In this document: positions 1 to 64,000 of the stretch, one piece after another | Layout: each line of letters begins with the position of its first letter | Numbering within the stretch: the stretch's first letter is position 1 | Assembly: GCF_028287845.1 (NCBI RefSeq) | Contig: NZ_JAQBOW010000162.1 | Location: 62,001-126,000, forward strand | Direction: 5' to 3' | From: Mucilaginibacter sp. | GTDB taxonomy: Bacteria; Bacteroidota; Bacteroidia; Sphingobacteriales; Sphingobacteriaceae | DNA: 64,000 nt | The notes under the pieces: generated by a model | The model's database searches: none | What the model saw: the letters and a program-made list of their open reading frames with translations, nothing else | Told to the model about the DNA's origin: nothing | Position numbers and translations under genes: made by a program

Positions 1-2
1 TG

Positions 3-800
3 GTAGGGCCCGCGCTTTCAGGTATCATATTGCAGGTATTTGGCGCCGGCATCTGCTTTTCATTGAACGCGTTAAGCTTTGTAGCGGTAATCACATCGCT
101 ATTGCTCATGAAGTTGCCTGAATTTAAGCCGCCTGCGGTAAAAAAGAAAGTTAGCCACGAGCTTGCCGAAGGCTTTCGGTATCTACAACAGACACCCGCC
201 ATTGGCACAATTATACTACTGATCGTGGTATTAAGCTTGCTGGTTTTACCCTACGATACGATGGTGCCTGTTTTTGCCAAAGTCATTTTTAAAGGCAATG
301 CGGCTACTTTTGGGTATATCAGCAGTTTTATGGGCTTAGGGGCTATTATGGGCAGTTTATTCTTCGCTTCGCTAAAAAAAGGAACCAATATGCGAATCAT
401 TATATTGATGAGTATCGTTATTTTAGGTGTGGGACTGATAATCTTTTCCCGTATCAGTTATTTTCCCGTTGCCATGCCATTTGCCGTTTTAATAGGTTTT
501 GGGTCATTAATGCCCACAACTGCCTGCATTACCACTATACAGATGGAGGCGGCTTCACATATGCGGGGCCGCGTAATGAGTTACGTTGCCATGGGCTATT
601 TTGGAATGTTGCCTTTGGGAAGCCTGCTTATTGGAACGATTTCTGAAAAAATAACCGCCCCTTTAACGATGCTTTGCCAGGGAATAATAGCCATTGGCAT
701 AGCTGCACTGTTTTTTAAATTACTAATTAAGGATAAACCCGGTGGAAAAAACAGGGAGCAGTTTAAAAAAACACATGAATTAGAAATAGAAAAAATTTAG
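3..800 (+). CDS. MFS transporter, C-terminal part (5' end outside window)
   Basis: The reading frame is open from the first bases of the window, so this is the C-terminal ~265 residues of a longer protein. It reads as alternating hydrophobic helices and short loops, with about six or seven membrane segments, the layout of the second half of a major facilitator superfamily exporter (EntS/DUF894-like subgroup). Between helices there is a Gly-rich stretch, FMGLGAIMGSLFF, and a charged loop, MRGRVMSYVAMGYFG, typical of this subgroup. The tail is basic and cytoplasmic. The substrate cannot be told from sequence. The next gene starts 28 bp downstream on the same strand, so the two may be cotranscribed. 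MFS membership is fairly sure; the subgroup is inferred. Confidence 0.8.
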   Translation, partial: VGPALSGIILQVFGAGICFSLNALSFVAVITSLLLMKLPEFKPPAVKKKVSHELAEGFRYLQQTPAIGTIILLIVVLSLLVLPYDTMVPVFAKVIFKGNAATFGYISSFMGLGAIMGSLFFASLKKGTNMRIIILMSIVILGVGLIIFSRISYFPVAMPFAVLIGFGSLMPTTACITTIQMEAASHMRGRVMSYVAMGYFGMLPLGSLLIGTISEKITAPLTMLCQGIIAIGIAALFFKLLIKDKPGGKNREQFKKTHELEIEKI

Positions 801-828
801 TCAATTATTAATCATAAAAAACAAAAAA

Positions 829-1392
829 ATGGAACAACTTACAAAAAACACCGCCCTATTGGTAATGGATATGCAAATTGCCATAATTAGCCGGTTGCCA
901 GATGCCGCAGGGATTATCGGTAATGTTGCAAAAGCTATAGCCAATGCACGCGAAAAAAAAATGCCTGTTATATATGTTGTAGTAGGATTTAGACAGGGAG
1001 CCCCTGAAATAAACATGAACAATAAAGGCTTTGCCGCCAGCAAGGAAATGTTTGCCAACTTAAGTGCCGATGAATTTATAAAAATCCATCCGGATTTAGC
1101 ACCGAAGGCAGATGAGATAACGGTGATAAAACGTCGTGTTAGTGCATTTTCCGGCAGCGACCTTGAAGTGATTTTAAGATCACTGAATATTGGGCACATG
1201 GTACTTACAGGTATTGCTACCAGCGGTGTAGTATTGTCAACTGTGCGTGAAGCTGCCGATAAGGACTATCGCCTCACTATTTTGGCAGATTGCTGCGCCG
1301 ATGGAGACGAGGAAGTACACAGCGTGCTTACAACCAAGATCTTCCCGCGCCAGGCAGAAGTACTTACTATTGATGAATGGAATAAAATATAA
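829..1392 (+). CDS. Isochorismatase-fold hydrolase lacking the catalytic Cys
   Basis: A 187-residue cytoplasmic protein of the isochorismatase/nicotinamidase fold. The N-terminal LLVMDMQ carries the family Asp (Asp14). Lys101 in IKRRVSAF is the expected second triad residue, and GIATSGVVLST (residues 128-138) is the segment that carries the nucleophilic Cys in nicotinamidases. Aligned on that motif, the Cys position is Val134, so thioester chemistry as in amidases is not possible. True isochorismatases (EntB, PhzD) also lack this Cys, so a vinyl-ether hydrolase or another non-Cys activity remains possible. The gene lies 28 bp after the MFS transporter and is followed by a strong hairpin. The fold is certain; the substrate is unknown. 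Confidence 0.85.
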   Translation: MEQLTKNTALLVMDMQIAIISRLPDAAGIIGNVAKAIANAREKKMPVIYVVVGFRQGAPEINMNNKGFAASKEMFANLSADEFIKIHPDLAPKADEITVIKRRVSAFSGSDLEVILRSLNIGHMVLTGIATSGVVLSTVREAADKDYRLTILADCCADGDEEVHSVLTTKIFPRQAEVLTIDEWNKI

Positions 1393-1407
1393 TAATTATT
1401 ATCCAAA

Positions 1408-1445
1408 TTAATTAAATCCCTACCTGAAGGTGGGGGTTTAATTAA
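1408..1445. terminator. 17-bp hairpin with TGAA tetraloop after the isochorismatase-like gene
   Basis: The arms 1408-1424 and 1429-1445 pair completely if two G-T wobbles are allowed, closed by the loop TGAA. The base is A/T-rich on both sides. It sits 15 bp after the upstream stop codon and about 155 bp before the next start, which suits a transcription terminator. There is no long T-run, so it could also be a 3'-end stabiliser. The rest of 1393-1599 shows nothing recognisable. Confidence 0.7.
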
Positions 1446-1599
1446 CCAGCTAAATGCGTATATACTGTAGGTGCAAATAACAGCTCAACTCACACTGTTA
1501 ATAATTATTTAACTCCAAATATTTCCACTTGCTATAAATTCTGTTTAGGTTTGAATTTTTTGTTGATGTAGCTTCTCTTAAATTTTTTGCAAGAAGCTA

Positions 1600-4491
1600 A
1601 TGTTACGTGTTGATAGTTCAAAACCCTGCCAGATAATTTATGCCATTGCACGGCATGAATATTTGGGTTATGTTATTGAGCCACACATAGTTCAGCTAAA
1701 TCCAAACGGCGAATTTTCTTTAACCCACCAGCGTTTATTCTCAAATACTGCTACAGAGTTTGTTCATTGTATTGATGATACCGATTTAAAGCTGATTAAG
1801 CTTTTAGAAGAAATTGAGCAGGGGAATGTTATTAAAAAATTCTATAAAAAGCCTATCCGCCCATCAGAGTTCTTTGCTAAAATATTTAACGAGCAGCTTT
1901 TTGAAACCATCCGCCCAAAAATAGAAAAGCGCATGGCCGACGCGCTCATCCTGCTTGGCAACAAAAAGGTTTACCAAATGAGCAAGGAAGGCTACCCTGC
2001 CGAGCGCAAACTGCAAATTGCGGATGAACCGGCATCTGTACTGTTCCACTTTCGCCGTAATGAAGAGGAAATACGTTACTTCCCTACTATTAAGTACAAG
2101 GGGATGCGTATTGAATTTATGTTTAAAAATGCCGAGATAATTTGCAACCACCCCGCCTGGATGCTGATGGACGATATCTTGTATCATTTTGATAAAGAGA
2201 TAGAAGGTAAAAAGCTGCTGCCGTTTTTAAATAAACGGTATATCGCCATCCCGCGTTCGTCAGAGCAATCATACTTTGAAAAGTTTGTGGCCCCGCTTAT
2301 AGAAAAGCATAATGTATATGCCGAGGGCTTTACCATTGATACCGAAAAACACGAGGCCCAACCCATATTAAAGCCCATATATATTGAAGCAGGCACCTCA
2401 CAGCTGCAGCTTTATTTTAAATATTCGGGGTATATTTTCCCTTACGGGGATGGCAGGACCATTTCTGTACGTATTGAGCGCGAGGGTGATAACTACACTT
2501 TCCATCGCATTAAACGCTCTGTAACCTGGGAAAAAAACAAACTGAATCAATTAGAAGCATTAGGATTAAAAACGGTTTCATCTCTTTTTCAAAACCTGGA
2601 AGTAGCGCATAATGATGAAGATACCAACCACGCCTTCTCAATATTCGAATGGCTTAACCAGCACCATGATGAATTGATAGAAGATGGCTTTGAGATTGAA
2701 CAACCCGAGGGGCAAAAACGCTATGTATTTGGTACCAGCAAAATTGATCTGGAGGTTAAGGAAGATAATGACTGGTTTGACATTCATGCCATTGTTTATT
2801 TCGGGCCGTACCGTATACCTTTTATACAGCTTAAAAACCATATCCTCAACCATAAAAAAGAATTTACCCTGCCATCCGGCGAGATAGCCGTAATTCCCGA
2901 AAAATGGTTTTCACAATATGGCAACCTGCTGCATTTTAGCGAGGGCGGCAACGGACTTAAACTGCGCAGGCACCACATAGGCCTGGTAAATGATCTTGCC
3001 GGCGAAATGGCCGAAGTTACCATGAGCCGTAAGCTGCAAAAGCTAACCGATTTTGAACAACTGGATGAAATAAGCATGCCACAAAACTTCTCGGGCAGCT
3101 TAAGGCATTATCAGCAGGCAGGATACAACTGGTTTCACTTTTTGAAGGATTATCATTTTGGGGGTTGCCTGGCCGACGATATGGGTTTAGGAAAAACCAT
3201 ACAAACTTTAGCCTTATTGCAAAAACACAAAGAAGATACCGTGGCTGAAGGAAGCAAAAGCACCTCGTTGGTTATTATGCCAACCTCGCTGATATATAAC
3301 TGGCTTAACGAGGCTAAAAAGTTTACCCCGCAGTTAAGATTAATGGTACATACCGGCACCTTCCGCTATAAATCGCCCGAGGTGTTTGCTAATTATGATG
3401 TGGTGATAACCACCTACGGCATCAGCCGGATAGATATTGAACTGCTTAAAGCCTACTTTTTTGATTATGTTATTTTGGATGAGAGCCAGAATATTAAAAA
3501 CCCATCATCAAAATCTTTTCATTCTGTTAAACAGTTAAAATCTCGTTTTAAGCTGATATTAAGCGGCACACCGGTCGAAAATTCGGTTAATGACCTGTGG
3601 ACACAGATGTCGTTCATTAACCCGGGCTTGCTGGGTACGCAGCAATATTTTCAGAATGAGTTTGTAACACCCATCGAAAAGAAAAAGGATGAAGATAAGG
3701 CCCGCAAACTACAGGCTTTAATTAAGCCTTTTGTAATGCGCCGCACCAAAGAGCAGGTAGCCACAGAGTTGCCGCCAAAAACCGAAAACCTATTTTATTG
3801 CCAGATGAGCGAGGAGCAGGCGGCGGTTTATGAAGAGGTAAAATCAGAATACCGTAACGAGCTGTTAAAAAGCCTGGAGGATGGCACCTTTGCTAAAACG
3901 CAGATACAAGTATTGCAAGGTTTAACCAAATTACGCCAGATAGCCAATCACCCGTACATGATAGACCAGGATTATGAAGGCGACTCGGGCAAGTTTGAAA
4001 ACGTAACCCACACCTTAAATACTGTACTTGATGGCGGACATAAAGTGCTTATTTTCTCGCAGTTTGTAAAACAGCTGAGTATTTATCGCAATCATTTTGA
4101 TGAGCAACATATTCCTTACGTTTACCTGGATGGCAGTACACAAAACCGGGGCGATGTGGTTAAACAGTTCCAGGAAGATGAAAAAACAAGGGTGTTTTTA
4201 ATCTCGATAAAAGCCGGTGGTGTGGGGCTTAACCTTACCGAGGCCGACTACGTTTTTATTCTGGACCCGTGGTGGAACCCTGCCGTTGAGCAACAGGCCA
4301 TTGACCGTACCCACCGCATAGGCCAAACTAAAAATGTGTTTATCTATAAATTCATTACTAAAGATACGGTAGAGGAAAAAATATTGGCCCTGCAGCAACG
4401 CAAGCTAAGTTTATCGCGCGCTTTAATAACTACCGAGGAAAGCTTTATTAAGTCGTTAACAGCCGACGATATAAAAGAGATTTTAGGATAA
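1600..4491 (+). CDS. SNF2-family DEAD/DEAH-box ATPase
   Basis: A 963-residue SNF2/RapA-type double-stranded DNA translocase. The ATPase core occupies about residues 495-950: motif I DDMGLGKT (526-533), motif II DESQ (627-630, in place of DEAH), motif III SGTP (655-658), and C-terminal motifs V/VI with GGVGLNL and QQAIDRTHRIGQT (898-910). The first ~480 residues match the bacterial SNF2 helicase-associated region in position and length. There is no Zn-finger SWIM motif that I can see. Bacterial members are thought to remodel DNA-bound proteins or polymerase, but no specific role is proven. The ATG start has no clear Shine-Dalgarno site, as is usual in this phylum. It appears to be a single-gene unit, followed by a possible terminator. 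Confidence 0.93.
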   Translation: MLRVDSSKPCQIIYAIARHEYLGYVIEPHIVQLNPNGEFSLTHQRLFSNTATEFVHCIDDTDLKLIKLLEEIEQGNVIKKFYKKPIRPSEFFAKIFNEQLFETIRPKIEKRMADALILLGNKKVYQMSKEGYPAERKLQIADEPASVLFHFRRNEEEIRYFPTIKYKGMRIEFMFKNAEIICNHPAWMLMDDILYHFDKEIEGKKLLPFLNKRYIAIPRSSEQSYFEKFVAPLIEKHNVYAEGFTIDTEKHEAQPILKPIYIEAGTSQLQLYFKYSGYIFPYGDGRTISVRIEREGDNYTFHRIKRSVTWEKNKLNQLEALGLKTVSSLFQNLEVAHNDEDTNHAFSIFEWLNQHHDELIEDGFEIEQPEGQKRYVFGTSKIDLEVKEDNDWFDIHAIVYFGPYRIPFIQLKNHILNHKKEFTLPSGEIAVIPEKWFSQYGNLLHFSEGGNGLKLRRHHIGLVNDLAGEMAEVTMSRKLQKLTDFEQLDEISMPQNFSGSLRHYQQAGYNWFHFLKDYHFGGCLADDMGLGKTIQTLALLQKHKEDTVAEGSKSTSLVIMPTSLIYNWLNEAKKFTPQLRLMVHTGTFRYKSPEVFANYDVVITTYGISRIDIELLKAYFFDYVILDESQNIKNPSSKSFHSVKQLKSRFKLILSGTPVENSVNDLWTQMSFINPGLLGTQQYFQNEFVTPIEKKKDEDKARKLQALIKPFVMRRTKEQVATELPPKTENLFYCQMSEEQAAVYEEVKSEYRNELLKSLEDGTFAKTQIQVLQGLTKLRQIANHPYMIDQDYEGDSGKFENVTHTLNTVLDGGHKVLIFSQFVKQLSIYRNHFDEQHIPYVYLDGSTQNRGDVVKQFQEDEKTRVFLISIKAGGVGLNLTEADYVFILDPWWNPAVEQQAIDRTHRIGQTKNVFIYKFITKDTVEEKILALQQRKLSLSRALITTEESFIKSLTADDIKEILG

Positions 4492-4498
4492 AACTTTT

Positions 4499-4526
4499 TA
4501 TCCGGCATATTGCCTGATATAGTTTT
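4499..4526 (+). terminator. Putative terminator after SNF2 gene
   Basis: TATCcGGCA (4499-4507) pairs with TGCCtGATA (4511-4519) around a 3-nt loop with one mismatch, and is followed by AGTTTTT. It lies 8 bp past the SNF2 stop codon. The stem is short and imperfect, so this is a tentative call. Confidence 0.4.
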
Positions 4527-4584
4527 TGAAACACCTTTATCAATACGTTGTTACCATTTATAAATTATAACTTATTACAGCTAA

Positions 4585-5505
4585 ATGAGTAAAGGCATCT
4601 TATTAACCGGCGGTTCGGGCTTAGTTGGAAGCAAACTAACTAAACTCTTGCTGGATAAAGGTTACGCTGTGAGCCATTTAAGCCGCAAACATGGAAACGA
4701 CCCTAAGGTTAAAACCTATATATGGGATGTTAGCAAATGGCAAATAGATGAACGTTGTATTGAAGGGGTTGACACCATAGTGCATTTGGCGGGCGCAAGT
4801 GTTGCCGGAGGACGCTGGACCAATAAACGGAAAAAAGAAATAATAGAAAGCCGCACCAAATCAATCGGCCTTGTTTATCAATTGCTTAAACGAAAAAGCC
4901 ACCAGGTTAGCACCGTCATCTCTGCATCAGCCACCGGCTATTATGGCGACAGGGGTGATGAATTACTTACTGAAGATAGCGCACCGGGAAGCAATTTCCT
5001 GGCTAACTGCTGCCTGCAATGGGAGCACGCGGTTGATATAGGCGAGAGTTTGAGTTTACGCGTATTAAAATTACGCACGGGGGTAGTGCTTGATGCTAAA
5101 GGCGGAGCTTTATCAAAATTGGCAGCGCCTGTAAAATTTGGTTTGGGCTCGCCCTTAGGTAATGGTAAACAATGGATACCGTGGATACATGAGCAGGATG
5201 TAATTAATCTATACCTGTACAGCATAGAAAACGACAATTTAAGCGGTATTTACAATATGGCAGCGCCAAACCCGGTTACCAATAAACAATTAACCAGAGC
5301 GGTTGCTAAAGAGCTGCACCGGCCATTGTGGTTGCCTAAGGTACCTGCATTTGCTTTAGATTTGTTGTTGGGCGAAATGAGCACCATAATTTTGGACAGC
5401 CAAAAAGTATCGGCACAAAAAATTGAGGAGGCGGGGTTTAAGTTTCAATACCCTACCTTAACCTGGGCATTAAAAGATATCTATAAAAAGGATATCAATA
5501 AATAG
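4585..5505 (+). CDS. TIGR01777-family NAD(P)-dependent epimerase (SDR39U1/YfcH-like)
   Basis: A 306-residue extended short-chain dehydrogenase-like protein. The N-terminus ILLTGGSGLVGSKL is the Gly-rich Rossmann motif (TGGSGLVG). VIHLAG-type sequence appears as VDTIVHLAGASVAG. The segment SASATGYYGDRGDE carries the YYG signature typical of this family in place of a strict YxxxK site, and the C-terminal ~50 residues match the DUF1731 tail. Members are cytoplasmic; several bind NADP but the substrate is unknown. It is transcribed alone, between the SNF2 gene and a bidirectional hairpin shared with the converging FKBP genes. Family assignment is confident; function is not established. Confidence 0.92.
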   Translation: MSKGILLTGGSGLVGSKLTKLLLDKGYAVSHLSRKHGNDPKVKTYIWDVSKWQIDERCIEGVDTIVHLAGASVAGGRWTNKRKKEIIESRTKSIGLVYQLLKRKSHQVSTVISASATGYYGDRGDELLTEDSAPGSNFLANCCLQWEHAVDIGESLSLRVLKLRTGVVLDAKGGALSKLAAPVKFGLGSPLGNGKQWIPWIHEQDVINLYLYSIENDNLSGIYNMAAPNPVTNKQLTRAVAKELHRPLWLPKVPAFALDLLLGEMSTIILDSQKVSAQKIEEAGFKFQYPTLTWALKDIYKKDINK

Positions 5506-5541
5506 GTGTTCCATTTTGGTAAAAGGAACCCTTGAAAAGAA

Positions 5542-5573
5542 AAATATTTACGAATTTCACTTCGTAAATATTT
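5542..5573. terminator. Bidirectional terminator hairpin
   Basis: A perfect 13-bp stem (5542-5554 with 5561-5573, loop TTTCAC) lies between two convergent genes ending at 5505 and 5604. The arms contain TTACGAA/TTCGTAA, the core also seen in the hairpins at 25878 and 34845. A- and T-rich flanks on both sides suit termination in both directions. Confidence 0.75.
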
Positions 5574-5603
5574 AGAATTTTTATGTTTGGTGGTTAAATT
5601 ATA

Positions 5604-6512
5604 TTAAGGAGTAACATCATCAATCTGTATATCATATCTAAGAACGCTATTGGCCGGTATCGATCCGGTAAGGTTTTTCCCATAAGCTAATGATGATGGT
5701 ATAATAAATGACATTAACGCACCTGTGGAGCCATATTTTTCCAACCCTATTTGCATACCCCTCATAATATCAGGTATGTCAATTGCAACAGTATTTGAAT
5801 TAGCCTCAGCAACAACAATGCCGTTAAGCGTTCTAAGTGTATAAGTAGCAGTAACGGTGGTATTATTAGTTATAGGTACAGTACCCGTACCCGGTATACT
5901 TATAGAATACCAAAAACCGGCAGGATCGTATTTCATACTACTGCTTAAACCCTGGTCTGAAATATATTTTGTAATCAACGTTTGGTCATAGGCGTCCTGA
6001 TTAGCAATGATATGGATATTATAATCTAAACATTGGTTGCCTAATATTTTTCCATTTGTTACGGAGGAGCTGCCTGATCCAATGCCACTAACGCCATAAG
6101 CCAAATGCGATGGAATAAGTATCCGCGCTACCGCGCCTTTTTGATTTATTACGTTATGAATAATAAATTGTAAGCCATAAGGATAATTATCGGGGGTAGA
6201 AATATGCCCCATAAAATCCTCAAAATGATTTTGTATAGTATCAGGAGACAGGTATTTTCCGTCAAAGCTGCTAAAGCTGTACACCATTGCCAGACTATCG
6301 GTATATTGTAATGGTGTACCTGTACCCGGTGTAATTATTTTATAATAAATGCCCGAAGTATCGCGCACCATGCCGGTTAATCCATTGGCTTTAATGTAGG
6401 CGGTTATCTGGTCCTCATCATACTGTAAAATATCTGGATTATATTGATTTTTCTTGCAAGAAACCAGTGCTATAACAGTGAAAAATAAAAAAGTAAAAAT
6501 AGTTTGTTTCAT
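5604..6512 (-). CDS. Lipoprotein with two FKBP-type peptidyl-prolyl isomerase-like domains
   Basis: A 302-residue exported lipoprotein. The N-terminal signal ends in the lipobox LVSC, so Cys19 is probably lipidated. Two tandem FKBP-like domains follow, about residues 25-170 and 175-302. Each starts with a short helix (IKANGL, ISDQGL), then a YY.I.PG.G strand, and ends with the IPS.LAYG segment and a 'Y.I.I' strand. FKBPs catalyse Xaa-Pro isomerisation and assist folding, but I did not verify every active-site aromatic residue in either domain, so one or both may be non-catalytic. It is followed 97 bp upstream by a single-domain relative (6610-7134), suggesting duplication and a shared envelope-folding role. 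Confidence 0.85.
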   Translation of the reverse strand: MKQTIFTFLFFTVIALVSCKKNQYNPDILQYDEDQITAYIKANGLTGMVRDTSGIYYKIITPGTGTPLQYTDSLAMVYSFSSFDGKYLSPDTIQNHFEDFMGHISTPDNYPYGLQFIIHNVINQKGAVARILIPSHLAYGVSGIGSGSSSVTNGKILGNQCLDYNIHIIANQDAYDQTLITKYISDQGLSSSMKYDPAGFWYSISIPGTGTVPITNNTTVTATYTLRTLNGIVVAEANSNTVAIDIPDIMRGMQIGLEKYGSTGALMSFIIPSSLAYGKNLTGSIPANSVLRYDIQIDDVTP

Positions 6513-6609
6513 TTGTAATTATTGTTTCGTATCGCTCAGTAGTTTAATTTATACTTCTGAGAGAGTGCGTTGCCTTTTTCAGTAGTTGTATTGTATTAGG
6601 TTAATATGT

Positions 6610-7134
6610 TTAATTGCTTACATCGTATAATTGTATATCAAAATCAAGCACGGCATTTGCCGGTAAACCGTTCGTTAATCCAAATGATACCCCTATTTGC
6701 GGTTGTGCATTTGGGCCGTATGCATAACGTGAGGGTATCAGCAATCGTACAATCCCGCCTTTTTTAACTTGAGGAATACCTAACTGCCATCCCAGTATTA
6801 CACTTCCCAATACAAATGACGGATGAAATTCATTAGTTTGCGTAAAAACCGGGTCACCGCTTACTGATAGTACCCTACCCGTATCACCAACCGTAACCAG
6901 GGTTGAATTTGTATATAGCGCATTTATTGTACCCTGCTGTTTCACAATATAATAAACTCCCGAAGTATCAATTTTCTTTGCATTTAATCCGGGGTTAGCC
7001 GCTAAATAATCGGTAATTATCTTATCGTCAACTGCTGCTTGTTGCTTGTATGCAACCAAACTGGTGCCCGGCGCTTTTATACAAGCTGCAAAACAAGCAC
7101 ATAAAAGCAATATAATTAACGCTGCCCTGTTCAT
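6610..7134 (-). CDS. FKBP-type peptidyl-prolyl isomerase lipoprotein
   Basis: A 174-residue lipoprotein with an N-terminal hydrophobic signal ending in the lipobox FAAC. The mature part is a single FKBP-like domain: an N-terminal region with ITDYLAANPGLNAKKIDTSGVYYIV, split by a loop, then GWQLGIPQVKKGG and IPSRYAYGPNAQ, and a final LDFDIQLYDV strand. The IP(S)..AYG segment is the most conserved FKBP signature here. It lies in the same orientation as the two-domain paralogue just downstream, so the pair is probably transcribed together. Likely an envelope folding factor; its clients are unknown. Confidence 0.83.
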   Translation of the reverse strand: MNRAALIILLLCACFAACIKAPGTSLVAYKQQAAVDDKIITDYLAANPGLNAKKIDTSGVYYIVKQQGTINALYTNSTLVTVGDTGRVLSVSGDPVFTQTNEFHPSFVLGSVILGWQLGIPQVKKGGIVRLLIPSRYAYGPNAQPQIGVSFGLTNGLPANAVLDFDIQLYDVSN

Positions 7135-7249
7135 TTACATTTACAAAAAGCAAATTTATTCTTTTATAATTCAAAAACAGCAGCTTAACACTTTTTAACA
7201 TTTAATAATAAGGCTCATGCTTTTAATATTGGTCGTTATCCACTATTTA

Positions 7250-7732
7250 TCAGCGGGTTTCGGGCTTATAATTGAGCGTGAGTTGGTTTATTTTTTTTAG
7301 CATATCTGTTAAATATACTTTATCCGCTTCGCTGATGTGCGTGTTTAAATAGTTATTAAACTCTTTCACTACCGCACGGGCCTGCTGGCGTTTTTCTTTA
7401 CCTAATGGTGTTAAATATATTTTAACCGACCGTTTATCACCTAAATTTGATTCACGATATATCAAGCCGATTTTTTCCAGCTGGTTCAACATACGTGAAA
7501 GACTGGTTGATTTTAGTCCCAGTAATGCCGCAGCCTGCGAAACCGTGGTCCCCTCCTCCTCGTCAATATTAATTAGCAAGTAACCTATTGACTGGGTTAT
7601 ACCAAAATCAGTAACCAGGGCATTATATCTGTTAGCAACAGTTTGCCAAACTACTTTTAAAAAATAATCAATGGTTTCCTGGTGTTTTATACTCCCGGGC
7701 ATGTTAATAAGCTTATCATTTGTATTACGCAA
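7250..7732 (-). CDS. MarR-family transcriptional regulator
   Basis: A 160-residue winged-helix regulator. Residues 62-112 hold the DNA-binding domain: TTVSQAAALLG and the recognition helix STSLSRMLNQLEKIGL, followed by the wing with GDKRSVKIYLT, whose Asp-x-Arg is the MarR wing signature. N- and C-terminal helices would make the dimer interface. Met11 is an alternative start. The gene begins 25 bp after gamma-glutamyltransferase on the same strand, so the two are probably one transcript. That makes self- and ggt-regulation plausible, although MarR proteins more often control divergent genes. No ligand can be deduced. Confidence 0.92.
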   Translation of the reverse strand: MRNTNDKLINMPGSIKHQETIDYFLKVVWQTVANRYNALVTDFGITQSIGYLLINIDEEEGTTVSQAAALLGLKSTSLSRMLNQLEKIGLIYRESNLGDKRSVKIYLTPLGKEKRQQARAVVKEFNNYLNTHISEADKVYLTDMLKKINQLTLNYKPETR

Positions 7733-7757
7733 TTGTAAGTAAATTTTATTAAAAAAA

Positions 7758-9434
7758 TTACCAGCCTAATTGGGTATCATCGCCTCTTGGGTCGGCACCG
7801 CCTTGGTAGCCATCCTTGGTTTTTAAAATACCATCAACCCGGCCAATAGCTCCCTGTTCTTTTACCGCGTATCCGTTTTTTTCCAGTTTAGTACGGATGC
7901 CTTCACTTAACGCGCCTCTCTCCGCTTGAATATTATCAGGCAGCCATTGATGATGAAAGCGTTTTGCCGCAACGGCATCCTGCATATTCATATCAAATTC
8001 AATAACATTTAGTATGGTTTGAAATACCGAAGTAATAATTGTAGCGCCTCCCGGGGTACCAACTACCATAAACAACTTGCCATCTTTTTCAACAATGGTA
8101 GGCGTCATGCAGGATAGCATACGTTTGCCGGGTTGTATACTGTTGGCCCTGCCTCCAATTAATCCATACATATTTGGCGTACCTGGTTTTGAACTAAAAT
8201 CATCCATTTCATTATTCAGCAAAAATCCGGCGCCGCCCACAAATATTTTCGACCCGTATGAGCCATTTAAAGTAGTTGTAATTGCAACCGCGTTCCCCTC
8301 CTTATCAACTATGGAGTAATGTGTTGTTTGGTCACTTTCATAGCCAACAAATTTACCTGCCTGTATACTGCTGCTTGGTGTTGCGGCGTTCCAGCTAAAG
8401 CTGCTCATACGCGAATCAATATAAGCGGGGCGCAGTAAACTATCAACCGGCACTTTGTAAAAATCAGGGTCGCCAAGATATATTGACCTGTCTGCATATA
8501 CCCGGCGCTCTGCCTCAACAATCAGCCTTACGGTCGAGTCCTGGTTATACCCCCACCTATGTAAAGGATATTTCTCTACAGATTTTAGTAATTGAAGCAA
8601 AGCAATACCCCCGCTTGACGGTGGCGGCATAGTAATAATATTATAATTTTTATAACTGCCCTTTATGGCCTTGCGCCATACAGCATGGTAATTGGCCAGA
8701 TCGGCTTTTGATATCAGTCCGTTCCCTGATTTCATTTCTGCAACTATCTCATCGGCAACTTTCCCTCCATAAAACCCGGCGCGGCCATTATCGCGTATTA
8801 ACACTAGCGTTTTAGCCAGATCTGCCTGTACAAGCACATCGCCCTCTTTCCACTGCTCATCTTTTACAAGGGCATAAGGTTTACCGGGGTTAGCTTTTAT
8901 AAATGTATCATGCGTTCTATTCAATTCGCCTGCAAGGCGGGCAGTAATTTTATAACCGTTGGTTGCAAGGTTAATGGCAGGTTGCACCAAATCTGCCCAT
9001 TTTAGCTTACCATATTTATGATGAGCCTCTACCATGCCATCCACTGATCCGGGCACACCCGATGCCAGATGCGATGCAAGACTTAGATCTGGTATGATAT
9101 TACCTTTTGCATCCAGGTACATATTGGTTGTGGCCCGGGCCGGCGCTTTTTCTCTAAAATCAAGTGTGTTAGTTTCTCCTTTTGATGAGCGGAAAACCAT
9201 AAACCCACCGCCCCCAATATTACCGGCCGAAGGGTGAACAACCGCCAGCGCAAATTGTACCGCTACCGCGGCATCAACCGCATTACCACCTTTTTTTAAT
9301 ATGTCAACCCCAATTTTACTGGCATCCGGATAGGCACAAACTACCATCCCGTTTTGGTTATTTTGCGCTTTTAAGCAATTAGCCAACAATAAAAAAAACA
9401 GTATAAAATTCACTTTTCTGCAAGTAACATTCAT
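7758..9434 (-). CDS. ggt: Gamma-glutamyltransferase (gamma-glutamyltranspeptidase)
   Basis: A 558-residue exported enzyme that cleaves the gamma-glutamyl bond of glutathione and transfers or hydrolyses the glutamyl group in the periplasm. It is made as a proenzyme that cuts itself. The new N-terminal Thr is Thr370 in TTHYSIVD, and the small subunit carries GNAVAITTTLNGSYGS and the substrate-binding SCMTPTI and GTPGG segments (about 440-464). The large subunit has the family GGNAVDAAVA near residue 50 and PSAGNIGGGGFM near 69-79. The signal sequence ends LANCLKAQ; this could be read as a lipobox or as signal peptidase I cleavage before Gln24, and the second fits the pattern of its neighbours. 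marR follows in the same direction. Confidence 0.95.
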   Translation of the reverse strand: MNVTCRKVNFILFFLLLANCLKAQNNQNGMVVCAYPDASKIGVDILKKGGNAVDAAVAVQFALAVVHPSAGNIGGGGFMVFRSSKGETNTLDFREKAPARATTNMYLDAKGNIIPDLSLASHLASGVPGSVDGMVEAHHKYGKLKWADLVQPAINLATNGYKITARLAGELNRTHDTFIKANPGKPYALVKDEQWKEGDVLVQADLAKTLVLIRDNGRAGFYGGKVADEIVAEMKSGNGLISKADLANYHAVWRKAIKGSYKNYNIITMPPPSSGGIALLQLLKSVEKYPLHRWGYNQDSTVRLIVEAERRVYADRSIYLGDPDFYKVPVDSLLRPAYIDSRMSSFSWNAATPSSSIQAGKFVGYESDQTTHYSIVDKEGNAVAITTTLNGSYGSKIFVGGAGFLLNNEMDDFSSKPGTPNMYGLIGGRANSIQPGKRMLSCMTPTIVEKDGKLFMVVGTPGGATIITSVFQTILNVIEFDMNMQDAVAAKRFHHQWLPDNIQAERGALSEGIRTKLEKNGYAVKEQGAIGRVDGILKTKDGYQGGADPRGDDTQLGW

Positions 9435-9550
9435 GGCAACCTTATTTAATTACCCATCTAAGCTATTAAATAATTGCCTAAAGTTTAGTTAAACAATATG
9501 GCCTTTTTTTTGTCTTTACCATAAAAAAGAAAAAACCACGTTATAACATC

Positions 9551-10042
9551 ATGAAAAAAGCAACTTATACCTTACTCTTTTTAGCCTTTTTTTTATTTAT
9601 TGGTAAAGCCAGCGCACAGGATTATAAATCAGCTGTCGGGTTAAAATTTGGCGGTTATGAAAATGGCATATCGGGTAAAGTGTTTGTAGATAACAGCATA
9701 GCCTACGAAGCTCTATTAGGTTTCAGGCAGAATGGCATAGTGATTACCGGGCTATATGAAATAAACCAGGAAGCCTTTAATGTGCCCGCTTTAAAATTTT
9801 ATTATGGCTTTGGCGGGCATATTGGCTCTGTGGGCCAGGGTACTTACAGAACATTTAATGGTAATGACTATACTTATACGCATCCACAGCTGTTGTTGGG
9901 TGGCGATGCAACTGTTGGCCTGGAGTATCTTATCCCTGCTTCGCCCATTGCCATAAGCCTTGACCTTAACCCCAGGATAGAGCTGGCTTCAGGGCCATAT
10001 TTTGATATTGCACCGGGGCTTGGTTTAAAGTATACGTTTTAA
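9551..10042 (+). CDS. Small outer-membrane beta-barrel protein
   Basis: A 163-residue exported protein. A signal peptide ends KASA with Gln23 as the likely mature N-terminus. The rest alternates polar and hydrophobic residues in short strands rich in Gly and aromatic residues (LKFGGYENGISGKVFV, LKFYYGFGGHIG, TVGLEYLI). The chain ends in YTF, an aromatic C-terminus as recognised by the BAM machinery. Size and strand count suit an eight-stranded OmpA/OmpW-like barrel. I recognise no specific family. It is divergent from ggt across a 116-bp gap. The stop codon sits immediately before the 256-bp inverted-repeat element described next. Confidence 0.75.
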   Translation: MKKATYTLLFLAFFLFIGKASAQDYKSAVGLKFGGYENGISGKVFVDNSIAYEALLGFRQNGIVITGLYEINQEAFNVPALKFYYGFGGHIGSVGQGTYRTFNGNDYTYTHPQLLLGGDATVGLEYLIPASPIAISLDLNPRIELASGPYFDIAPGLGLKYTF

Positions 10043-10043
10043 A

Positions 10044-10299
10044 CAGGGAAATCGCTTTTAAAATTCAGGCAGACATAGCTTCAAAATATAACTACCGGTT
10101 TTGGCTAAAGCCCGTATATGATTATAATCTTAGTCCGTTGGCTGAAGCCAACGGCAATAAAAAAAACTATTTTGCTATCATTGCCGTCACATTTATGTGA
10201 CGGACCCGTAAAAGAATTAGTACCGGCTTTAGCCCAAAAATCGCCCTTATGGGTAAATGACCCCTTTGGTACAGTCAATTTTTAAAAGCGATTTCCCTG
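10044..10299. mobile_element. 256-bp MITE-like element enclosing REP-like hairpins
   Basis: Perfect 20-bp inverted repeats at 10044-10063 and 10280-10299 bound the element. Inside are nested palindromes: outer TTTTGGCTAAAGCC (10099-10112) facing GGCTTTAGCC (10225-10234), hairpin 1 CCGTTGGCT-GA-AGCCAACGG (10135-10154) and hairpin 2 CCGTCACAT-TT-ATGTGACGG (10184-10203). The same inner architecture lies before the transposase gene at 29801. There is no coding potential. The word GTTTTAA occurs just outside both ends (10036-10042 and 10302-10308), one and two bases away, so it is only a possible target duplication. The rest of the gap to 10441 shows nothing recognisable. Confidence 0.75.
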
Positions 10300-10441
10300 G
10301 GGTTTTAAGTGAGATGGGCCGGAATCACAACACGGCATTTATTTTGGTATTTATTATTCTACCGAATGACATTGAGACCAGGGTAGATCAGCTGGATCAG
10401 GGTTAGGGGGTGAGTCTCCGATGCGAGGCAGCATACCTAAC

Positions 10442-13400
10442 CTACCGTATAATGATCACTTTCTGCGCATAAACTTTTGATCCCAGCACTGCCCTTAACA
10501 CATAAGTACCAGCCGACAGATCAGCAACATTTATTACCGTGCTAAAGCTACCTGCCGCGGCAGCCTGTGTTTTGGAATAGGCTATTGCCCCTCCGCTATT
10601 TATTAATGAGAGTGTTAACTGACTGGCTGTTTTAGCAACGAAAAGTACATTTAGCTGCTTATTTGCAGGCTCGGGGAAAGTAACCAACCCAATGTCTGTA
10701 TCAGTACCCGGATGAAGGGCTATTAATGCATATACAAACGCATCCGATTGCAATACACAACCCGTACTTAAAGTAACATCTACCTGGTAATTACCACTTT
10801 GCAAAGGTGCATACGTTTGCCCTGTTGCCCCGCTTATAGGCTTACCATCTAAATACCATTGGTTGCCTGATGCAAAGCTGGAGTTTAATATATTGCCGGT
10901 TTGTGTTATAACAGGTTTTGATAACGTTACTGCCACACGGGATAATGAAGGGCAGCCCGCGCTTTTTATCTGCATGTTATAAAAGTAATAGTAAAAACTT
11001 TTGTAATAAGTTGTATCTGTACCTGTAGTTGGGCCGGCATCATTACCGGTAATACTAAACAGGTTGCCAATTTTAAACGGATAACCGCTTACACCGTTAT
11101 TATTACGAAAAATAGTTACCGTTGCATCATAAACTGCCGAAATGGTATAATTGCCTGCGGCAGGTAATAATAAATTAAGATTATAAACTTTACCCTGGTC
11201 GGTCGGATCATCGGCTTGCGCGCCGGGTTGCGGGTTGGCGCGGGTGGCGGTAGCGTGTATAATTGTTGTTGCTACAACTTGCCCATTTGCATTGGTTACA
11301 TTAAAGGTTATTACCCCGGCATTGCCAATGTACAGACGCGCACTTTGAATAATCATAGGGATAGCGGTATACACCTTCACAGCGGGCGAGAACTGGTTAT
11401 AACCACCGCCCGAAAAAACATTTTTAGTAGCAAGGCCTACAGTAGCGCTAAAATCATTTAACCCGGCATAAAATGTACTACTAACCGGTGTTACTCCAGT
11501 TGAAACCGATGTGCCATAAGCAAACGGAACAGCATCTGTACTGTTTTGGTACCATAATAATTGACCATCGCCTGCACCAGTTAACAAATAGTTGTTGGCA
11601 TTGATACAGTAAAGCGCGGCAAGATTGTAGGGTGCGCCAGGCGTAAATATTAACACATTTTGGCTGCTTTGGTTATTGGCACTAATTGCATCACCGGTTA
11701 GCGCTGTCGAAGCAGTAATGGTATAGGTTGAACCCGCGACAGCATTAAAGGTATTGCTAAAGGTAAAGTCATCCTGTTGCAGTGGGGTAAGCGTACCTGT
11801 ATAAGTTTCGCTAATGATTGTTACCGTATTATCGGGTGCTTTTATAGATACAGTAACCGGTATATTAGAAATTGCCAATGCTCCAAAGTTTTTAATTGTA
11901 ACGGTAACCGTTGTTGTGCCATTACAGGTACCCGTAGCCTGAGGATTTACAATTGCTGTAACCCCGGCATCTGTACTGGCTTGTAAAAATTGTACGCGAT
12001 AGTCCTGCGTTTCGCCTTTGCCATAGCTGCCGCAGGGTTGTATGGTTGTAGTGTCGTTTGTTTCTGTTAGCACTACCCGCATCATGCTGTAATTGCCGGG
12101 CACCACAGTTGCCGGTACGGTAACACTTGTTGTATAAGTGCCCGGAGTACTAATTATACCCGTAGTTGCAACCAATTCACCCGCATCAAAAATCCCATTA
12201 CCGTCCCAGTCTATAAATACTTTTGCAGCTTTATTAAAATTACTGCCACATGTACCCAAAGTAATACTTAACGGATAAGTTTTTCCCTTTTCTAACTGTG
12301 CTGTTAAGTTAGTATAGTCTGAGTATGAAGTGCAGCCAGCAGCCGGAGTGTTGTTTATGTTTGAAAAAGTAAAATTATTAATCCGCGAATCGGCGTTTGA
12401 TGTTGGTGCCGATGCACAATACGCCGTACCGCCTGCACCTGTAACAATAAGTGAATATGCTTGCGAACCTGATTGCAGCGCACCTTTATGCGAAATGGTT
12501 ATGGTATATGTATGACCCGGTATCGCGTTAGCTAAATAAACTTGTTCTATATTATCTCTTATGTTATCGCCAGTGGTTGCCGCTACGCCGGGGTTTGCCG
12601 GGTCAAGTACCCATGGCATATAAGTAGTTGTACCATCTGTAACCCTTATATCCAGGTCATTTACCAATTTGGGGGTACGGCTGTTTATTGTGCCGTCAAC
12701 AGTTGGCGTCCCCTGTGGGTCTGTCCATGATATAGTAGCCATAAGAGGTCCATTGCCTGATGCTACAGTGGTAAAAGTTTGTGTTTGCCCCTGTGTAAGC
12801 GTATTTTCTTTGATCAGGCTTTTTATATTGTTATCTGTAATTGCCTGCGCGGCTCTGGGCATATTTAATAATCCCCAGCCAAAAATATAATCGGGGCCGG
12901 GGTTGCCCGCATCAAAAGCGGTATGGCAGGCCAATCCTTTTAAAGTTGCGGCACGCATAAAGGCACCTGCATTTTTTTGCGCGTAATACTCTTGTAATAA
13001 GTATAATGATCCGGTAACATTTGGTGCAGAAAAAGAGGTGCCATCTTCAGCGCTATAAGCGGCAACGCCGCTACTGCTTGAGGATAAAATATTAACCCCA
13101 TCGGCTACCAGATCGGGCTTGACCCGGCCATCATCAGTAGGCCCCCAACTGCTAAAATAGGCAGTGATAATATCAGCACTGCTTGACGGACCATTAGGCA
13201 GTGAATTTACAGCGCCGACCGTTAATATGTTTTTTGCCGTACCTGTGGTACTAATAACATCATAACCCGTATTGCTGCTTATAGTAGCAGGCCTTGGCCC
13301 TTTATTTACAAATGTTTGATCAGTACGGCTGGTATAACCATAATAAGTTGCCCCTACAGCAGGGCCGGGATAACCGCGGCTATTACCTGCTGACTCGATT

Positions 13401-14182
13401 ATTAAATAATAAGGTGCATTGTAGGCTATTTTATCCCATGATTGGGTGCGCGAATCATAAAAGCCAAAATTATAATCAACCGAATCTCCGGGCAGGCCAT
13501 ACCATTCCCACCTTGATGTTGTTTCGTCATAGTTCCAGCCTGCCACATCACCATAAGAATGATTGGATAGCAGCAATCCCGGCGCGGCGCGACTCATTTC
13601 GGCAACATCATTATTAAAATCGTATGATAGTAATGTGGCGGCATTAAATGCCATGCCCTTAGCCGGTGCATAAATACCCTTAGCCAACATTGTACCTGCC
13701 ACGTGTGTAGCATGGTCAATTATAGTTGAGGTATCTTTAAGTGATATGGTTTTACCTGCAAACTCCTGGTGCGCACTATATACCCAGCCACCATCCCAAA
13801 TAGCCAGTTTGTTATTTAAGAAAGTACTTGAACCCGATAAATTTAACCCTGTTGAACCGCCCGGCTGCACCTGGTTGGTACCTGTAGTTGCTGCAGCGGT
13901 AGTATTATTATGCGTGGTTAAATATACCGGGAAGCCTAAGCTGTTTACACCCTGTAATGAAATCAAACCACCATTGCGGGTGCGGCGGTTAATTAACCAC
14001 CCCCGGCTTTTTGCAAGGGATAATGCTTTTTGATGCCCCTGTTGATATAAGTTATTTGATTGTGTAAAAATATTATCAAGTTCTGTTTTTTTAGTGCCGG
14101 TAACCAAAACCTGCTGACTAAATGCCTGGTTGGCAAACACTAATAGAAAACACCAAAAAGCGGCTGTGTAAATTTTGTTCAT
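10442..14182 (-). CDS. Secreted subtilisin-like S8 serine peptidase with T9SS sorting domain
   Basis: A 1,246-residue extracellular protease, using the ATG at 14182 because it places a signal peptide (MNKIYTAAFWCFLLVFANQAFS, mature Gln) at the terminus; a TTG five codons earlier is less likely. The S8 catalytic triad is present: Asp130 in AIWDGG, His157 in DHATHVAGTM and Ser383 in GTSFSAP, with the oxyanion Asn in ESAGNS. After the catalytic domain come a jelly-roll/P-type region, a GEVED-like segment with DWDGNGIFDAGE, a CARDB-like segment, two Ig-like regions, and a C-terminal ~75-residue type A sorting domain ending in KVIIIR. It should be moved by SecA/Sec and then the T9SS to the surface. 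Target proteins are unknown. Confidence 0.93.
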   Translation of the reverse strand: MNKIYTAAFWCFLLVFANQAFSQQVLVTGTKKTELDNIFTQSNNLYQQGHQKALSLAKSRGWLINRRTRNGGLISLQGVNSLGFPVYLTTHNNTTAAATTGTNQVQPGGSTGLNLSGSSTFLNNKLAIWDGGWVYSAHQEFAGKTISLKDTSTIIDHATHVAGTMLAKGIYAPAKGMAFNAATLLSYDFNNDVAEMSRAAPGLLLSNHSYGDVAGWNYDETTSRWEWYGLPGDSVDYNFGFYDSRTQSWDKIAYNAPYYLIIESAGNSRGYPGPAVGATYYGYTSRTDQTFVNKGPRPATISSNTGYDVISTTGTAKNILTVGAVNSLPNGPSSSADIITAYFSSWGPTDDGRVKPDLVADGVNILSSSSSGVAAYSAEDGTSFSAPNVTGSLYLLQEYYAQKNAGAFMRAATLKGLACHTAFDAGNPGPDYIFGWGLLNMPRAAQAITDNNIKSLIKENTLTQGQTQTFTTVASGNGPLMATISWTDPQGTPTVDGTINSRTPKLVNDLDIRVTDGTTTYMPWVLDPANPGVAATTGDNIRDNIEQVYLANAIPGHTYTITISHKGALQSGSQAYSLIVTGAGGTAYCASAPTSNADSRINNFTFSNINNTPAAGCTSYSDYTNLTAQLEKGKTYPLSITLGTCGSNFNKAAKVFIDWDGNGIFDAGELVATTGIISTPGTYTTSVTVPATVVPGNYSMMRVVLTETNDTTTIQPCGSYGKGETQDYRVQFLQASTDAGVTAIVNPQATGTCNGTTTVTVTIKNFGALAISNIPVTVSIKAPDNTVTIISETYTGTLTPLQQDDFTFSNTFNAVAGSTYTITASTALTGDAISANNQSSQNVLIFTPGAPYNLAALYCINANNYLLTGAGDGQLLWYQNSTDAVPFAYGTSVSTGVTPVSSTFYAGLNDFSATVGLATKNVFSGGGYNQFSPAVKVYTAIPMIIQSARLYIGNAGVITFNVTNANGQVVATTIIHATATRANPQPGAQADDPTDQGKVYNLNLLLPAAGNYTISAVYDATVTIFRNNNGVSGYPFKIGNLFSITGNDAGPTTGTDTTYYKSFYYYFYNMQIKSAGCPSLSRVAVTLSKPVITQTGNILNSSFASGNQWYLDGKPISGATGQTYAPLQSGNYQVDVTLSTGCVLQSDAFVYALIALHPGTDTDIGLVTFPEPANKQLNVLFVAKTASQLTLSLINSGGAIAYSKTQAAAAGSFSTVINVADLSAGTYVLRAVLGSKVYAQKVIIIR

Positions 14183-14514
14183 ATAATTAGGAGGCAATTT
14201 AGTTTACTAAAAGCAGCTAAACAAGTTTCCCGCATTTTTAATCACTTATAAAAATTTTCGATGATGGATACCGTAGCAGATTAAAGCTTAAAACTCTTTA
14301 ACGAGAAAAAACAAACCCAGTTAGGGGAATTATTTCTACTAACTATAAAGAAATTTTTTTATAGTTTTTTTAATTAAAACAAATCAACATCATCAAATTA
14401 TACATATAGAGGGATAAAATTTGTCATATCATTCCAGATTGTTTTAACAAAGTCTTCCTAGCATAACTTTTGTTTAATAGCTACCAATACCAGTTGAGCT
14501 ATAAACAATTAGAA
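14183..14514. other. Divergent intergenic region, promoter-bearing
   Basis: A 332-bp A/T-rich gap between the protease (leftward) and the small PID-CTERM-like gene (rightward). It should hold promoters for both. Toward the right gene there is TAACTTTTG at about 14464, a one-base-longer variant of the Bacteroidota -7 box. No repeat, ORF or RNA gene is visible. Confidence 0.4.
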
Positions 14515-14730
14515 ATGAAAAAAACAATCGCTTTAACCTTATTATTTTTAGTTATGGCCATGACGGTTGTTGCCCAAGATCCCGGCGCTCCTGCATGTGG
14601 TGGCGGTGATCCGGATCTTTCTGACTGCCCGCTTGACTCGTGGGTGATGTTATTAGCTGGATGCGGTTTAATTATTACCGTTTTGTATTTAAATAATAAG
14701 CAAAAGGCTTCACGCCAATTGCTTTCTTGA
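14515..14730 (+). CDS. Small exported protein with PID-CTERM-like tail
   Basis: A 71-residue protein, starting at the ATG of MKKTIALTLL; longer in-frame starts would bury the signal peptide. A signal peptide ends VVA with Gln21 as the likely mature residue. A short acidic/Gly/Cys loop (DPGAPACGGGDPDLSDC) follows, then PLD and a hydrophobic helix (WVMLLAGCGLIITVLYL), and a basic tail (NNKQKASR). This signal-loop-PxD-helix-basic layout matches the PID-CTERM class of short Bacteroidota proteins, a predicted sorting tail with no proven partner. It is 44 bp upstream of the giant NHL protein and probably cotranscribed. The PID-CTERM match is from memory of the pattern, not from a search. Confidence 0.65.
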   Translation: MKKTIALTLLFLVMAMTVVAQDPGAPACGGGDPDLSDCPLDSWVMLLAGCGLIITVLYLNNKQKASRQLLS

Positions 14731-14774
14731 ATTAATCATTTTTCCTTGTAATTATTTTACTAATAATTTAAACA

Positions 14775-17700
14775 TTGAACAAGCCAAAACATATTATTTT
14801 TTTGCTGTTTTTACTACTTTCAACCAGCAAATTGTTCGCCCAGGCGCCTGTTATTACTTATAACACTCCACAGATACTTGCTGTGGGCAGCGCGGTGTCA
14901 CTATCTCCCACTAATACCGGGGGAGCCGTTCCTGCCACTGTTTACGGCACCGTTTCAACTTTTGCAGGCACAACAAGTGGCTTTGTGAATGGAACAGGAA
15001 CCACTAACGTAAAATTTGCTTTACCCAGAGGTATGACTATAGATGCTTCGGGCAATATGTACATTGCCGATCAATCTAATAACGCGATAAGGAAGATAAC
15101 AGCCGCCGGAGTGGTAACAACACTTGCCGGAAGCGGCGTTGCCGGTAAAATCAACGCCACTGGCACTAGCGCCAGCTTTAACACTCCGTATGATGTGACC
15201 GTAGACGGCTCAGGCAACGTATATGTTGCCGATTATGCAAATAACGAAATACGAAAAATTACTTCTGCAGGCGTAGTGTCTTTGCTGACCGGCAGCGTAA
15301 CCGGAGCCACCGGCTTTACCAATGGAACAGGAAGCGCTGCACTTTTTAACGGCCCTGCCGGCATTGCCTACAGTTCTACTGCTACCGCAATGTACGTGTC
15401 TGATTATACTAATAATGAGATAAGAAAAGTAACATCAGCCGGCGTGGTAACGCTACTTGCGGGAAGTACAACCGGAGTAACCGGAAATACTAACGGTACA
15501 ACTACAGCTGCCAGATTTAACGGGCCTACCGGAATAGCAGTTGATGCTGCTGGTAATATATATGTGGCCGACCAAAACAATAACCAAATAAGAAAAATAA
15601 CATCTGCAGGCGTTGTAACCTTGTTTGCCGGTAATACCGCAGGCACCGCCGGTTCTGCAGACGGAACAGGTTCAGCTGCAAGTTTTAACAACCCCAGAGG
15701 AGTAGCAGTTGACGCATCAGGCAACGTATATATTAATGACAGTGGTAATTTCACTATCAGAATGATAACTCCTACCGGAGTTGTAACTACAATAGCAGGC
15801 AACGGGACCGCTGGTTTAATTGACGCTGTTGGCACAGCGGCCGAATTTGACGGAAGGGTTTTAAAAGTAGATCCTACTACCGGCAATATATTTTTAGCAG
15901 ATTATAACAATAACGTTATCAGAAAAATTATTGCTACCGGGTATAGTATTAGCCCTACATTGCCCGCGGGTTTAACTTTTGATAGCACTACCGGTATAAT
16001 AAGCGGCACACCTACAGCCATTGCTACCTCAACAGCCTATACCATTAAAGCGTTTAACAGTACGGGCAGTTCGTCTGCAACTATTACATTAAGTGTAGTT
16101 ACGGTGCCCTCTATTAGCTATAGCCCTGCAATACAAACATACTCTCTTAACCATGCTATCAGCACTTATTCGCCTACTTCATCCGGCGGTGCAATTGCTT
16201 CATTTACCGGATATGGTATAGGCACCCAGGTTACCGGTGTAACTTTAAGCAGCCCATTTGGCATAGCCAAGGATGCCTCAGGCAATATTTACGTGGCTAA
16301 CAGCGCGGCTAACAATATTATTAAATACAGTACAGGGGGCACAATAAGCGCATTTATTACAGGGGTAATCAATCCGGTAGGTTTAGTTTTTGATTCATCC
16401 GGTAATTGCTATGTATTAAGTAATGCTGCCGCCAGTAAGGTATACAAATACCCTTCAACCGGCGGATCAACCGGTACACTTTTAACTTTTGGCGCCACTG
16501 CGCTGCAAACTTCATTCGGCATTGCAATTGATGCCGCTGATAATTTATATATTACTAATTATAGTGGCACAACTACTAATACCTACAAAGTTTATAAATG
16601 CAGTACCAGCGGGGGTAGCCCACTGTTAACTATAGCGTCAACAACCAACTTAAGTCAACCGGTTAATGTGGCACTGGATAATGCGGGGAATATTTATATA
16701 CTAAATATTAGAAACAATACTGTTGTTAAATACAATTCAGCCGGAACATTTCAATCATCCCTTATAACAACTACCGGAGCCCCATACGGATTATGTGTTG
16801 ATGGCGCGGGCCATATATATGTTGGTGATCCGGGAGCCGGAACAGTTAAGGTTTATAACCCAGCCGGCGGCACCGCTCTTTTTAGTATTACCCAAGCCGG
16901 CTCACGTGGCCTTATAACTGATAACGCGGGTATGCTATATGTATCAGATTTTACCAACAGTAAACTATATAAATATGTACCAAACGGCGGCTATTTTATA
17001 AGTCCTAATTTACCTATCGGTTTAAGCATTAGCAGTACAACCGGTAATATTACGGGTACGCCTACAGCGGTAACCGCCATGACTACTTATACCGTAACTG
17101 CTTATAATACAAGCAACGCGGGAGGCAGTTCAACCACGCAGATCAATATTTCAATACAACTTTTAGCACCCGATATTAGCTATACCACACCTGTTTCTTA
17201 TTTTGTTAGTGCGGTTATTACCAGCCCAACCCTTACAAACGCAGGCAGCCCGGTTGTAACCACTGTTGGGTACAGCAGCACAGCAGCACAGCCTTTCGGC
17301 ACAACGTTTAACAACCCTTCACGTATGGCCGTTGACGCTTCGGGCAATATCTATATAGCCAATTTTAGCGGAAATAATATAGTTAAATATGCATCGGATG
17401 GTACTACCTTGATAACCACTTCATATGGTACAGGTGCTCCTGCCCTTGTCAACCCGATGGGAATAGTCTTTGATTCGGCCGGTAACTGTTATGTATTAAA
17501 TGCAAACGCCACCATATATAAATACAATTCAACAGGCGCATATCAAAGTACTATTACTGTAACCGGAGCGGGTACTACTTATGGTTTGGCTATTGACGCA
17601 TCGGACAGACTTTATATTACCAGCTATGGAACATCAACTGCAATATATAGATATACTACCGCCGGCGTTGGAGCCTCAATAATAACTGCAAGTTTAAGTA

Positions 17701-20700
17701 CGCCTGTTGACGTTGATATAGATGCAGCCGGGAATATTTTTGTTTTAAACCAGGGTAACAATACAGTTGAAAAATACACTACCGCGTTTGTAGCTTCAAG
17801 TTTCAAAACCGGACTTAGTACTCCCTTTTCATTAAAAATTGATAAAGTAAACAGCCTGATGTATATAGGCAATACAAGCAGTAATAATATTTTGGTTTGC
17901 ACGCCAGCCACCTCCACTACCTTATATACCATAAGTAACGCTACTGATTGCCGTGGTTTAGCTCTTGATTTAACAGGTACCGTCTATTCTGCAAATTTTA
18001 CCGGTAACCAGGTTTATCAATTTTCGCCATCGGGCGGATATTTTTTAAACAAAACCTTACCTGCAGGTTTAACTTTTACTGCTACTTCGGGTGCCATTGC
18101 CGGAACACCATCGGTATCAAGCGCTGCGACTGATTATACCGTTACCGCCTGGAATGCGGCTGGCAGCGGCAGCGGGATTATCAATATAACCTGCTATCAA
18201 AAAAAGACCTGGATAGGCACAGGCGCCAACATTTCATGGATCACTGCAGGTAACTGGACCGGTGGTGTACCCGGACCTGCCGACCAAATTATTATTGGTG
18301 CTACCGGTACCTTATCTACCCCTACTATATCCGCTGCAGGGGTAACTCAAATAGGTTCGATAGTGATGCAAAATGGCGCTACCACAGCCCCGTCAATTTC
18401 TGTAAGCAGCGGTGCTACTTTAACAGTTACCGGCGATATTACCTATCAAAACCTCAGCGCCACTGTTCAAGTAGCCACACTTTCGGGAGCGGGTACTATA
18501 AATGCTGCCAATCTTAATGTAGTAAATAATTTTAGTGCTCCTTCTTATCCAGAAACACTGGCCTCATCTGTTGCTAACCTTAGCTTAAGCGGTAACCTTT
18601 CTCTTACCTCAACACACCCTTCAGGAACCAGGTATGATGATGCTGCTTTTAATTTGACATCAGGCATAATGACAGTGTCGGGTATACAAACAAGTAATGC
18701 CATTGTAAATAATTCGCCTAATATTTCAATAGGTAATAATACAACGTTGCAGTTTACAGGCGCTACGCCATTATCGGGCCTTTCATCAACGGGTACAAAC
18801 ACTATAACTATAGGCACAGGAGTAACTATAGGTTATACCGGAACCAATGACCAGGTTGTTTATTCAAATATGGCCGTCCCTAACTCAAATTTAACAACTG
18901 GTATTAGCTATGCTAATATATTATTTAGCGGCTCTGGTGTAAAAACTGTTCAGGGTGATAATACAAAGAATTTAAACATCAGCGGCAGCTTTACTAACTC
19001 GCTTACCAGCAATGGCACAACTACTTTTGTAGATTTAAGTGGGCCAACCGTAAACTTTACGGGCTCGGGCCAAAGTTTAGCCGGCGGCAGCGGTACAGGT
19101 ACAACACTTTTTAATACCGTTTTTACAGGTGGCGCCAAAACCATGAGCGGCAAATTTAACGAGGATAACCAAAGCGCTATTACCTTTAACGGAACCAGCT
19201 CTACAACTTTAGATGCCGGAGCGGGATCATTAACTTTAAATTCAGACGCGGCGGGTTCTGCAACTATAGCATCATTAAACCCAGCAGGTACAGTTACCGG
19301 AGTAATTAATGGTACTGTAAATGTACAACGGTTTGTAACCGGCGGCGGTGATTTAACCAACCGTGGTTACCGGTTATTTTCATCACCGGTGTCTGATGTA
19401 ACAGCAACGGGTTTTTACAACCTATCTTACTTTTTTGGCAGTGGTACTTACATAACCGGAGCGGGTGGTGTAGCGGGTGGTTTTGACGTTTCTGGCAACC
19501 CTACAATTTATTTATATCGCGAAGACAAAGTACCAAGTGTTGCATCATTTAATGCCGGCAATTACAGAGCAATAACTAAAATAAACAATAATCCAAACTA
19601 TAATATAAGCACAATTGATGGCGACTTTAACCTACCTGTTGGTAACGGTATATTATTCTTTTTTAGAGGAAATAACAGCACCAATGCCAGTATAGCTCCA
19701 AATGATGTTATATTAACTACATTAGGCCATCTAAACCAGGGGCAGGTTGTGGTTAAAGATTGGTTTAACTCGGGCTCAAATACTTTAGCTAATTCTACTT
19801 TAAGTGGTTCAACATCCATTCAGGGATTTAACCTGGTGGGCAATCCATACGCAAGTTCTATTGACTGGAATACGATATATAACAACACAACTACAACAAC
19901 CGGCATTTGCTGCTCAACCAATTTAAGTAATTCTATATATATCTATAATACGGCTACAAAAAATTACTCGGTTTATACCGCCACAAGTTCATCAGCAGGT
20001 TTTGCAACAGGTGCTCCCGGTGCATCAAACATTATTCCGCAGGGCCAGGGATTTTTTGTTCGGGCACTTACCTCAAGTGCGCAGCTTATATTTAATGAAT
20101 CGGCAAAAGTAACTAACCAGCCAGCTGTTTTATTATTAAATGCTGCTACCCCGGTTGCTGATCAGCACTTGCGCCTTCAGTTAACGAAGGATGCCATTAA
20201 TAAGGATGAAGCCGTAATTGTTTTTAACAATGCAGCTACTACCGCTTATTCACAACGCGATGATGCCTTATACTTAAAAGGATCGGGCTTAGTAAGCTTG
20301 TCGGCAATGTCAAGCAATAAACTGGCTTTGGCACTTTATCAAACACCGCTTCCAAAGCAATCGCAAACTATTCCGTTAAATATCAGCGTTACAGCTACTG
20401 GAACTTATCAGTTAAATTTAACCGAAGCTAAAAATATACCTGCCATATATGATGTTTGGTTAATGGATGCTTATAAAAAGGATTCGTTAGACATAAAGCA
20501 TAATCCTAATTACAGCTTTATGGTAACCGCCGATACCAGCACCACCGGATCACATAGATTTAGCTTGGTTATACGTCAAAACTTAGCCAATGCCGTCCAT
20601 CTTTTAAGCTTTAATGCTACTAAAGGCACAACTGATGTAAAAATAAACTGGTCTGCAGAAAACGAAGGCAATTACACCACATTTGTTTTAGAACGGAGCA

Positions 20701-21143
20701 TAAATAACGGCAGCACCTTTACCGTCCTTGATAGTTTAACATCAGCAGGCTTGGGCACTTATAATGATCTTGACCCACACCCGGTGACAGGCCAAAATCT
20801 ATACAGGTTAAAAATGGTTGATATTAATGGAAATATAACCTATTCAACTAATGTAGTTATTACGTTTACACAGCCCAATGCTCCTGTTGTTAGTAATATT
20901 AATGTTTACCCTAACCCTACAAAATCTGTAATAAACTTAGCTATAAAACAAGGTGATTCTGCCTCTGCACCTTACAAAATAAGCATCTCTAATAATACAG
21001 GCATTGTTGTAAAAACAGGTACATCCGGACAGCCCGAATGGCACACCGACGTAAGCACATTATTGCCGGGCACTTACTTTATAGAAGTGGTAAATACAAA
21101 AACCAATAGCTTAACCGGCCGAAGTGCATTTATAAAACTATAA
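14775..21143 (+). CDS. 2,122-residue secreted NHL-repeat/Ig-like protein with T9SS sorting domain
   Basis: Starts at TTG: an in-frame stop lies two codons upstream and no ATG occurs until about residue 86, while TTG gives an intact signal peptide (KHIIFLLFLLLSTSKLFA, then Gln). Three similar modules follow, each an NHL-type propeller with repeats like 'DASGNIYVAD.NNNIRKIT' and then a putative Ig (He_PIG) unit with LPAGLTF...G.ISGTP. The He_PIG units begin near residues 388, 739 and 1088. Residues ~1140-1560 are Thr/Ser/Gly-rich repeats opening with a W..GNWTGGVPG motif. The C-terminus from about 2040 (VYPNPTKSV) is a type A T9SS sorting domain. Probably a cell-surface or released adhesin/binding protein; ligand unknown. 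Confidence 0.9.
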   Translation: MNKPKHIIFLLFLLLSTSKLFAQAPVITYNTPQILAVGSAVSLSPTNTGGAVPATVYGTVSTFAGTTSGFVNGTGTTNVKFALPRGMTIDASGNMYIADQSNNAIRKITAAGVVTTLAGSGVAGKINATGTSASFNTPYDVTVDGSGNVYVADYANNEIRKITSAGVVSLLTGSVTGATGFTNGTGSAALFNGPAGIAYSSTATAMYVSDYTNNEIRKVTSAGVVTLLAGSTTGVTGNTNGTTTAARFNGPTGIAVDAAGNIYVADQNNNQIRKITSAGVVTLFAGNTAGTAGSADGTGSAASFNNPRGVAVDASGNVYINDSGNFTIRMITPTGVVTTIAGNGTAGLIDAVGTAAEFDGRVLKVDPTTGNIFLADYNNNVIRKIIATGYSISPTLPAGLTFDSTTGIISGTPTAIATSTAYTIKAFNSTGSSSATITLSVVTVPSISYSPAIQTYSLNHAISTYSPTSSGGAIASFTGYGIGTQVTGVTLSSPFGIAKDASGNIYVANSAANNIIKYSTGGTISAFITGVINPVGLVFDSSGNCYVLSNAAASKVYKYPSTGGSTGTLLTFGATALQTSFGIAIDAADNLYITNYSGTTTNTYKVYKCSTSGGSPLLTIASTTNLSQPVNVALDNAGNIYILNIRNNTVVKYNSAGTFQSSLITTTGAPYGLCVDGAGHIYVGDPGAGTVKVYNPAGGTALFSITQAGSRGLITDNAGMLYVSDFTNSKLYKYVPNGGYFISPNLPIGLSISSTTGNITGTPTAVTAMTTYTVTAYNTSNAGGSSTTQINISIQLLAPDISYTTPVSYFVSAVITSPTLTNAGSPVVTTVGYSSTAAQPFGTTFNNPSRMAVDASGNIYIANFSGNNIVKYASDGTTLITTSYGTGAPALVNPMGIVFDSAGNCYVLNANATIYKYNSTGAYQSTITVTGAGTTYGLAIDASDRLYITSYGTSTAIYRYTTAGVGASIITASLSTPVDVDIDAAGNIFVLNQGNNTVEKYTTAFVASSFKTGLSTPFSLKIDKVNSLMYIGNTSSNNILVCTPATSTTLYTISNATDCRGLALDLTGTVYSANFTGNQVYQFSPSGGYFLNKTLPAGLTFTATSGAIAGTPSVSSAATDYTVTAWNAAGSGSGIINITCYQKKTWIGTGANISWITAGNWTGGVPGPADQIIIGATGTLSTPTISAAGVTQIGSIVMQNGATTAPSISVSSGATLTVTGDITYQNLSATVQVATLSGAGTINAANLNVVNNFSAPSYPETLASSVANLSLSGNLSLTSTHPSGTRYDDAAFNLTSGIMTVSGIQTSNAIVNNSPNISIGNNTTLQFTGATPLSGLSSTGTNTITIGTGVTIGYTGTNDQVVYSNMAVPNSNLTTGISYANILFSGSGVKTVQGDNTKNLNISGSFTNSLTSNGTTTFVDLSGPTVNFTGSGQSLAGGSGTGTTLFNTVFTGGAKTMSGKFNEDNQSAITFNGTSSTTLDAGAGSLTLNSDAAGSATIASLNPAGTVTGVINGTVNVQRFVTGGGDLTNRGYRLFSSPVSDVTATGFYNLSYFFGSGTYITGAGGVAGGFDVSGNPTIYLYREDKVPSVASFNAGNYRAITKINNNPNYNISTIDGDFNLPVGNGILFFFRGNNSTNASIAPNDVILTTLGHLNQGQVVVKDWFNSGSNTLANSTLSGSTSIQGFNLVGNPYASSIDWNTIYNNTTTTTGICCSTNLSNSIYIYNTATKNYSVYTATSSSAGFATGAPGASNIIPQGQGFFVRALTSSAQLIFNESAKVTNQPAVLLLNAATPVADQHLRLQLTKDAINKDEAVIVFNNAATTAYSQRDDALYLKGSGLVSLSAMSSNKLALALYQTPLPKQSQTIPLNISVTATGTYQLNLTEAKNIPAIYDVWLMDAYKKDSLDIKHNPNYSFMVTADTSTTGSHRFSLVIRQNLANAVHLLSFNATKGTTDVKINWSAENEGNYTTFVLERSINNGSTFTVLDSLTSAGLGTYNDLDPHPVTGQNLYRLKMVDINGNITYSTNVVITFTQPNAPVVSNINVYPNPTKSVINLAIKQGDSASAPYKISISNNTGIVVKTGTSGQPEWHTDVSTLLPGTYFIEVVNTKTNSLTGRSAFIKL

Positions 21144-21159
21144 TATCACCGCATAAGAA

Positions 21160-21192
21160 AGCCTTGCAAAATCTTAAAAATTTTGCAAGGCT
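21160..21192. terminator. Bidirectional terminator between NHL protein and DUF4136 gene
   Basis: Perfect 13-bp stem AGCCTTGCAAAAT (21160-21172) with ATTTTGCAAGGCT (21180-21192), loop of 7. It lies between two convergent stop codons (21143 and 21217). T-runs follow on the plus side (ACTTTTTTT near 21205). Confidence 0.8.
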
Positions 21193-21216
21193 ATAAAACG
21201 TTTTACTTTTTTTAAT

Positions 21217-21951
21217 TTATATTGATTTGCTTGAAGTTGGGCTAACTACCGCGCCTCTGCCACGCGGGCCTCTGCGGTCGGACCGGCCACCTGCGGGCGG
21301 AGCAATTGATGGCGCCATGCTTAGTTGATCTAAAACACCGCTTACCACCTTAGGTAAATCGTCAATATCTTTTTGATGATTACGATGCACTTCGCCAACT
21401 CCAAATCCGCGCCAAACTACCTGTTTGCTTCTGCGATCTATTATATCAATGATTAAAGTTCCTTCTTTGTAATGTTCCTGTCCGGAGGCTGTATATCCGC
21501 CGTAATAGGCAAACGGCGCACCGTAAGCATAGTAATATGGCCGGTAGAAACCACCCCAGCCTCCCCAACCGCCGTATCCAAAACCAAAACCAAAACCCAT
21601 ACCCAAACCCATACCAGGATATATGCCACTGCCATAATAAGTAGGGTAATAATAAGTACGCACTCCCCTGCCTACTATTGATGAGTAACTTATTAATACA
21701 TCGGGGTCGCGCTGGTTTAATACTAACCCTTTAGTTACCAATGCAGCGGTAGCCGCATCTTTAATTTTAGCATCAGCAACCATATTGGTGTTTGCCTTAC
21801 TGTTATCATGTGCCACAGGCATCCAGGCAAAAGTGTGATACCTGCTTAAATTTGTTCTGTTTAAACCCGCAACATAATAATCATAACTGGTACAAGATGA
21901 TATACCAGATACCAGCAAAGCAACCAGTACTACATAAATTGATTTTTTCAT
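21217..21951 (-). CDS. DUF4136-type lipoprotein with Gly/Tyr-rich insert
   Basis: A 244-residue lipoprotein; the signal ends in the lipobox GISSC (Cys20). The N-terminal segment TFAWMPVAHDNSKA and AATAALVTKGLVLNQRDPDVLISY is the DUF4136 pattern (short conserved lead, then an ageing 'DPDxxI.Y' strand), and the C-terminal GTLIIDIIDRRSKQVVWRGFG is the second half of the domain. Between them, residues ~100-150 form a low-complexity Gly/Tyr/Phe-rich loop (YPGMGLGMGFGFGFGYGG). The tail is basic and Arg/Gly/Pro-rich. DUF4136 proteins are envelope lipoproteins of unknown role. The gene shares a terminator with the NHL gene. Fairly sure of the family. Confidence 0.85.
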   Translation of the reverse strand: MKKSIYVVLVALLVSGISSCTSYDYYVAGLNRTNLSRYHTFAWMPVAHDNSKANTNMVADAKIKDAATAALVTKGLVLNQRDPDVLISYSSIVGRGVRTYYYPTYYGSGIYPGMGLGMGFGFGFGYGGWGGWGGFYRPYYYAYGAPFAYYGGYTASGQEHYKEGTLIIDIIDRRSKQVVWRGFGVGEVHRNHQKDIDDLPKVVSGVLDQLSMAPSIAPPAGGRSDRRGPRGRGAVVSPTSSKSI

Positions 21952-22112
21952 AGCTATTTTCCATCTAAATTATTTCATTAGACTGCCGATATATAAAAGG
22001 TTTAATATAAATTAAGTTTTTTTTACAGTATAAAATTTATTAAACTTAATGCTATCTGGTTTAAAAAAAGCCAATCAAAAATCGCACATTTGCACATCCC
22101 ATATTAAGGAGA

Positions 22113-23402
22113 ATGAGCCAATACTTTATAATAGATTTCGATAGTACATTTACACAGGTAGAAGCTTTAGATGAGCTTGCCCGCATATCTCTAAAAAATC
22201 ATCCCGACAGAGAAAAAATATATCAGCAGATAGAGGACCTGACTAACGCTTCAATGGAAGGGCGATTGTCATTTAGCCAAAGCCTTGAATCGCGCGTAAA
22301 ACTTTTACAAGCCAACCGCGAACATTTAAAGCAGCTAATAACTCACTTGAAGAAAAAGGTTTCTACTTCATTTTCGCGCAATACTATATTTTTTAAAAAT
22401 CACCAGGACGAGGTTTTGATCGTATCGGGCGGTTTTAAAGAATTTATTATACCGGTAGTTACCGAATATCATATCAAAAGAGAAAACATTTATGCAAATA
22501 CTTTCGAGTTTGACGAAGAGGGTAACATTATTGGCTATGATCGCGCAAACCCATTATCGCAGGAAGGCGGCAAAGTTAAGCTGTTAAAGGAGCTTAAACT
22601 GGAAGGCGATATTTATGGCATTGGCGATGGTTACTCTGATTTCCAATTAAAGGAATCAGGCATGATCAAAAAATTCTTCGCTTTTACAGAAAATATAGAG
22701 CGCAAATCTGTCGCCGAAAAAGCAGACCACATCACTCCAAGCTTTGATGAGTTTTTATATATCAATAAGCTGCCCCGTGCTATATCCTACCCCAAAAACC
22801 GCATTAAATGCCTTGTTGTAGGCAATATTGAAGAGGATGTATTAACCCAAATGCAAAAAGAGGGTTATAATATACGCCAACGCGATAGCATTGAAGAAAA
22901 ATACCTGGATGAAGCCGGTGTATTACTTTGTGATGAAGAGAACCAACCAACGCCAGAGCAGGTACAAAATGCAGGCAGGCTAAAAGTTATTGGATGTTTT
23001 GGTAAGATAAACCGCAAACTATCAGAAACAGCTTGCGAGAGCGGCATCATTATTTTTGACGACCCTAAGCATAATCCGCGTAATGACGATTTTTTACCGA
23101 AACGAGTTATTGCTTTTATGAACGAGGGGAAAACGCATACCAGTTGTAACTTTCCTGATTTGCAGCCGCCGCGTATAAATAATGCGCACCGGTTAATACA
23201 CATCCATAAAAATGTACCAGGCATATTGGCCAAAATAAATGACGTATTTGCCCGCCATAACATTAATATAGTTGCCGAATTTTTGGTTACTAACGAGCAG
23301 ATTGGCTATGTAATAACTGATGTTAATACCGGTTATGATACCGAGGTATTAAATCAGCTTAAAGCTATCGAACATACTATTAAGTTCAGGTTGCTGTATT
23401 AA
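22113..23402 (+). CDS. serB: HAD phosphoserine phosphatase fused to SerA-like ACT region
   Basis: A 429-residue fusion with an AAGGAG ribosome site just before the ATG. Residues 1-215 are a HAD-IB phosphatase of the SerB type: Asp8 and Asp10 in DFDSTFT, Ser105 in VSGGF, Lys154, and Asp172/Asp176 in GDGYSD. It would dephosphorylate phosphoserine in the last step of serine synthesis. From residue 230 the chain resembles 3-phosphoglycerate dehydrogenase: IKCLVVG and LKVIGCFGKINRKLSETA resemble the SerA substrate lobe, and 331-429 (RVIAFMNEGKTHTSCNFP, HIHKNVPGILAKIN, final FRLLY) match the SerA C-terminal ACT region. The NAD-binding domain is absent. The ACT part may bind serine as a regulator. 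A serB symbol is the best fit for the enzyme half. Confidence 0.85.
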   Translation: MSQYFIIDFDSTFTQVEALDELARISLKNHPDREKIYQQIEDLTNASMEGRLSFSQSLESRVKLLQANREHLKQLITHLKKKVSTSFSRNTIFFKNHQDEVLIVSGGFKEFIIPVVTEYHIKRENIYANTFEFDEEGNIIGYDRANPLSQEGGKVKLLKELKLEGDIYGIGDGYSDFQLKESGMIKKFFAFTENIERKSVAEKADHITPSFDEFLYINKLPRAISYPKNRIKCLVVGNIEEDVLTQMQKEGYNIRQRDSIEEKYLDEAGVLLCDEENQPTPEQVQNAGRLKVIGCFGKINRKLSETACESGIIIFDDPKHNPRNDDFLPKRVIAFMNEGKTHTSCNFPDLQPPRINNAHRLIHIHKNVPGILAKINDVFARHNINIVAEFLVTNEQIGYVITDVNTGYDTEVLNQLKAIEHTIKFRLLY

Positions 23403-23429
23403 GTTGGTGGTTCATGGTTAAAATTCACA

Positions 23430-23909
23430 CTATGAACTATGATCCGGAAACGGCACCACCAAAACCGGCACTTCTGAGTGGCGCACTACATGCTCTGCAA
23501 CGCTGCCCATTATCAGGCGGTCAAATCCGGTGCGGCTATGGGTACCAATAACTATCAGATCTGCTTTAAACTGTTTGCCGCATTCTATAATACCACCGGC
23601 GGTATCACCAAATTCGCTAAAATGCGTTACATCCAAGTCGCCGGCAAATTTTTTGATGGCGTCATTTATGATGCTTTCTGAAAGCTCATTTTGGATATTA
23701 ATTATATCTATATCAGCCACCCCCATATCCTGCATAGTTGATCCCAATATAACATCGCCCGAATTATTGTAAGGCATTATAGTAGGTTCAACAATATTTA
23801 CCAACCCAACATGGGCCTTAAATTTATGGGCAATATCAAATCCGTATTTGGCAGCGTGTTCGGCATATTTACTATTATCTATCCCGATGAGTATTTTCTT
23901 GATGAGCAT
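23430..23909 (-). CDS. Universal stress protein, UspA family
   Basis: A 159-residue cytoplasmic single UspA domain. The N-terminal [27 protein letters not shown] holds the Asp that contacts nucleotide in ATP-binding members. Near the C-terminus [31 protein letters not shown] carries the G-x2-(S)-R-x-G...G-S ATP-binding loop, so this is probably an ATP-binding Usp. Usp proteins accumulate under growth arrest and stress. It converges with serB (27-bp gap) and is followed by 88 bp to an esterase gene. No promoter is obvious upstream. Confidence 0.92.
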
Positions 23910-23996
23910 GGTTATTAAGGTTAGTGTAGATATATAAACAAACTAAGGGCAATATGTTTTGAGCCCCTCTAAATCTCCCCTGGTAGGGGAGATTTA

Positions 23997-24902
23997 TTAA
24001 AAGCCGTTGGTATTCATCCAGCTTATGCACCAGTCCAGCCAATGCTCGTTGCTTTTTTTATTGATGAGGCCAAAGCCATGCCCGCCTGCCGGGTAAATAT
24101 GCATTTCGGCCTTTACGTTTGCTTTAGCCAAAGCACTATAAAAATTTAAAGCGCTCTGTATGGTTACCAATGGATCATCTTCGGCCTGTACCATAAAAGT
24201 GGGCGGTGTATTGGCCGTGATATGCTTTTCGCTACTGTACAACTCTATTTGCTCTGCCGTTGGATTAAGGCCCAGTAAATGATCTTTAGAATCATGATGT
24301 TCTGCATTGCTAAAAGTGGTAGCCGGGTAAAGTAGCACCATAAAATCGGGCCGTAAATTAATATTGGCCAAATTAGCGACAACTGGTTTATTAGACCACG
24401 CCGCTGCTGTTGTAGCCAAATGCCCCCCTGCCGAAAAACCCGCCATACCAACTTTAGCCGGATTAATACCCCATTCGGCTGCACGGGTGCGCACCATTAT
24501 TAATGCTTGTTGGGCATCCTGCAAAGGCCCAATGGTTTTATCTACCATTATCAAATCGCTGGGTAAGCGGTATTTTAATACGAAAGCTGTTATACCAATT
24601 TTGGCAAAAGCTACGGCAATGTTTGTGCCTTCATTATCCATAGAAAGCTGGTAATATCCACCACCCGGGCAAATAATTATTGCGGTACCGCTAGCTTTAC
24701 CTTTTTCGGGAAAGTAAGGCGTAAGGGTAGGTATGCTCACATTTGTAACCCAGCCTTTTCTAACTATGGTTTCTGCATAATCAGCAGGGGTTGGCTTTGA
24801 ATTAGGCACACCATTAGGATATAACGGAATAGCAGTTTCCTGCGCATGAGCTAATGAAATAGCGGTAATGAATATGAATGCTGTAATAAATAGTTTTTTC
24901 AT
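23997..24902 (-). CDS. Exported alpha/beta-hydrolase esterase (copy 1)
   Basis: A 301-residue secreted esterase of the BD-FAE/acetyl-xylan-esterase-like alpha/beta-hydrolase group. The ATG at 24902 gives a clean signal peptide (ISLAHA, mature Gln21); a TTG seven codons upstream is rejected. CPGGGYY (79-84) is the oxyanion segment, Ser157 in GFSAGG the nucleophile, Asp242/243 in AEDDP and His275 in GGHGFG the rest of the triad. Such enzymes remove acetyl or feruloyl groups from polysaccharides in the periplasm or outside the cell. The second copy lies 33 bp upstream on the same strand, equal in length. No carbohydrate-active partner lies next to it here, so the substrate is open. Confidence 0.88.
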   Translation of the reverse strand: MKKLFITAFIFITAISLAHAQETAIPLYPNGVPNSKPTPADYAETIVRKGWVTNVSIPTLTPYFPEKGKASGTAIIICPGGGYYQLSMDNEGTNIAVAFAKIGITAFVLKYRLPSDLIMVDKTIGPLQDAQQALIMVRTRAAEWGINPAKVGMAGFSAGGHLATTAAAWSNKPVVANLANINLRPDFMVLLYPATTFSNAEHHDSKDHLLGLNPTAEQIELYSSEKHITANTPPTFMVQAEDDPLVTIQSALNFYSALAKANVKAEMHIYPAGGHGFGLINKKSNEHWLDWCISWMNTNGF

Positions 24903-24935
24903 GAATAAATTATTAAATAACAAGGTAGGATATTG

Positions 24936-25841
24936 TTAAAAGCCGTTAGCATTCATCCAGCCGGCGCACCACTCAAACCAATGTTCTTTGCTTGTGGGGT
25001 TATTCAGCCCAAAGCCATGCCCTCCCGCCTGGTAAAGATGCATCTCTGTCTTAACTTTATTTTTTAGCAGTGCCTCATAAAACAACAGGCTGTTTTGCAC
25101 GGGTACAGTTTTATCATCACCGGCCTGCACAATAAAGGTTGGCGGTGTATTTGCTGTAACTTGCTTTTCGTTCGAATAAAATTCTATTTGTTCGGGTGTT
25201 GGGGTTAAGCCTACCAGGTTATTCCGCGATCCTTTATGTGCAAATTCGCCAAAGCTAATTACAGGGTAAAGCAACAACATAAAATCAGGACGAACGCTGG
25301 TGTTATCTTTATTATCGACAACCGCTTTATCAAAATGTGTTCCGGCGGTCGAGGCCAGATGCCCTCCTGCCGAAAATCCCATAATGCCAACCTTAGCCGG
25401 ATCAACGCCCCAGGCTGCGGCATTTTTGCGTATCATCACGATAGCAGCTTGTGCATCCTGCAGCGGCCCAATGGTTTTATCTACCATTATCAAATCGCTT
25501 GGCAAGCGGTATTTTAATACGAACGCGGTGATACCTATTTTATTAAACTCTTTAGCTACCGCATAGCCCTCTTTATCAATGGCTAAACCACTGTAACCGC
25601 CACCCGGACAAATAATTACAGCAGTACCGGTAGCCTTACCTTTCTCCGGAAAAAATGGAATTAGGGTTGGAACACTGGTTGCTGATGCATGGCCATCGCC
25701 ATTCTTTTCAATATAAGTTGCCGGGGTTGGTTTTGAATTGGGGACACCGTTAGGGTATAATGGAATTACAGGTGCCGTGCCTTGCGCATAGGTTATAGTA
25801 GCCATGGCCATTAATAGCAATGTGGTGCAGAAAAATTTCAT
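24936..25841 (-). CDS. Exported alpha/beta-hydrolase esterase (copy 2, tandem paralogue)
   Basis: Also 301 residues. The ATG at 25841 starts MKFFCTTLLLMAMATITYA (signal peptide, mature Gln20); the longer in-frame reading adds a basic, non-signal N-terminus and overlaps prfB, so it is rejected. The same motifs appear in the same positions as copy 1: CPGGGYS, Ser157 in GFSAGG, QAGDD and GGHGFG. Both share the 21-residue-plus stretch beginning FVLKYRLPSDLIMVDKTIGP. The two genes are a tandem duplication, probably cotranscribed, and may act on related acyl groups. A hairpin at 25878-25910 separates it from prfB. Confidence 0.88.
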   Translation of the reverse strand: MKFFCTTLLLMAMATITYAQGTAPVIPLYPNGVPNSKPTPATYIEKNGDGHASATSVPTLIPFFPEKGKATGTAVIICPGGGYSGLAIDKEGYAVAKEFNKIGITAFVLKYRLPSDLIMVDKTIGPLQDAQAAIVMIRKNAAAWGVDPAKVGIMGFSAGGHLASTAGTHFDKAVVDNKDNTSVRPDFMLLLYPVISFGEFAHKGSRNNLVGLTPTPEQIEFYSNEKQVTANTPPTFIVQAGDDKTVPVQNSLLFYEALLKNKVKTEMHLYQAGGHGFGLNNPTSKEHWFEWCAGWMNANGF

Positions 25842-25877
25842 AATAAAAGATTTATACAATAATAAATCTTTTAGAAG

Positions 25878-25910
25878 AGACTTACGAAGTAATTTAAACT
25901 TCGTAAGTCT
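25878..25910. repeat. ACTTACGAAGT-type hairpin between prfB and esterase
   Basis: A perfect 13-bp inverted repeat, AGACTTACGAAGT (25878-25890) and ACTTCGTAAGTCT (25898-25910), loop AATTTAA. It lies 13 bp beyond the prfB stop codon, so it probably ends or protects the prfB transcript. A near copy with one extra base occurs at 34845-34876 and the core is in the 5542-5573 hairpin. Confidence 0.75.
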
Positions 25911-25923
25911 AATTGGAGTAAAA

Positions 25924-27016
25924 TTAACTCTTCGGCCCGCCAAACTCCATAAGGTAAGCTTTTAGAAAATCGTTCAGATCGCCATCTAAAACCGCAGCGG
26001 CGTTTGATGTTTCGTGATCGGTACGCAGATCTTTAACCAGCTTATAAGGGTGCAATACGTAGTTACGTATTTGCGATCCCCACTCTATTTTCTTTTTGTT
26101 GCCTTCAATTTTATTTGATGCTTCAGCACGTTTACGCATTTCGGCCTCGTACAATTGCGATTTTAGTAAACGTATGGCGTTATCCTTATTTTGCAATTGC
26201 GAGCGCGACTCCTGGTTCTTAATGATAATGCCCGAAGGTTTGTGATACAAACGCACAGCAGTTTCTACCTTATTTACGTTTTGTCCGCCAGCACCGCCCG
26301 AGCGGAAGGTTTCAAACTCAATATCCGCAGGATTGATCTCTATTTCGATAGTATCATCAACCAATGGATAAACATATACCGATGCAAATGAAGTATGGCG
26401 CTTAGCGTTCGAATCGAACGGCGATATACGTACTAAGCGGTGTACCCCGTTTTCGCCTTTTAAATAACCGTATGCAAACTCGCCCTCCAATTGCAGGGTT
26501 ACGGTTTTTACACCGGCTGCCTCCCCTTCCTGGAAATCCTGCTCGGTTACTTTGTAACCATTCTTTTCGCCCCACATAATATACATCCGCATCAGCATCC
26601 CGGCCCAGTCGCAGCTTTCGGTACCACCCGCGCCTGCTGTTATTTGCATCACGGCATTAAACTGGTCCTCTTCGGCCGATAGCATGTTTTTAAATTCCAA
26701 CTCTTCAACCACTTTTATGGCCGTATTGTATTGTTCCTGCATTTCGGCTTCGGTAGCATCGCCGCTCCGAAAAAATTCAAACAGCACACCAGTATCTTCA
26801 ATTACCGATGATACTTTCTGATACTCGTCTGTCCAGACTTTCTTTGTTTTGATGGAAGCTAAAACCTTTTCAGCTTCTTTAGGATGATCCCAAAAATGGG
26901 GGTCGAGAGTTATATCCTGTTCTATTTTTAATGCATCAAGCTTCTTGTCGATGTCAAAGATGCCTCCTCAGGGAAATTAATCTATCCCTTAAATCCTGGA
27001 TCTGTTCTTTAGTCAT
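25924..27016 (-). CDS. prfB: Peptide chain release factor 2, with programmed +1 frameshift
   Basis: RF2 ends translation at UGA and UAA codons. The gene reads from the ATG at 27016 for 20 codons ([12 protein letters not shown]...), meets an in-frame TGA at 26956-26954, and continues in the +1 frame (GAC ATC GAC...) to 25924, giving 363 residues. Key motifs in the second frame are the stop-codon-reading SPF in VRISPFDSN and the catalytic GGQ in [10 protein letters not shown]. The first 21 codons and the TGA would be missed by a plain ORF search. RF2 autoregulates by this frameshift. A hairpin follows the stop. Neighbours are the two esterases downstream, and a hypothetical gene upstream beyond a structured gap. 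Confidence 0.95.
26953..26968 (-). promoter_or_regulatory. prfB programmed +1 frameshift site
   Basis: On the minus strand the site reads AGGAGG CAT CTT TGA C. The Shine-Dalgarno-like AGGAGG lies three bases before the slippery CTT, followed by the UGA stop and C, with the same spacing as the E. coli prfB site. When RF2 is scarce, the ribosome pauses at TGA and slips forward one base to read GAC. Seen directly in sequence; function is well established for this motif. Confidence 0.93.
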
Positions 27017-27062
27017 GGGGCAAATATAGAAAAATGCAATTGTTATAATAACAACTTAGCGG

Positions 27063-27178
27063 CGATTACTCCCTGACATCTGCGTGGAAAGAGGATTGGG
27101 GAAATTAGTCCCCAAAAAGCCCCTTTTCCGCCAAGAACGAAGGGTGGTCCCGCGAAGCTTAGACCTGATGAGTAATCG
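27063..27178. repeat. Structured noncoding segment between prfB and the next gene
   Basis: CGATTACTC (27063-27071) pairs with GAGTAATCG (27170-27178), enclosing a smaller 7-bp hairpin TTGGGGA/TCCCCAA (27096-27102, 27109-27115). No coding potential. It may be a degenerate small repeat element. Evidence is weak because the outer arms are short. Confidence 0.35.
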
Positions 27179-27204
27179 GCGCGTTTAAATCAGTTCCCCT
27201 AAAT

Positions 27205-27235
27205 AAAAAAAGCCTATTCGCATTAGCAAACAGGC
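27205..27235 (-). terminator. Rho-independent terminator of the 27261-27695 gene
   Basis: On the minus strand GCCTGTTTGC-TAAT-GCGAATAGGC (27235-27212, 10-bp stem with two G-T wobbles) is followed by TTTTTTT (27211-27205). It starts 26 bp after the stop codon at 27261. Confidence 0.8.
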
Positions 27236-27260
27236 CCTTAATAGGTAAATGAGGATATTT

Positions 27261-27695
27261 TTAAGCCACAGCCAACTCGCTCAATAAATTGTTCAAGTTA
27301 TAATTACCGCTTAGCATAGCCAATAACTTGCTTAATGCAAAATCATTGTTTTGCGGGCTTTTTGATTGTTGTATCATTTCCTGCATAACCGGCGGGATAA
27401 GCTCTTTAGCAACTTGCAAAGCTGCAACAGGCTCAATACCATAATAGTTATTAAGTTTATTGGCAAATTTATTAACGGTGCTGTTAATTAGCGGGTTGTT
27501 ATAAATGCCGGGGAATTGAAAATATTTGATCAAATCTTTTAGCTTACCATTTTCCACCTGGCCCTTTAATACTTCAATAATCGAGCTCGACGCTTCATTT
27601 ATCACTGCTTCATGATATTTTACAGGAATTACAGGGTTATCAATAACAGCCATCCCGGCGTTACTTTTAACAAGCATAAAAAGTTTTTCAAACAT
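27261..27695 (-). CDS. Conserved hypothetical cytoplasmic protein
   Basis: A 144-residue, helix-rich soluble protein with no signal peptide or membrane segment. It is rich in Asn, Leu, Val and Lys, with a repeated helical look (AVINEASSSIIEVLKGQVENGKLKDLIKYF; NSTVNKFANKLNNYYGI). The C-terminal LSKLLAMLSGNYNLNNLLSELAVA resembles the ends of DUF937/YidB-like proteins, but I would not assign it. Its own terminator follows and pgi is divergent upstream. I do not recognise a function. Confidence 0.7.
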   Translation of the reverse strand: MFEKLFMLVKSNAGMAVIDNPVIPVKYHEAVINEASSSIIEVLKGQVENGKLKDLIKYFQFPGIYNNPLINSTVNKFANKLNNYYGIEPVAALQVAKELIPPVMQEMIQQSKSPQNNDFALSKLLAMLSGNYNLNNLLSELAVA

Positions 27696-27891
27696 AATAC
27701 AAATACATTTAAAGTTTGGTTATCAAAATGATGATAAATAAGCCTTTTATTTATCAATAGCGCAAATATATTAAATACAAATTTAAAATATGTAAACGAT
27801 ATATAATTATCGTTGAAAATTTTACAATCGAATGAATGCAAAACAAATAATCTAAACAAGTGTTATATAACCCCTGTGTCACTTAGTTTAA

Positions 27892-29595
<1,704 letters not shown>

Positions 29596-29600
29596 GTCTG

Positions 29601-29787
29601 TTTTGGCTAAAGCCATTTCCTGTCTATTGGCTATCCGTTGGCTAAAGCCAACGGCAATGAATTGGATAATTTTGAGATTAAACCGCTTCAAAATTTGAGC
29701 GGTTTTTTTATATTTAAAAACCAGAATTCATTGCCGTCCCATTTATGGGACGGATAAAGGAAAAAAACCAATTGGCTTTAGCCAAAA
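29601..29787. repeat. REP-like inverted-repeat element next to RAYT transposase
   Basis: Perfect 15-bp ends TTTTGGCTAAAGCCA (29601-29615) and TGGCTTTAGCCAAAA (29773-29787) bound it. Inside: hairpin 1 CCGTTGGCTAAAGCCAACGG (29635-29654), an inverted pair CGGCAATGAATT (29652-29663)/AATTCATTGCCG (29725-29736), and hairpin 2 CCGTCCCAT-TT-ATGGGACGG (29734-29753). It ends 13 bp before the transposase ATG. A related copy inside 10044-10299 has a changed base pair in hairpin 2 (C-G to A-T), preserving the stem. Such palindromes are the usual substrate of RAYT proteins. Confidence 0.8.
29680..29709 (+). terminator. Rho-independent terminator of pgi
   Basis: AAACCGCT (29680-29687) pairs with AGCGGTTT (29698-29705) around a 10-nt loop, followed by a run of T to 29709. 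It is embedded in the REP-like element, 85 bp after the pgi stop codon. Confidence 0.8.
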
Positions 29788-29800
29788 TAATAAAACTGAC

Positions 29801-30235
29801 ATGTCATACGTAAGAATTTGGGTTCATTTAGTATTTGCTGTAAAGCATCGCGAACCCTTATTAAAAAAGGAATTTAGATATGATGTGTATAAGCATATTG
29901 CTGATAATTGCGTAGAAAAAGAAATATTCCTGAAATCCATTAACGGCTACTCAGATCATATTCATTGCCTTATCTCTTTAGGGAAAGACCAAAGCATCGC
30001 TAAAGTTAGTCAACTCATAAAAGGTGAATCATCCTTTTGGATCAATCAAAACAATTTAACGCCCGAAAAATTTGCGTGGCAAGATGATTATTTTGCTGTT
30101 TCGGTAAGCGAATCTCAATTAGAATCAGTTACTAAATACATACAAAATCAGGAACAACATCACGCCAAAAAATCATTTAACGAGGAAGCAGATGAGTTTA
30201 TGACAAAATATGGATGGTCGCCAATAAAGGCTTAA
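29801..30235 (+). CDS. IS200-like/RAYT Y1 transposase
   Basis: A 144-residue single-domain Y1 HUH transposase. The HUH pair is His53 and His55 in SDHIHCLI, and Tyr113 in VTKYIQNQEQ is the catalytic tyrosine. The N-terminus WVHLVFAVKHREPLL is the expected first strand. It nicks single-stranded DNA at a hairpin and forms a 5'-phosphotyrosine link. The REP-like palindromes directly upstream are the likely substrates, so this fits a RAYT (REP-associated tyrosine transposase) as much as a mobile IS200. No second end element is visible downstream: the stop codon is 3 bp from the converging glutaminyl cyclase stop. Codon use resembles neighbours, so it may be domesticated. Confidence 0.9.
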   Translation: MSYVRIWVHLVFAVKHREPLLKKEFRYDVYKHIADNCVEKEIFLKSINGYSDHIHCLISLGKDQSIAKVSQLIKGESSFWINQNNLTPEKFAWQDDYFAVSVSESQLESVTKYIQNQEQHHAKKSFNEEADEFMTKYGWSPIKA

Positions 30236-30238
30236 CAT

Positions 30239-31303
30239 TTATTTTTTTACAAAAGACACTTGATAAATAAAAGGCCATTTTTTACCCGTTACAAATAAGC
30301 GCCTGCCTTTTGCATCCCACGCTATGCCGTTTAATACATTGTTGGTATTGTCAAAATCTGCCGGGCGCTTTGAGTTTGGCCAAAGGTTAGCCATGTTTAC
30401 CCTTTGCATTACAGCACCGGTTTTAGGGTTGATAACTAAAATAATGTCGGTTGTATAAACATTGCTGTATAATTTATCATCAATATATTCCAGCTCGTTT
30501 ACCTCTTGTATTGGTCCTTTATTATCATAAACGTCTATAAAGCCGGTTTGGTGATAATCGTTTTTGTCCAGGAACCATATACGGTTGGTACTATCATCTA
30601 AATAAATTTTCTTGCCATCGTAAGTTACACCCCAGCCTTCAACGCCAACATTATTGTTAAAGGTTTTTAGCAACTTGAAAGTGTTTTTATCAAACACATA
30701 ACCAATTTTCTCGCGATAAGTAAACATTACTATTTTATCACCAATAATGGCGCTGCCCTCGCCAAATACTTTTGGATCAATTGGTTGCCTTTGCACTACT
30801 TTGCCGGTAGTAACATCAACCTTACGCAAATCAGAGTGGCCGAGGTTACCGGTAGTTTCATATAGATAACCATCCTGATATAATAAACCTTCGGTATACG
30901 CGCTGGTATCATGCGGGAATATTTTTTCGACCTTGTAAGTCATTTCCTCGGGTGCTTTGGCGGCCATCAATACTATATTGGTTGATGCATCCTGGCTTTT
31001 GCCGCCTGTGTATACTTTTGCAGTAATTACTCTTGCGCCCAAAGGCATGGTATCTGTTTTAAAACTGAATGCCGACGAATCTTTTTTAGAAGCCAGCCTA
31101 ACAGAATCTAATAAGTATACAACAGAATCCGGCTTTACCGATGATGGATAACCCACCTTTACATTCACCGCGTCGCCTGCTTTATAATTGGTGCCTGATT
31201 CCGGGCTGATGGTAATATCAGCGCCTGTGGTACTGGTGTTGCTGTTACAGCTATATACAAAAAATGCTATCGCGGCTATAAATAATATCGGTCTGTATTT
31301 CAT
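30239..31303 (-). CDS. Glutaminyl-peptide cyclotransferase, lipoprotein
   Basis: A 354-residue lipoprotein (lipobox VYSC, Cys19) of the beta-propeller glutamine cyclotransferase family. It converts N-terminal Gln into pyroglutamate with loss of ammonia. After an Ig-like N-terminal region (about residues 25-110), the propeller runs from YKVEKIFPHDTSAYTEGLLYQDGYLYETTG to the end with family segments GEGSAIIGDKIVMFTYREKIG, VEGWGVTYDGKKIYLDD and LNGIAWDAKGRRLFVTGKKWP. It sits in the periplasm or on the membrane face. Its ATG overlaps the yraN stop by 4 bp (ATGA), so dnaG-yraN-cyclase are translationally coupled. Its likely clients are the many exported proteins with mature Gln in this genome. Confidence 0.92.
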   Translation of the reverse strand: MKYRPILFIAAIAFFVYSCNSNTSTTGADITISPESGTNYKAGDAVNVKVGYPSSVKPDSVVYLLDSVRLASKKDSSAFSFKTDTMPLGARVITAKVYTGGKSQDASTNIVLMAAKAPEEMTYKVEKIFPHDTSAYTEGLLYQDGYLYETTGNLGHSDLRKVDVTTGKVVQRQPIDPKVFGEGSAIIGDKIVMFTYREKIGYVFDKNTFKLLKTFNNNVGVEGWGVTYDGKKIYLDDSTNRIWFLDKNDYHQTGFIDVYDNKGPIQEVNELEYIDDKLYSNVYTTDIILVINPKTGAVMQRVNMANLWPNSKRPADFDNTNNVLNGIAWDAKGRRLFVTGKKWPFIYQVSFVKK

Positions 31304-31674
31304 AATTTATCAGCAGATGGCCAAAAGGCATCTTCAATATGGTTTAATTTATAATTTGTTTCGTTATTAAATAAAATAGCAATAATATCAAACCGCACCT
31401 CGCCCTGGTGATCCATTAAATAAATGTATTCATCAGCGGCATTAGCCAGCAGCTTCTGCTTACGGATATCAACAAAATCTTCGGGCTCGCCAAACCTGTT
31501 GCCGGTACGGGTTTTTACTTCGGCAAATATAATAACCCGGTCCTTATAAGCAATCAGGTCAACCTCGAGTTTGCCATGCGTCCAGTTCTCATCTAAGATC
31601 TTGTAACCCGACTCTTCTAAATGCGTTTTTGCTATACTTTCGCCTTTGCGGCCCAGGTCATTATGCAGCGCCAT
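31300..31674 (-). CDS. yraN: YraN-family (UPF0102) endonuclease-like protein
   Basis: A 124-residue protein of the UPF0102 family. It has the PD-(D/E)XK-like core GKLEVDLIAYKDRVIIFAEVKTR, with Asp in EVDLI and Glu/Lys in EVKTR. The N-terminal LGRKGESIAKTHLEESGYKILDENW is typical. Homologues are predicted, and in part shown, to be DNA or Holliday-junction-type nucleases. The start overlaps the last base of dnaG, and the stop overlaps the cyclase ATG by 4 bp, so it is in the middle of a coupled operon. The family is sure; activity is inferred. Confidence 0.92.
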   Translation of the reverse strand: MALHNDLGRKGESIAKTHLEESGYKILDENWTHGKLEVDLIAYKDRVIIFAEVKTRTGNRFGEPEDFVDIRKQKLLANAADEYIYLMDHQGEVRFDIIAILFNNETNYKLNHIEDAFWPSADKL

Positions 31675-33593
31675 TATTTTATAATTACAGAGCCCAGGTA
31701 ATCTGATATAGTTTTCTCTACCTTTTTCATCCGCATATATTGGTTAAGCAATATCTCCTGGTCCTCTACACTTTGTTCTTTTTGTAACTCATTGCGCAAG
31801 TCTTCGAGCATTTTACCCACTTTATGCTTTTTTAAATGAAATATTGCACCCAATATAGTGGCTTTCATATTAGCCTGCTCATCGGGCACCAAAATCTTGT
31901 GCATTTCGTACCAGTTGTCGCTTAGCGTATATTTTGTGGCAATTAATGTAACTACCAGATCTACAATATCTTTATCCGGGTGATGTATAAAATGCTGCTC
32001 CTCGGGTAATATGCCATTCTCTACTTCCTTGCTATAAATTTCTATAAACACTTTACTTGCAGGATGCTCAAAATCCACATCATTCAATTCAGCAATCATA
32101 AACGGACCAATATACGTATTGGCAATGCCATCCCAATCTATCACCTTATTGCCGTATAGTAACAGCAGACGCACAATTTCTTTTTCTTGCGATGAGGTTT
32201 CTTTTATCTCTTCAACAGGTTCATAAACCGGGTACTCCTCAACCGGGGTTATCATCCTGTTGGTTTGCTGCTGCGAATCCTTCTTCGCTTTAGCATTACG
32301 CATTTTGTTGAGCTCTGATAACAGCGCGCGCTCATCAATCTGTAGCAAATGACTACATTCTTTTATAAATACAGATGCCTTGATAGAATCGGGTATTTTG
32401 GCAATGCTTTCTACAATATCCCTTATAACGTCCGATTTCTTTATCGGGTCATTACCAACTTCTTTAAGCAGCAGATTGGTTTTATACAGGATAAAATCTT
32501 TCTTATTATCTTCAATATGCTTTTTGAAGCCATTAGTACCCACTAACCGTACATACGAATCCGGGTCATGACCATCAGGGAACAGCACCACTTTTACGTT
32601 AAGCCCCTCCTCTAATATCATATCCAATCCGCGCAGTGAGGCTTTTATACCTGCCGCGTCGCCATCATATAATATGGTGATGTTTTTGGTGAGGCGACCA
32701 ATCAGTCTTATCTGCTCTACAGTTAATGATGTACCCGATGATGCCACCACATTCTCAATACCTGCCTGGTGTACAGAGATCACATCGGCATAACCCTCAA
32801 CCAAATAACAATTATCTTCTTCCCTGATAGATTTTTTGGCGAAATGCAAACCATACAGCACGTTGGATTTATGGTAGATCTCCGACTCGGGCGAGTTTAC
32901 ATATTTGGGTACATTCTTGTCGCTTTTTAGCATTCGCCCCCCAAAGGCAATTACACGCCCGGTAAAGCTATGTATCGGGAACATCACCCGGCCGCGATAA
33001 CGGTCATACAGCGACCCATTATCTCTTTTTACAGATAACCCGCTGTCTGTTAAAAACTCTTCCAGATAGCCTTCTTTTAGCGCCTGGCCGGTAAAGGCTT
33101 CCCATTGGTCGGGCGAGTAGCCCAACTCGAATTTTTTTATTGTTTCGGCACTAAAGCCGCGCTCTTTAAAATAGCTCAGGCCTATGGCTTTGCCTTCGTC
33201 GGTATCCAATAAGCTTTCATGGAAAAACTTGGCGGCGTAAGCTGATACAATCATCAGGCTTTCCCGGCGGTTCTCTTCCTCTTTGTTTTCGGCGGTTTCT
33301 ACCGTCTCTTCAACCTCGATGCTGTATTTTTTGGCCAGCCATTTCAGAGCCTCGGGATAGGTGTATTTTTCAAGCTCCATTAAAAAGGTAACGGCGCTGC
33401 CCCCTTTTCCTGATGAGAAGTCTTTAAAGATGCCCTTAGCCGGCGATACCGTGAACGATGGCGTACGCTCATTAGCAAACGGCGACAGGCCCACGTAATT
33501 GGCACCGCGCTTTTTTAACTGCACAAATTCGCCTATCACTTCCACAATATCTGTGGCTTCCATTATACGGTCGATGGTTGATTTTAATATCAT
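31674..33593 (-). CDS. dnaG: DNA primase with degenerate zinc-ribbon
   Basis: A 639-residue primase making RNA primers at the replication fork. The TOPRIM catalytic core holds the family Glu in YLVEGYADVIS (about residue 266) and DGD in LYDGDAAG (about residue 308). The C-terminal third would contact DnaB. Oddly, the N-terminal zinc-ribbon has lost its ligands: E. coli Cys40, His43, Cys61 and Cys64 correspond to Ser37, Ala40, Asp58 and Ser61 in GLSPFANERTPSF and FKDFSSGKGG, though the rest of the fold is well conserved. It leads the dnaG-yraN-cyclase operon. Upstream is a long A/T-rich gap with TGTAACAA words. Confidence 0.95.
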   Translation of the reverse strand: MILKSTIDRIMEATDIVEVIGEFVQLKKRGANYVGLSPFANERTPSFTVSPAKGIFKDFSSGKGGSAVTFLMELEKYTYPEALKWLAKKYSIEVEETVETAENKEEENRRESLMIVSAYAAKFFHESLLDTDEGKAIGLSYFKERGFSAETIKKFELGYSPDQWEAFTGQALKEGYLEEFLTDSGLSVKRDNGSLYDRYRGRVMFPIHSFTGRVIAFGGRMLKSDKNVPKYVNSPESEIYHKSNVLYGLHFAKKSIREEDNCYLVEGYADVISVHQAGIENVVASSGTSLTVEQIRLIGRLTKNITILYDGDAAGIKASLRGLDMILEEGLNVKVVLFPDGHDPDSYVRLVGTNGFKKHIEDNKKDFILYKTNLLLKEVGNDPIKKSDVIRDIVESIAKIPDSIKASVFIKECSHLLQIDERALLSELNKMRNAKAKKDSQQQTNRMITPVEEYPVYEPVEEIKETSSQEKEIVRLLLLYGNKVIDWDGIANTYIGPFMIAELNDVDFEHPASKVFIEIYSKEVENGILPEEQHFIHHPDKDIVDLVVTLIATKYTLSDNWYEMHKILVPDEQANMKATILGAIFHLKKHKVGKMLEDLRNELQKEQSVEDQEILLNQYMRMKKVEKTISDYLGSVIIK

Positions 33594-33683
33594 GCGTTAA
33601 AAATGCAAATGTAGGGCAATTCATCCATTGCCTTGAATTTTTTCGAACCGTTAATTTACAATTTATTTATTAGCCCTGGCATG

Positions 33684-33883
33684 CTTGTTACACGCGAGTG
33701 TGAAACAAAATGTAACAAGTGAAACAAGATTTCAGGTTAATTAATTGTTTATGAGTGAATTATGAAAAAGCGATGTAACAAAATGTAACAACTTATTCGT
33801 TAGTATTTTTATGCTTAATTTTACCATATTTCACTGATAATCAAATAATTGCAAATAGACTGATTTTAATGTGATGTAACAAG
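33684..33883. promoter_or_regulatory. Cluster of TGTAACAA motifs upstream of dnaG
   Basis: The 362-bp gap 33594-33955 holds no gene. TGTAACAA occurs at 33711-33718, 33774-33781, 33784-33791 and 33875-33882, and the inverse TTGTTACA at 33685-33692, with diverged forms (GTGAAACAA) in between. The left pair forms an inverted repeat CTTGTTACA...TGTAACAAG. It could be an operator array or a repeat remnant. The set lies upstream of dnaG and downstream of the transporter gene. No known regulator site is recognised. Confidence 0.5.
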
Positions 33884-33955
33884 ATTTTTGATAGTCTTTA
33901 TTAAATATCAACCACAGATTCTAACATAGTAAAATGAATATCTTTTCATAAATAT

Positions 33956-34816
33956 TTATATCGATTGTTTGGCCTTCTGTTTCAAAAACGTCAACGCTAT
34001 CCCTGCCAACACAATTACACTGCCGATGATCTCCTTTAGCTGCAAACTTTCGTTTAGTATCAGCACTGCTAATAACCCGGCAATAACAGTTTGGCTTAGC
34101 AGCGTTAAAGCTACTTTGGTTGATTCGAGGTGACTAATGGCGTAGTTAATGGTTATCCAACCCGTTAACTGGCAAATAATACCCATTACGGCAAAACAAC
34201 CCCATGTTTTTATATTAAAATGCAGCAGTCCGTTGCCAAATACGCCGCAAAGTATCAGCAGGAAAACACCTGACGCCAGCATATTATAAAACATAAAGGG
34301 TATGGTGCTGATGCGCTTTAAAATATCCTTGGTTATTAAAATATAAATGGAATAAAGTAAGCTTGACGCAACCGCGAGTACAATCCCTATATTAAATTGC
34401 AAGTGCAGCAGGTTAGAAATCCCTATTAAAATCACCATACCTGTAACAGCGATAGCTGTACCTATCCAGAACAACGAGCCTGATTTCTTTTTGAATAACA
34501 AATAGCTTAATAATCCTACCCAAACCGGCGCTAGGTTTGATAATAAGGTGGAGACAGTAGCGCTTATCAGTTTAAGCGACAGGTTCCAAACGGCAATATC
34601 ACTGGCAAAAACAACGCCGCCTATTAGGGCAAGGACGATGTTTTTACGTTCCATTTTCAGGTTTTTTTTATACAGGCAATAGGGCAGTAAAAATATCCAG
34701 GCGAAGAAAATACGGTAGAACGCGCAAACCAGCGGCGAAGCATCAGCCAGTTTTACCAGTATGGGCGAAAACGATATACAGAGGATGCCGATAGCTAGGC
34801 TAAGTTTGGGATTCAT
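33956..34816 (-). CDS. EamA/DMT-family transporter
   Basis: A 286-residue integral membrane protein with about ten helices arranged as two EamA repeats (roughly residues 5-135 and 147-280). The typical short repeat starts LAIGILCISFSPILVKLADASPLVCAFYR and NIGIVLAVASSLLYSIYILITKD, and each repeat ends in a Gly/Ala-rich helix. DMT proteins export metabolites, amino acids or drugs. Divergent from asnS across a 117-bp gap that contains an ACTTACGAAGT hairpin. Substrate is unknown. Confidence 0.92.
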   Translation of the reverse strand: MNPKLSLAIGILCISFSPILVKLADASPLVCAFYRIFFAWIFLLPYCLYKKNLKMERKNIVLALIGGVVFASDIAVWNLSLKLISATVSTLLSNLAPVWVGLLSYLLFKKKSGSLFWIGTAIAVTGMVILIGISNLLHLQFNIGIVLAVASSLLYSIYILITKDILKRISTIPFMFYNMLASGVFLLILCGVFGNGLLHFNIKTWGCFAVMGIICQLTGWITINYAISHLESTKVALTLLSQTVIAGLLAVLILNESLQLKEIIGSVIVLAGIALTFLKQKAKQSI

Positions 34817-34844
34817 GATTACGCAAACTTAATAAAGAAGTTAA

Positions 34845-34876
34845 AGACTTACGAAGTTTATAAAACTTCTAAGTCT
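34845..34876. repeat. ACTTACGAAGT-type hairpin (second copy)
   Basis: AGACTTACGAAGTTT (34845-34859) and AAACTTCTAAGTCT (34863-34876) pair except for one bulged base. It shares its sequence with the hairpin at 25878-25910. It sits in the divergent gap of EamA and asnS, where a terminator is not expected, so it is more likely a dispersed repeat. Confidence 0.65.
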
Positions 34877-34933
34877 AAGCAAGGAACATACATCAAATTA
34901 TCGTAATTTAGCCGCTCTAAATTTCATTACAAA

Positions 34934-36370
34934 ATGAGTCAGCGTATAAAGATCAAAGCATTATTAGAAAGCACAACAACCGATATTGATGTAACCGTAA
35001 AAGGGTGGGTACGAACCTTCCGCAATAATCAGTTCATAGCTTTAAATGATGGCTCAACCAATAATAATATACAGGTAGTTGTCGACTTTGAAAACGCCGA
35101 CCCTGCCCTGCTGAAGCGTTTAACAACCGGTGCCGCCATAAGTGTATTTGGCCGTTTGGTTGCTTCTTTAGGTAAGGGACAGACCGTTGAAGTTAAAGCC
35201 CATACCATTGAAATATTAGGTGACAGCGACCCCGAGAAATACCCGTTGCAACCCAAAAAACATAGCCTGGAGTTTTTACGCGAGATAGCGCACCTGCGTT
35301 TCCGTACCAATACTTTTGGGGCGATATTCCGTGTGCGTAACAGCCTGGCTTTTGCGGTGCACCAGTTTTTCCAGGATAAAGGTTTTGTTTACCTGCACAC
35401 GCCTATCATTACCGCATCAGACGCGGAGGGCGCGGGAGAGACTTTCCACGTTACTAACTTCGATTTGCTGAATGTCCCTAAAACGGATACAGGGGAAGTT
35501 GATTATAAACAAGATTTTTTTGGCCGCGCCACCAACTTAACCGTTTCGGGGCAACTCGAGGGCGAATTGGGCGCGATGGCATTGAGCGATATTTATACTT
35601 TCGGCCCAACTTTCAGGGCAGAAAACTCTAATACTACCCGCCACCTGGCCGAGTTTTGGATGATAGAGCCCGAAATGGCTTTCTGCGATCTGGTAGATAA
35701 TATGGATACTGCCGAGGCCTTGCTTAAATATGTAATTGCTTATGCTTTAGATAAGAACAAAGACGACATTGAGTTTTTAACCCAGCGTTTACTGGAAGAG
35801 GAAAAACAAAAGCCGCAAAACGAACGCTCCGAAATGACGCTGACCGAAAAATTACAGTTTTGTTTGAGCAACGATTTTGAACGTTTAACCTATACCGAAG
35901 CTATAGAAATTTTAAAGGAATCGACCCCAAATAAAAAGAAGAAGTTTCAATACCCGATTGAAGGCTGGGGCACCGATCTGCAATCAGAACATGAGCGTTA
36001 TTTGGTAGAGAAGCACTTTAAAAAACCGGTTATTTTAACCGATTATCCAAAAGAGATCAAAGCTTTTTACATGCGCCAGAATGATGACGGTAAAACTGTA
36101 CGTGCGATGGATATTTTGTTCCCGGGTATTGGCGAAATTGTAGGCGGCTCACAACGCGAGGAACGTTTGGATAAACTGGAGCAACGCATGGACGAAATGA
36201 ACATTCCAAAAGAAGAACTTTGGTGGTACTTAGATACCCGCCGCTTTGGCGCCTGCGAACATGCCGGCTTTGGCCTGGGCTTTGAGCGTTTGGTGCTGTT
36301 TGTAACCGGTATGGGTAATATTAGGGATGTGATACCTTTCCCGAGGTTCCCTAAGAACGCGGAATTTTAG
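34934..36370 (+). CDS. asnS: Asparagine--tRNA ligase
   Basis: A 478-residue class IIb aminoacyl-tRNA synthetase charging tRNA-Asn. The N-terminal OB-fold (about 14-110) includes [21 protein letters not shown]. The catalytic domain holds motif 1 in [28 protein letters not shown], motif 2 in [26 protein letters not shown], and motif 3 in [27 protein letters not shown]. Length equals the family norm. The start follows no clear Shine-Dalgarno site. It stands alone; the 586-bp gap downstream starts an accessory patch. Confidence 0.97.
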
Positions 36371-36528
36371 ACCGTTGATTAGGGTGATTATTGGATTTCG
36401 TTGATTTTACTTCCTATCATTCTGAGCATAGCGAAGAGTCTGCCGCGCGACGTATATAGTTCACCCTACACGTAATAAAAATACTACATCGTTGTGTTCT
36501 TGCAGTAATTTGGCCTTGGTGCACAATG

Positions 36529-36580
36529 TGAGCATCCACCCGCTCAATCGCCGCGGGATGGCTGTTACTTTTGTCTTGAT
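36529..36580. repeat. Inverted repeat, copy 1 of a pair bounding 36.5-38.2 kb
   Basis: This ~52-bp segment, including CTCAATCGCCGCGGG, is repeated in inverted orientation at 38102-38155, with a few substitutions and short gaps. The rest of the gap 36371-36661 holds short degenerate words resembling dispersed Bacteroidota repeats (such as CATTCTGAGCATAGCGAAGAG near 36418) and no gene. Confidence 0.7.
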
Positions 36581-36661
36581 AGGAGACTAAGACGAAAGGT
36601 TTGCAGATGCTTTAGCTAACTGCGAGGGTACTTTACAAAGGAAAAGATTAACAGCTAAATA

Positions 36662-36866
36662 ATGGAAAACAAAGCATACTTATTAGAAATGGGGCAAAAG
36701 ATAAGGTTAGCCCGTAGAGCAAAGAAAATACCTATAGATCAAATGGCTAAGCAAGATTGATATGTCTAACCTTTCTTTCTTAGAACGAGGTGAAAGAAAC
36801 TGCCACATACTTAGCTTAAAGAGTATTGCGGATGTGTTAGGTATGGATGTAAAGGAGTTTCTTTAA
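36662..36866 (+). pseudogene. Frameshifted XRE-family HTH regulator
   Basis: From ATG 36662 the frame reads MENKAYLLEMGQKIRLARRA then KKIPIDQMAKQD and stops at TGA 36758-36760. One frame over, from 36759, it continues DMSNLSFLERGERNCH and ILSLKSIADVLGMDVKEFL to TAA 36866. Together these are an ordinary Cro/CI-type HTH (helix GQKIRLARR, recognition segment SNLSFLERGER) of about 68 residues, broken by an indel near 36757. It has an AAGGAAAAG sequence before the start. Most likely a pseudogene; two separate short peptides would not fold as an HTH. It lies beside a membrane protein of unknown function. Confidence 0.7.
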
Positions 36867-36956
36867 ATCGAAAGACTTATTCCTATAGACTTAAAAGCCC
36901 TACCCAAGAGCTTTTTTTTATGGCACACGAACAGTTAAAAAAAGAAAAGCAACTTC

Positions 36957-37670
36957 CTATTTAGCCATTACGACTAAATGTAAAACCCCTTTTTTGTCTT
37001 TATCAATTGTAAAGTCATCACCATTTGTAGACTGTGGAGGGATTCCACCATACATGATAGCCAACCATGTTAATTTATATTTTTGTTGTTTTAATGCGTT
37101 ATAGGTCTCCATTGCTAATATTTTTTCTTCTGGATTCCCCATATCAAAATCTATTACAAGGGTGTCTATGCTCATGGATTGCAATGTGATTTTAATTTTT
37201 CGTTCATTTTCTTCATAATGCCTTTGGGGCTTGCCATAGTTAGTTACAGAAGCGTGGTCGCCAACAGCACTTTGGCTCAGTTGAGCGTGACTTAAATCAT
37301 ATTTGGATGTGCTTTTTGGTGTGTCTGCAATCTTTTTGGTTTCAATTGCTCCCTTGTGTACTAATTTTGGTTTAAACATTTGGTGTGGTACATCGGTGGT
37401 TTCTTTTAGATTTTTTTCGGGCGATTTTTTAAATAAGCCTTCTTTTTTTACAGGCAATTGGACATAAATTATTTTCGGTTTTTCATCCCCGTAATGTATT
37501 TTACTCCACGGAATAGAAAAACATGTAGCAACAATGACTGATATAATCAATATCACAAATTCGTGACTTTTACGAATTACAACCCATTTCTTAGATTTAT
37601 ACATATCGTAAATCACTTTTAAAAGTCCATAAAGTGCGCCTACGTAAGAAAAGTATAAGAGGAAATCCAT
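36957..37670 (-). CDS. Membrane protein of unknown function
   Basis: A 237-residue protein with two N-terminal hydrophobic segments (about residues 2-22 and 39-56) and a soluble C-terminal part. A basic/Pro-rich linker follows (EKPKIIYVQLPVKK to about residue 140) containing LSQSAVGDHASVTNYG, a Ser/Gly/Asn word pattern also seen in some Bacteroidota defence or signalling proteins. The last ~80 residues (about 158-237, from KIKITLQSMSIDTLVIDFDMG to HLVVMAK) form a compact alpha/beta region. A/T richness is higher than in neighbours. I recognise no family. It sits between inverted repeats with the broken XRE regulator and is probably recently acquired. Confidence 0.65.
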   Translation of the reverse strand: MDFLLYFSYVGALYGLLKVIYDMYKSKKWVVIRKSHEFVILIISVIVATCFSIPWSKIHYGDEKPKIIYVQLPVKKEGLFKKSPEKNLKETTDVPHQMFKPKLVHKGAIETKKIADTPKSTSKYDLSHAQLSQSAVGDHASVTNYGKPQRHYEENERKIKITLQSMSIDTLVIDFDMGNPEEKILAMETYNALKQQKYKLTWLAIMYGGIPPQSTNGDDFTIDKDKKGVLHLVVMAK

Positions 37671-37751
37671 GTGTTTTTAGATTTAGACTACTAATGTAAT
37701 AATCCAAATCAGTTGATAAAGAATTATATCTCATGGTCTAACAGGTATATA

Positions 37752-38155
37752 GTCTCCTCTTGATACAAAAGCAACCAAAAGATCAAGTCAGCCCAATCGC
37801 TGCCAGCTCACTGGGCCAGACTCCCCGCCGCGTGGGCTGACAGGCCATCGCTTCTTTTTTGATTGCTCACCATTACCAAAATCTTGGTTTTTACCAAAAC
37901 GTCAGACGAAAAGCTTCGGGTGAAAGCAGGTAAAACAAGTTGGGCTGTGGGCTGGAGGGCATCAGGGCTTTTGCAGAAGTGTGGGATAGTGCGTAGCAAA
38001 AGCGGGGCAAAAGAACGTAGCCCGTGGTTTTACTTGCTTTGCCGGGTAAAGGCCCAGAGCGCAACGAAGCCTCTCGTCTGACTTGATTTTTGGTTCTTTT
38101 CATCAAGGAAAAGAACAAAAAGCCACCCCGCGGCGATTGAGTGGGACGATGCTCA
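37752..38155. repeat. Noncoding multi-hairpin repeat region, with inverted copy 2
   Basis: The gap 37671-38283 carries no credible gene. It has nested inverted repeats: GTCAGCCCA (37787-37795)/TGGGCTGAC (37833-37841) and GTCAGACGA (37901-37909)/TCGTCTGAC (38074-38082). At 38102-38155 it holds the inverse of 36529-36580. A word like the end of copy 1 (TAGTCTCCTCTTGAT) also occurs near 37750. It looks like a dispersed Bacteroidota genomic repeat rather than a functional gene. Confidence 0.6.
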
Positions 38156-38283
38156 AACCAAGCATACCGCCAATTTATTGAATGAACTCGCAGAGATTGC
38201 CACGCTACATTCGCAATGATTTCTCCCTGAGTAAGCCTACGTTCGCCCTTCACAGGGTGGGTGACACGCTTTTAATTCATGTA

Positions 38284-39210
38284 TTAATTATGATGATAAT
38301 CCTTTTGCAAGATCAAAAAGCTGGCCCGCTCTTCTTTATGGAATGGTACGTTCCAGTTGCCCTGGTAGCTTATTTTGGCGGGTAGCAATTCGCCATTATA
38401 GGGTAGCAGCTCAATGTTCATTTTCACATCAAAATCAAACAGGATATTGCTGTATTTCATGTCAACATAACGGCCCAATATTTTAAATGTACGCATATCA
38501 AATATGGTGGTAAGCTCCCTTATCATTACGTCATCGTCTGATACGCTTGGCTTCTTGATCACCTTAAAACGATAAACGGGTATGGAGTCTAAATATTTAC
38601 CACGGGCAAATTCATAATAATAATATTGCCGCATATCACTCCCGAATATTTCGGTTTTTCCGCTCAGGAAAGGTATGCCTGTCACCTTTCGCCCCGGAGA
38701 GAATATCAGTGTTTTTAGCTTATCCTTATAGGAGCCATTCTTCCCTTCCGAACCCGGCAACGGGTCGGTATGTGTAAAATCAGAATTATAGGCATTGTTA
38801 AAAATATAGTCGAACATCTCAACTGTATACAACTGGTACTTGCCGTTCTTTTTATAAACATTGCCTTTATCCTGCTTTAACAAGTATTCGGTTTTATGCT
38901 TACCCCCTACTATAATATGTTTTACTTTCCGGTGTAACTCACCATCAATCTTATTGTTTTTATCATAAGTATAGATGTCGTTTTCGGCAGTAAAACCGTA
39001 GCGTTTCATATTGCGGAAGGCTTTGTAAAAACCGGTATCGGCCACTACGGCATCAATAAAGTCCTGCGCGTTTAACCGGTGCGATCTGATGTTTACCGCC
39101 GAATCAATTACCACTGTTAATACCGTATCGGGGTTAAAACGGCGCTGCTGGGCTTTTGAACTGAAAGCTAAAAGCAGAAAGCTTAAAGCTAAGAATATAG
39201 TATTTTTCAT
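38284..39210 (-). CDS. Exported protein, conserved hypothetical
   Basis: A 308-residue exported protein. A signal peptide ends SSKA with mature Gln21-Gln22. The rest is soluble, rich in Lys/Asp/Tyr, with strand-like segments (IHYYYEFARGKYL, FDFDVKMNIELLPYNGELLPAKISYQGNW) and no membrane helix. The C-terminal LLPAKISYQGNWNVPFHKEERASF pattern is typical of a large Bacteroidota family of unknown role (carboxypeptidase-regulated-like or GLPGLI-like proteins share the look but I would not assign it). It lies downstream of the M20 peptidase gene on the same strand with a 43-bp gap, so it may be the last gene of that transcript. No function can be assigned. Confidence 0.7.
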   Translation of the reverse strand: MKNTIFLALSFLLLAFSSKAQQRRFNPDTVLTVVIDSAVNIRSHRLNAQDFIDAVVADTGFYKAFRNMKRYGFTAENDIYTYDKNNKIDGELHRKVKHIIVGGKHKTEYLLKQDKGNVYKKNGKYQLYTVEMFDYIFNNAYNSDFTHTDPLPGSEGKNGSYKDKLKTLIFSPGRKVTGIPFLSGKTEIFGSDMRQYYYYEFARGKYLDSIPVYRFKVIKKPSVSDDDVMIRELTTIFDMRTFKILGRYVDMKYSNILFDFDVKMNIELLPYNGELLPAKISYQGNWNVPFHKEERASFLILQKDYHHN

Positions 39211-39253
39211 TTAGTCGAATTTCATGATCTATTAACCATGAACCATGTACTTA

Positions 39254-40438
39254 TTAATTACCCAATTGTTTAACAGCCAGGTAAGCCATCAAACCAATAC
39301 TGTTTTCTAAAGCTTTTTCTTCAATATCAAACGTTGGCGTATGTACGGCAGAGGTGATACCACGGCTTTCGTTACGGGTACCCATGCGGTAAAAGCAGGC
39401 ATCAGCCACTTGCGAGTAGTAGGCGAAATCCTCGGCAGCCATCCATATATCCAGATCAAGCACGTTTTCTTTACCCAAATAATCTTCGGCATGCGCGCGG
39501 GTAGCCGCTGTTAGTTTAGGTTCATTTATCAGAAAGGGATAACCGTTCAATATCTTAAAATCACAGCTTCCGCCCATGCTTTCGGCAATGCCTTCGGCCA
39601 TTTTTTTCATTTTGATATGTGCCTCGGCACGCCATTTTTCATCCAGCGCCCTAAAGGTACCTTCTAAATAAACCTCGTTAGGGATAACATTGGTTGCTCC
39701 ATTGGCAATAACTTTACCGAATGATAGCACCGTAGGATTTGTAGGGGCGGCCATACGGCTCACTACTTGCTGCAGCGCAATTAATATATGCGCGGTAATA
39801 ATTACGGGGTCGATGTTTGATTGGGGCTGCGCGCCGTGACCACCTTTACCTTTTACGGTAACGTATAACTCGTCTGTCGATGCCATATATTGACCCGAAC
39901 GGAAACCAAATTTACCGGCATCAATAAAAGGCATTACGTGCTGGCCCAATACGGCATCAGGTTTTGGATTCTCTAATACGCCTTCTTTTATCATTAAGCT
40001 GGCTCCTCCGGGCAATCTTTCTTCGGCAGGCTGAAAGATAAGTTTAACGGTACCACCAAATTCGCTCTTTAGCTCTGTCAAAATTTTTGCTGTGCCTAAT
40101 AATGATGACGTATGTACATCATGCCCGCAAGCATGCATTACACCCGCGTTTTGGGATTTGTAGGGAACATCATTAGCCTCAGTTATTGGCAAAGCGTCCA
40201 TATCTGCACGCAGGGCAACTACTTTATCTGATGGCTTTTCTCCCGTTATTAATGCTACCAAACCGTTATCGGCCATACGCTCCCACCCAATGCCCAGCTC
40301 GTCCAGCTTTTTAGCAACAAACGCTGATGTTTCTACTTCTTGAAATGAAAGCTCAGGATGACTGTGAATATGGCGACGATTTGCTACAACGTCATTAAAA
40401 ATATTTTTTGATAACTCCTGTATCTTCTGCTTAATCAT
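39254..40438 (-). CDS. M20-family metallopeptidase/amidohydrolase
   Basis: A 394-residue cytoplasmic enzyme of the M20D group (amino-acylase, N-acyl-aminoacid hydrolase). Metal ligands are visible: Cys104 and His106 in HACGHDVH, Glu in FQPAEERLPGG, His in LGQHV, and a late His in AVHTPTF. The mid-chain KGKGGHGAQPQSNIDP is the dimerisation domain signature. Such enzymes release acetyl, benzoyl or other acyl groups from amino acids; the substrate is unclear. The stop and start overlap by 4 bp (ATGA) with the SPOR-domain gene upstream, so the two are translationally coupled. Confidence 0.93.
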   Translation of the reverse strand: MIKQKIQELSKNIFNDVVANRRHIHSHPELSFQEVETSAFVAKKLDELGIGWERMADNGLVALITGEKPSDKVVALRADMDALPITEANDVPYKSQNAGVMHACGHDVHTSSLLGTAKILTELKSEFGGTVKLIFQPAEERLPGGASLMIKEGVLENPKPDAVLGQHVMPFIDAGKFGFRSGQYMASTDELYVTVKGKGGHGAQPQSNIDPVIITAHILIALQQVVSRMAAPTNPTVLSFGKVIANGATNVIPNEVYLEGTFRALDEKWRAEAHIKMKKMAEGIAESMGGSCDFKILNGYPFLINEPKLTAATRAHAEDYLGKENVLDLDIWMAAEDFAYYSQVADACFYRMGTRNESRGITSAVHTPTFDIEEKALENSIGLMAYLAVKQLGN

Positions 40439-40884
40439 TGGGTATCTGCTTTTGGAGGATTTATTTTTTCTTCTATTATAAAAAGGCTGGTAAATGTGCG
40501 CCCCAGTTCCTGTTTCAATTTTTCGGCTTCCAGGCGTGTCCTAAAATCGCCGGCATGTACTTTATAATTGGGTTCGCTATAACTAATATAGGTACGCGTA
40601 CCGGGGTGTGTATCAGTAAATCTTGCCTGCACATCATACGCGTCTTTACGGCTCGAACCACTATAAATTTGTACCCGGTAACCATAGCTTGATGCATAAA
40701 CCGCCGCCATGCTGCCTTTTAAATTTGTTCGCCGGGCCATGAACGTATCTATCCGTGGATCTTTCACTACTTCAACCGTACCACGTTCTTGCGCGTATGC
40801 TATAGCCGGGGCAAAAATAGCTATAAAAAAAATGCACCTGAGTATATTGCTAAAATTTGCTTTATATACAGGTGCGTTTTTCAT
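40435..40884 (-). CDS. Exported SPOR-domain protein
   Basis: A 149-residue exported protein. The signal peptide ends IAYA, with Gln32 as the mature N-terminus. The C-terminal ~75 residues are a SPOR domain: YGYRVQIYSGSSRKDAYDVQARFT and YKVHAGDFRTRLEAEKLKQEL (the GDFRTRxEAE signature). SPOR domains bind denuded peptidoglycan glycan at division sites. There is no transmembrane anchor, so it would be free in the periplasm. Coupled by ATGA to the downstream M20 peptidase. Confidence 0.9.
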   Translation of the reverse strand: MKNAPVYKANFSNILRCIFFIAIFAPAIAYAQERGTVEVVKDPRIDTFMARRTNLKGSMAAVYASSYGYRVQIYSGSSRKDAYDVQARFTDTHPGTRTYISYSEPNYKVHAGDFRTRLEAEKLKQELGRTFTSLFIIEEKINPPKADTQ

Positions 40885-40895
40885 TGTCTAAATTT

Positions 40896-40976
40896 TCTGA
40901 ACCTTGATTTTTGTGATTAATTGATTACCACGATTAATAATCAGGCAATCCTTAAATCCTTTAATCAGGGTTCAGA
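40896..40976. repeat. Inverted word repeat downstream of secA
   Basis: TCTGAACCTTGATT (40896-40909) pairs with AATCAGGGTTCAGA (40963-40976), one G-T wobble, around 53 nt. The loop holds further GATTAAT words. It begins 7 bp after the secA stop and could terminate secA or be a dispersed repeat. Confidence 0.5.
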
Positions 40977-40982
40977 TATTGC

Positions 40983-43900
40983 CTATGCCTGACCTACGCC
41001 ATGGCAGCTTTTATATTTTTTACCGCTACCGCAAGGGCAAGGGTCATTTCTTCCTATTTTTTGCTCAACACGTATTGGCATTGATTTTTGCTGCTCGCGC
41101 GTATCGTCAAATATGGGCAAGCCACCGGCACCTTCGTGTACCAATTCTGGTTTCGAGGTGCGCATTTTACGCATATCAGTTTTAGGCTGCGGCTTTGCTT
41201 CCTGCACTTCATCCGGCGCTTGTTGCGATGCAATGCCGCCCCTAAATAAGAAACTTACAATTTCTTTATTCACGGTAGCCAGCATCTGGCGGAACAAATT
41301 AAACGCTTCGAACTTATAAACCAACAACGGGTCCTTTTGTTCGTATACAGCGTTTTGTACAGATTGCTTCAGTTCGTCCATTTCGCGCAAATGCTCTTTC
41401 CAGGCATCATCTATCAGGTACAGGGTAACATTTTTTTCGAATGATTTTACCACTTCCATACCATTATTTTCGATAGCTTTTTTTAGCGGAACAGCAACTT
41501 GTATACCATGTACTCCATCGCTAAACGGTACCACTATGTTTTCTATAATGTTACCACGGGTATTGTAAACATCCTTTAAAACCGGGAAAGCTTGCTGGGC
41601 TATGGCCTCTGATTTGCGTTTGTAAAATTCGGTAATGTCGGCAAACGTTCTGTCAACCAACGCGTTTAACGAAGTGCCTGCAAATTCATCCTGCGTAAGC
41701 TCAGTATCAACAGAAAACAAACGGATAACCTCTAAACGGAACCCTTCGTAATTGTTTACTTCTTTATATTCGGTTACGATGTCTTCAACCACATCAAAAA
41801 TGGTGTTGTTTAAATCCACATCTAAACGTTCGCCAAACAGCGCATTTTTACGTTTGGTATAAACAACGGTACGCTGTGAGTTCATCACATCATCATACTC
41901 CAGCAAGCGCTTACGTGTACCAAAGTTATTTTCTTCCACTTTCTTCTGCGCGCGCTCTATAGAGTTTGATATCATAGAGTGCTGAATAACCTCGCCTTCC
42001 TCAATACCCATACGCACCATCAGGTTTGATATACGCTCTGACCCGAATAAACGCATCAGGTTATCCTCTAACGACACAAAGAATTGTGATGATCCGGGAT
42101 CACCCTGGCGGCCCGCACGACCACGCAACTGCCTATCCACACGGCGCGACTCATGGCGCTCTGTACCTACAATAGCCAAACCACCAACGTCTTTAACGCC
42201 GGGGCCTAATTTTATATCCGTACCACGACCAGCCATGTTGGTGGCAATAGTAACCGTGCCTGTTTTACCTGCTTCAGCCACAACATCGGCTTCTTTCTGG
42301 TGCATTTTGGCGTTTAATACATTGTGTTTAATACCGCGCAATTTTAGCATACGACTTAGCAACTCGGATATTTCAACCGAAGTTGTACCCACCAGTACCG
42401 GGCGGCCCGCCTGGGTTAGTTTTACTATCTCATCGGCAACGGCATTGTATTTTTCGCGAACGGTACGGTAAACCAGGTCGTGCATATCCGAACGACTGGT
42501 TGGCGTGTTGGTTGGAATTTCAACCACATCCAGTTTATATATTTCCCAGAACTCACCTGCTTCAGTAACGGCAGTACCCGTCATACCGCAAAGCTTGTGG
42601 TACATCCTGAAGTAATTTTGCAGGGTGATGGTTGCAAAGGTTTGTGAAGCATCTTCTACTTTCACATTTTCTTTGGCTTCAATAGCCTGGTGCAACCCAT
42701 CTGAATAACGACGGCCATCCAGCACACGGCCGGTTTGCTCATCAACAATTTTTACCTTACCATCGTCAAGAATGTATTCGGTATCCTTTTCAAATAAAGT
42801 ATAGGCTTTTAACAACTGGTTAACCGAGTGTATACGCTCAGACTTGATAGAAAAATCGCGCATCAATTCGTCTTTCCGGGCTATCTTTTCTTCGGCAGGC
42901 AAATCAGATTTTTCAATCTCCGCTATTTCCGTACCTACGTCAGGCATCACAAAAAAGTTAGGGTCCTCGCCCGATGAGGTGATTAGTTCAATACCTTTTT
43001 CGGCCAGTTCAACCTGGTTATTTTTTTCATCTATAATAAAAAACAGCTCAGCATCTACTTTAGGCATTTCCTTATTTTGGTCCTGCATGTAGTAGTTTTC
43101 GGTTTTTAATAAAACCTGCTTGTTAGCGCCTTCACTTAAATATTTAATTAAAGCCTTACTTTTCGGCAAACCTCTAAAGGCACGCAATAAAGCTAAACCA
43201 CCTTCATCAATTCCTGTTTTGCCTTCGGCTATAGCTTTTTTAGCTTCATTTAAAACACCATTTACATAACTTTTTTGTGCGTTAACCAAACGCTCAATTC
43301 GCGGTTTCAACTCATAAAACTCGTGCTCATCTCCACGTGGGATTGGGCCTGAAATAATTAAAGGTGTACGGGCATCATCAATTAAAACCGAATCGACCTC
43401 ATCCACCATGGCATAATGCAGTTTGCGCTGTACCAGTTCTTCGGGGCTGCGTGTCATATTGTCACGCAGGTAATCAAAACCAAACTCGTTATTGGTACCA
43501 AAAATAATATCAGACATGTAAGCGGCGCGGCGTTCTTCAGTATTTGGCTCATGTTTATCAATACAATCAACCGATAAACCATGGAACTCATATAACGGGC
43601 CCATCCACTCCGAGTCACGACGTGCCAGGTAATCATTCACCGTTACTATATGTACACCCTGTCCAGATAAAGCGTTTAAGTAAGCAGGCAGTGTGGCTAC
43701 CAGTGTTTTACCCTCGCCTGTTGCCATCTCTGATATTTTACCCTGATGCAATACAATACCACCAATTAGCTGTACATCATAATGTACCATATCCCAGGTA
43801 ACTTCATTACCTGCAGCCAGCCACTTATTATGGTGAATAGCTTTATCGCCTTTTATAATAACATTTTGCTTTTTAGCGGCAAGATCACGGTCAAACTGGG

Positions 43901-44297
43901 TGGCGGTAACCTCAATGGTCGCGTTATTTTTTAACCTGCGGGCAGTTTCCTTTACAACGGCAAAAGCCTCAGGTAATAAATCTAATAGTATAACTTCCAG
44001 CGCTGCATCACGGTCCTTTTGCAACTTATCTGCCTGGGTATACAGGTCAACTTTCACCTGCACATCCATATCCGGGTTGTTCTCGGTCTGATCTTTAATT
44101 GCCTGTATCTCATCGTCAATTTTAGCTAATCCCTGTTTAATGGTTTCCTTAAAATCCAATGTCCTGGCTCTTAGCTCATCATTACTTATCTGATCAAGCT
44201 TGGCAAACTCGGCCTTAACTTTTTCAACCAAAGGCAAAATAGCCTTTACGTCGCGCTCTGATTTGCTTCCAAAAAGCTTACTTATGAAATTTAACAT
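40983..44297 (-). CDS. secA: Preprotein translocase ATPase SecA
   Basis: A 1,104-residue motor ATPase driving unfolded preproteins through SecYEG. The ATG at 44297 begins [16 protein letters not shown], the usual N-terminus; a longer reading starting ten codons earlier is rejected. Walker A is MATGEGKT (residues 191-198), Walker [22 protein letters not shown], and motif [23 protein letters not shown]. The C-terminal SEC-C zinc motif reads [14 protein letters not shown]. The chain is long because of the family insert in the first ATPase domain found in Bacteroidota. It is transcribed alone or with nearby genes on the left; a 202-bp repeat-bearing gap separates it from purD. Confidence 0.97.
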
Positions 44298-44388
44298 ATT
44301 TAATTTGATATGATGGCATAAACTCAATAATTGCGCCAGCGTAATTATAAAGCCATTATGACAGGCAAAGGTAAGGTTTTGCAGGGGA

Positions 44389-44477
44389 GTATCAAGTAAC
44401 TAGTAGCAAGTATCAGGTAAAATTTAGGTATTTTAACATTATAATCATCTTGCTACTTGATACTAGCTACTTGTTAC
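44389..44477. repeat. AGTATCAAGTA word repeats between secA and purD
   Basis: The left block (44389-44416) and right block (44449-44477) are imperfect inverted copies of one another built from the words AGTATCAAGTA and GTAGCAAGTA. A related pair fills the atpG-atpA gap at 46898-47012. The pattern is characteristic of Bacteroidota spacers and may form a hairpin. Confidence 0.6.
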
Positions 44478-44485
44478 TAAACTTC

Positions 44486-44493
44486 TATCTTTG
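44486..44493 (+). promoter_or_regulatory. -7 promoter box directly before purD
   Basis: TATCTTTG fits the Bacteroidota TAnnTTTG -7 consensus exactly and ends only 6 bp before the purD ATG at 44500. If used, transcription would begin at or within a few bases of the ATG, giving a leaderless message. The -33 TTG is not well placed. Confidence 0.55.
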
Positions 44494-44499
44494 CCCCCT

Positions 44500-45774
44500 A
44501 TGAACATCCTGATCCTCGGCTCGGGCGGAAGGGAAAGCGCCTTCGCCTGGAAATTAGCACAAAGCCCAAAATGCAGTAAACTTTTTATTGCGCCCGGTAA
44601 CGCGGGTACCGGTCAATACGGCACCAATGTAAACATTGCCGTAAACGATTTTGAAAGCATTAAACAATGTGTTTTAACTAATAGCATTGATTTGGTATTG
44701 GTTGGCCCTGAGGAACCTTTAGTTAGAGGCATTCATGACTTTTTCCTGGCGGATGAACAGTTGAAAAACGTGCCGGTTATTGGTCCGCAGGCCGAGGGTG
44801 CACAGTTAGAGGGCAGCAAGGATTTTTCTAAGCAGTTTATGGAGAGGCACAACATCCCTGCAGCCACATCAAAAACCTTTACCCGCGATACTTTACAGGA
44901 GGGTTTTGATTATTTACCAACCATAGGCCTACCCATAGTTTTAAAAGCCGATGGATTGGCTGCGGGCAAAGGCGTATTAATTTGCCTTACCGTACAAGAG
45001 GCCCAACAAGAGCTAATAGAAATGCTTACCGAAGCCAAGTTTGGCGACGCCAGTTCGAAAGTGGTGGTTGAACAGTTTTTACAAGGCATAGAGCTATCGG
45101 TATTTGTATTGACCGATGGCAATAATTATAAAATATTACCATCAGCCAAAGATTATAAACGTATTGGCGAAGGCGACACCGGTTTAAACACCGGCGGCAT
45201 GGGTTCTGTTTCCCCGGTTCCTTTTGCGGATGCCGAGTTTATTAAAAAGGTTGAAGATAGGGTGATCATCCCTACTATAGAAGGTTTAAAACAGGAAGGT
45301 ATCCCTTACAAGGGTTTTATCTTCATTGGCCTGATGAATTGCGGCGGCGACCCCTACATGATAGAATACAATTGCCGCATGGGCGACCCGGAAACAGAGA
45401 GTGTTTTACCACGCATAGAATCCGATTTTGTTGAGCTGCTGTTAGGCGTAGCCGAAGGAAACCTAAACGAGAAAGAACTCATCATATCCAACAAAGTTGC
45501 TGCAACAGTAGTTTGTGTTGCAGGCGGCTACCCCGGCGAATATCTAAAGAACAAAGCTATCAGCGGTATGGAGAATGTACGCGGTTCGCACGTTTTCCAG
45601 GCAGGTACAACACAACAAGGCGAAGATATATTAGCAACCGGTGGCCGTGTTTTAGCAATTACATCCTTACAAGATAATATGTTTGATGCGCTGCAACAAG
45701 CTACTGCCGATGCCAGCAGGATCTATTATGACGGCTGCTATTTTAGGAAAGATATTGGGTTTGATTTGATATAA
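44500..45774 (+). CDS. purD: Phosphoribosylamine--glycine ligase
   Basis: A 424-residue ATP-grasp enzyme that joins glycine to phosphoribosylamine (GAR synthetase) in purine synthesis. The ATG at 44500 starts MNILILGSGGRESAFAWKL, the family N-terminus; a TTG three codons before it overlaps the -7 box. The ATP-grasp core has LVGPEEPLVRGI, PIVLKADGLAAGKGV, VVVEQFLQGIELSVFVL, DYKRIGEGDTGLNTGGMGSVSP and YNCRMGDPETESVLPR. Length is normal. No other purine gene is close, so it is a stand-alone unit. Confidence 0.96.
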   Translation: MNILILGSGGRESAFAWKLAQSPKCSKLFIAPGNAGTGQYGTNVNIAVNDFESIKQCVLTNSIDLVLVGPEEPLVRGIHDFFLADEQLKNVPVIGPQAEGAQLEGSKDFSKQFMERHNIPAATSKTFTRDTLQEGFDYLPTIGLPIVLKADGLAAGKGVLICLTVQEAQQELIEMLTEAKFGDASSKVVVEQFLQGIELSVFVLTDGNNYKILPSAKDYKRIGEGDTGLNTGGMGSVSPVPFADAEFIKKVEDRVIIPTIEGLKQEGIPYKGFIFIGLMNCGGDPYMIEYNCRMGDPETESVLPRIESDFVELLLGVAEGNLNEKELIISNKVAATVVCVAGGYPGEYLKNKAISGMENVRGSHVFQAGTTQQGEDILATGGRVLAITSLQDNMFDALQQATADASRIYYDGCYFRKDIGFDLI

Positions 45775-45800
45775 GCCAGCCTTACCATAACCATAACAAC

Positions 45801-45940
45801 CGCGTCATTGCGAGGAACGAAGCAATCTCTACAACAGACATTCAATAAGATAGATTTCATTTATTGTATAATACTACTAACAGACATCCTGCAATTTGAT
45901 TTGCATGTGCAGAGATTGCTTCGTTCCTCGCAATGACGCG
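45801..45940. mobile_element. 140-bp MITE-like element with 30-bp perfect inverted ends
   Basis: The arms 45801-45830 and 45911-45940 are perfectly complementary over 30 bp, each including GCGTCATTGCGAGGAACG. The 80-bp interior is A/T-rich with no ORF. A related element with imperfect ends lies at about 57000-57185 (GTCATTTCGACGAGGAACGAGGA). It falls between convergent purD and atpG genes. No transposase is nearby. Most likely a dispersed miniature element of the Bacteroidota; it can also act as a bidirectional terminator. Confidence 0.8.
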
Positions 45941-45947
45941 TGAAAAT

Positions 45948-45974
45948 AAAAAAAGCTTCCTGAAATCAGGAAGC
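45948..45974 (-). terminator. Rho-independent terminator of the ATP synthase operon
   Basis: On the minus strand GCTTCCTGA-TT-TCAGGAAGC (9-bp stem, 45974-45955) is followed by seven T (45954-45948). It lies 26 bp past the atpG stop codon at 46001. Confidence 0.88.
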
Positions 45975-46000
45975 CTTTCTAATATCTAAACTTATTATTT

Positions 46001-46888
46001 TTAATTTGATGACAACGCCGCTGCGCCACTTACAATTTCGGTAAGCTCGGTGGTGATAGCTGCCTGGCGGGCCTGGTTGTAAGCTAATTTTAATGCTTTC
46101 AACAAGTCGCCTGCGTTTTCTGTTGCTTTATCCATTGCGGTCATACGGGCACCATGCTCAGAAGCTACAGAATCTAATACCGCGCGATACAATTGTATCT
46201 TGATATTTTTTGGTATCAGCTCTGCAACAATTTCTTCTTGTGATGGCTCCAGTATATAATCAACCTGCGCTGTTTTTACTTCGTCTTTTTTAAGCTCGGT
46301 TTTTGGTACCGGTAACAATTGCTCGGTTATCAAAAATTGCATTGCCGCGTTTTTAAAGTGGTTGTACACAATTTCAACACGGTCATACTGTCCTTTTAAA
46401 AAGCCTTCCATAATGCTTTCGGTAATTAACGAGGCATTAGCAAAGTTTAAGTTATTGTACAGCTCATTATTGTTACCAATAACATTGTATTTACGGCGCT
46501 CATAAAACTCCTGCGATTTTTTACCGATAGCAACTATAGAAACGTTACCCGCTTTTAACTGCTCGCTGTATTTCTCGGCAATCAGGTTATTTGCAGTTTT
46601 CATAACGTTAGCGTTAAAAGCACCTGCCAGTCCGCGGTTTGATGATACTGCTACTATCAATACCTTAACAGGCTCACGCTGCTGTAAAAAAGGCGACGAA
46701 CCATCCTCTAAACTTGCAGACAAGTTTGACAATAATTCCTTCAGCTTACTTGCATATGGGCGTAATTGTACAATAGCGTTGGTAGCACGTTTCAACTTAG
46801 CTGCCGAAACCATTTTCATGGCCTTGGTGATCTGCTGCGTTGACGATACCGACGATATCCTGTTTCTTACTTCTTTTAAATTAGCCAT
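46001..46888 (-). CDS. atpG: F1 ATP synthase gamma subunit
   Basis: A 295-residue rotor shaft subunit. The ATG at 46888 starts MANLKEVRNRISSVSSTQQI, the conserved N-terminal helix; the longer reading adds 13 unrelated residues encoded in a repeat-rich spacer. The central AVSSNRGLAGAFNANV and the C-terminal helix ATENAGDLLKALKLAYNQARQAAITTELTEIVSGA are the family signatures. It is the last gene of the operon; the terminator follows. The spacer to atpA carries inverted word repeats. Confidence 0.96.
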   Translation of the reverse strand: MANLKEVRNRISSVSSTQQITKAMKMVSAAKLKRATNAIVQLRPYASKLKELLSNLSASLEDGSSPFLQQREPVKVLIVAVSSNRGLAGAFNANVMKTANNLIAEKYSEQLKAGNVSIVAIGKKSQEFYERRKYNVIGNNNELYNNLNFANASLITESIMEGFLKGQYDRVEIVYNHFKNAAMQFLITEQLLPVPKTELKKDEVKTAQVDYILEPSQEEIVAELIPKNIKIQLYRAVLDSVASEHGARMTAMDKATENAGDLLKALKLAYNQARQAAITTELTEIVSGAAALSSN

Positions 46889-46897
46889 TCTTTTTTT

Positions 46898-47012
46898 GAG
46901 TATTAAGTATCGAGTATCAAGTAGCAAGACTTAAATACCCAATACTAATCACTTTATTCATCAAGTAAGAATCAAATCTTGTTACTTGATACTAACTACT
47001 TGATACCAGCTA
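46898..47012. repeat. AGTATCAAGTA word repeats between atpA and atpG
   Basis: Blocks GTATTAAGTATCGAGTATCA (about 46899-46918, continuing GTAGCAAG) and CTTGTTACTTGATACTAAC (about 46979-46997) repeat and invert the same word. They extend to the atpA stop. Related to the secA-purD spacer repeats. Confidence 0.6.
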
Positions 47013-48590
47013 CTAATTGTAATTCGCTACCAGTTCTTTAGCTACTGTTTCCAGTACGCTTGTTAGCTGGTCATCAAACTTGCCTGCTTTTAATGCAGCA
47101 AGCACTTCGGGATGACGCATTTCTAACTGGGTTGTAAATTCGCTTTCAAACTCACGTATTTTATTTACCGGTACAGCACGCATAAGGTTTTTAGTACCTA
47201 AGTAAATAATGGCTACCTGTTTTTCAACAGATACCGGCGAATACTGACCTTGTTTTAGTATCTCTACGTTACGCGCACCTTTATCAAGTACGTTTTTAGT
47301 AGAAGCATCTAAGTCTGATCCAAATTTTGAGAAAGCTTCCAGCTCACGGTATTGTGCCTGGTCAAGTTTTAAAGTACCTGCTACTTTCTTCATTGATTTG
47401 ATCTGCGCGTTACCACCTACACGTGATACCGAAATACCCACGTTAATAGCCGGACGAACACCAGCGTTAAACAAGTTAGACTCCAGGAATATTTGTCCGT
47501 CGGTAATTGAAATTACGTTGGTTGGGATATAGGCTGATACGTCGCCTGCTTGTGTTTCAATGATAGGCAAAGCTGTTAATGAACCGCCACCTTTTACTAT
47601 GCTGCGGATAGACTCCGGCAAATCATTCATCGCTTGCGCGATAGAATCATTGGCGTTGATCTTGGCGGCACGTTCTAATAAACGGCTGTGCAGATAAAAC
47701 ACGTCGCCCGGATAAGCCTCACGGCCTGGTGGACGACGTAATAATAAAGATACTTCACGATAAGCAACCGCTTGTTTAGACAAGTCATCATAAACAATTA
47801 ATGCCGGGCGACCGGTATCGCGGAAATACTCGCCGATAGCGGCACCTGCAAACGGAGCAAAGAATTGCATGGTTGCAGAGTCTGAAGCGTTAGCAGCAAC
47901 AATGATAGAATAAGGCATAGCACCTTTTTCTTCCAGCGCGCGTACAATGTTTGCAACTGTAGAAGCCTTTTGGCCACAAGCTACATATATACAGATAACC
48001 GGCTTACCGGCATCATAAAATTCTTTTTGGTTGATGATGGTATCAATACACACCGCAGTTTTACCTGTCTGGCGATCGCCAATTACCAGCTCACGTTGTC
48101 CGCGGCCGATAGGGATCATGGCATCAATAGCTTTAATACCTGTTTGCAAAGGCTCTGTAACCGGCTGACGGTAGATAACACCCGGAGCTTTACGCTCTAA
48201 AGGCATTTCATAAGTCTGTCCGGCAATTGGTCCTTTACCATCAATAGGTGCACCTAACGTGTTAACAACACGGCCAAGCATACCTTCACCTACGTTTATA
48301 GAGGCAATTTTACGGGTACGTTTAACAGTATCGCCTTCTTTAATTTCGTCGCTCTGTCCCAACAATACAACACCCACGTTATCTTCTTCCAAGTTTAATA
48401 CAATGCCTTGTAAGCCATTGTCAAACTCAACTAACTCGCCTGATTGCACTTTTGTTAAACCGTAAACGCGTGCAATACCATCACCCACCTGGAGTACGGT
48501 ACCCACTTCTTCTAATTCAGATTCTGACTTGAAACCCGCCAACTGCTGACGCAAAATTGCCGATACTTCATCTGGTCTTACCTCTACCAT
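47013..48590 (-). CDS. atpA: F1 ATP synthase alpha subunit
   Basis: A 525-residue non-catalytic nucleotide-binding subunit. Walker A is GDRQTGKT (residues 171-178). The N-terminal beta-barrel holds [10 protein letters not shown], and downstream are the usual [45 protein letters not shown] and [33 protein letters not shown] segments. Length is slightly above the ~505-residue family average. Lies between atpH (34-bp spacer) and atpG. Confidence 0.98.
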
Positions 48591-48624
48591 AGTTTATTTT
48601 AATTTTGAGATTTTATTTATTTTA

Positions 48625-49170
48625 TTAAACAATGCCTTGGGCAAAGTTCTTTTTCAATTTCTTTAAGTTGCTTACAATACTGGTATCTATCTGCCTGTCG
48701 CCAACGGTTAATACAAAACCGCCAATCAGCGTTGCATCTACCCTTTCTTCTAATACCACTTCGCCGCCTACCGTTGCTTTTACCTCGGCCAATATCTTAG
48801 CCTTGTTAGCTGCTGATAATGGCGTAGCTGATACTACTGTAGCCTGGGTAATGTGTTTTATAAAGTCATACTGGTTAATAAACTCGTGCGCTGTAGCGTA
48901 TAAAACTTCGCCACGACCCTTGTTTATCATCAGCTTAAAAAACGCGATAGATATTTTATTCACCTTACCTTCAAATAACCCGGTCAGGATATTTAATTTT
49001 TTTTGATGAGATATGATAGGATTACCTAAAACTGCAATTAGCTGCGGGTTTGCCTTTAAGGTTTTCAGGAAAAATACCATATCATTATTTAAATCTTCCA
49101 AAGCGTTTTGCTCTTGCGAAAGATCAATCAATGATTTGGCGTACCTGGCTGCTACCGTTAATTCTGACAT
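48625..49170 (-). CDS. atpH: F1 ATP synthase delta subunit
   Basis: A 181-residue stator subunit binding the top of F1 to subunit b. N-terminal ARYAKSLIDLSQEQNALEDLNNDM and C-terminal DATLIGGFVLTVGDRQIDTSIVSNLKKL (the GGFVLxVGDRxID signature) identify it. Sits between atpF and atpA with a 125-bp upstream spacer that holds inverted word repeats. Confidence 0.96.
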   Translation of the reverse strand: MSELTVAARYAKSLIDLSQEQNALEDLNNDMVFFLKTLKANPQLIAVLGNPIISHQKKLNILTGLFEGKVNKISIAFFKLMINKGRGEVLYATAHEFINQYDFIKHITQATVVSATPLSAANKAKILAEVKATVGGEVVLEERVDATLIGGFVLTVGDRQIDTSIVSNLKKLKKNFAQGIV

Positions 49171-49185
49171 TTTTTATTTCGGATT

Positions 49186-49293
49186 TCGGATGTTCAATTT
49201 CGAATTTACTTATCCTTTAATTCACGTATTTAATTATTTATTCAAACTTCAATTTCCAACTTCTAAATCCGAAATCGAAAATCCGAAATTCGA
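49186..49293. repeat. ATTTCGGATT inverted words between atpF and atpH
   Basis: ATTTCGGATTTCGGA near 49186 and its inverse words AATCCGAAATCG and AATCCGAAAT (49266-49290) occupy the spacer, with A/T filler between them. Imperfect inverted structure; no gene. Confidence 0.55.
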
Positions 49294-49295
49294 TA

Positions 49296-49787
49296 TTATA
49301 ATTTTACTTCTTTTAAAAGCTGGCTCACCAACTCGTCTTGTTTTGCCTGATCTGCAAATTGCTGTTTCAATACTTTCTCAGCAATTTCTAATGATAATGA
49401 AGCTACCTGGTTCTTAACATCAGCCATAGCAATAGCTTTTTGGTTGTTAATTTCAACACGGGCAAGCTCTATCATGCGCGCACCTTCTGTATGTGCAGCT
49501 TCTTTAGCATCGCCAATAATCTGGTCCTTAACTTTTTTAGCTTCATGTAGTATCAGATCACGCTCAACACGTGCCTGCTTTAACAACACTTCGTTTTCAT
49601 TAGTTAAACGGGCCATTTCATCTTTAGCGGCTTCAGCTTTGCGCAATGAGTCTTCAATAAAGCGTTCTCTATCATCAATGGCGCCCATAATAGGCTTCCA
49701 GGCAAATTTAGCAAGCAGGAAAAACAGCACTAAAAATGATACCGTAGTCCAGAATACTAAGCCAATTTCGGGGGTAACTAATTCCAT
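49296..49787 (-). CDS. atpF: F0 ATP synthase b subunit
   Basis: A 163-residue peripheral stalk subunit. One N-terminal membrane helix (IGLVFWTTVSFLVLFFLLAKFAWKPI, ending with the RERF-like junction) is followed by a long charged coiled-coil (EDSLRKAEAAKDEMARLTNENEVLLKQ...) to residue ~150. The sequence lacks a second b'-type copy in this operon, so b is homodimeric by inference. Preceded by a hairpin in the atpE-atpF gap. Confidence 0.96.
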   Translation of the reverse strand: MELVTPEIGLVFWTTVSFLVLFFLLAKFAWKPIMGAIDDRERFIEDSLRKAEAAKDEMARLTNENEVLLKQARVERDLILHEAKKVKDQIIGDAKEAAHTEGARMIELARVEINNQKAIAMADVKNQVASLSLEIAEKVLKQQFADQAKQDELVSQLLKEVKL

Positions 49788-49823
49788 TTTTATATTTTAG
49801 AAATTTTTAATTCAACTTTTTAA

Positions 49824-49862
49824 ATAACCTTACCTGTTGCCAACCGCTACAGGTAAGGTTAT
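49824..49862 (-). promoter_or_regulatory. Intercistronic hairpin between atpE and atpF
   Basis: ATAACCTTACCTGT (49824-49837) and ACAGGTAAGGTTAT (49849-49862) form a perfect 14-bp stem with an 11-nt loop, 20 bp past the atpE stop codon and 37 bp before atpF. It has no long T-run. It may stabilise the 3' end of the atpE message or weakly reduce transcription beyond it, helping make more c than b subunits. This role is inferred. Confidence 0.65.
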
Positions 49863-49882
49863 GTTTCTTCTTTAAGGATTGA

Positions 49883-50131
<249 letters not shown>

Positions 50132-50138
50132 TTACTAA

Positions 50139-51236
50139 TTAATGATGAGCTTCCTCAATTGCCGTACCTATAAACAAGGCGGTTAACAACGTAAAAATGA
50201 AAGCCTGCAATGCAGCAACCAATAATTCCAACACATCCATAAATACTACGAATGCAACTGATACCGGTGCTATGTATAAAGATTTGAAAACAAATATTAA
50301 TGATATTAAGCTTAACACAATAATGTGGCCCGCCGTAATGTTGGCAAACAAACGAATCATTAACGCAAACGGACGCGATATAATACCTACCAACTCTATA
50401 ACCCACCATAACGGCCATATCCAAACAGGCACATCAGCCGGAACAAAAATATGTTTCCAGTAATGTTTGTTGCCGTTTAAATTAACCAGTATTAAAGTTA
50501 TTAACGCCAGTACAAATGTTACTGCTATATTACCGGTAAGGTTTGACCCCCCGGGAAAGAAAGGCACTAAGCCAATCAGGTTATTTATCCATATAAAAAA
50601 AAATACCGTTAACAGCAAAGGCATAAACCTGCGGTATTTATAACCGATGTTTGGGCGGGCAATATCATCCCTTACAAAAAGAATAATTGGCTCCATAAAA
50701 GACTGTAAGCCTTTTGGCGCCTGACCCTGGCGCTTTTTATAGGCTGATGATACCGCAATAAATATAATAACTAAAAACAGGATAGACATCCACATACTTA
50801 TTACGTTGCGGGTAATAGAAAAATCTATCAGCGAGCTATTCAACTTTAATATGGTGGCGCTTGCTAATAAAGTATTATTTGCACCAACAATATTTACTTT
50901 ATCATTTATTAAACGATAGGTGTAATATTTACCAACATAATCTGCTTTACCATGCTCAAAACGAGCTGCCGAAAAAACCTCAAAACCTTTATCGGTATAC
51001 AAAATAACCGGTAACGGAACAGACGTGTTTCCTAAAATATGGAAAGAGTGCGAATCGGCAATGTGTTCTAAAATAACCTCGCTTGGTTCAAACTTTTTTT
51101 CAACCGCGTTTTCAACGCTTTCAGAGGTTTTTTCTTGCGAAAATACCGGTGCAGAAAACGCCGTTAGTACTAAAAAAACGCAGAAAATCTGCAGGAGTGT
51201 AAAAATTTTTGATTTCAAAATTGACCTTTTATACAT
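50139..51236 (-). CDS. atpB: F0 ATP synthase a subunit with signal peptide and extended N-terminus
   Basis: A 365-residue stator subunit forming the proton half-channels. The essential Arg is Arg295 in FALMIRLFANITAGHI. The transmembrane core begins near residue 140. Before it, residues 1-33 form a signal peptide (ending PVFS, mature Gln34), and 34-140 form a soluble periplasmic extension (Glu/Lys-rich, then strands ILGNTSVPLPVILYTDKGFEVF). Most a subunits are ~230-280 residues, so the extension adds ~120 residues. This arrangement recurs in the phylum; its role is unknown. Lies between the AtpI-like gene and atpE. Confidence 0.95.
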   Translation of the reverse strand: MYKRSILKSKIFTLLQIFCVFLVLTAFSAPVFSQEKTSESVENAVEKKFEPSEVILEHIADSHSFHILGNTSVPLPVILYTDKGFEVFSAARFEHGKADYVGKYYTYRLINDKVNIVGANNTLLASATILKLNSSLIDFSITRNVISMWMSILFLVIIFIAVSSAYKKRQGQAPKGLQSFMEPIILFVRDDIARPNIGYKYRRFMPLLLTVFFFIWINNLIGLVPFFPGGSNLTGNIAVTFVLALITLILVNLNGNKHYWKHIFVPADVPVWIWPLWWVIELVGIISRPFALMIRLFANITAGHIIVLSLISLIFVFKSLYIAPVSVAFVVFMDVLELLVAALQAFIFTLLTALFIGTAIEEAHH

Positions 51237-51250
51237 CTAAATAAAGTTTT

Positions 51251-51637
51251 TTACTTTAAATTTTGGTTGCGCAAGTTACGCAACAAAACATAAACTTCAA
51301 AGGCCGTATTTAAGAAATATAAGTAAAAGAAATTACCCATAAAAACAGCCTTGTCCACCTTATGTTTTAGTACAAAAACCAGGATAAAAATTAAGCAGGC
51401 AAACAGCTTAAAAGCGGTAGCACCCATAAAATATTGGGCATACATTTCGGGATCTATGGCTTGCCCTACAAGGATAGCTATCAACACAATTAATGTTAAT
51501 ATAGATATAAATGCAAACAGCCCCCAAAACTGAGGTATTAAATAACTTTGATTGCCTGAATATATTAGATACAAAGGCCCTGCTGCCATTATTATTGTAA
51601 ATATTATAAAAGGGTAAATTTTAGTAAGAATTTTCAA
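51251..51637 (-). CDS. AtpI-like integral membrane protein
   Basis: A 128-residue membrane protein with about four hydrophobic segments (PFIIFTIIMAAG, FWGLFAFISILTLIVLIAIL, AFKLFACLIFILVFVL, FYLYFLNTAFEVYVLL). The best start is TTG at 51637, which overlaps the atpZ stop by TTGA; an upstream reading would need 24 more codons inside atpZ. Position between atpZ and atpB fits AtpI, an F0-assembly/Mg-associated helper. Low sequence similarity among AtpI proteins means this rests largely on position and topology. Confidence 0.65.
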   Translation of the reverse strand: MKILTKIYPFIIFTIIMAAGPLYLIYSGNQSYLIPQFWGLFAFISILTLIVLIAILVGQAIDPEMYAQYFMGATAFKLFACLIFILVFVLKHKVDKAVFMGNFFYLYFLNTAFEVYVLLRNLRNQNLK

Positions 51638-51864
51638 TTTTTTAAAGATCTGATAATAATGAATAATGAAATAAAAACACCGGTTAATGATAATGCGGCG
51701 GTTGCCCATTTAGTGGCATGGTTTGCCGCTTCATCAATTTTATAGCCGGCAAAGGTAAACAAACCAATAATAGCTATCATCTGGAAAGCAATGCCTATAA
51801 ACTTAGAATAATTGGTTCCCGGGCCGTTATCATCCGAATTGCCGGTAGGTTCATTTTTAGCCAT
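51634..51864 (-). CDS. atpZ: AtpZ/AtpI-family small membrane protein
   Basis: A 76-residue protein. The ATG at 51864 (MAKNEPTGNSDDNG) is chosen over a TTG two codons upstream. A polar N-terminus is followed by two helices, FIGIAFQMIAIIGLFTFAGYKIDEAANH and ATAALSLTGVFISLFIIIRSL, with the Q-x-G-...-G-x-x-x-D pattern of the AtpZ/Mg-ATPase-like family. It begins the ATP synthase operon, and a divergent gap of 71 bp separates it from sprE. Confidence 0.8.
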   Translation of the reverse strand: MAKNEPTGNSDDNGPGTNYSKFIGIAFQMIAIIGLFTFAGYKIDEAANHATKWATAALSLTGVFISLFIIIRSLKN

Positions 51865-51935
51865 GCGCAAATTTATTAAATCCTATTGCATAATCTTTAC
51901 TAAATTAGCAAGGCTTTTAAAACCACTGTTCGATC

Positions 51936-54722
51936 TTGAGGCGAAACTACATATTCCCTGTAAATAAGCAAGTTAACTTTTTTCTGTTTGCAATGGTATT
52001 TGCCATAGCAGGCTGCTCGTTCGAGAGAAAGACAAACTTTAACCGCGCCATGCAAAATTTAACTGCTCATTATAATATATTATATAATGCAAACGAGTTG
52101 TTAAGGCAAAAGCAGGAAACCTATGCAGGCAGTTATATTGATTCGTACGACGGTATATTAAGCGTTTACCGGGACACTATACCACATAGCACCACATCTG
52201 ATAAAGATCTGGATGCCGCAATAATTAAAGCCAACACCATTATTAACGAAAAAGAACAGAGCCACTATGTGGGCGATGCATATATGGTGCTGGGTAAGGC
52301 CAATTTTTTGGCCGGAAAGTTTTTTGACGCTGTCGAGTTCTTTAGCTACGTAATTCGCTCATTCCCCGAAGAAGTTAGCCTTACACAACAAGCAGCAGCG
52401 TGGAAGGTACGGGCCTTATTATACTTAAATAACACGCGCGAAGCCAAACTGGCTTTAGATACGGTTTATAAAAACGCCAATCCTAAAAAAACCATTCCGG
52501 CTGATGTGTATGCGGCAACCCTACAATATGATATTAATACCAAAAACTATGTCGGCGCAGAAGCGGCAGCTAAAAAGGCTATACTTTATTGTAAAAACAA
52601 CAGTCAGAAATTACGCTGGACGTTTATTCTTGGGCAACTACAAGAATTAAATCATGAAAACAATGAGGCTTTAATAAGCTATACCCGTATTGTTAAAAGC
52701 AATGCCGAGTTCGAGATGGCATTTAATGCCAATCTTAATCGCATACGTATAGAGGATGTGCGGAACGGAATTAAGATGAACCGTACAAGCCTTTTATTGA
52801 GTTTGCTCAAAAACGAGAATAATAAAGATTTCCAGGACCAGATATATTACCAGGTTGCCCAGCTTTACCAAGTTAATAAAGACATTAACAATGCCATAAA
52901 ATATTATAAGTTATCGGTACGTAACAGCTCAAAAAATCAAAACCAAAAGGGCCTCTCCTACCTGCGCATAGCAGATATTGACTTTAATGACAAGGGCGAT
53001 TATGTAAGTGCTAAAAAATACTATGACAGCACGCTAACTAATCTTTCGCCAAACTATCCCGGCTATCAAACCATACAAAAGAAAAGCAATAACCTGCAGA
53101 TTATTGTTGATAAATTACAGATAATTGCCCGCGAAGATACTTTGCAAATATTGGCTAAGCTAGACGAAAAAACACGGTCGGTACGTATTGACAATATGGT
53201 TAATGCCCAAATTCTGCAGCAACAGGCTATAACAGCCAATAATAATAGTATTGCTGCAGCAACTAAGCCGCTTAATACTAATGCTACGCCAACCGGCCAA
53301 CCAGCTACAGGCAGCAGCTTTTATTTTTATAATGCCACAGCTGTTAGCCAGGGATATAATGATTTTAAACGTATATGGGGTGGCCGTAAACTGGAAGATG
53401 ACTGGCGCAGGAGCAGTAAACAAAGCAATAATACGGTTATAAACAATAATACAAATGTTGCACAGCAAAATGTACCTTCTATAACCGACCCTGATGCAGT
53501 ATTACCGGCAGACATGCGTAAAAGTAAAACTGATGTATCGGCAGGTAATTACCGGAACGATTTATTACAAAATCTTCCCCTTACCCCTGCATTGCTCGCA
53601 CAATCAAACGCACGCATTTATAACGCTTATTTAGATATAGCCAATTTTTACCGCGATATTTTAGAGGATAAAAATAATGCGATAATAAACTACGAATTAT
53701 TATTAAGTAAATTTCCTGATGACCCTAATAAGCCTTCAGTATACTATAATTTGTATAGATTGTATAGCGATATTGATATAGAAAAATCAAACGACTATAA
53801 AAACAAGCTGGTAAAAACTTACCCCGAAAGCATATTTGCCAAAGTAATTATCGACCCCGATTACAACAAAAAGCTGGATGACAACGATTCGCGGTTTTAT
53901 GCATCTTATAACACAGTGTATGATCTGTATCGCCAGAAAAAATATAGCCAGGTTATTAGTGTTACCGATAGTTTGTTAAAGCAATATCCCGGCAATAAGC
54001 TATTGGTACAGTTGTATTACCTGCGCGCTATAGCGGGTGGGCATTTAGAAAAAACGGCCCCCTTCCGTGCTGATCTGCAGCAAATGATTAACAATTACCC
54101 GAACGATCAGTTAATAACACCATTGGTAAAACAGCATTTAGCCTATGTTGATGCTAACTCAGCCGAACTCGCCGCGCAAACTTATGCTATAATGGATAGT
54201 GATACTACAGGCGCCTTCTTTTCGCCGCCTATAGCCTATCAAAAAGAAACAGCATATAACCGCAATCGTAGCTATACACCGGTGGTTGATAAACCTGTAG
54301 TTAAACCGGCAGAGCAGGTAGGTATAAAAGACAGGCCGCCGGTTAAAGTAACATCAATTACTTTTAACTTGCGAGATAGTACTAACTATTATTTTGTAAT
54401 AAATGTAAGTACCGGCACAACAGATCTGGCATCATCACGTTTTGGGATTGGGCAGTTTAACCGGGCCAATTTCCAGGCTAATGCAATTAAACATCAGCTA
54501 AAAAATGTCGGGCGTGATAATCAGCTAATATATATAGGCCGGTTTTACAATCTTGACGCGGTTAAGAAATATGCCAGGACTATTATCCCGTTATTGCCCC
54601 AGATCATGAAAATACCAAATGATAAATACAGTTTTTTTATTATAACACAAGAAAATCTGGATAAATTAGCCGACAAAAAATTATTGGATAATTATATTGA
54701 TTATTACCAACAAACCTATTAA
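51936..54722 (+). CDS. sprE: TPR lipoprotein SprE/PorW, T9SS component
   Basis: A 928-residue lipoprotein. The start is TTG (RRNYIFPVNKQVNFFLFAMVFAIAGC, lipobox IAGC, Cys27); no ATG precedes the signal. N-terminal FNRAMQNLTAHYNILYNANELL matches the SprE/PorW start. Tetratricopeptide-like helical repeats run from about residue 90 to 400 and 580 to 720, and a Gln/Asn-rich low-complexity stretch lies between. The C-terminal ~100 residues (INVSTGTTDLASSRFGIGQFN...) form an alpha/beta tail. SprE is needed for gliding and T9SS function in Flavobacterium. A class A PBP follows 4 bp later, so the pair is an operon. gldKLMN lies 4.5 kb downstream. Confidence 0.8.
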   Translation: MRRNYIFPVNKQVNFFLFAMVFAIAGCSFERKTNFNRAMQNLTAHYNILYNANELLRQKQETYAGSYIDSYDGILSVYRDTIPHSTTSDKDLDAAIIKANTIINEKEQSHYVGDAYMVLGKANFLAGKFFDAVEFFSYVIRSFPEEVSLTQQAAAWKVRALLYLNNTREAKLALDTVYKNANPKKTIPADVYAATLQYDINTKNYVGAEAAAKKAILYCKNNSQKLRWTFILGQLQELNHENNEALISYTRIVKSNAEFEMAFNANLNRIRIEDVRNGIKMNRTSLLLSLLKNENNKDFQDQIYYQVAQLYQVNKDINNAIKYYKLSVRNSSKNQNQKGLSYLRIADIDFNDKGDYVSAKKYYDSTLTNLSPNYPGYQTIQKKSNNLQIIVDKLQIIAREDTLQILAKLDEKTRSVRIDNMVNAQILQQQAITANNNSIAAATKPLNTNATPTGQPATGSSFYFYNATAVSQGYNDFKRIWGGRKLEDDWRRSSKQSNNTVINNNTNVAQQNVPSITDPDAVLPADMRKSKTDVSAGNYRNDLLQNLPLTPALLAQSNARIYNAYLDIANFYRDILEDKNNAIINYELLLSKFPDDPNKPSVYYNLYRLYSDIDIEKSNDYKNKLVKTYPESIFAKVIIDPDYNKKLDDNDSRFYASYNTVYDLYRQKKYSQVISVTDSLLKQYPGNKLLVQLYYLRAIAGGHLEKTAPFRADLQQMINNYPNDQLITPLVKQHLAYVDANSAELAAQTYAIMDSDTTGAFFSPPIAYQKETAYNRNRSYTPVVDKPVVKPAEQVGIKDRPPVKVTSITFNLRDSTNYYFVINVSTGTTDLASSRFGIGQFNRANFQANAIKHQLKNVGRDNQLIYIGRFYNLDAVKKYARTIIPLLPQIMKIPNDKYSFFIITQENLDKLADKKLLDNYIDYYQQTY

Positions 54723-54726
54723 TAAA

Positions 54727-56982
54727 ATGGATGTTAAACTTTCGCAACAAGATATAAAGAGATACAACTGGTACATCTGGAGATTTTTTATAGCCTGCTT
54801 TGCATTTGTAATAATACTGATAACGTTAACTACCTTTGGGGTATTTGGCACATTGCCTTCACTGCATGAGTTGGAAAATCCAAAAAGCGACCAGGCATCG
54901 GTGGTCTATTCGTCTGATAAACAGATATTGGGTAAATATTATGTTAAAAATCGTTCAAACGTAACTTATAATCAGATATCAAAAGATGTAATAAATGCAT
55001 TAGTAGCTAAAGAAGATAATCATTTTTTCACCCATTCGGGCGTAGATTTTTGGCGCACATTTACTATTATACCTTATAACTTACTTCTGTTTAAAAAACA
55101 GGGAGCAAGTACAATTACACAGCAATTAGCTTTTAATCTTTTTTCGGACACCAATAAAAGAGCGCGTAACCCGGTAAAGCGTGTTATTCAAAAATTAAAG
55201 GAATTAATAACTGCCATCCGTATAGAAAAGCATTATACTAAAGAAGAAATCATTACCATGTATTTAAACACGGTAGATTTTGGCGCCAATACATTTGGCA
55301 TAAAGTCGGCAGCGCAAACCTATTTTAATACTACTCCGGCTAAATTAACAGCCGACCAGGCTGCAGTGTTAATACAAATGTTAACGTCTACAACCCGAAA
55401 TTCGCCAATTAGACATCCGGATAGGGCAAAAGCCAATCGTGATTTTGTTTTGAACCGCATGGTTAGTGAAGGTTATTTAAGCGAGGGCCAAGCCGCAGAA
55501 TATAAAGCTAAACCGCTTGGCATAAATTACCACCCTGTTAACCATACTGAGGGGCCAGCCCCATATTTCAGGGATTTTTTAAAGAGGGCTGTTAGGAGAT
55601 TATTGGATAAAAATTCTATTTATAAATCTGATGGAACGCCCTATGATCTTGATAGCGATGGTTTACAAATATATACCACTATTGATTACGCTATGCAGCA
55701 ATATGCCGAGGACGCGCAAAGACAATATATGCGTACGCTGCAAGCACAGTTTAATGCGCATTGGAAAAAACGCGATCATAACTATGCCAAAGAGATACAT
55801 AATTATCAATTGTTAATTGACTCGGGCATGCGCCATTGCGACCGGTATAAAGAACTAAAACTGGAAGGTAAAAGCGAGGAAGAGATACAACAAAACTTTA
55901 ATACGCCCGATAACATCAACCTGTTTACCTGGCACGGCGATATAGATACCTTAATGCGGCCCATTGATTCTATAGTGTATTGTAAGTTCCTGCTACGCAA
56001 TTCGTTAATGAGCATGGACCCTACAACCGGCTATGTTAAAGCATGGGTGGGTGGGATTAATTTCGAACATTTTCAAACCGACCAGATATACAGAGGTACA
56101 AGACAGGTAGGCTCTACCGCTAAACCGTTTACTTATGCTGTGGCTATTGAAAATGCATACTCTCCTTGTATGCAGGTAAACAATGTGCCCGATACGATTT
56201 ACACTCCCGGCAGTCCGCCCTGGTGTCCGCATTCGGGCCCAACCGAAACTATTCACGGCATGCTGACGTTGCGCGAAGCCCTGGCCCACTCTCAAAACTG
56301 GATAACGGCCCATATCATGAAAGAGCTTACCCCCATACCGGTGGTAGACCTTATTAAACGAATGGGGGTTACAAGTTTTGTACCTGCCTATCCGTCTATT
56401 TGCATAGGCAGTTTTGACGCTTCGGTATTTGATATGACGGGCGCTTACTCTGCGTTTGTTAATCATGGCGTATGGACCGAACCTAATTATCTGGTAAAAA
56501 TTGAAGACAAAAATGGCAATATAATATATACCAACCATGTAAAAAGAAAACAAGCCATGAGTGAGCAAACCGCCTATGTAATGACTTACATGTTAAAAGG
56601 GGTTATAGAAATAGGAACCGGACAAAGGCTAAGATGGACCTATAATTTAACCAACCCAATAGGCGGTAAAACAGGTACAACTAATGATAACTCCGACGGT
56701 TGGTTTATCGGTATAACGCCGCAATTGGTAACCGGAATATGGACCGGCTGCGAGGACCGCGATATACATTTCAGAACTCAAAGTCTGGGCGAAGGAGCCA
56801 ATTCTGCATTACCAATTTTTGCATTGTATATGAAAAAAGTGTATGCCGATGGCCAGCTGGGCATAAAAAAGAATGTAGACTTTACGCCGCCAAAGGATCC
56901 GCTAACTATTACTTTAGATTGCAATGCTTACAGCCAGCAGCAAAAAGGCACCAATGAGGTGGACAAGAAGCTCAGTTTTTAA
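54727..56982 (+). CDS. Bifunctional penicillin-binding protein 1A
   Basis: A 751-residue class A PBP. One N-terminal membrane helix (about 16-40) leads to a GT51 transglycosylase domain with Glu96 in AKEDNHFFTHSG and the GASTITQQLAFNLF motif. The transpeptidase domain has Ser463-Thr-Ala-Lys466 (SxxK in QVGSTAKPF), the SQN triad in LAHSQNW, and KTGT starting at Lys648. It builds peptidoglycan in the periplasm. The ATG at 54727 lies 4 bp after the sprE stop, so translation is probably coupled; an earlier start overlaps sprE and is rejected. Confidence 0.94.
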   Translation: MDVKLSQQDIKRYNWYIWRFFIACFAFVIILITLTTFGVFGTLPSLHELENPKSDQASVVYSSDKQILGKYYVKNRSNVTYNQISKDVINALVAKEDNHFFTHSGVDFWRTFTIIPYNLLLFKKQGASTITQQLAFNLFSDTNKRARNPVKRVIQKLKELITAIRIEKHYTKEEIITMYLNTVDFGANTFGIKSAAQTYFNTTPAKLTADQAAVLIQMLTSTTRNSPIRHPDRAKANRDFVLNRMVSEGYLSEGQAAEYKAKPLGINYHPVNHTEGPAPYFRDFLKRAVRRLLDKNSIYKSDGTPYDLDSDGLQIYTTIDYAMQQYAEDAQRQYMRTLQAQFNAHWKKRDHNYAKEIHNYQLLIDSGMRHCDRYKELKLEGKSEEEIQQNFNTPDNINLFTWHGDIDTLMRPIDSIVYCKFLLRNSLMSMDPTTGYVKAWVGGINFEHFQTDQIYRGTRQVGSTAKPFTYAVAIENAYSPCMQVNNVPDTIYTPGSPPWCPHSGPTETIHGMLTLREALAHSQNWITAHIMKELTPIPVVDLIKRMGVTSFVPAYPSICIGSFDASVFDMTGAYSAFVNHGVWTEPNYLVKIEDKNGNIIYTNHVKRKQAMSEQTAYVMTYMLKGVIEIGTGQRLRWTYNLTNPIGGKTGTTNDNSDGWFIGITPQLVTGIWTGCEDRDIHFRTQSLGEGANSALPIFALYMKKVYADGQLGIKKNVDFTPPKDPLTITLDCNAYSQQQKGTNEVDKKLSF

Positions 56983-56999
56983 TAATGTTATACAATAAT

Positions 57000-57185
57000 A
57001 TCCGAGCGTCATTGCGAATACCCACTAAGGGCCACCCTGGAAAATTGAATGACGTATGCAAAAAAGAAATTACATAAAACGGGTTGTCATTTCGACGAGG
57101 AACGAGGAGAAATCTTAAACGCCTGGGCATGGTTGCTTAGCAGGGTGTATAAGATCTCTCACTATCGTTCGAGATGACAATTTTT
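57000..57185. repeat. Dispersed inverted-repeat element between pbp1A and uvrC
   Basis: The left word TTGTCATTTCGACGAGGAAC (57083 onward) and right word TCGTTCGAGATGACAA (about 57167-57182) are imperfect inverse copies, with AGAAATCTTA/ATAAGATCTCT inside. A partial copy of the 45801 element (GCGTCATTGCGAATA) lies at about 57006. No coding capacity. Confidence 0.6.
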
Positions 57186-57221
57186 AATTATATTGATAAT
57201 CAAGGACGTAGTTAAATTAGA

Positions 57222-59027
57222 ATGGAGAAATTCGACTACAGGGCAGCATTAAAAAACATCCCCCATAAACCGGGGGTATACCAGTATTGGAACGAGGATA
57301 AGGAGCTTATTTATATTGGTAAGGCTAAGGATCTGCGCAACCGGGTTACCTCTTACTTTAATAAAGACATTAATGTAAATGCCAAAACAAAAGTTTTGGT
57401 ATCAAAGATTCGCGACATTACGTTTACCATTGTTGATACCGAGGTTGATGCCTGGCTGCTGGAAAACAGCATGATCAAAAAGCACCAGCCGCGCTATAAT
57501 GTAATGCTAAAGGATGATAAAACTTATCCCTGGATCATTATTAAAAACGAACATTTCCCACGCATATTCTGGACCAGGCGCATTGTTAAAGATGGCTCTA
57601 AATACCTGGGGCCGTATGCCTCAGTAAGCATGATGCATGCCATTTTGGGGCTGATAAAAGAAACATACCCGCTACGCACTTGCAACCTGGCACTTACCCG
57701 CCCAAATATTGATGCCGGTAAATTTAAGGTTTGTCTGGAGTACCAGTTGGGTAACTGCAAAGGCCCTTGTCAAAATTATCAAACCGAGGATGATTACGAT
57801 AACAGTATTGAAGAGATTAAAGACATCCTGAACGGTAAAATTGGCGCAGTGCTGCGCAAAATGAAAACCGAGATGGATAACGCCATCACCAACATGAACT
57901 ATGAGCTGGCGCACCGGCTAAAACGCAAGTTTGACCTGCTGGAGAATTACCAAAGTAAATCAACCGTTGTAAATTCATCTATTACTGATGTGGATGTGTT
58001 TAGTATAGCATCCGAAGAGAAAATTGCTTTTGTGAATTTTTTAAAGGTGATGAATGGCACTATCATTCAAACACAAACTATCGAGCTTAAAAAGAGGCTG
58101 GATGAAAGCGATGAGGAGTTACTGGAACTGGCTATAATTGAATTTAGAAGCCGGTACAACAGCGAATCTAAAGAGATAATTGTGCCGTTTAAGATAGACC
58201 TTGACGACACAACTTTAAAATTTACCGTACCAAAATTAGGCGAGAAAAGAAAGCTGCTTGACCTGTCGCAAAAAAATGTACAGTTCTTTAAAAAAGAACG
58301 CATAGACCAATACGAAAAGCTTAACCCCGAAATACGCACCGAGCGCCTGCTAACGCAGATGATGAAGGACCTGCGCATGAACCAACTGCCACGCCATATT
58401 GAGTGTTTTGATAATTCAAATTTCCAGGGCAAGTACCCGGTGTCGGCTATTGTGGTATTTAGGGATGGTAAGCCATTTAAAAAAGATTACCGCCACTTTA
58501 ACGTAAAAACAGTTGTAGGCCCTGATGATTTTGCCACCATGGAAGAAGCTGTTTTAAGGCGCTACCGCAGGGTTTTGGATGAAGACACCGGATTACCCCA
58601 GCTCATTGTAATTGACGGCGGCAAGGGCCAGCTATCATCTGCAATGAAGAGTTTGAAACTGTTGGGTATTGAAAAGCAGGTTACCATTATTGGTATTGCC
58701 AAACGCCTGGAAGAAATTTATTACCCGGGCGACCAATACCCAATGTACCTCGACAAAAAATCAGAGACGCTAAAGGTTATTCAGTATTTACGGGACGAGG
58801 CACACCGTTTTGGCATAACCTTTCACCGTAAAAAGCGCGATAAGGGTACACTGGCTACCGAGCTTGAACTAATTGAAGGCATAGGCAAAACCACTGCCGA
58901 AAAGCTGCTTAAATACTTTAAATCTGTTAAAAAAATTCGCGAAGCTGATGCCGAAACTTTGCAGGAAGTAGTTAATGGCAAACAAGCCAAAGCAATAGTA
59001 GAATATTTTGGCGGCAGCGGTTTGTAA
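57222..59027 (+). CDS. uvrC: Excinuclease ABC subunit C
   Basis: A 601-residue nucleotide-excision-repair nuclease that makes both incisions around damage bound by UvrB. The N-terminal GIY-YIG domain (about 15-95) includes GVYQYWNEDKELIYIGKAKDLRNRVTSYF. A UVR/UvrB-contact segment lies near 200-240, the RNase H-like 5' nuclease domain has CFDNSNFQGKYPVSAIVVF and LIVIDGGKGQL, and the C-terminal HhH pair (about 545-600) ends EGIGKTTAEKLLKYFKS. Length is normal. No Shine-Dalgarno is apparent. It converges on gldN with two tandem terminator units between them. Confidence 0.97.
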   Translation: MEKFDYRAALKNIPHKPGVYQYWNEDKELIYIGKAKDLRNRVTSYFNKDINVNAKTKVLVSKIRDITFTIVDTEVDAWLLENSMIKKHQPRYNVMLKDDKTYPWIIIKNEHFPRIFWTRRIVKDGSKYLGPYASVSMMHAILGLIKETYPLRTCNLALTRPNIDAGKFKVCLEYQLGNCKGPCQNYQTEDDYDNSIEEIKDILNGKIGAVLRKMKTEMDNAITNMNYELAHRLKRKFDLLENYQSKSTVVNSSITDVDVFSIASEEKIAFVNFLKVMNGTIIQTQTIELKKRLDESDEELLELAIIEFRSRYNSESKEIIVPFKIDLDDTTLKFTVPKLGEKRKLLDLSQKNVQFFKKERIDQYEKLNPEIRTERLLTQMMKDLRMNQLPRHIECFDNSNFQGKYPVSAIVVFRDGKPFKKDYRHFNVKTVVGPDDFATMEEAVLRRYRRVLDEDTGLPQLIVIDGGKGQLSSAMKSLKLLGIEKQVTIIGIAKRLEEIYYPGDQYPMYLDKKSETLKVIQYLRDEAHRFGITFHRKKRDKGTLATELELIEGIGKTTAEKLLKYFKSVKKIREADAETLQEVVNGKQAKAIVEYFGGSGL

Positions 59028-59254
59028 AGTCAAAATTTAAAAGTAAAAATTCAAAATTTCACTAATTATCATAAAGCAAAAAAGTCAAAACCCTTATCAG
59101 CTTTTGACTTTTTAATTTTGATTTTTCACTTAAATCCTAAGCGGATTAGAAAGTCAAAATTAAAAAGTAAAAATTCAAAAACTTATCAACGTATAAAAGC
59201 AAAAAAGTCAAAACCTATAAGATTTTGACTTTTTTAATTTTGACTTTTAACTTA
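59027..59254. repeat. Tandem terminator-type repeat between uvrC and gldN
   Basis: Two ~105-bp direct repeats, 59027-59132 and 59151-59254, each contain AAGTCAAAATT, an AAAAATTCAAAA word and a hairpin AAAAAGTCAAAA/TTTTGACTTTTT (59079-59113; 59201-59235). Each hairpin carries A- and T-runs for terminating transcription on both strands. The duplicated unit serves the converging genes. Confidence 0.75.
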
Positions 59255-60235
59255 TTAATACTGCCACAAATTAAGTTCCCAGTCCATTAATGATTTCTTT
59301 ATTCTTTCAGATTCGTACAAACGATCTATGCCTGTGGCATAATCCTTAATACGTTCATCCTTATCGTTTGATTGTTTTACTATATATCCATGAAACAAGC
59401 GTTTCAAGAACACGTCATCAAAGCTTAGGTCGGTTGCATCATTATTGCGGTTATATGCCTCTTTGGTAACCAATACCTGGCGGGCAGCAGGGAAATATAT
59501 CCAAAATGCCGGCTGATAATCCAAATTTAAGCCTGCTACTTTTTGCTTGATCATTGGTGCTATACCAATAATACGCGGTTCCCAAACAGAGCGTTGTTTA
59601 TCAAACAACCAATCTTCTTTAATACGAAATTTCACAATACTATCGGCAACAAATTCACCTGCCTGCATTTTAGAGCTAATCTTATCGCCCGTTTTTTTAT
59701 CAAATACATCAACTGTAGCGCTATCTACCATTTTGGCCTTGGCTTTAGCGGGAGTTAAGGGAGTTGCAAAGCTATCGCCATTAGGGTCATTCTTAGTAGG
59801 CATTGGGTCATAAGCAGTTAATTCGCCTGCCGCTACAGCATCCATTAAAGCATCAATTAACCTTGCCTTTGGCGACGCCAGGTAGGCGTTTACTTTTTCG
59901 CGCAGGTCAATTTCTTCCCAAACCCTTTTAGCAAATACCACGTCCGACTCGCGTACGTTAGCATACGGTGTTACCTTGTTATTTTGAATATTGGTTTTTT
60001 TGTAATATCCATCCAGGGGCCTGTCAAATGGTTTGGCAGGAGCATCCGGAGTAACGGGCGCCTCCGTTATTTTCTTTGAAGTATCAATCGTTGATGATTG
60101 TTTAGACACAGCGCCATTTGAAACCGATTTAGCCTGTTTTGGTGCCGGATTACCTGTACCTTTTTTCTTTTTTGTTTGCGCGAATGATGCCACACACGCT
60201 AAACAAAGTACACCTAGTAATAATTTCTTTTTCAT
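59255..60235 (-). CDS. gldN: Gliding motility/T9SS protein GldN
   Basis: A 326-residue periplasmic protein. The signal peptide ends ASFA with Gln20 mature. A Lys-, Pro- and Ser-rich segment (to ~75) is followed by the GldN/PorN domain with KPFDRPLDGYYKKTNIQNNKVTPYANVRESDVVFAKRVWEEIDLREKVN and GYQPAFWIYFPAARQVLVTKEAYNRNNDA. GldN forms a ring with GldK under the outer membrane and joins GldM. It lies 6 bp after gldM and is the last gene of gldKLMN. Confidence 0.93.
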   Translation of the reverse strand: MKKKLLLGVLCLACVASFAQTKKKKGTGNPAPKQAKSVSNGAVSKQSSTIDTSKKITEAPVTPDAPAKPFDRPLDGYYKKTNIQNNKVTPYANVRESDVVFAKRVWEEIDLREKVNAYLASPKARLIDALMDAVAAGELTAYDPMPTKNDPNGDSFATPLTPAKAKAKMVDSATVDVFDKKTGDKISSKMQAGEFVADSIVKFRIKEDWLFDKQRSVWEPRIIGIAPMIKQKVAGLNLDYQPAFWIYFPAARQVLVTKEAYNRNNDATDLSFDDVFLKRLFHGYIVKQSNDKDERIKDYATGIDRLYESERIKKSLMDWELNLWQY

Positions 60236-60241
60236 ATGCTT

Positions 60242-61777
60242 TTAATTTGCAAATAATACAATATTATCAAGGCTTTGCTGTGCACCATCAGGGCCCACGG
60301 CAAAAATGTCTTTAAATACAACTGTTGTACCCGGTGTAACAGAATTTAATGCCGTGTGCATATTAGCTGATAATTCGCTCCCTGTTCCTGAAATAGTAAT
60401 CGGGTCCTGGCGTGGCTTAGAAATTAATAACGTAAACCTGGTAACATTAAACTTAGCATCAAAGTCAAAACCGTCCAGCTTTGCAAAAAGAACATCCTGC
60501 GCTTTAATATTGCCAGAGCTTGTTGTTCCTCCTGATTTACCTGCAAACATTGCCTTTGGTGGTGGTATACGTTTTACACGGAATAAAGTTGACCCTAAAG
60601 TCATTAATTTTCCTGATATCTGGCCGGATACAGTTATTGTGGCTGTACCCAGCGTAGTTACTGCTGCCGTATAGCCATTACCTGCCGGGGTTAAAGACCC
60701 ATTTGTAATACTTACTCTAATATCTCCTTTTGCAACACCGGGTGCCGATACCGAAACCGGGTTTGGTACACCGATATATAATACATTCATTTTATCGGGT
60801 GATACCACTGCCGATGGTTTTGCTACTGTATAAGTTTGCGGTTCGGTTTTATAAGTTTTAAAAGTACCATCATTTTGTTTAACAGATATTGTACCTATCC
60901 AGGTGTGTACACCCTCACTACTGGTGGTGCCTGTATATTTACCACGGCCAGATTCAGTAGGTAACCTGCCACCATCAACGGTAATATCCGGAGATGATTT
61001 TGAATCAGACGCTGTCAGGAACACCTCGGCCGTATAAGGCTGGCCAACCAGCACATAACTTGTTGGGGCAACTGCTACTGCCGAAAACTGATCAAGGTTG
61101 ACTACAGCCTGGTCAACTTCGCCTAATATTTTTTTAATTACTTCGTTTTCTGAGTTTTTTATATCGGCCTGTATCTTTACCAAAGAGGTCATAGCCGCAC
61201 CCATTGGCATACCTTCGCCAAAATTAGCCTGTTCCCAGCTTTTATTCTGGAACCCAACTCTTGGTGCCGGTGGAAGCGCCTGCAATGGCAGTTTTGCAGC
61301 GTTGCGGTCTTTTGGATCTAATAATGCAATTAATCCTTCCCTGGTAGCATCAATTTTTTTATGCAAGTCGTAAGCGTTTCTTTTTCGGTTAACCATCAGG
61401 TCAACTGATATATCCACATTTTCCCTGCCTTTATAATCATCCATAACGGGGTCAAAGCCGCCACTTGCATCTTTTAACATAGTTTTTAATGACTCCACAT
61501 AAGTATTCAGGTCATCAGACATTTTTTTTGCTTTTTTGGCCCTTTCATAAATAGGTTTGGCCCTTTCAGGTTGCTCCTTAAGTTTGGTTTTTTCAAATGC
61601 ATTAAAAGTATTCTCAATACCAACCTCAACATTTGTTTTGGATGCAACTAAACTATCGCTAATGTTTTTAAACGCGTCAAGCAAACTTTCCGGTACTTCA
61701 AGGGCAATAAGGCCCAGCAGTACCAGATATAAAATGTTCATCATCCGCTGCCTTGGGGTTTGTTTACCTCCAGCCAT
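60242..61777 (-). CDS. gldM: Gliding motility/T9SS motor protein GldM
   Basis: A 511-residue inner-membrane protein with one N-terminal membrane helix (RMMNILYLVLLGLIALEVP), which pairs with GldL helices to make the proton-driven motor. The periplasmic part is a row of Ig-like domains, with a glycine-rich GKSGGTTSSGNIKAQD section near the C-terminus. Glu26-equivalent EVPES right after the helix suits the known proton-path glutamate (inference). The gene begins 48 bp after gldL and is 6 bp from gldN. Confidence 0.93.
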   Translation of the reverse strand: MAGGKQTPRQRMMNILYLVLLGLIALEVPESLLDAFKNISDSLVASKTNVEVGIENTFNAFEKTKLKEQPERAKPIYERAKKAKKMSDDLNTYVESLKTMLKDASGGFDPVMDDYKGRENVDISVDLMVNRKRNAYDLHKKIDATREGLIALLDPKDRNAAKLPLQALPPAPRVGFQNKSWEQANFGEGMPMGAAMTSLVKIQADIKNSENEVIKKILGEVDQAVVNLDQFSAVAVAPTSYVLVGQPYTAEVFLTASDSKSSPDITVDGGRLPTESGRGKYTGTTSSEGVHTWIGTISVKQNDGTFKTYKTEPQTYTVAKPSAVVSPDKMNVLYIGVPNPVSVSAPGVAKGDIRVSITNGSLTPAGNGYTAAVTTLGTATITVSGQISGKLMTLGSTLFRVKRIPPPKAMFAGKSGGTTSSGNIKAQDVLFAKLDGFDFDAKFNVTRFTLLISKPRQDPITISGTGSELSANMHTALNSVTPGTTVVFKDIFAVGPDGAQQSLDNIVLFAN

Positions 61778-61825
61778 CTTCTATATGTATATATTATTGT
61801 TCAAAATTTTGTTATGGTCTCTCAA

Positions 61826-62647
61826 TTAGGCAGGGCGCGGCTGGTTCATTGCTGTAAGCATATTGCCATAAATAGCATTTAATGACGACAGGTTCTTAGC
61901 CAATCGGCCCACTTCGTCTTTAAACTGTTTAGAATCTTCTAATGATTCATTAAAGTTATTCATGGTTAAAGACAGGTTTTGATAAAACTTGTTCATCGAT
62001 TTTAAATGGGCGCTTGAGTCTTGCAACTCCAATTCGTACACCGCATTTAAGGCCGAAAGGTTTTTAGCTAAGTTATTTACCTGGTCATGGTAAGCTTTCG
62101 AATCTACATTTGTATTTGCCAGCTCCATTAAATTACCCGAAGCTTTCTCGAATGATGTAGTAAGGTTATCATAGCTTTGAGTTGCTGCTTTAACTTTTTG
62201 CGTAAAGGCCATGGTAGCTTCTCCTGCATCTGTAACCTTTGATATAGAATTAACTTTATCGCCAAAGGTTTTCAAACCATCTGCAAGGCTGCCAATTAAT
62301 TCGGGGCCTATTTTGGCTTCTTCCAGCATTTTATCCAGCGCAGCAGTGGTTGAAACACCACCACCACCACCACTACCTATTGCACCTCTTGCTGCTGTTG
62401 GTAGCTCGCCGGTATAGTCATGGGCCAACTCTGGATAGGCCTTTGTCCAATCAATCTCAACTGCTTCCCTTTGAAATCCTAATATAAAAAACAGAATAGC
62501 TTCTGCGCCTAATCCGATAGAGATAAACAAACCTCCAAAGGGTAAGTGTTGAATTTTAAATAATAACCCAACGATAACTATAGTTGCACCCCAGGATACA
62601 ATGTTATTAATTCCATAAGGGTGCAGTTTTTGTCCAGTTCCAGCCAT
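61826..62647 (-). CDS. gldL: Gliding motility/T9SS motor protein GldL
   Basis: A 273-residue inner-membrane motor protein. Two helices lie at about residues 14-31 and 38-57; Glu49 in GLGAEAILFF sits in helix 2 where the family has its conserved membrane Glu, and Lys31 and His34 lie between the helices. A long cytoplasmic helical tail follows, containing a duplicated NNLAKNLSALNAVYE/GRLAKNLSSLNAIYG unit near residues 193-265. The motor is thought to couple proton flow to T9SS export and gliding. Third of four in gldKLMN after gldK. Confidence 0.94.
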   Translation of the reverse strand: MAGTGQKLHPYGINNIVSWGATIVIVGLLFKIQHLPFGGLFISIGLGAEAILFFILGFQREAVEIDWTKAYPELAHDYTGELPTAARGAIGSGGGGGVSTTAALDKMLEEAKIGPELIGSLADGLKTFGDKVNSISKVTDAGEATMAFTQKVKAATQSYDNLTTSFEKASGNLMELANTNVDSKAYHDQVNNLAKNLSALNAVYELELQDSSAHLKSMNKFYQNLSLTMNNFNESLEDSKQFKDEVGRLAKNLSSLNAIYGNMLTAMNQPRPA

Positions 62648-62717
62648 AGTAATATAATGTGTATTTAAGTTTTAAATGAAATTTTAATTTTTTGTTTTTT
62701 ATTAAGATTTTTAAGAG

Positions 62718-64000
62718 TTATTTTTTATCTCTCAAGTCGCGGCCCTGGAAGTGTGTTACGCAACGAAAGCCTATATATGATTTAGCAGTATCCTGGAATT
62801 CATAACTACGTGATGAGTTTTGCAGAAAATAACCAATATCTTTCCATGATCCGCCTCTTACTACTTTGCGTTTCATCACCTCAGCTTCATTCTTTTTTGC
62901 TTCGTAGTTAAATGTTGGTGCCAAGTCATTAACAAATGTTGATGCTGACGGATCAAATGCAGATGAGGTCCATTCGGCTACATTACCAGCCATATTATAT
63001 AAACCATAATCATTAGGGAAGTACGATTTTACTTTTACTGTATATGTACCGCCATCGTCTGAGTAATTACCACGGCCCGGTTTAAAGTTTGCCAATAAGC
63101 AGCCTTTTGCATTTTTAATATAAGGGCCGCCCCATGGGTAATCATTACCTATCCTGCCGCCACGTGCAGCATATTCAAATTCGGCTTCGTTTGGCAATTC
63201 ATAAGGTGCCCGGTGTGGCAGGTGCCTTGAATCTTTATAAGATTCATTATAACGTGTGCGCCATACCGTAAATGCTCTTGCCTGGCGCCAGGTTACACCA
63301 ACAACAGGATAGTCTTTAAAGGATGGGTGCGAAAAATAACCTTCAACCATTGGCTCATTGGCCGCGTATGAAAAATCACTTAACCAAACCAATGTATCAG
63401 GATAAACCCCAACAGTATCTCTTAAAATAAAGTCAGATCTCTTTTTAGTTTTGTCGTTTTTATAATTAGCTGCCTCGCGCAATAATGGCATTGCGTAATT
63501 GTATTTTATAAGCCGCACATCAATTTCATCGCGATCAAATATACGGTCATCGCCCTGGTACATCATTGTTTGCAATTTTGATGCAGCAGGATTAGCCTGG
63601 CCTTTTTTAGCGCGGCTGCTCCATATTGGGTATTTTTTTACATAATCCCAATTAATATATTTTTTCCCTGTTGGGTTAGCATTAGGTGTTTTAGCATTTG
63701 CACCTATGTAATACTTAGGATCATTTAAATAAGAGGTAATAGCTATTGAATCGCGAACCCAGTTAACAAACTGCCGGTATTGGGTGTTTGAAGTTTCGGT
63801 TTGATCCATAAAAAAGGCAGGTATAGTAACCTGCTTAGTTTGGGCGATTTGGGCGAATGTTATATCCTGATCTGTTTGGCCCATCAAAAAACTGCCGCTG
63901 GGGATATAGGCCATGCCGTAAGGCACCTCGGTATGCGGTGCCGATTTTCTATCAGCACCCAAAACTTCACCTCTATCAGTTTTTTTACCGCATCCGCTTA
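62718..64000 (-). CDS. gldK: Gliding motility/T9SS lipoprotein GldK, 5' end outside window
   Basis: The frame runs off the window end, so the start is missing. In-frame codons above 63962 read SGCGKKTDRGEVLGADRK, placing the lipidated Cys and confirming a lipoprotein signal is cut off. The domain is FGE-sulfatase-like (SUMF1 fold): GMAYIPSGSFLMGQTDQD, FFMDQTETSNTQYRQFVNWV, VGVTWRQARAFTVWRTRYN, and RVVRGGSWKDIGYFLQNSSR. GldK binds GldN in the periplasmic ring attached to the outer membrane. First gene of gldKLMN by order, with gldL 70 bp downstream. Confidence 0.92.
   Translation of the reverse strand, partial: SGCGKKTDRGEVLGADRKSAPHTEVPYGMAYIPSGSFLMGQTDQDITFAQIAQTKQVTIPAFFMDQTETSNTQYRQFVNWVRDSIAITSYLNDPKYYIGANAKTPNANPTGKKYINWDYVKKYPIWSSRAKKGQANPAASKLQTMMYQGDDRIFDRDEIDVRLIKYNYAMPLLREAANYKNDKTKKRSDFILRDTVGVYPDTLVWLSDFSYAANEPMVEGYFSHPSFKDYPVVGVTWRQARAFTVWRTRYNESYKDSRHLPHRAPYELPNEAEFEYAARGGRIGNDYPWGGPYIKNAKGCLLANFKPGRGNYSDDGGTYTVKVKSYFPNDYGLYNMAGNVAEWTSSAFDPSASTFVNDLAPTFNYEAKKNEAEVMKRKVVRGGSWKDIGYFLQNSSRSYEFQDTAKSYIGFRCVTHFQGRDLRDKK

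Follow-up and report, generated by a model that had tools for sequence, protein, structure and literature searches.

A gene of Mucilaginibacter sp. encodes a HAD-IB phosphoserine phosphatase (SerB, residues 1-222) fused to type II 3-phosphoglycerate dehydrogenase (SerA, or PGDH), from which the NAD-binding domain is cleanly missing. It lies on contig NZ_JAQBOW010000162.1 of assembly GCF_028287845.1, in a stretch of 64,000 nucleotides that is called the window below. We consider it likely that the gene product serves as phosphoserine phosphatase of the cell and carries its own serine sensor, such that serine at an ACT dimer interface lowers its activity. An earlier note, made from the letters of the window alone, had described a fusion gene at 22113-23402; its open reading frame, length of 429 aa, and coordinates proved exact. 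The features, in window coordinates, are as follows.

22113..23402, plus strand: whole gene, SerB fused to SerA remnant, 429 aa (ORF, profile searches, phmmer)
22113..22778, plus strand: HAD-IB phosphoserine phosphatase domain, residues 1-222 (Pfam HAD and TIGR01488 above cut-off; structure)
22782..22805, plus strand: fusion joint ISYPKNRI, residues 224-231, common to short and full-length fusions (alignment)
22791..23084, plus strand: SerA substrate-binding lobe, N-terminal part, residues 227-324, E. coli SerA 7-111 (alignment, structure)
23082..23090, plus strand: excision point, residues 324-326, with E. coli SerA 112-305 (NAD domain) gone (alignment)
23088..23183, plus strand: substrate-binding lobe, C-terminal part, residues 326-357, E. 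coli SerA 306-336 (alignment)
23184..23399, plus strand: ACT domain, residues 358-429 (Pfam PF22629; predicted beta-alpha-beta-beta-alpha-beta)
23205..23207, plus strand: His365, counterpart of E. coli SerA serine-binding His344 (alignment; role as given in PMC6300728)
23211..23213, plus strand: Asn367, counterpart of E. coli SerA serine-binding Asn346 (alignment)
23265..23267, plus strand: Asn385, counterpart of E. coli SerA Asn364, which contacts serine from the other subunit (alignment)

Within window positions 14000-28000, cmscan gave no match to a riboswitch or other described RNA element. Among other features of the window, positions 14775-21143 (plus strand) encode a secreted repeat protein of 2122 aa that has numerous NHL-like repeats and ends in a sorting-like tail. 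On the minus strand, two neighbouring and similar esterase-like secreted proteins with GGSAGGHLA-type motifs (23997-24923 and 24936-25943) are apparently a tandem duplication. Also on the minus strand, prfB (release factor 2, 25924-26960) has AGGAGG-CAT-CTT-TGA-C upstream of its listed ORF start, which we take to be the motif for prfB programmed +1 frameshifting; such a frameshift appears to occur here.

The phosphatase half had been described in the earlier note as intact, and every residue named there (Asp8, Asp10, Ser105, Lys154, Asp172, and Asp176) is present, aligns to human phosphoserine phosphatase (PSPH), and is invariant both in the 36 other short forms, that is, fusions without the NAD domain, and in the 29 aligned full-length fusions. 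The HAD motifs are the nucleophile DxDST at 8-12, Ser 105, Lys 154, and GDGxxD at 171-176. In human PSPH, which has no fused regulatory module, Glu29 and Arg65 bind substrate and are specific for phosphoserine. Their counterparts are Glu17 and Arg61; in the same alignment of 36 other short and 29 full-length forms, Arg61 is invariant and Glu17 is replaced once, by Asp, in a full-length fusion. Pfam finds the HAD phosphatase at residues 6-179, and the NCBIfam model TIGR01488 (HAD-SF-IB) passes its cut-off of 45 with 65.9 bits. With 70.1 bits, the SerB equivalog model TIGR00338 stays under a cut-off of 144.15 that is a naming threshold and not a mechanistic feature; the substrate could therefore be another phosphate ester. 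The predicted structure of residues 1-216 superposes by VIA-align on that of the human enzyme (6hyy; Z 19.4, rmsd 2.6 Å over 203 residues). A search of the window's whole genome for other proteins matching the fusion at E 0.1 or better found none, and thus no second SerB or ACT-bearing SerA close to the fusion was seen.

The C-terminal half resembles SerA over two separated stretches. Multiple alignment pairs residue 324 of the fusion with E. coli SerA 111 and residue 326 with 306. Phmmer against solved structures aligns residues 224-324 to E. coli SerA 4-111, weakly (i-Evalue 0.39), and residues 331-429 to E. coli SerA 311-410. Identity to E. coli SerA is 26/101 over residues 226-326 and 32/72 over the ACT part. 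The NCBIfam SerA model PRK11790 likewise matches in two stretches (E 5.7e-41), with 140.5 bits against a curated cut-off of 404, a shortfall expected when half of the domain is gone. Pfam recognizes the 2-hydroxyacid dehydrogenase lobe only at E 0.065, under its cut-off, so the identity of the lobe was settled by structure. An AlphaFold2 run, with the window protein and 49 relatives as input alignment, gave a model with mean pLDDT 85.9 and pTM 0.75 (the five models ranged from 74.1 to 85.9); it represents one chain and carries nothing on oligomers. Residues 230-340 form one complete beta-alpha lobe and residues 359-428 an ACT fold. By VIA-align, residues 227-429 superpose on the six best PGDH entries (3k5p, 2p9e, 2p9c, 1sc6, 2p9g, and 1psd) with Z of 26.7-27.2 and rmsd of 1.8-2.0 Å over 202-203 residues, spanning their residues 6/8 to 410/412 and skipping the NAD domain. 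Foldseek also found PGDH (E-values 7.8e-16 and weaker), with an rmsd above 20 Å in most of those rows because the phosphatase was included in the attempted alignment.

These results uphold the earlier note's view of a SerA-like C-terminal half made of substrate lobe and ACT tail, with the nucleotide-binding domain missing. E. coli SerA 112-305 is without counterpart, and a nucleotide-binding fold is neither present in the AlphaFold2 model nor reported by Pfam. The note had offered two findings that would tell against it, a segment unrelated to the SerA lobe or a complete NAD-binding fold; residues 227-429 do have the SerA lobe and ACT fold, and no NAD-binding fold is there. The SerA catalytic residues Arg240, Glu269, and His292 are absent from the protein as well. 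With both the NAD-binding domain and the Arg-Glu-His catalytic set gone, the protein is not a PGDH. The SerA substrate motif Arg60-Ser61 is Asp-Glu in the window protein and is absent from 38/38 aligned short forms, and the hinge Gly336-Gly337 of E. coli SerA is replaced by Asn-Ala.

The ACT domain (PF22629 at 361-424, E 1e-12) has the features of the serine-binding type known from type II SerA, both the ACT fold and the triad counterparts His365, Asn367, and Asn385. PMC6300728 describes how, in E. coli SerA, serine sits between two ACT domains, where one contributes His344 and Asn346 and its partner Asn364. This His-Asn-Asn triad is kept in 84/84 aligned proteins, namely 38 short forms, 29 full-length fusions, 14 further fusions from one family (f11, see below), and 3 split SerA proteins, and is conserved between proteins as far apart as 43% overall identity. 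The kept contact residues suggest that the ACT module senses serine. The triad remains where the SerA catalytic set is lost, so the serine site outlives the dehydrogenase that it once served, and on the short-form chain the phosphatase is the sole enzyme left.

Conservation is uneven along the protein. Mean identity to 19 relatives from other genera is 76% for SerB, 69% for ACT, and 42% for the lobe, and within the genus the median dN/dS is 0.021, 0.023, and 0.070 for the same regions, values that come from the minority of pairs in which dS was not saturated (15/105 pairs for SerB, 31/105 for ACT, and 22/105 for the lobe). On these estimates, with dS mostly saturated, the gene is under purifying selection in the genus. 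The lobe is so much more variable than its flanks that it may be a mere spacer, and its lower conservation between genera is what one would expect if it is an arm and not an active site. The fast evolution of the lobe would also fit a C-terminal half that only dimerizes or stabilizes the phosphatase, with the serine site a structural relic that has no ligand; ACT domains are able to serve as oligomerization modules, and Grant's review (PMC6300728) observes that added domains are not always functional. We judge this unlikely, given that the three serine-contact residues are identical in all of the aligned proteins, even the most distant. Two of the triad residues are polar side chains that reach into the ligand site of E. 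coli SerA and are unneeded for the fold.

The earlier note had proposed a check on spread within Bacteroidota, which gave a near-universal short form in one family and full-length fusions in other Bacteroidia families. The short-form gene was found in 34/36 other genomes of the same genus; the two without it are 58% and 61% complete. A sample of the family that includes Pedobacter and Sphingobacterium (f1) had the gene in 191/201 genomes, and an order sample, overlapping with the first and with all rows from that same family, had it in 249/250. Among the matches listed, every one from an f1 genome reaches residue 429 in one frame with no stop. Named genomes yielded 462 relatives, and among the best 80 of these the ORF is 424-433 aa long in 79, with the remaining one truncated at a contig end. 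Carriers with names include Pedobacter, Sphingobacterium, Pelobium, Nubsella, Daejeonella, and Olivibacter. Outside that family, the short form occurs in Niabella aurantiaca (Chitinophagaceae) and in two genomes, G049 and G377, of family f14. In G377 (locus L099) the short form and its SerA are each broken into two overlapping frames, which likely reflects sequencing error in that genome; in the short form, the reading frame changes at residues 80-83. G377 was left out of alignments and trees for this frame change; also left out were G433 (two contigs), G642 (an 89 aa fragment), and L130 (at a contig start). An error of assembly or annotation, or a gene in decay, would account for the gap in the domain and for nothing more; the single open frame in nearly every genome of the genus, the uniform length at named loci, and the low dN/dS refute it for practical purposes.

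The joint ISYPK[NS]RI is common to short forms and to full-length SerB-SerA fusions of other Bacteroidia families, which have the same domain order, keep the NAD domain, and are direct ancestors in form. A class-wide sample matched in 77/296 genomes. These rows comprise 13 short forms from f1, 2 short forms from f14, 40 one-frame SerB-SerA fusions of 603-732 aa, one fusion over two contigs (G433), 3 cases of SerB and SerA in neighbouring separate frames, and 18 matches to the ACT end only, mostly in frames of about 410-430 aa, a length that ordinary type II SerA would have. Of the 40 one-frame fusions, 29 were aligned in the main set, and G486 entered a later alignment. Since full-length fusions share the joint, the NAD domain would have been lost from a complete fusion. 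The earlier note's idea of a serine-sensing module taken from the first enzyme of the pathway thus holds as to its source, on the strength of the SerA lobe and ACT fold and the kept triad, but the module was probably not borrowed piecemeal.

Damage to the dehydrogenase is found in fusions of full length also. The catalytic set Arg240-Glu269-His292 is intact in 25/29 full-length fusions, 0/14 of the f11 additions, and 0/38 short forms. It is lost in part or whole in G347, G528, G363, and G437, of which G347 keeps His292 and Glu269 and has lost Arg240. G528 and G437 belong to family f11, where 17/46 genomes have matches; 14 further f11 fusions could be read (G637 is cut by its contig), and 14/14 are without both Arg240 and His292. 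In type IIIK SerA, a lysine replacing that histidine can be active, as reported in PMC6303947; the f11 fusions differ from that case in that the arginine is gone as well. The full-length fusion of G363 (L100) has a strongly decayed SerA active site and a long branch of its own, and is possibly another independent decay. Taken together, the sequences read as a history in which a complete fusion would have become first a dead and then an excised dehydrogenase.

Phylogenetic trees, rooted for drawing only, bear on the number of excisions. The first, of 62 rows and 429 window columns, places the f1 short forms and Niabella in one clade (100/99), with the dead fusions G528 and G437 as its neighbouring pair (99/97). 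In the second, with 12 f11 rows added and G363 left out, the f11 rows group together (100/100), and a split with 88/96 divides them and the main short clade from all other rows. In both trees the G049 short form falls among the full-length fusions, on a very long branch. This position, apart from the main short clade, disfavours a single excision for all short forms. A constraint that unites every short form lowers the log-likelihood by 18.8 units, with an AU p of 0.065 that gives no rejection at 0.05. With the long branch and this p value, two excisions are the better reading, not proven, and the second, in G049, looks independent of the main one. Three loci of one genus (L105, L106, and L107; genus g75 of family f12) have SerB and SerA as separate neighbouring frames, and two of them are in the tree. 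Their nesting inside the fusions (G529 and G376; 99/89) suggests later fission of a fusion.

The genome of the window has a separate SerA of 324 aa, with lobe and NAD domain and, by Pfam, no ACT (a type III SerA), located 63 bases from SerC on the same strand. An orthologue is present in 21/21 family genomes tested (69-100% identity). This type III SerA was also found in 4 genomes of named family members, in G049, and, in two pieces, in G377. Among the 29 full-fusion genomes, 14 have a separate SerA of that kind (43-61%, with orthology less certain for the lowest three), and 15 have generic relatives only. The 15 all keep the fused catalytic set, and the 4 damaged fusions are all among the 14; with f11 included, a separate SerA occurs in 17/18 genomes with a damaged full-length fusion, counts that are not independent because the genomes are related. 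At 12/15 loci, SerC was found in the stretch around the separate SerA, the exceptions being G363, G049, and Niabella. A strict rule that a dead or excised SerA part implies a type III SerA is broken twice. G633, an f11 genome with a dead fusion, has no separate type III SerA at E 1e-60. Niabella aurantiaca (L149 and L209) has the short SerB form and a separate, ACT-bearing type II SerA, and yielded no type III orthologue at a threshold of E 1e-46. The sensor therefore has not simply moved in Niabella, where the short gene was possibly acquired by transfer.

The presence of an ACT-less SerA raises the possibility that the lobe-ACT arm senses serine and acts in trans on that enzyme, SerB being the carrier. 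Without it the genome's SerA would itself lack serine feedback, and pairing of ACT domains between subunits is described in PMC6300728. Such action is nonetheless improbable, more so than a relic serine site, for the fusion has lost the NAD domain and type III SerA offers no ACT domain to pair with. The NAD domain is the other contact between SerA subunits. Moreover, 15/29 aligned full-length fusions are in genomes without a separate type III SerA match, which means that the architecture did not arise for control in trans.

Feedback by serine on the phosphatase of the same chain is what the retained lobe and ACT domain most likely provide. The ancestor would have been SerB fused to a complete type II SerA. 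In lineages with a separate ACT-less SerA beside serC, the fused dehydrogenase would have become redundant, its active site decaying first and its NAD domain being cut out later. What remained would be the substrate lobe, serving as rigid arm, and the ACT domain, serving as serine receptor. Two chains would pair through their ACT domains, L-serine would bind at the ACT-ACT interface to His365 and Asn367 of one and Asn385 of its partner, and phosphatase activity would fall as the lobe-ACT arm moves in response; we infer the phosphatase activity, the dimer, serine binding, and the sign and strength of the effect alike. In E. coli SerA, according to PMC6300728, the lobe-ACT unit turns relative to the NAD domain when serine binds, and the unit that rotates is the unit kept here, which supports the proposed feedback. 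Against it, phosphoserine would accumulate under such control, and textbook logic does not put feedback at the end of a pathway.

Among described systems, the window protein shares with type II PGDH (E. coli SerA) the lobe-ACT arrangement (rmsd 1.8 Å over 202-203 residues) and the triad, and differs in lacking the NAD domain, Arg240, Glu269, His292, and Arg60-Ser61, and in having a phosphatase in front. Mycobacterial SerB2 (ACT-ACT-PSP) likewise joins a phosphoserine phosphatase to ACT, but as two N-terminal ACT domains, whereas the window protein has one C-terminal ACT (358-429) on a SerA-derived lobe, with serine residues of the E. coli SerA type; the window phosphatase starts at residue 1-6, leaving no tandem ACT before it. 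PMC10564941 reports that L-serine partially inhibits M. tuberculosis SerB2 and shifts its oligomer, a precedent for a phosphoserine phosphatase that serine inhibits through ACT domains. Control of SerB by ACT, and regulation derived from SerA, are of a known kind; this architecture and its route are new. Among the papers listed by our literature searches, on the architecture and on ACT-bearing SerB, there was no published account of the architecture. Databases already name such proteins HAD-IB phosphatase or phosphoglycerate dehydrogenase, and a full-length fusion of Echinicola has reportedly been re-annotated from mutant fitness. In the part of GapMind that was available, Pedobacter sp. GW460-11-11-14-LB5 appears among remaining gaps for a lysine step only, which implies that some SerB candidate was accepted there.

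Serine control of the pathway has probably moved from its first step to its last. We lean, with somewhat less assurance than for the function of this one gene, toward the broader view that Bacteroidia shifted end-product control from the first enzyme to the last through fusion, death of the active site, and excision with the effector site kept, with surviving intermediates and at least two excisions. The steps by which a live enzyme dies and is reduced to a bare regulatory module can then be read within one gene, and the effector site is kept at each of them. Annotation calls for caution, as the C-terminal half scores as SerA yet cannot be a dehydrogenase. For the family, including Pedobacter and Sphingobacterium, the proposed feedback predicts an unusual control point in serine synthesis.
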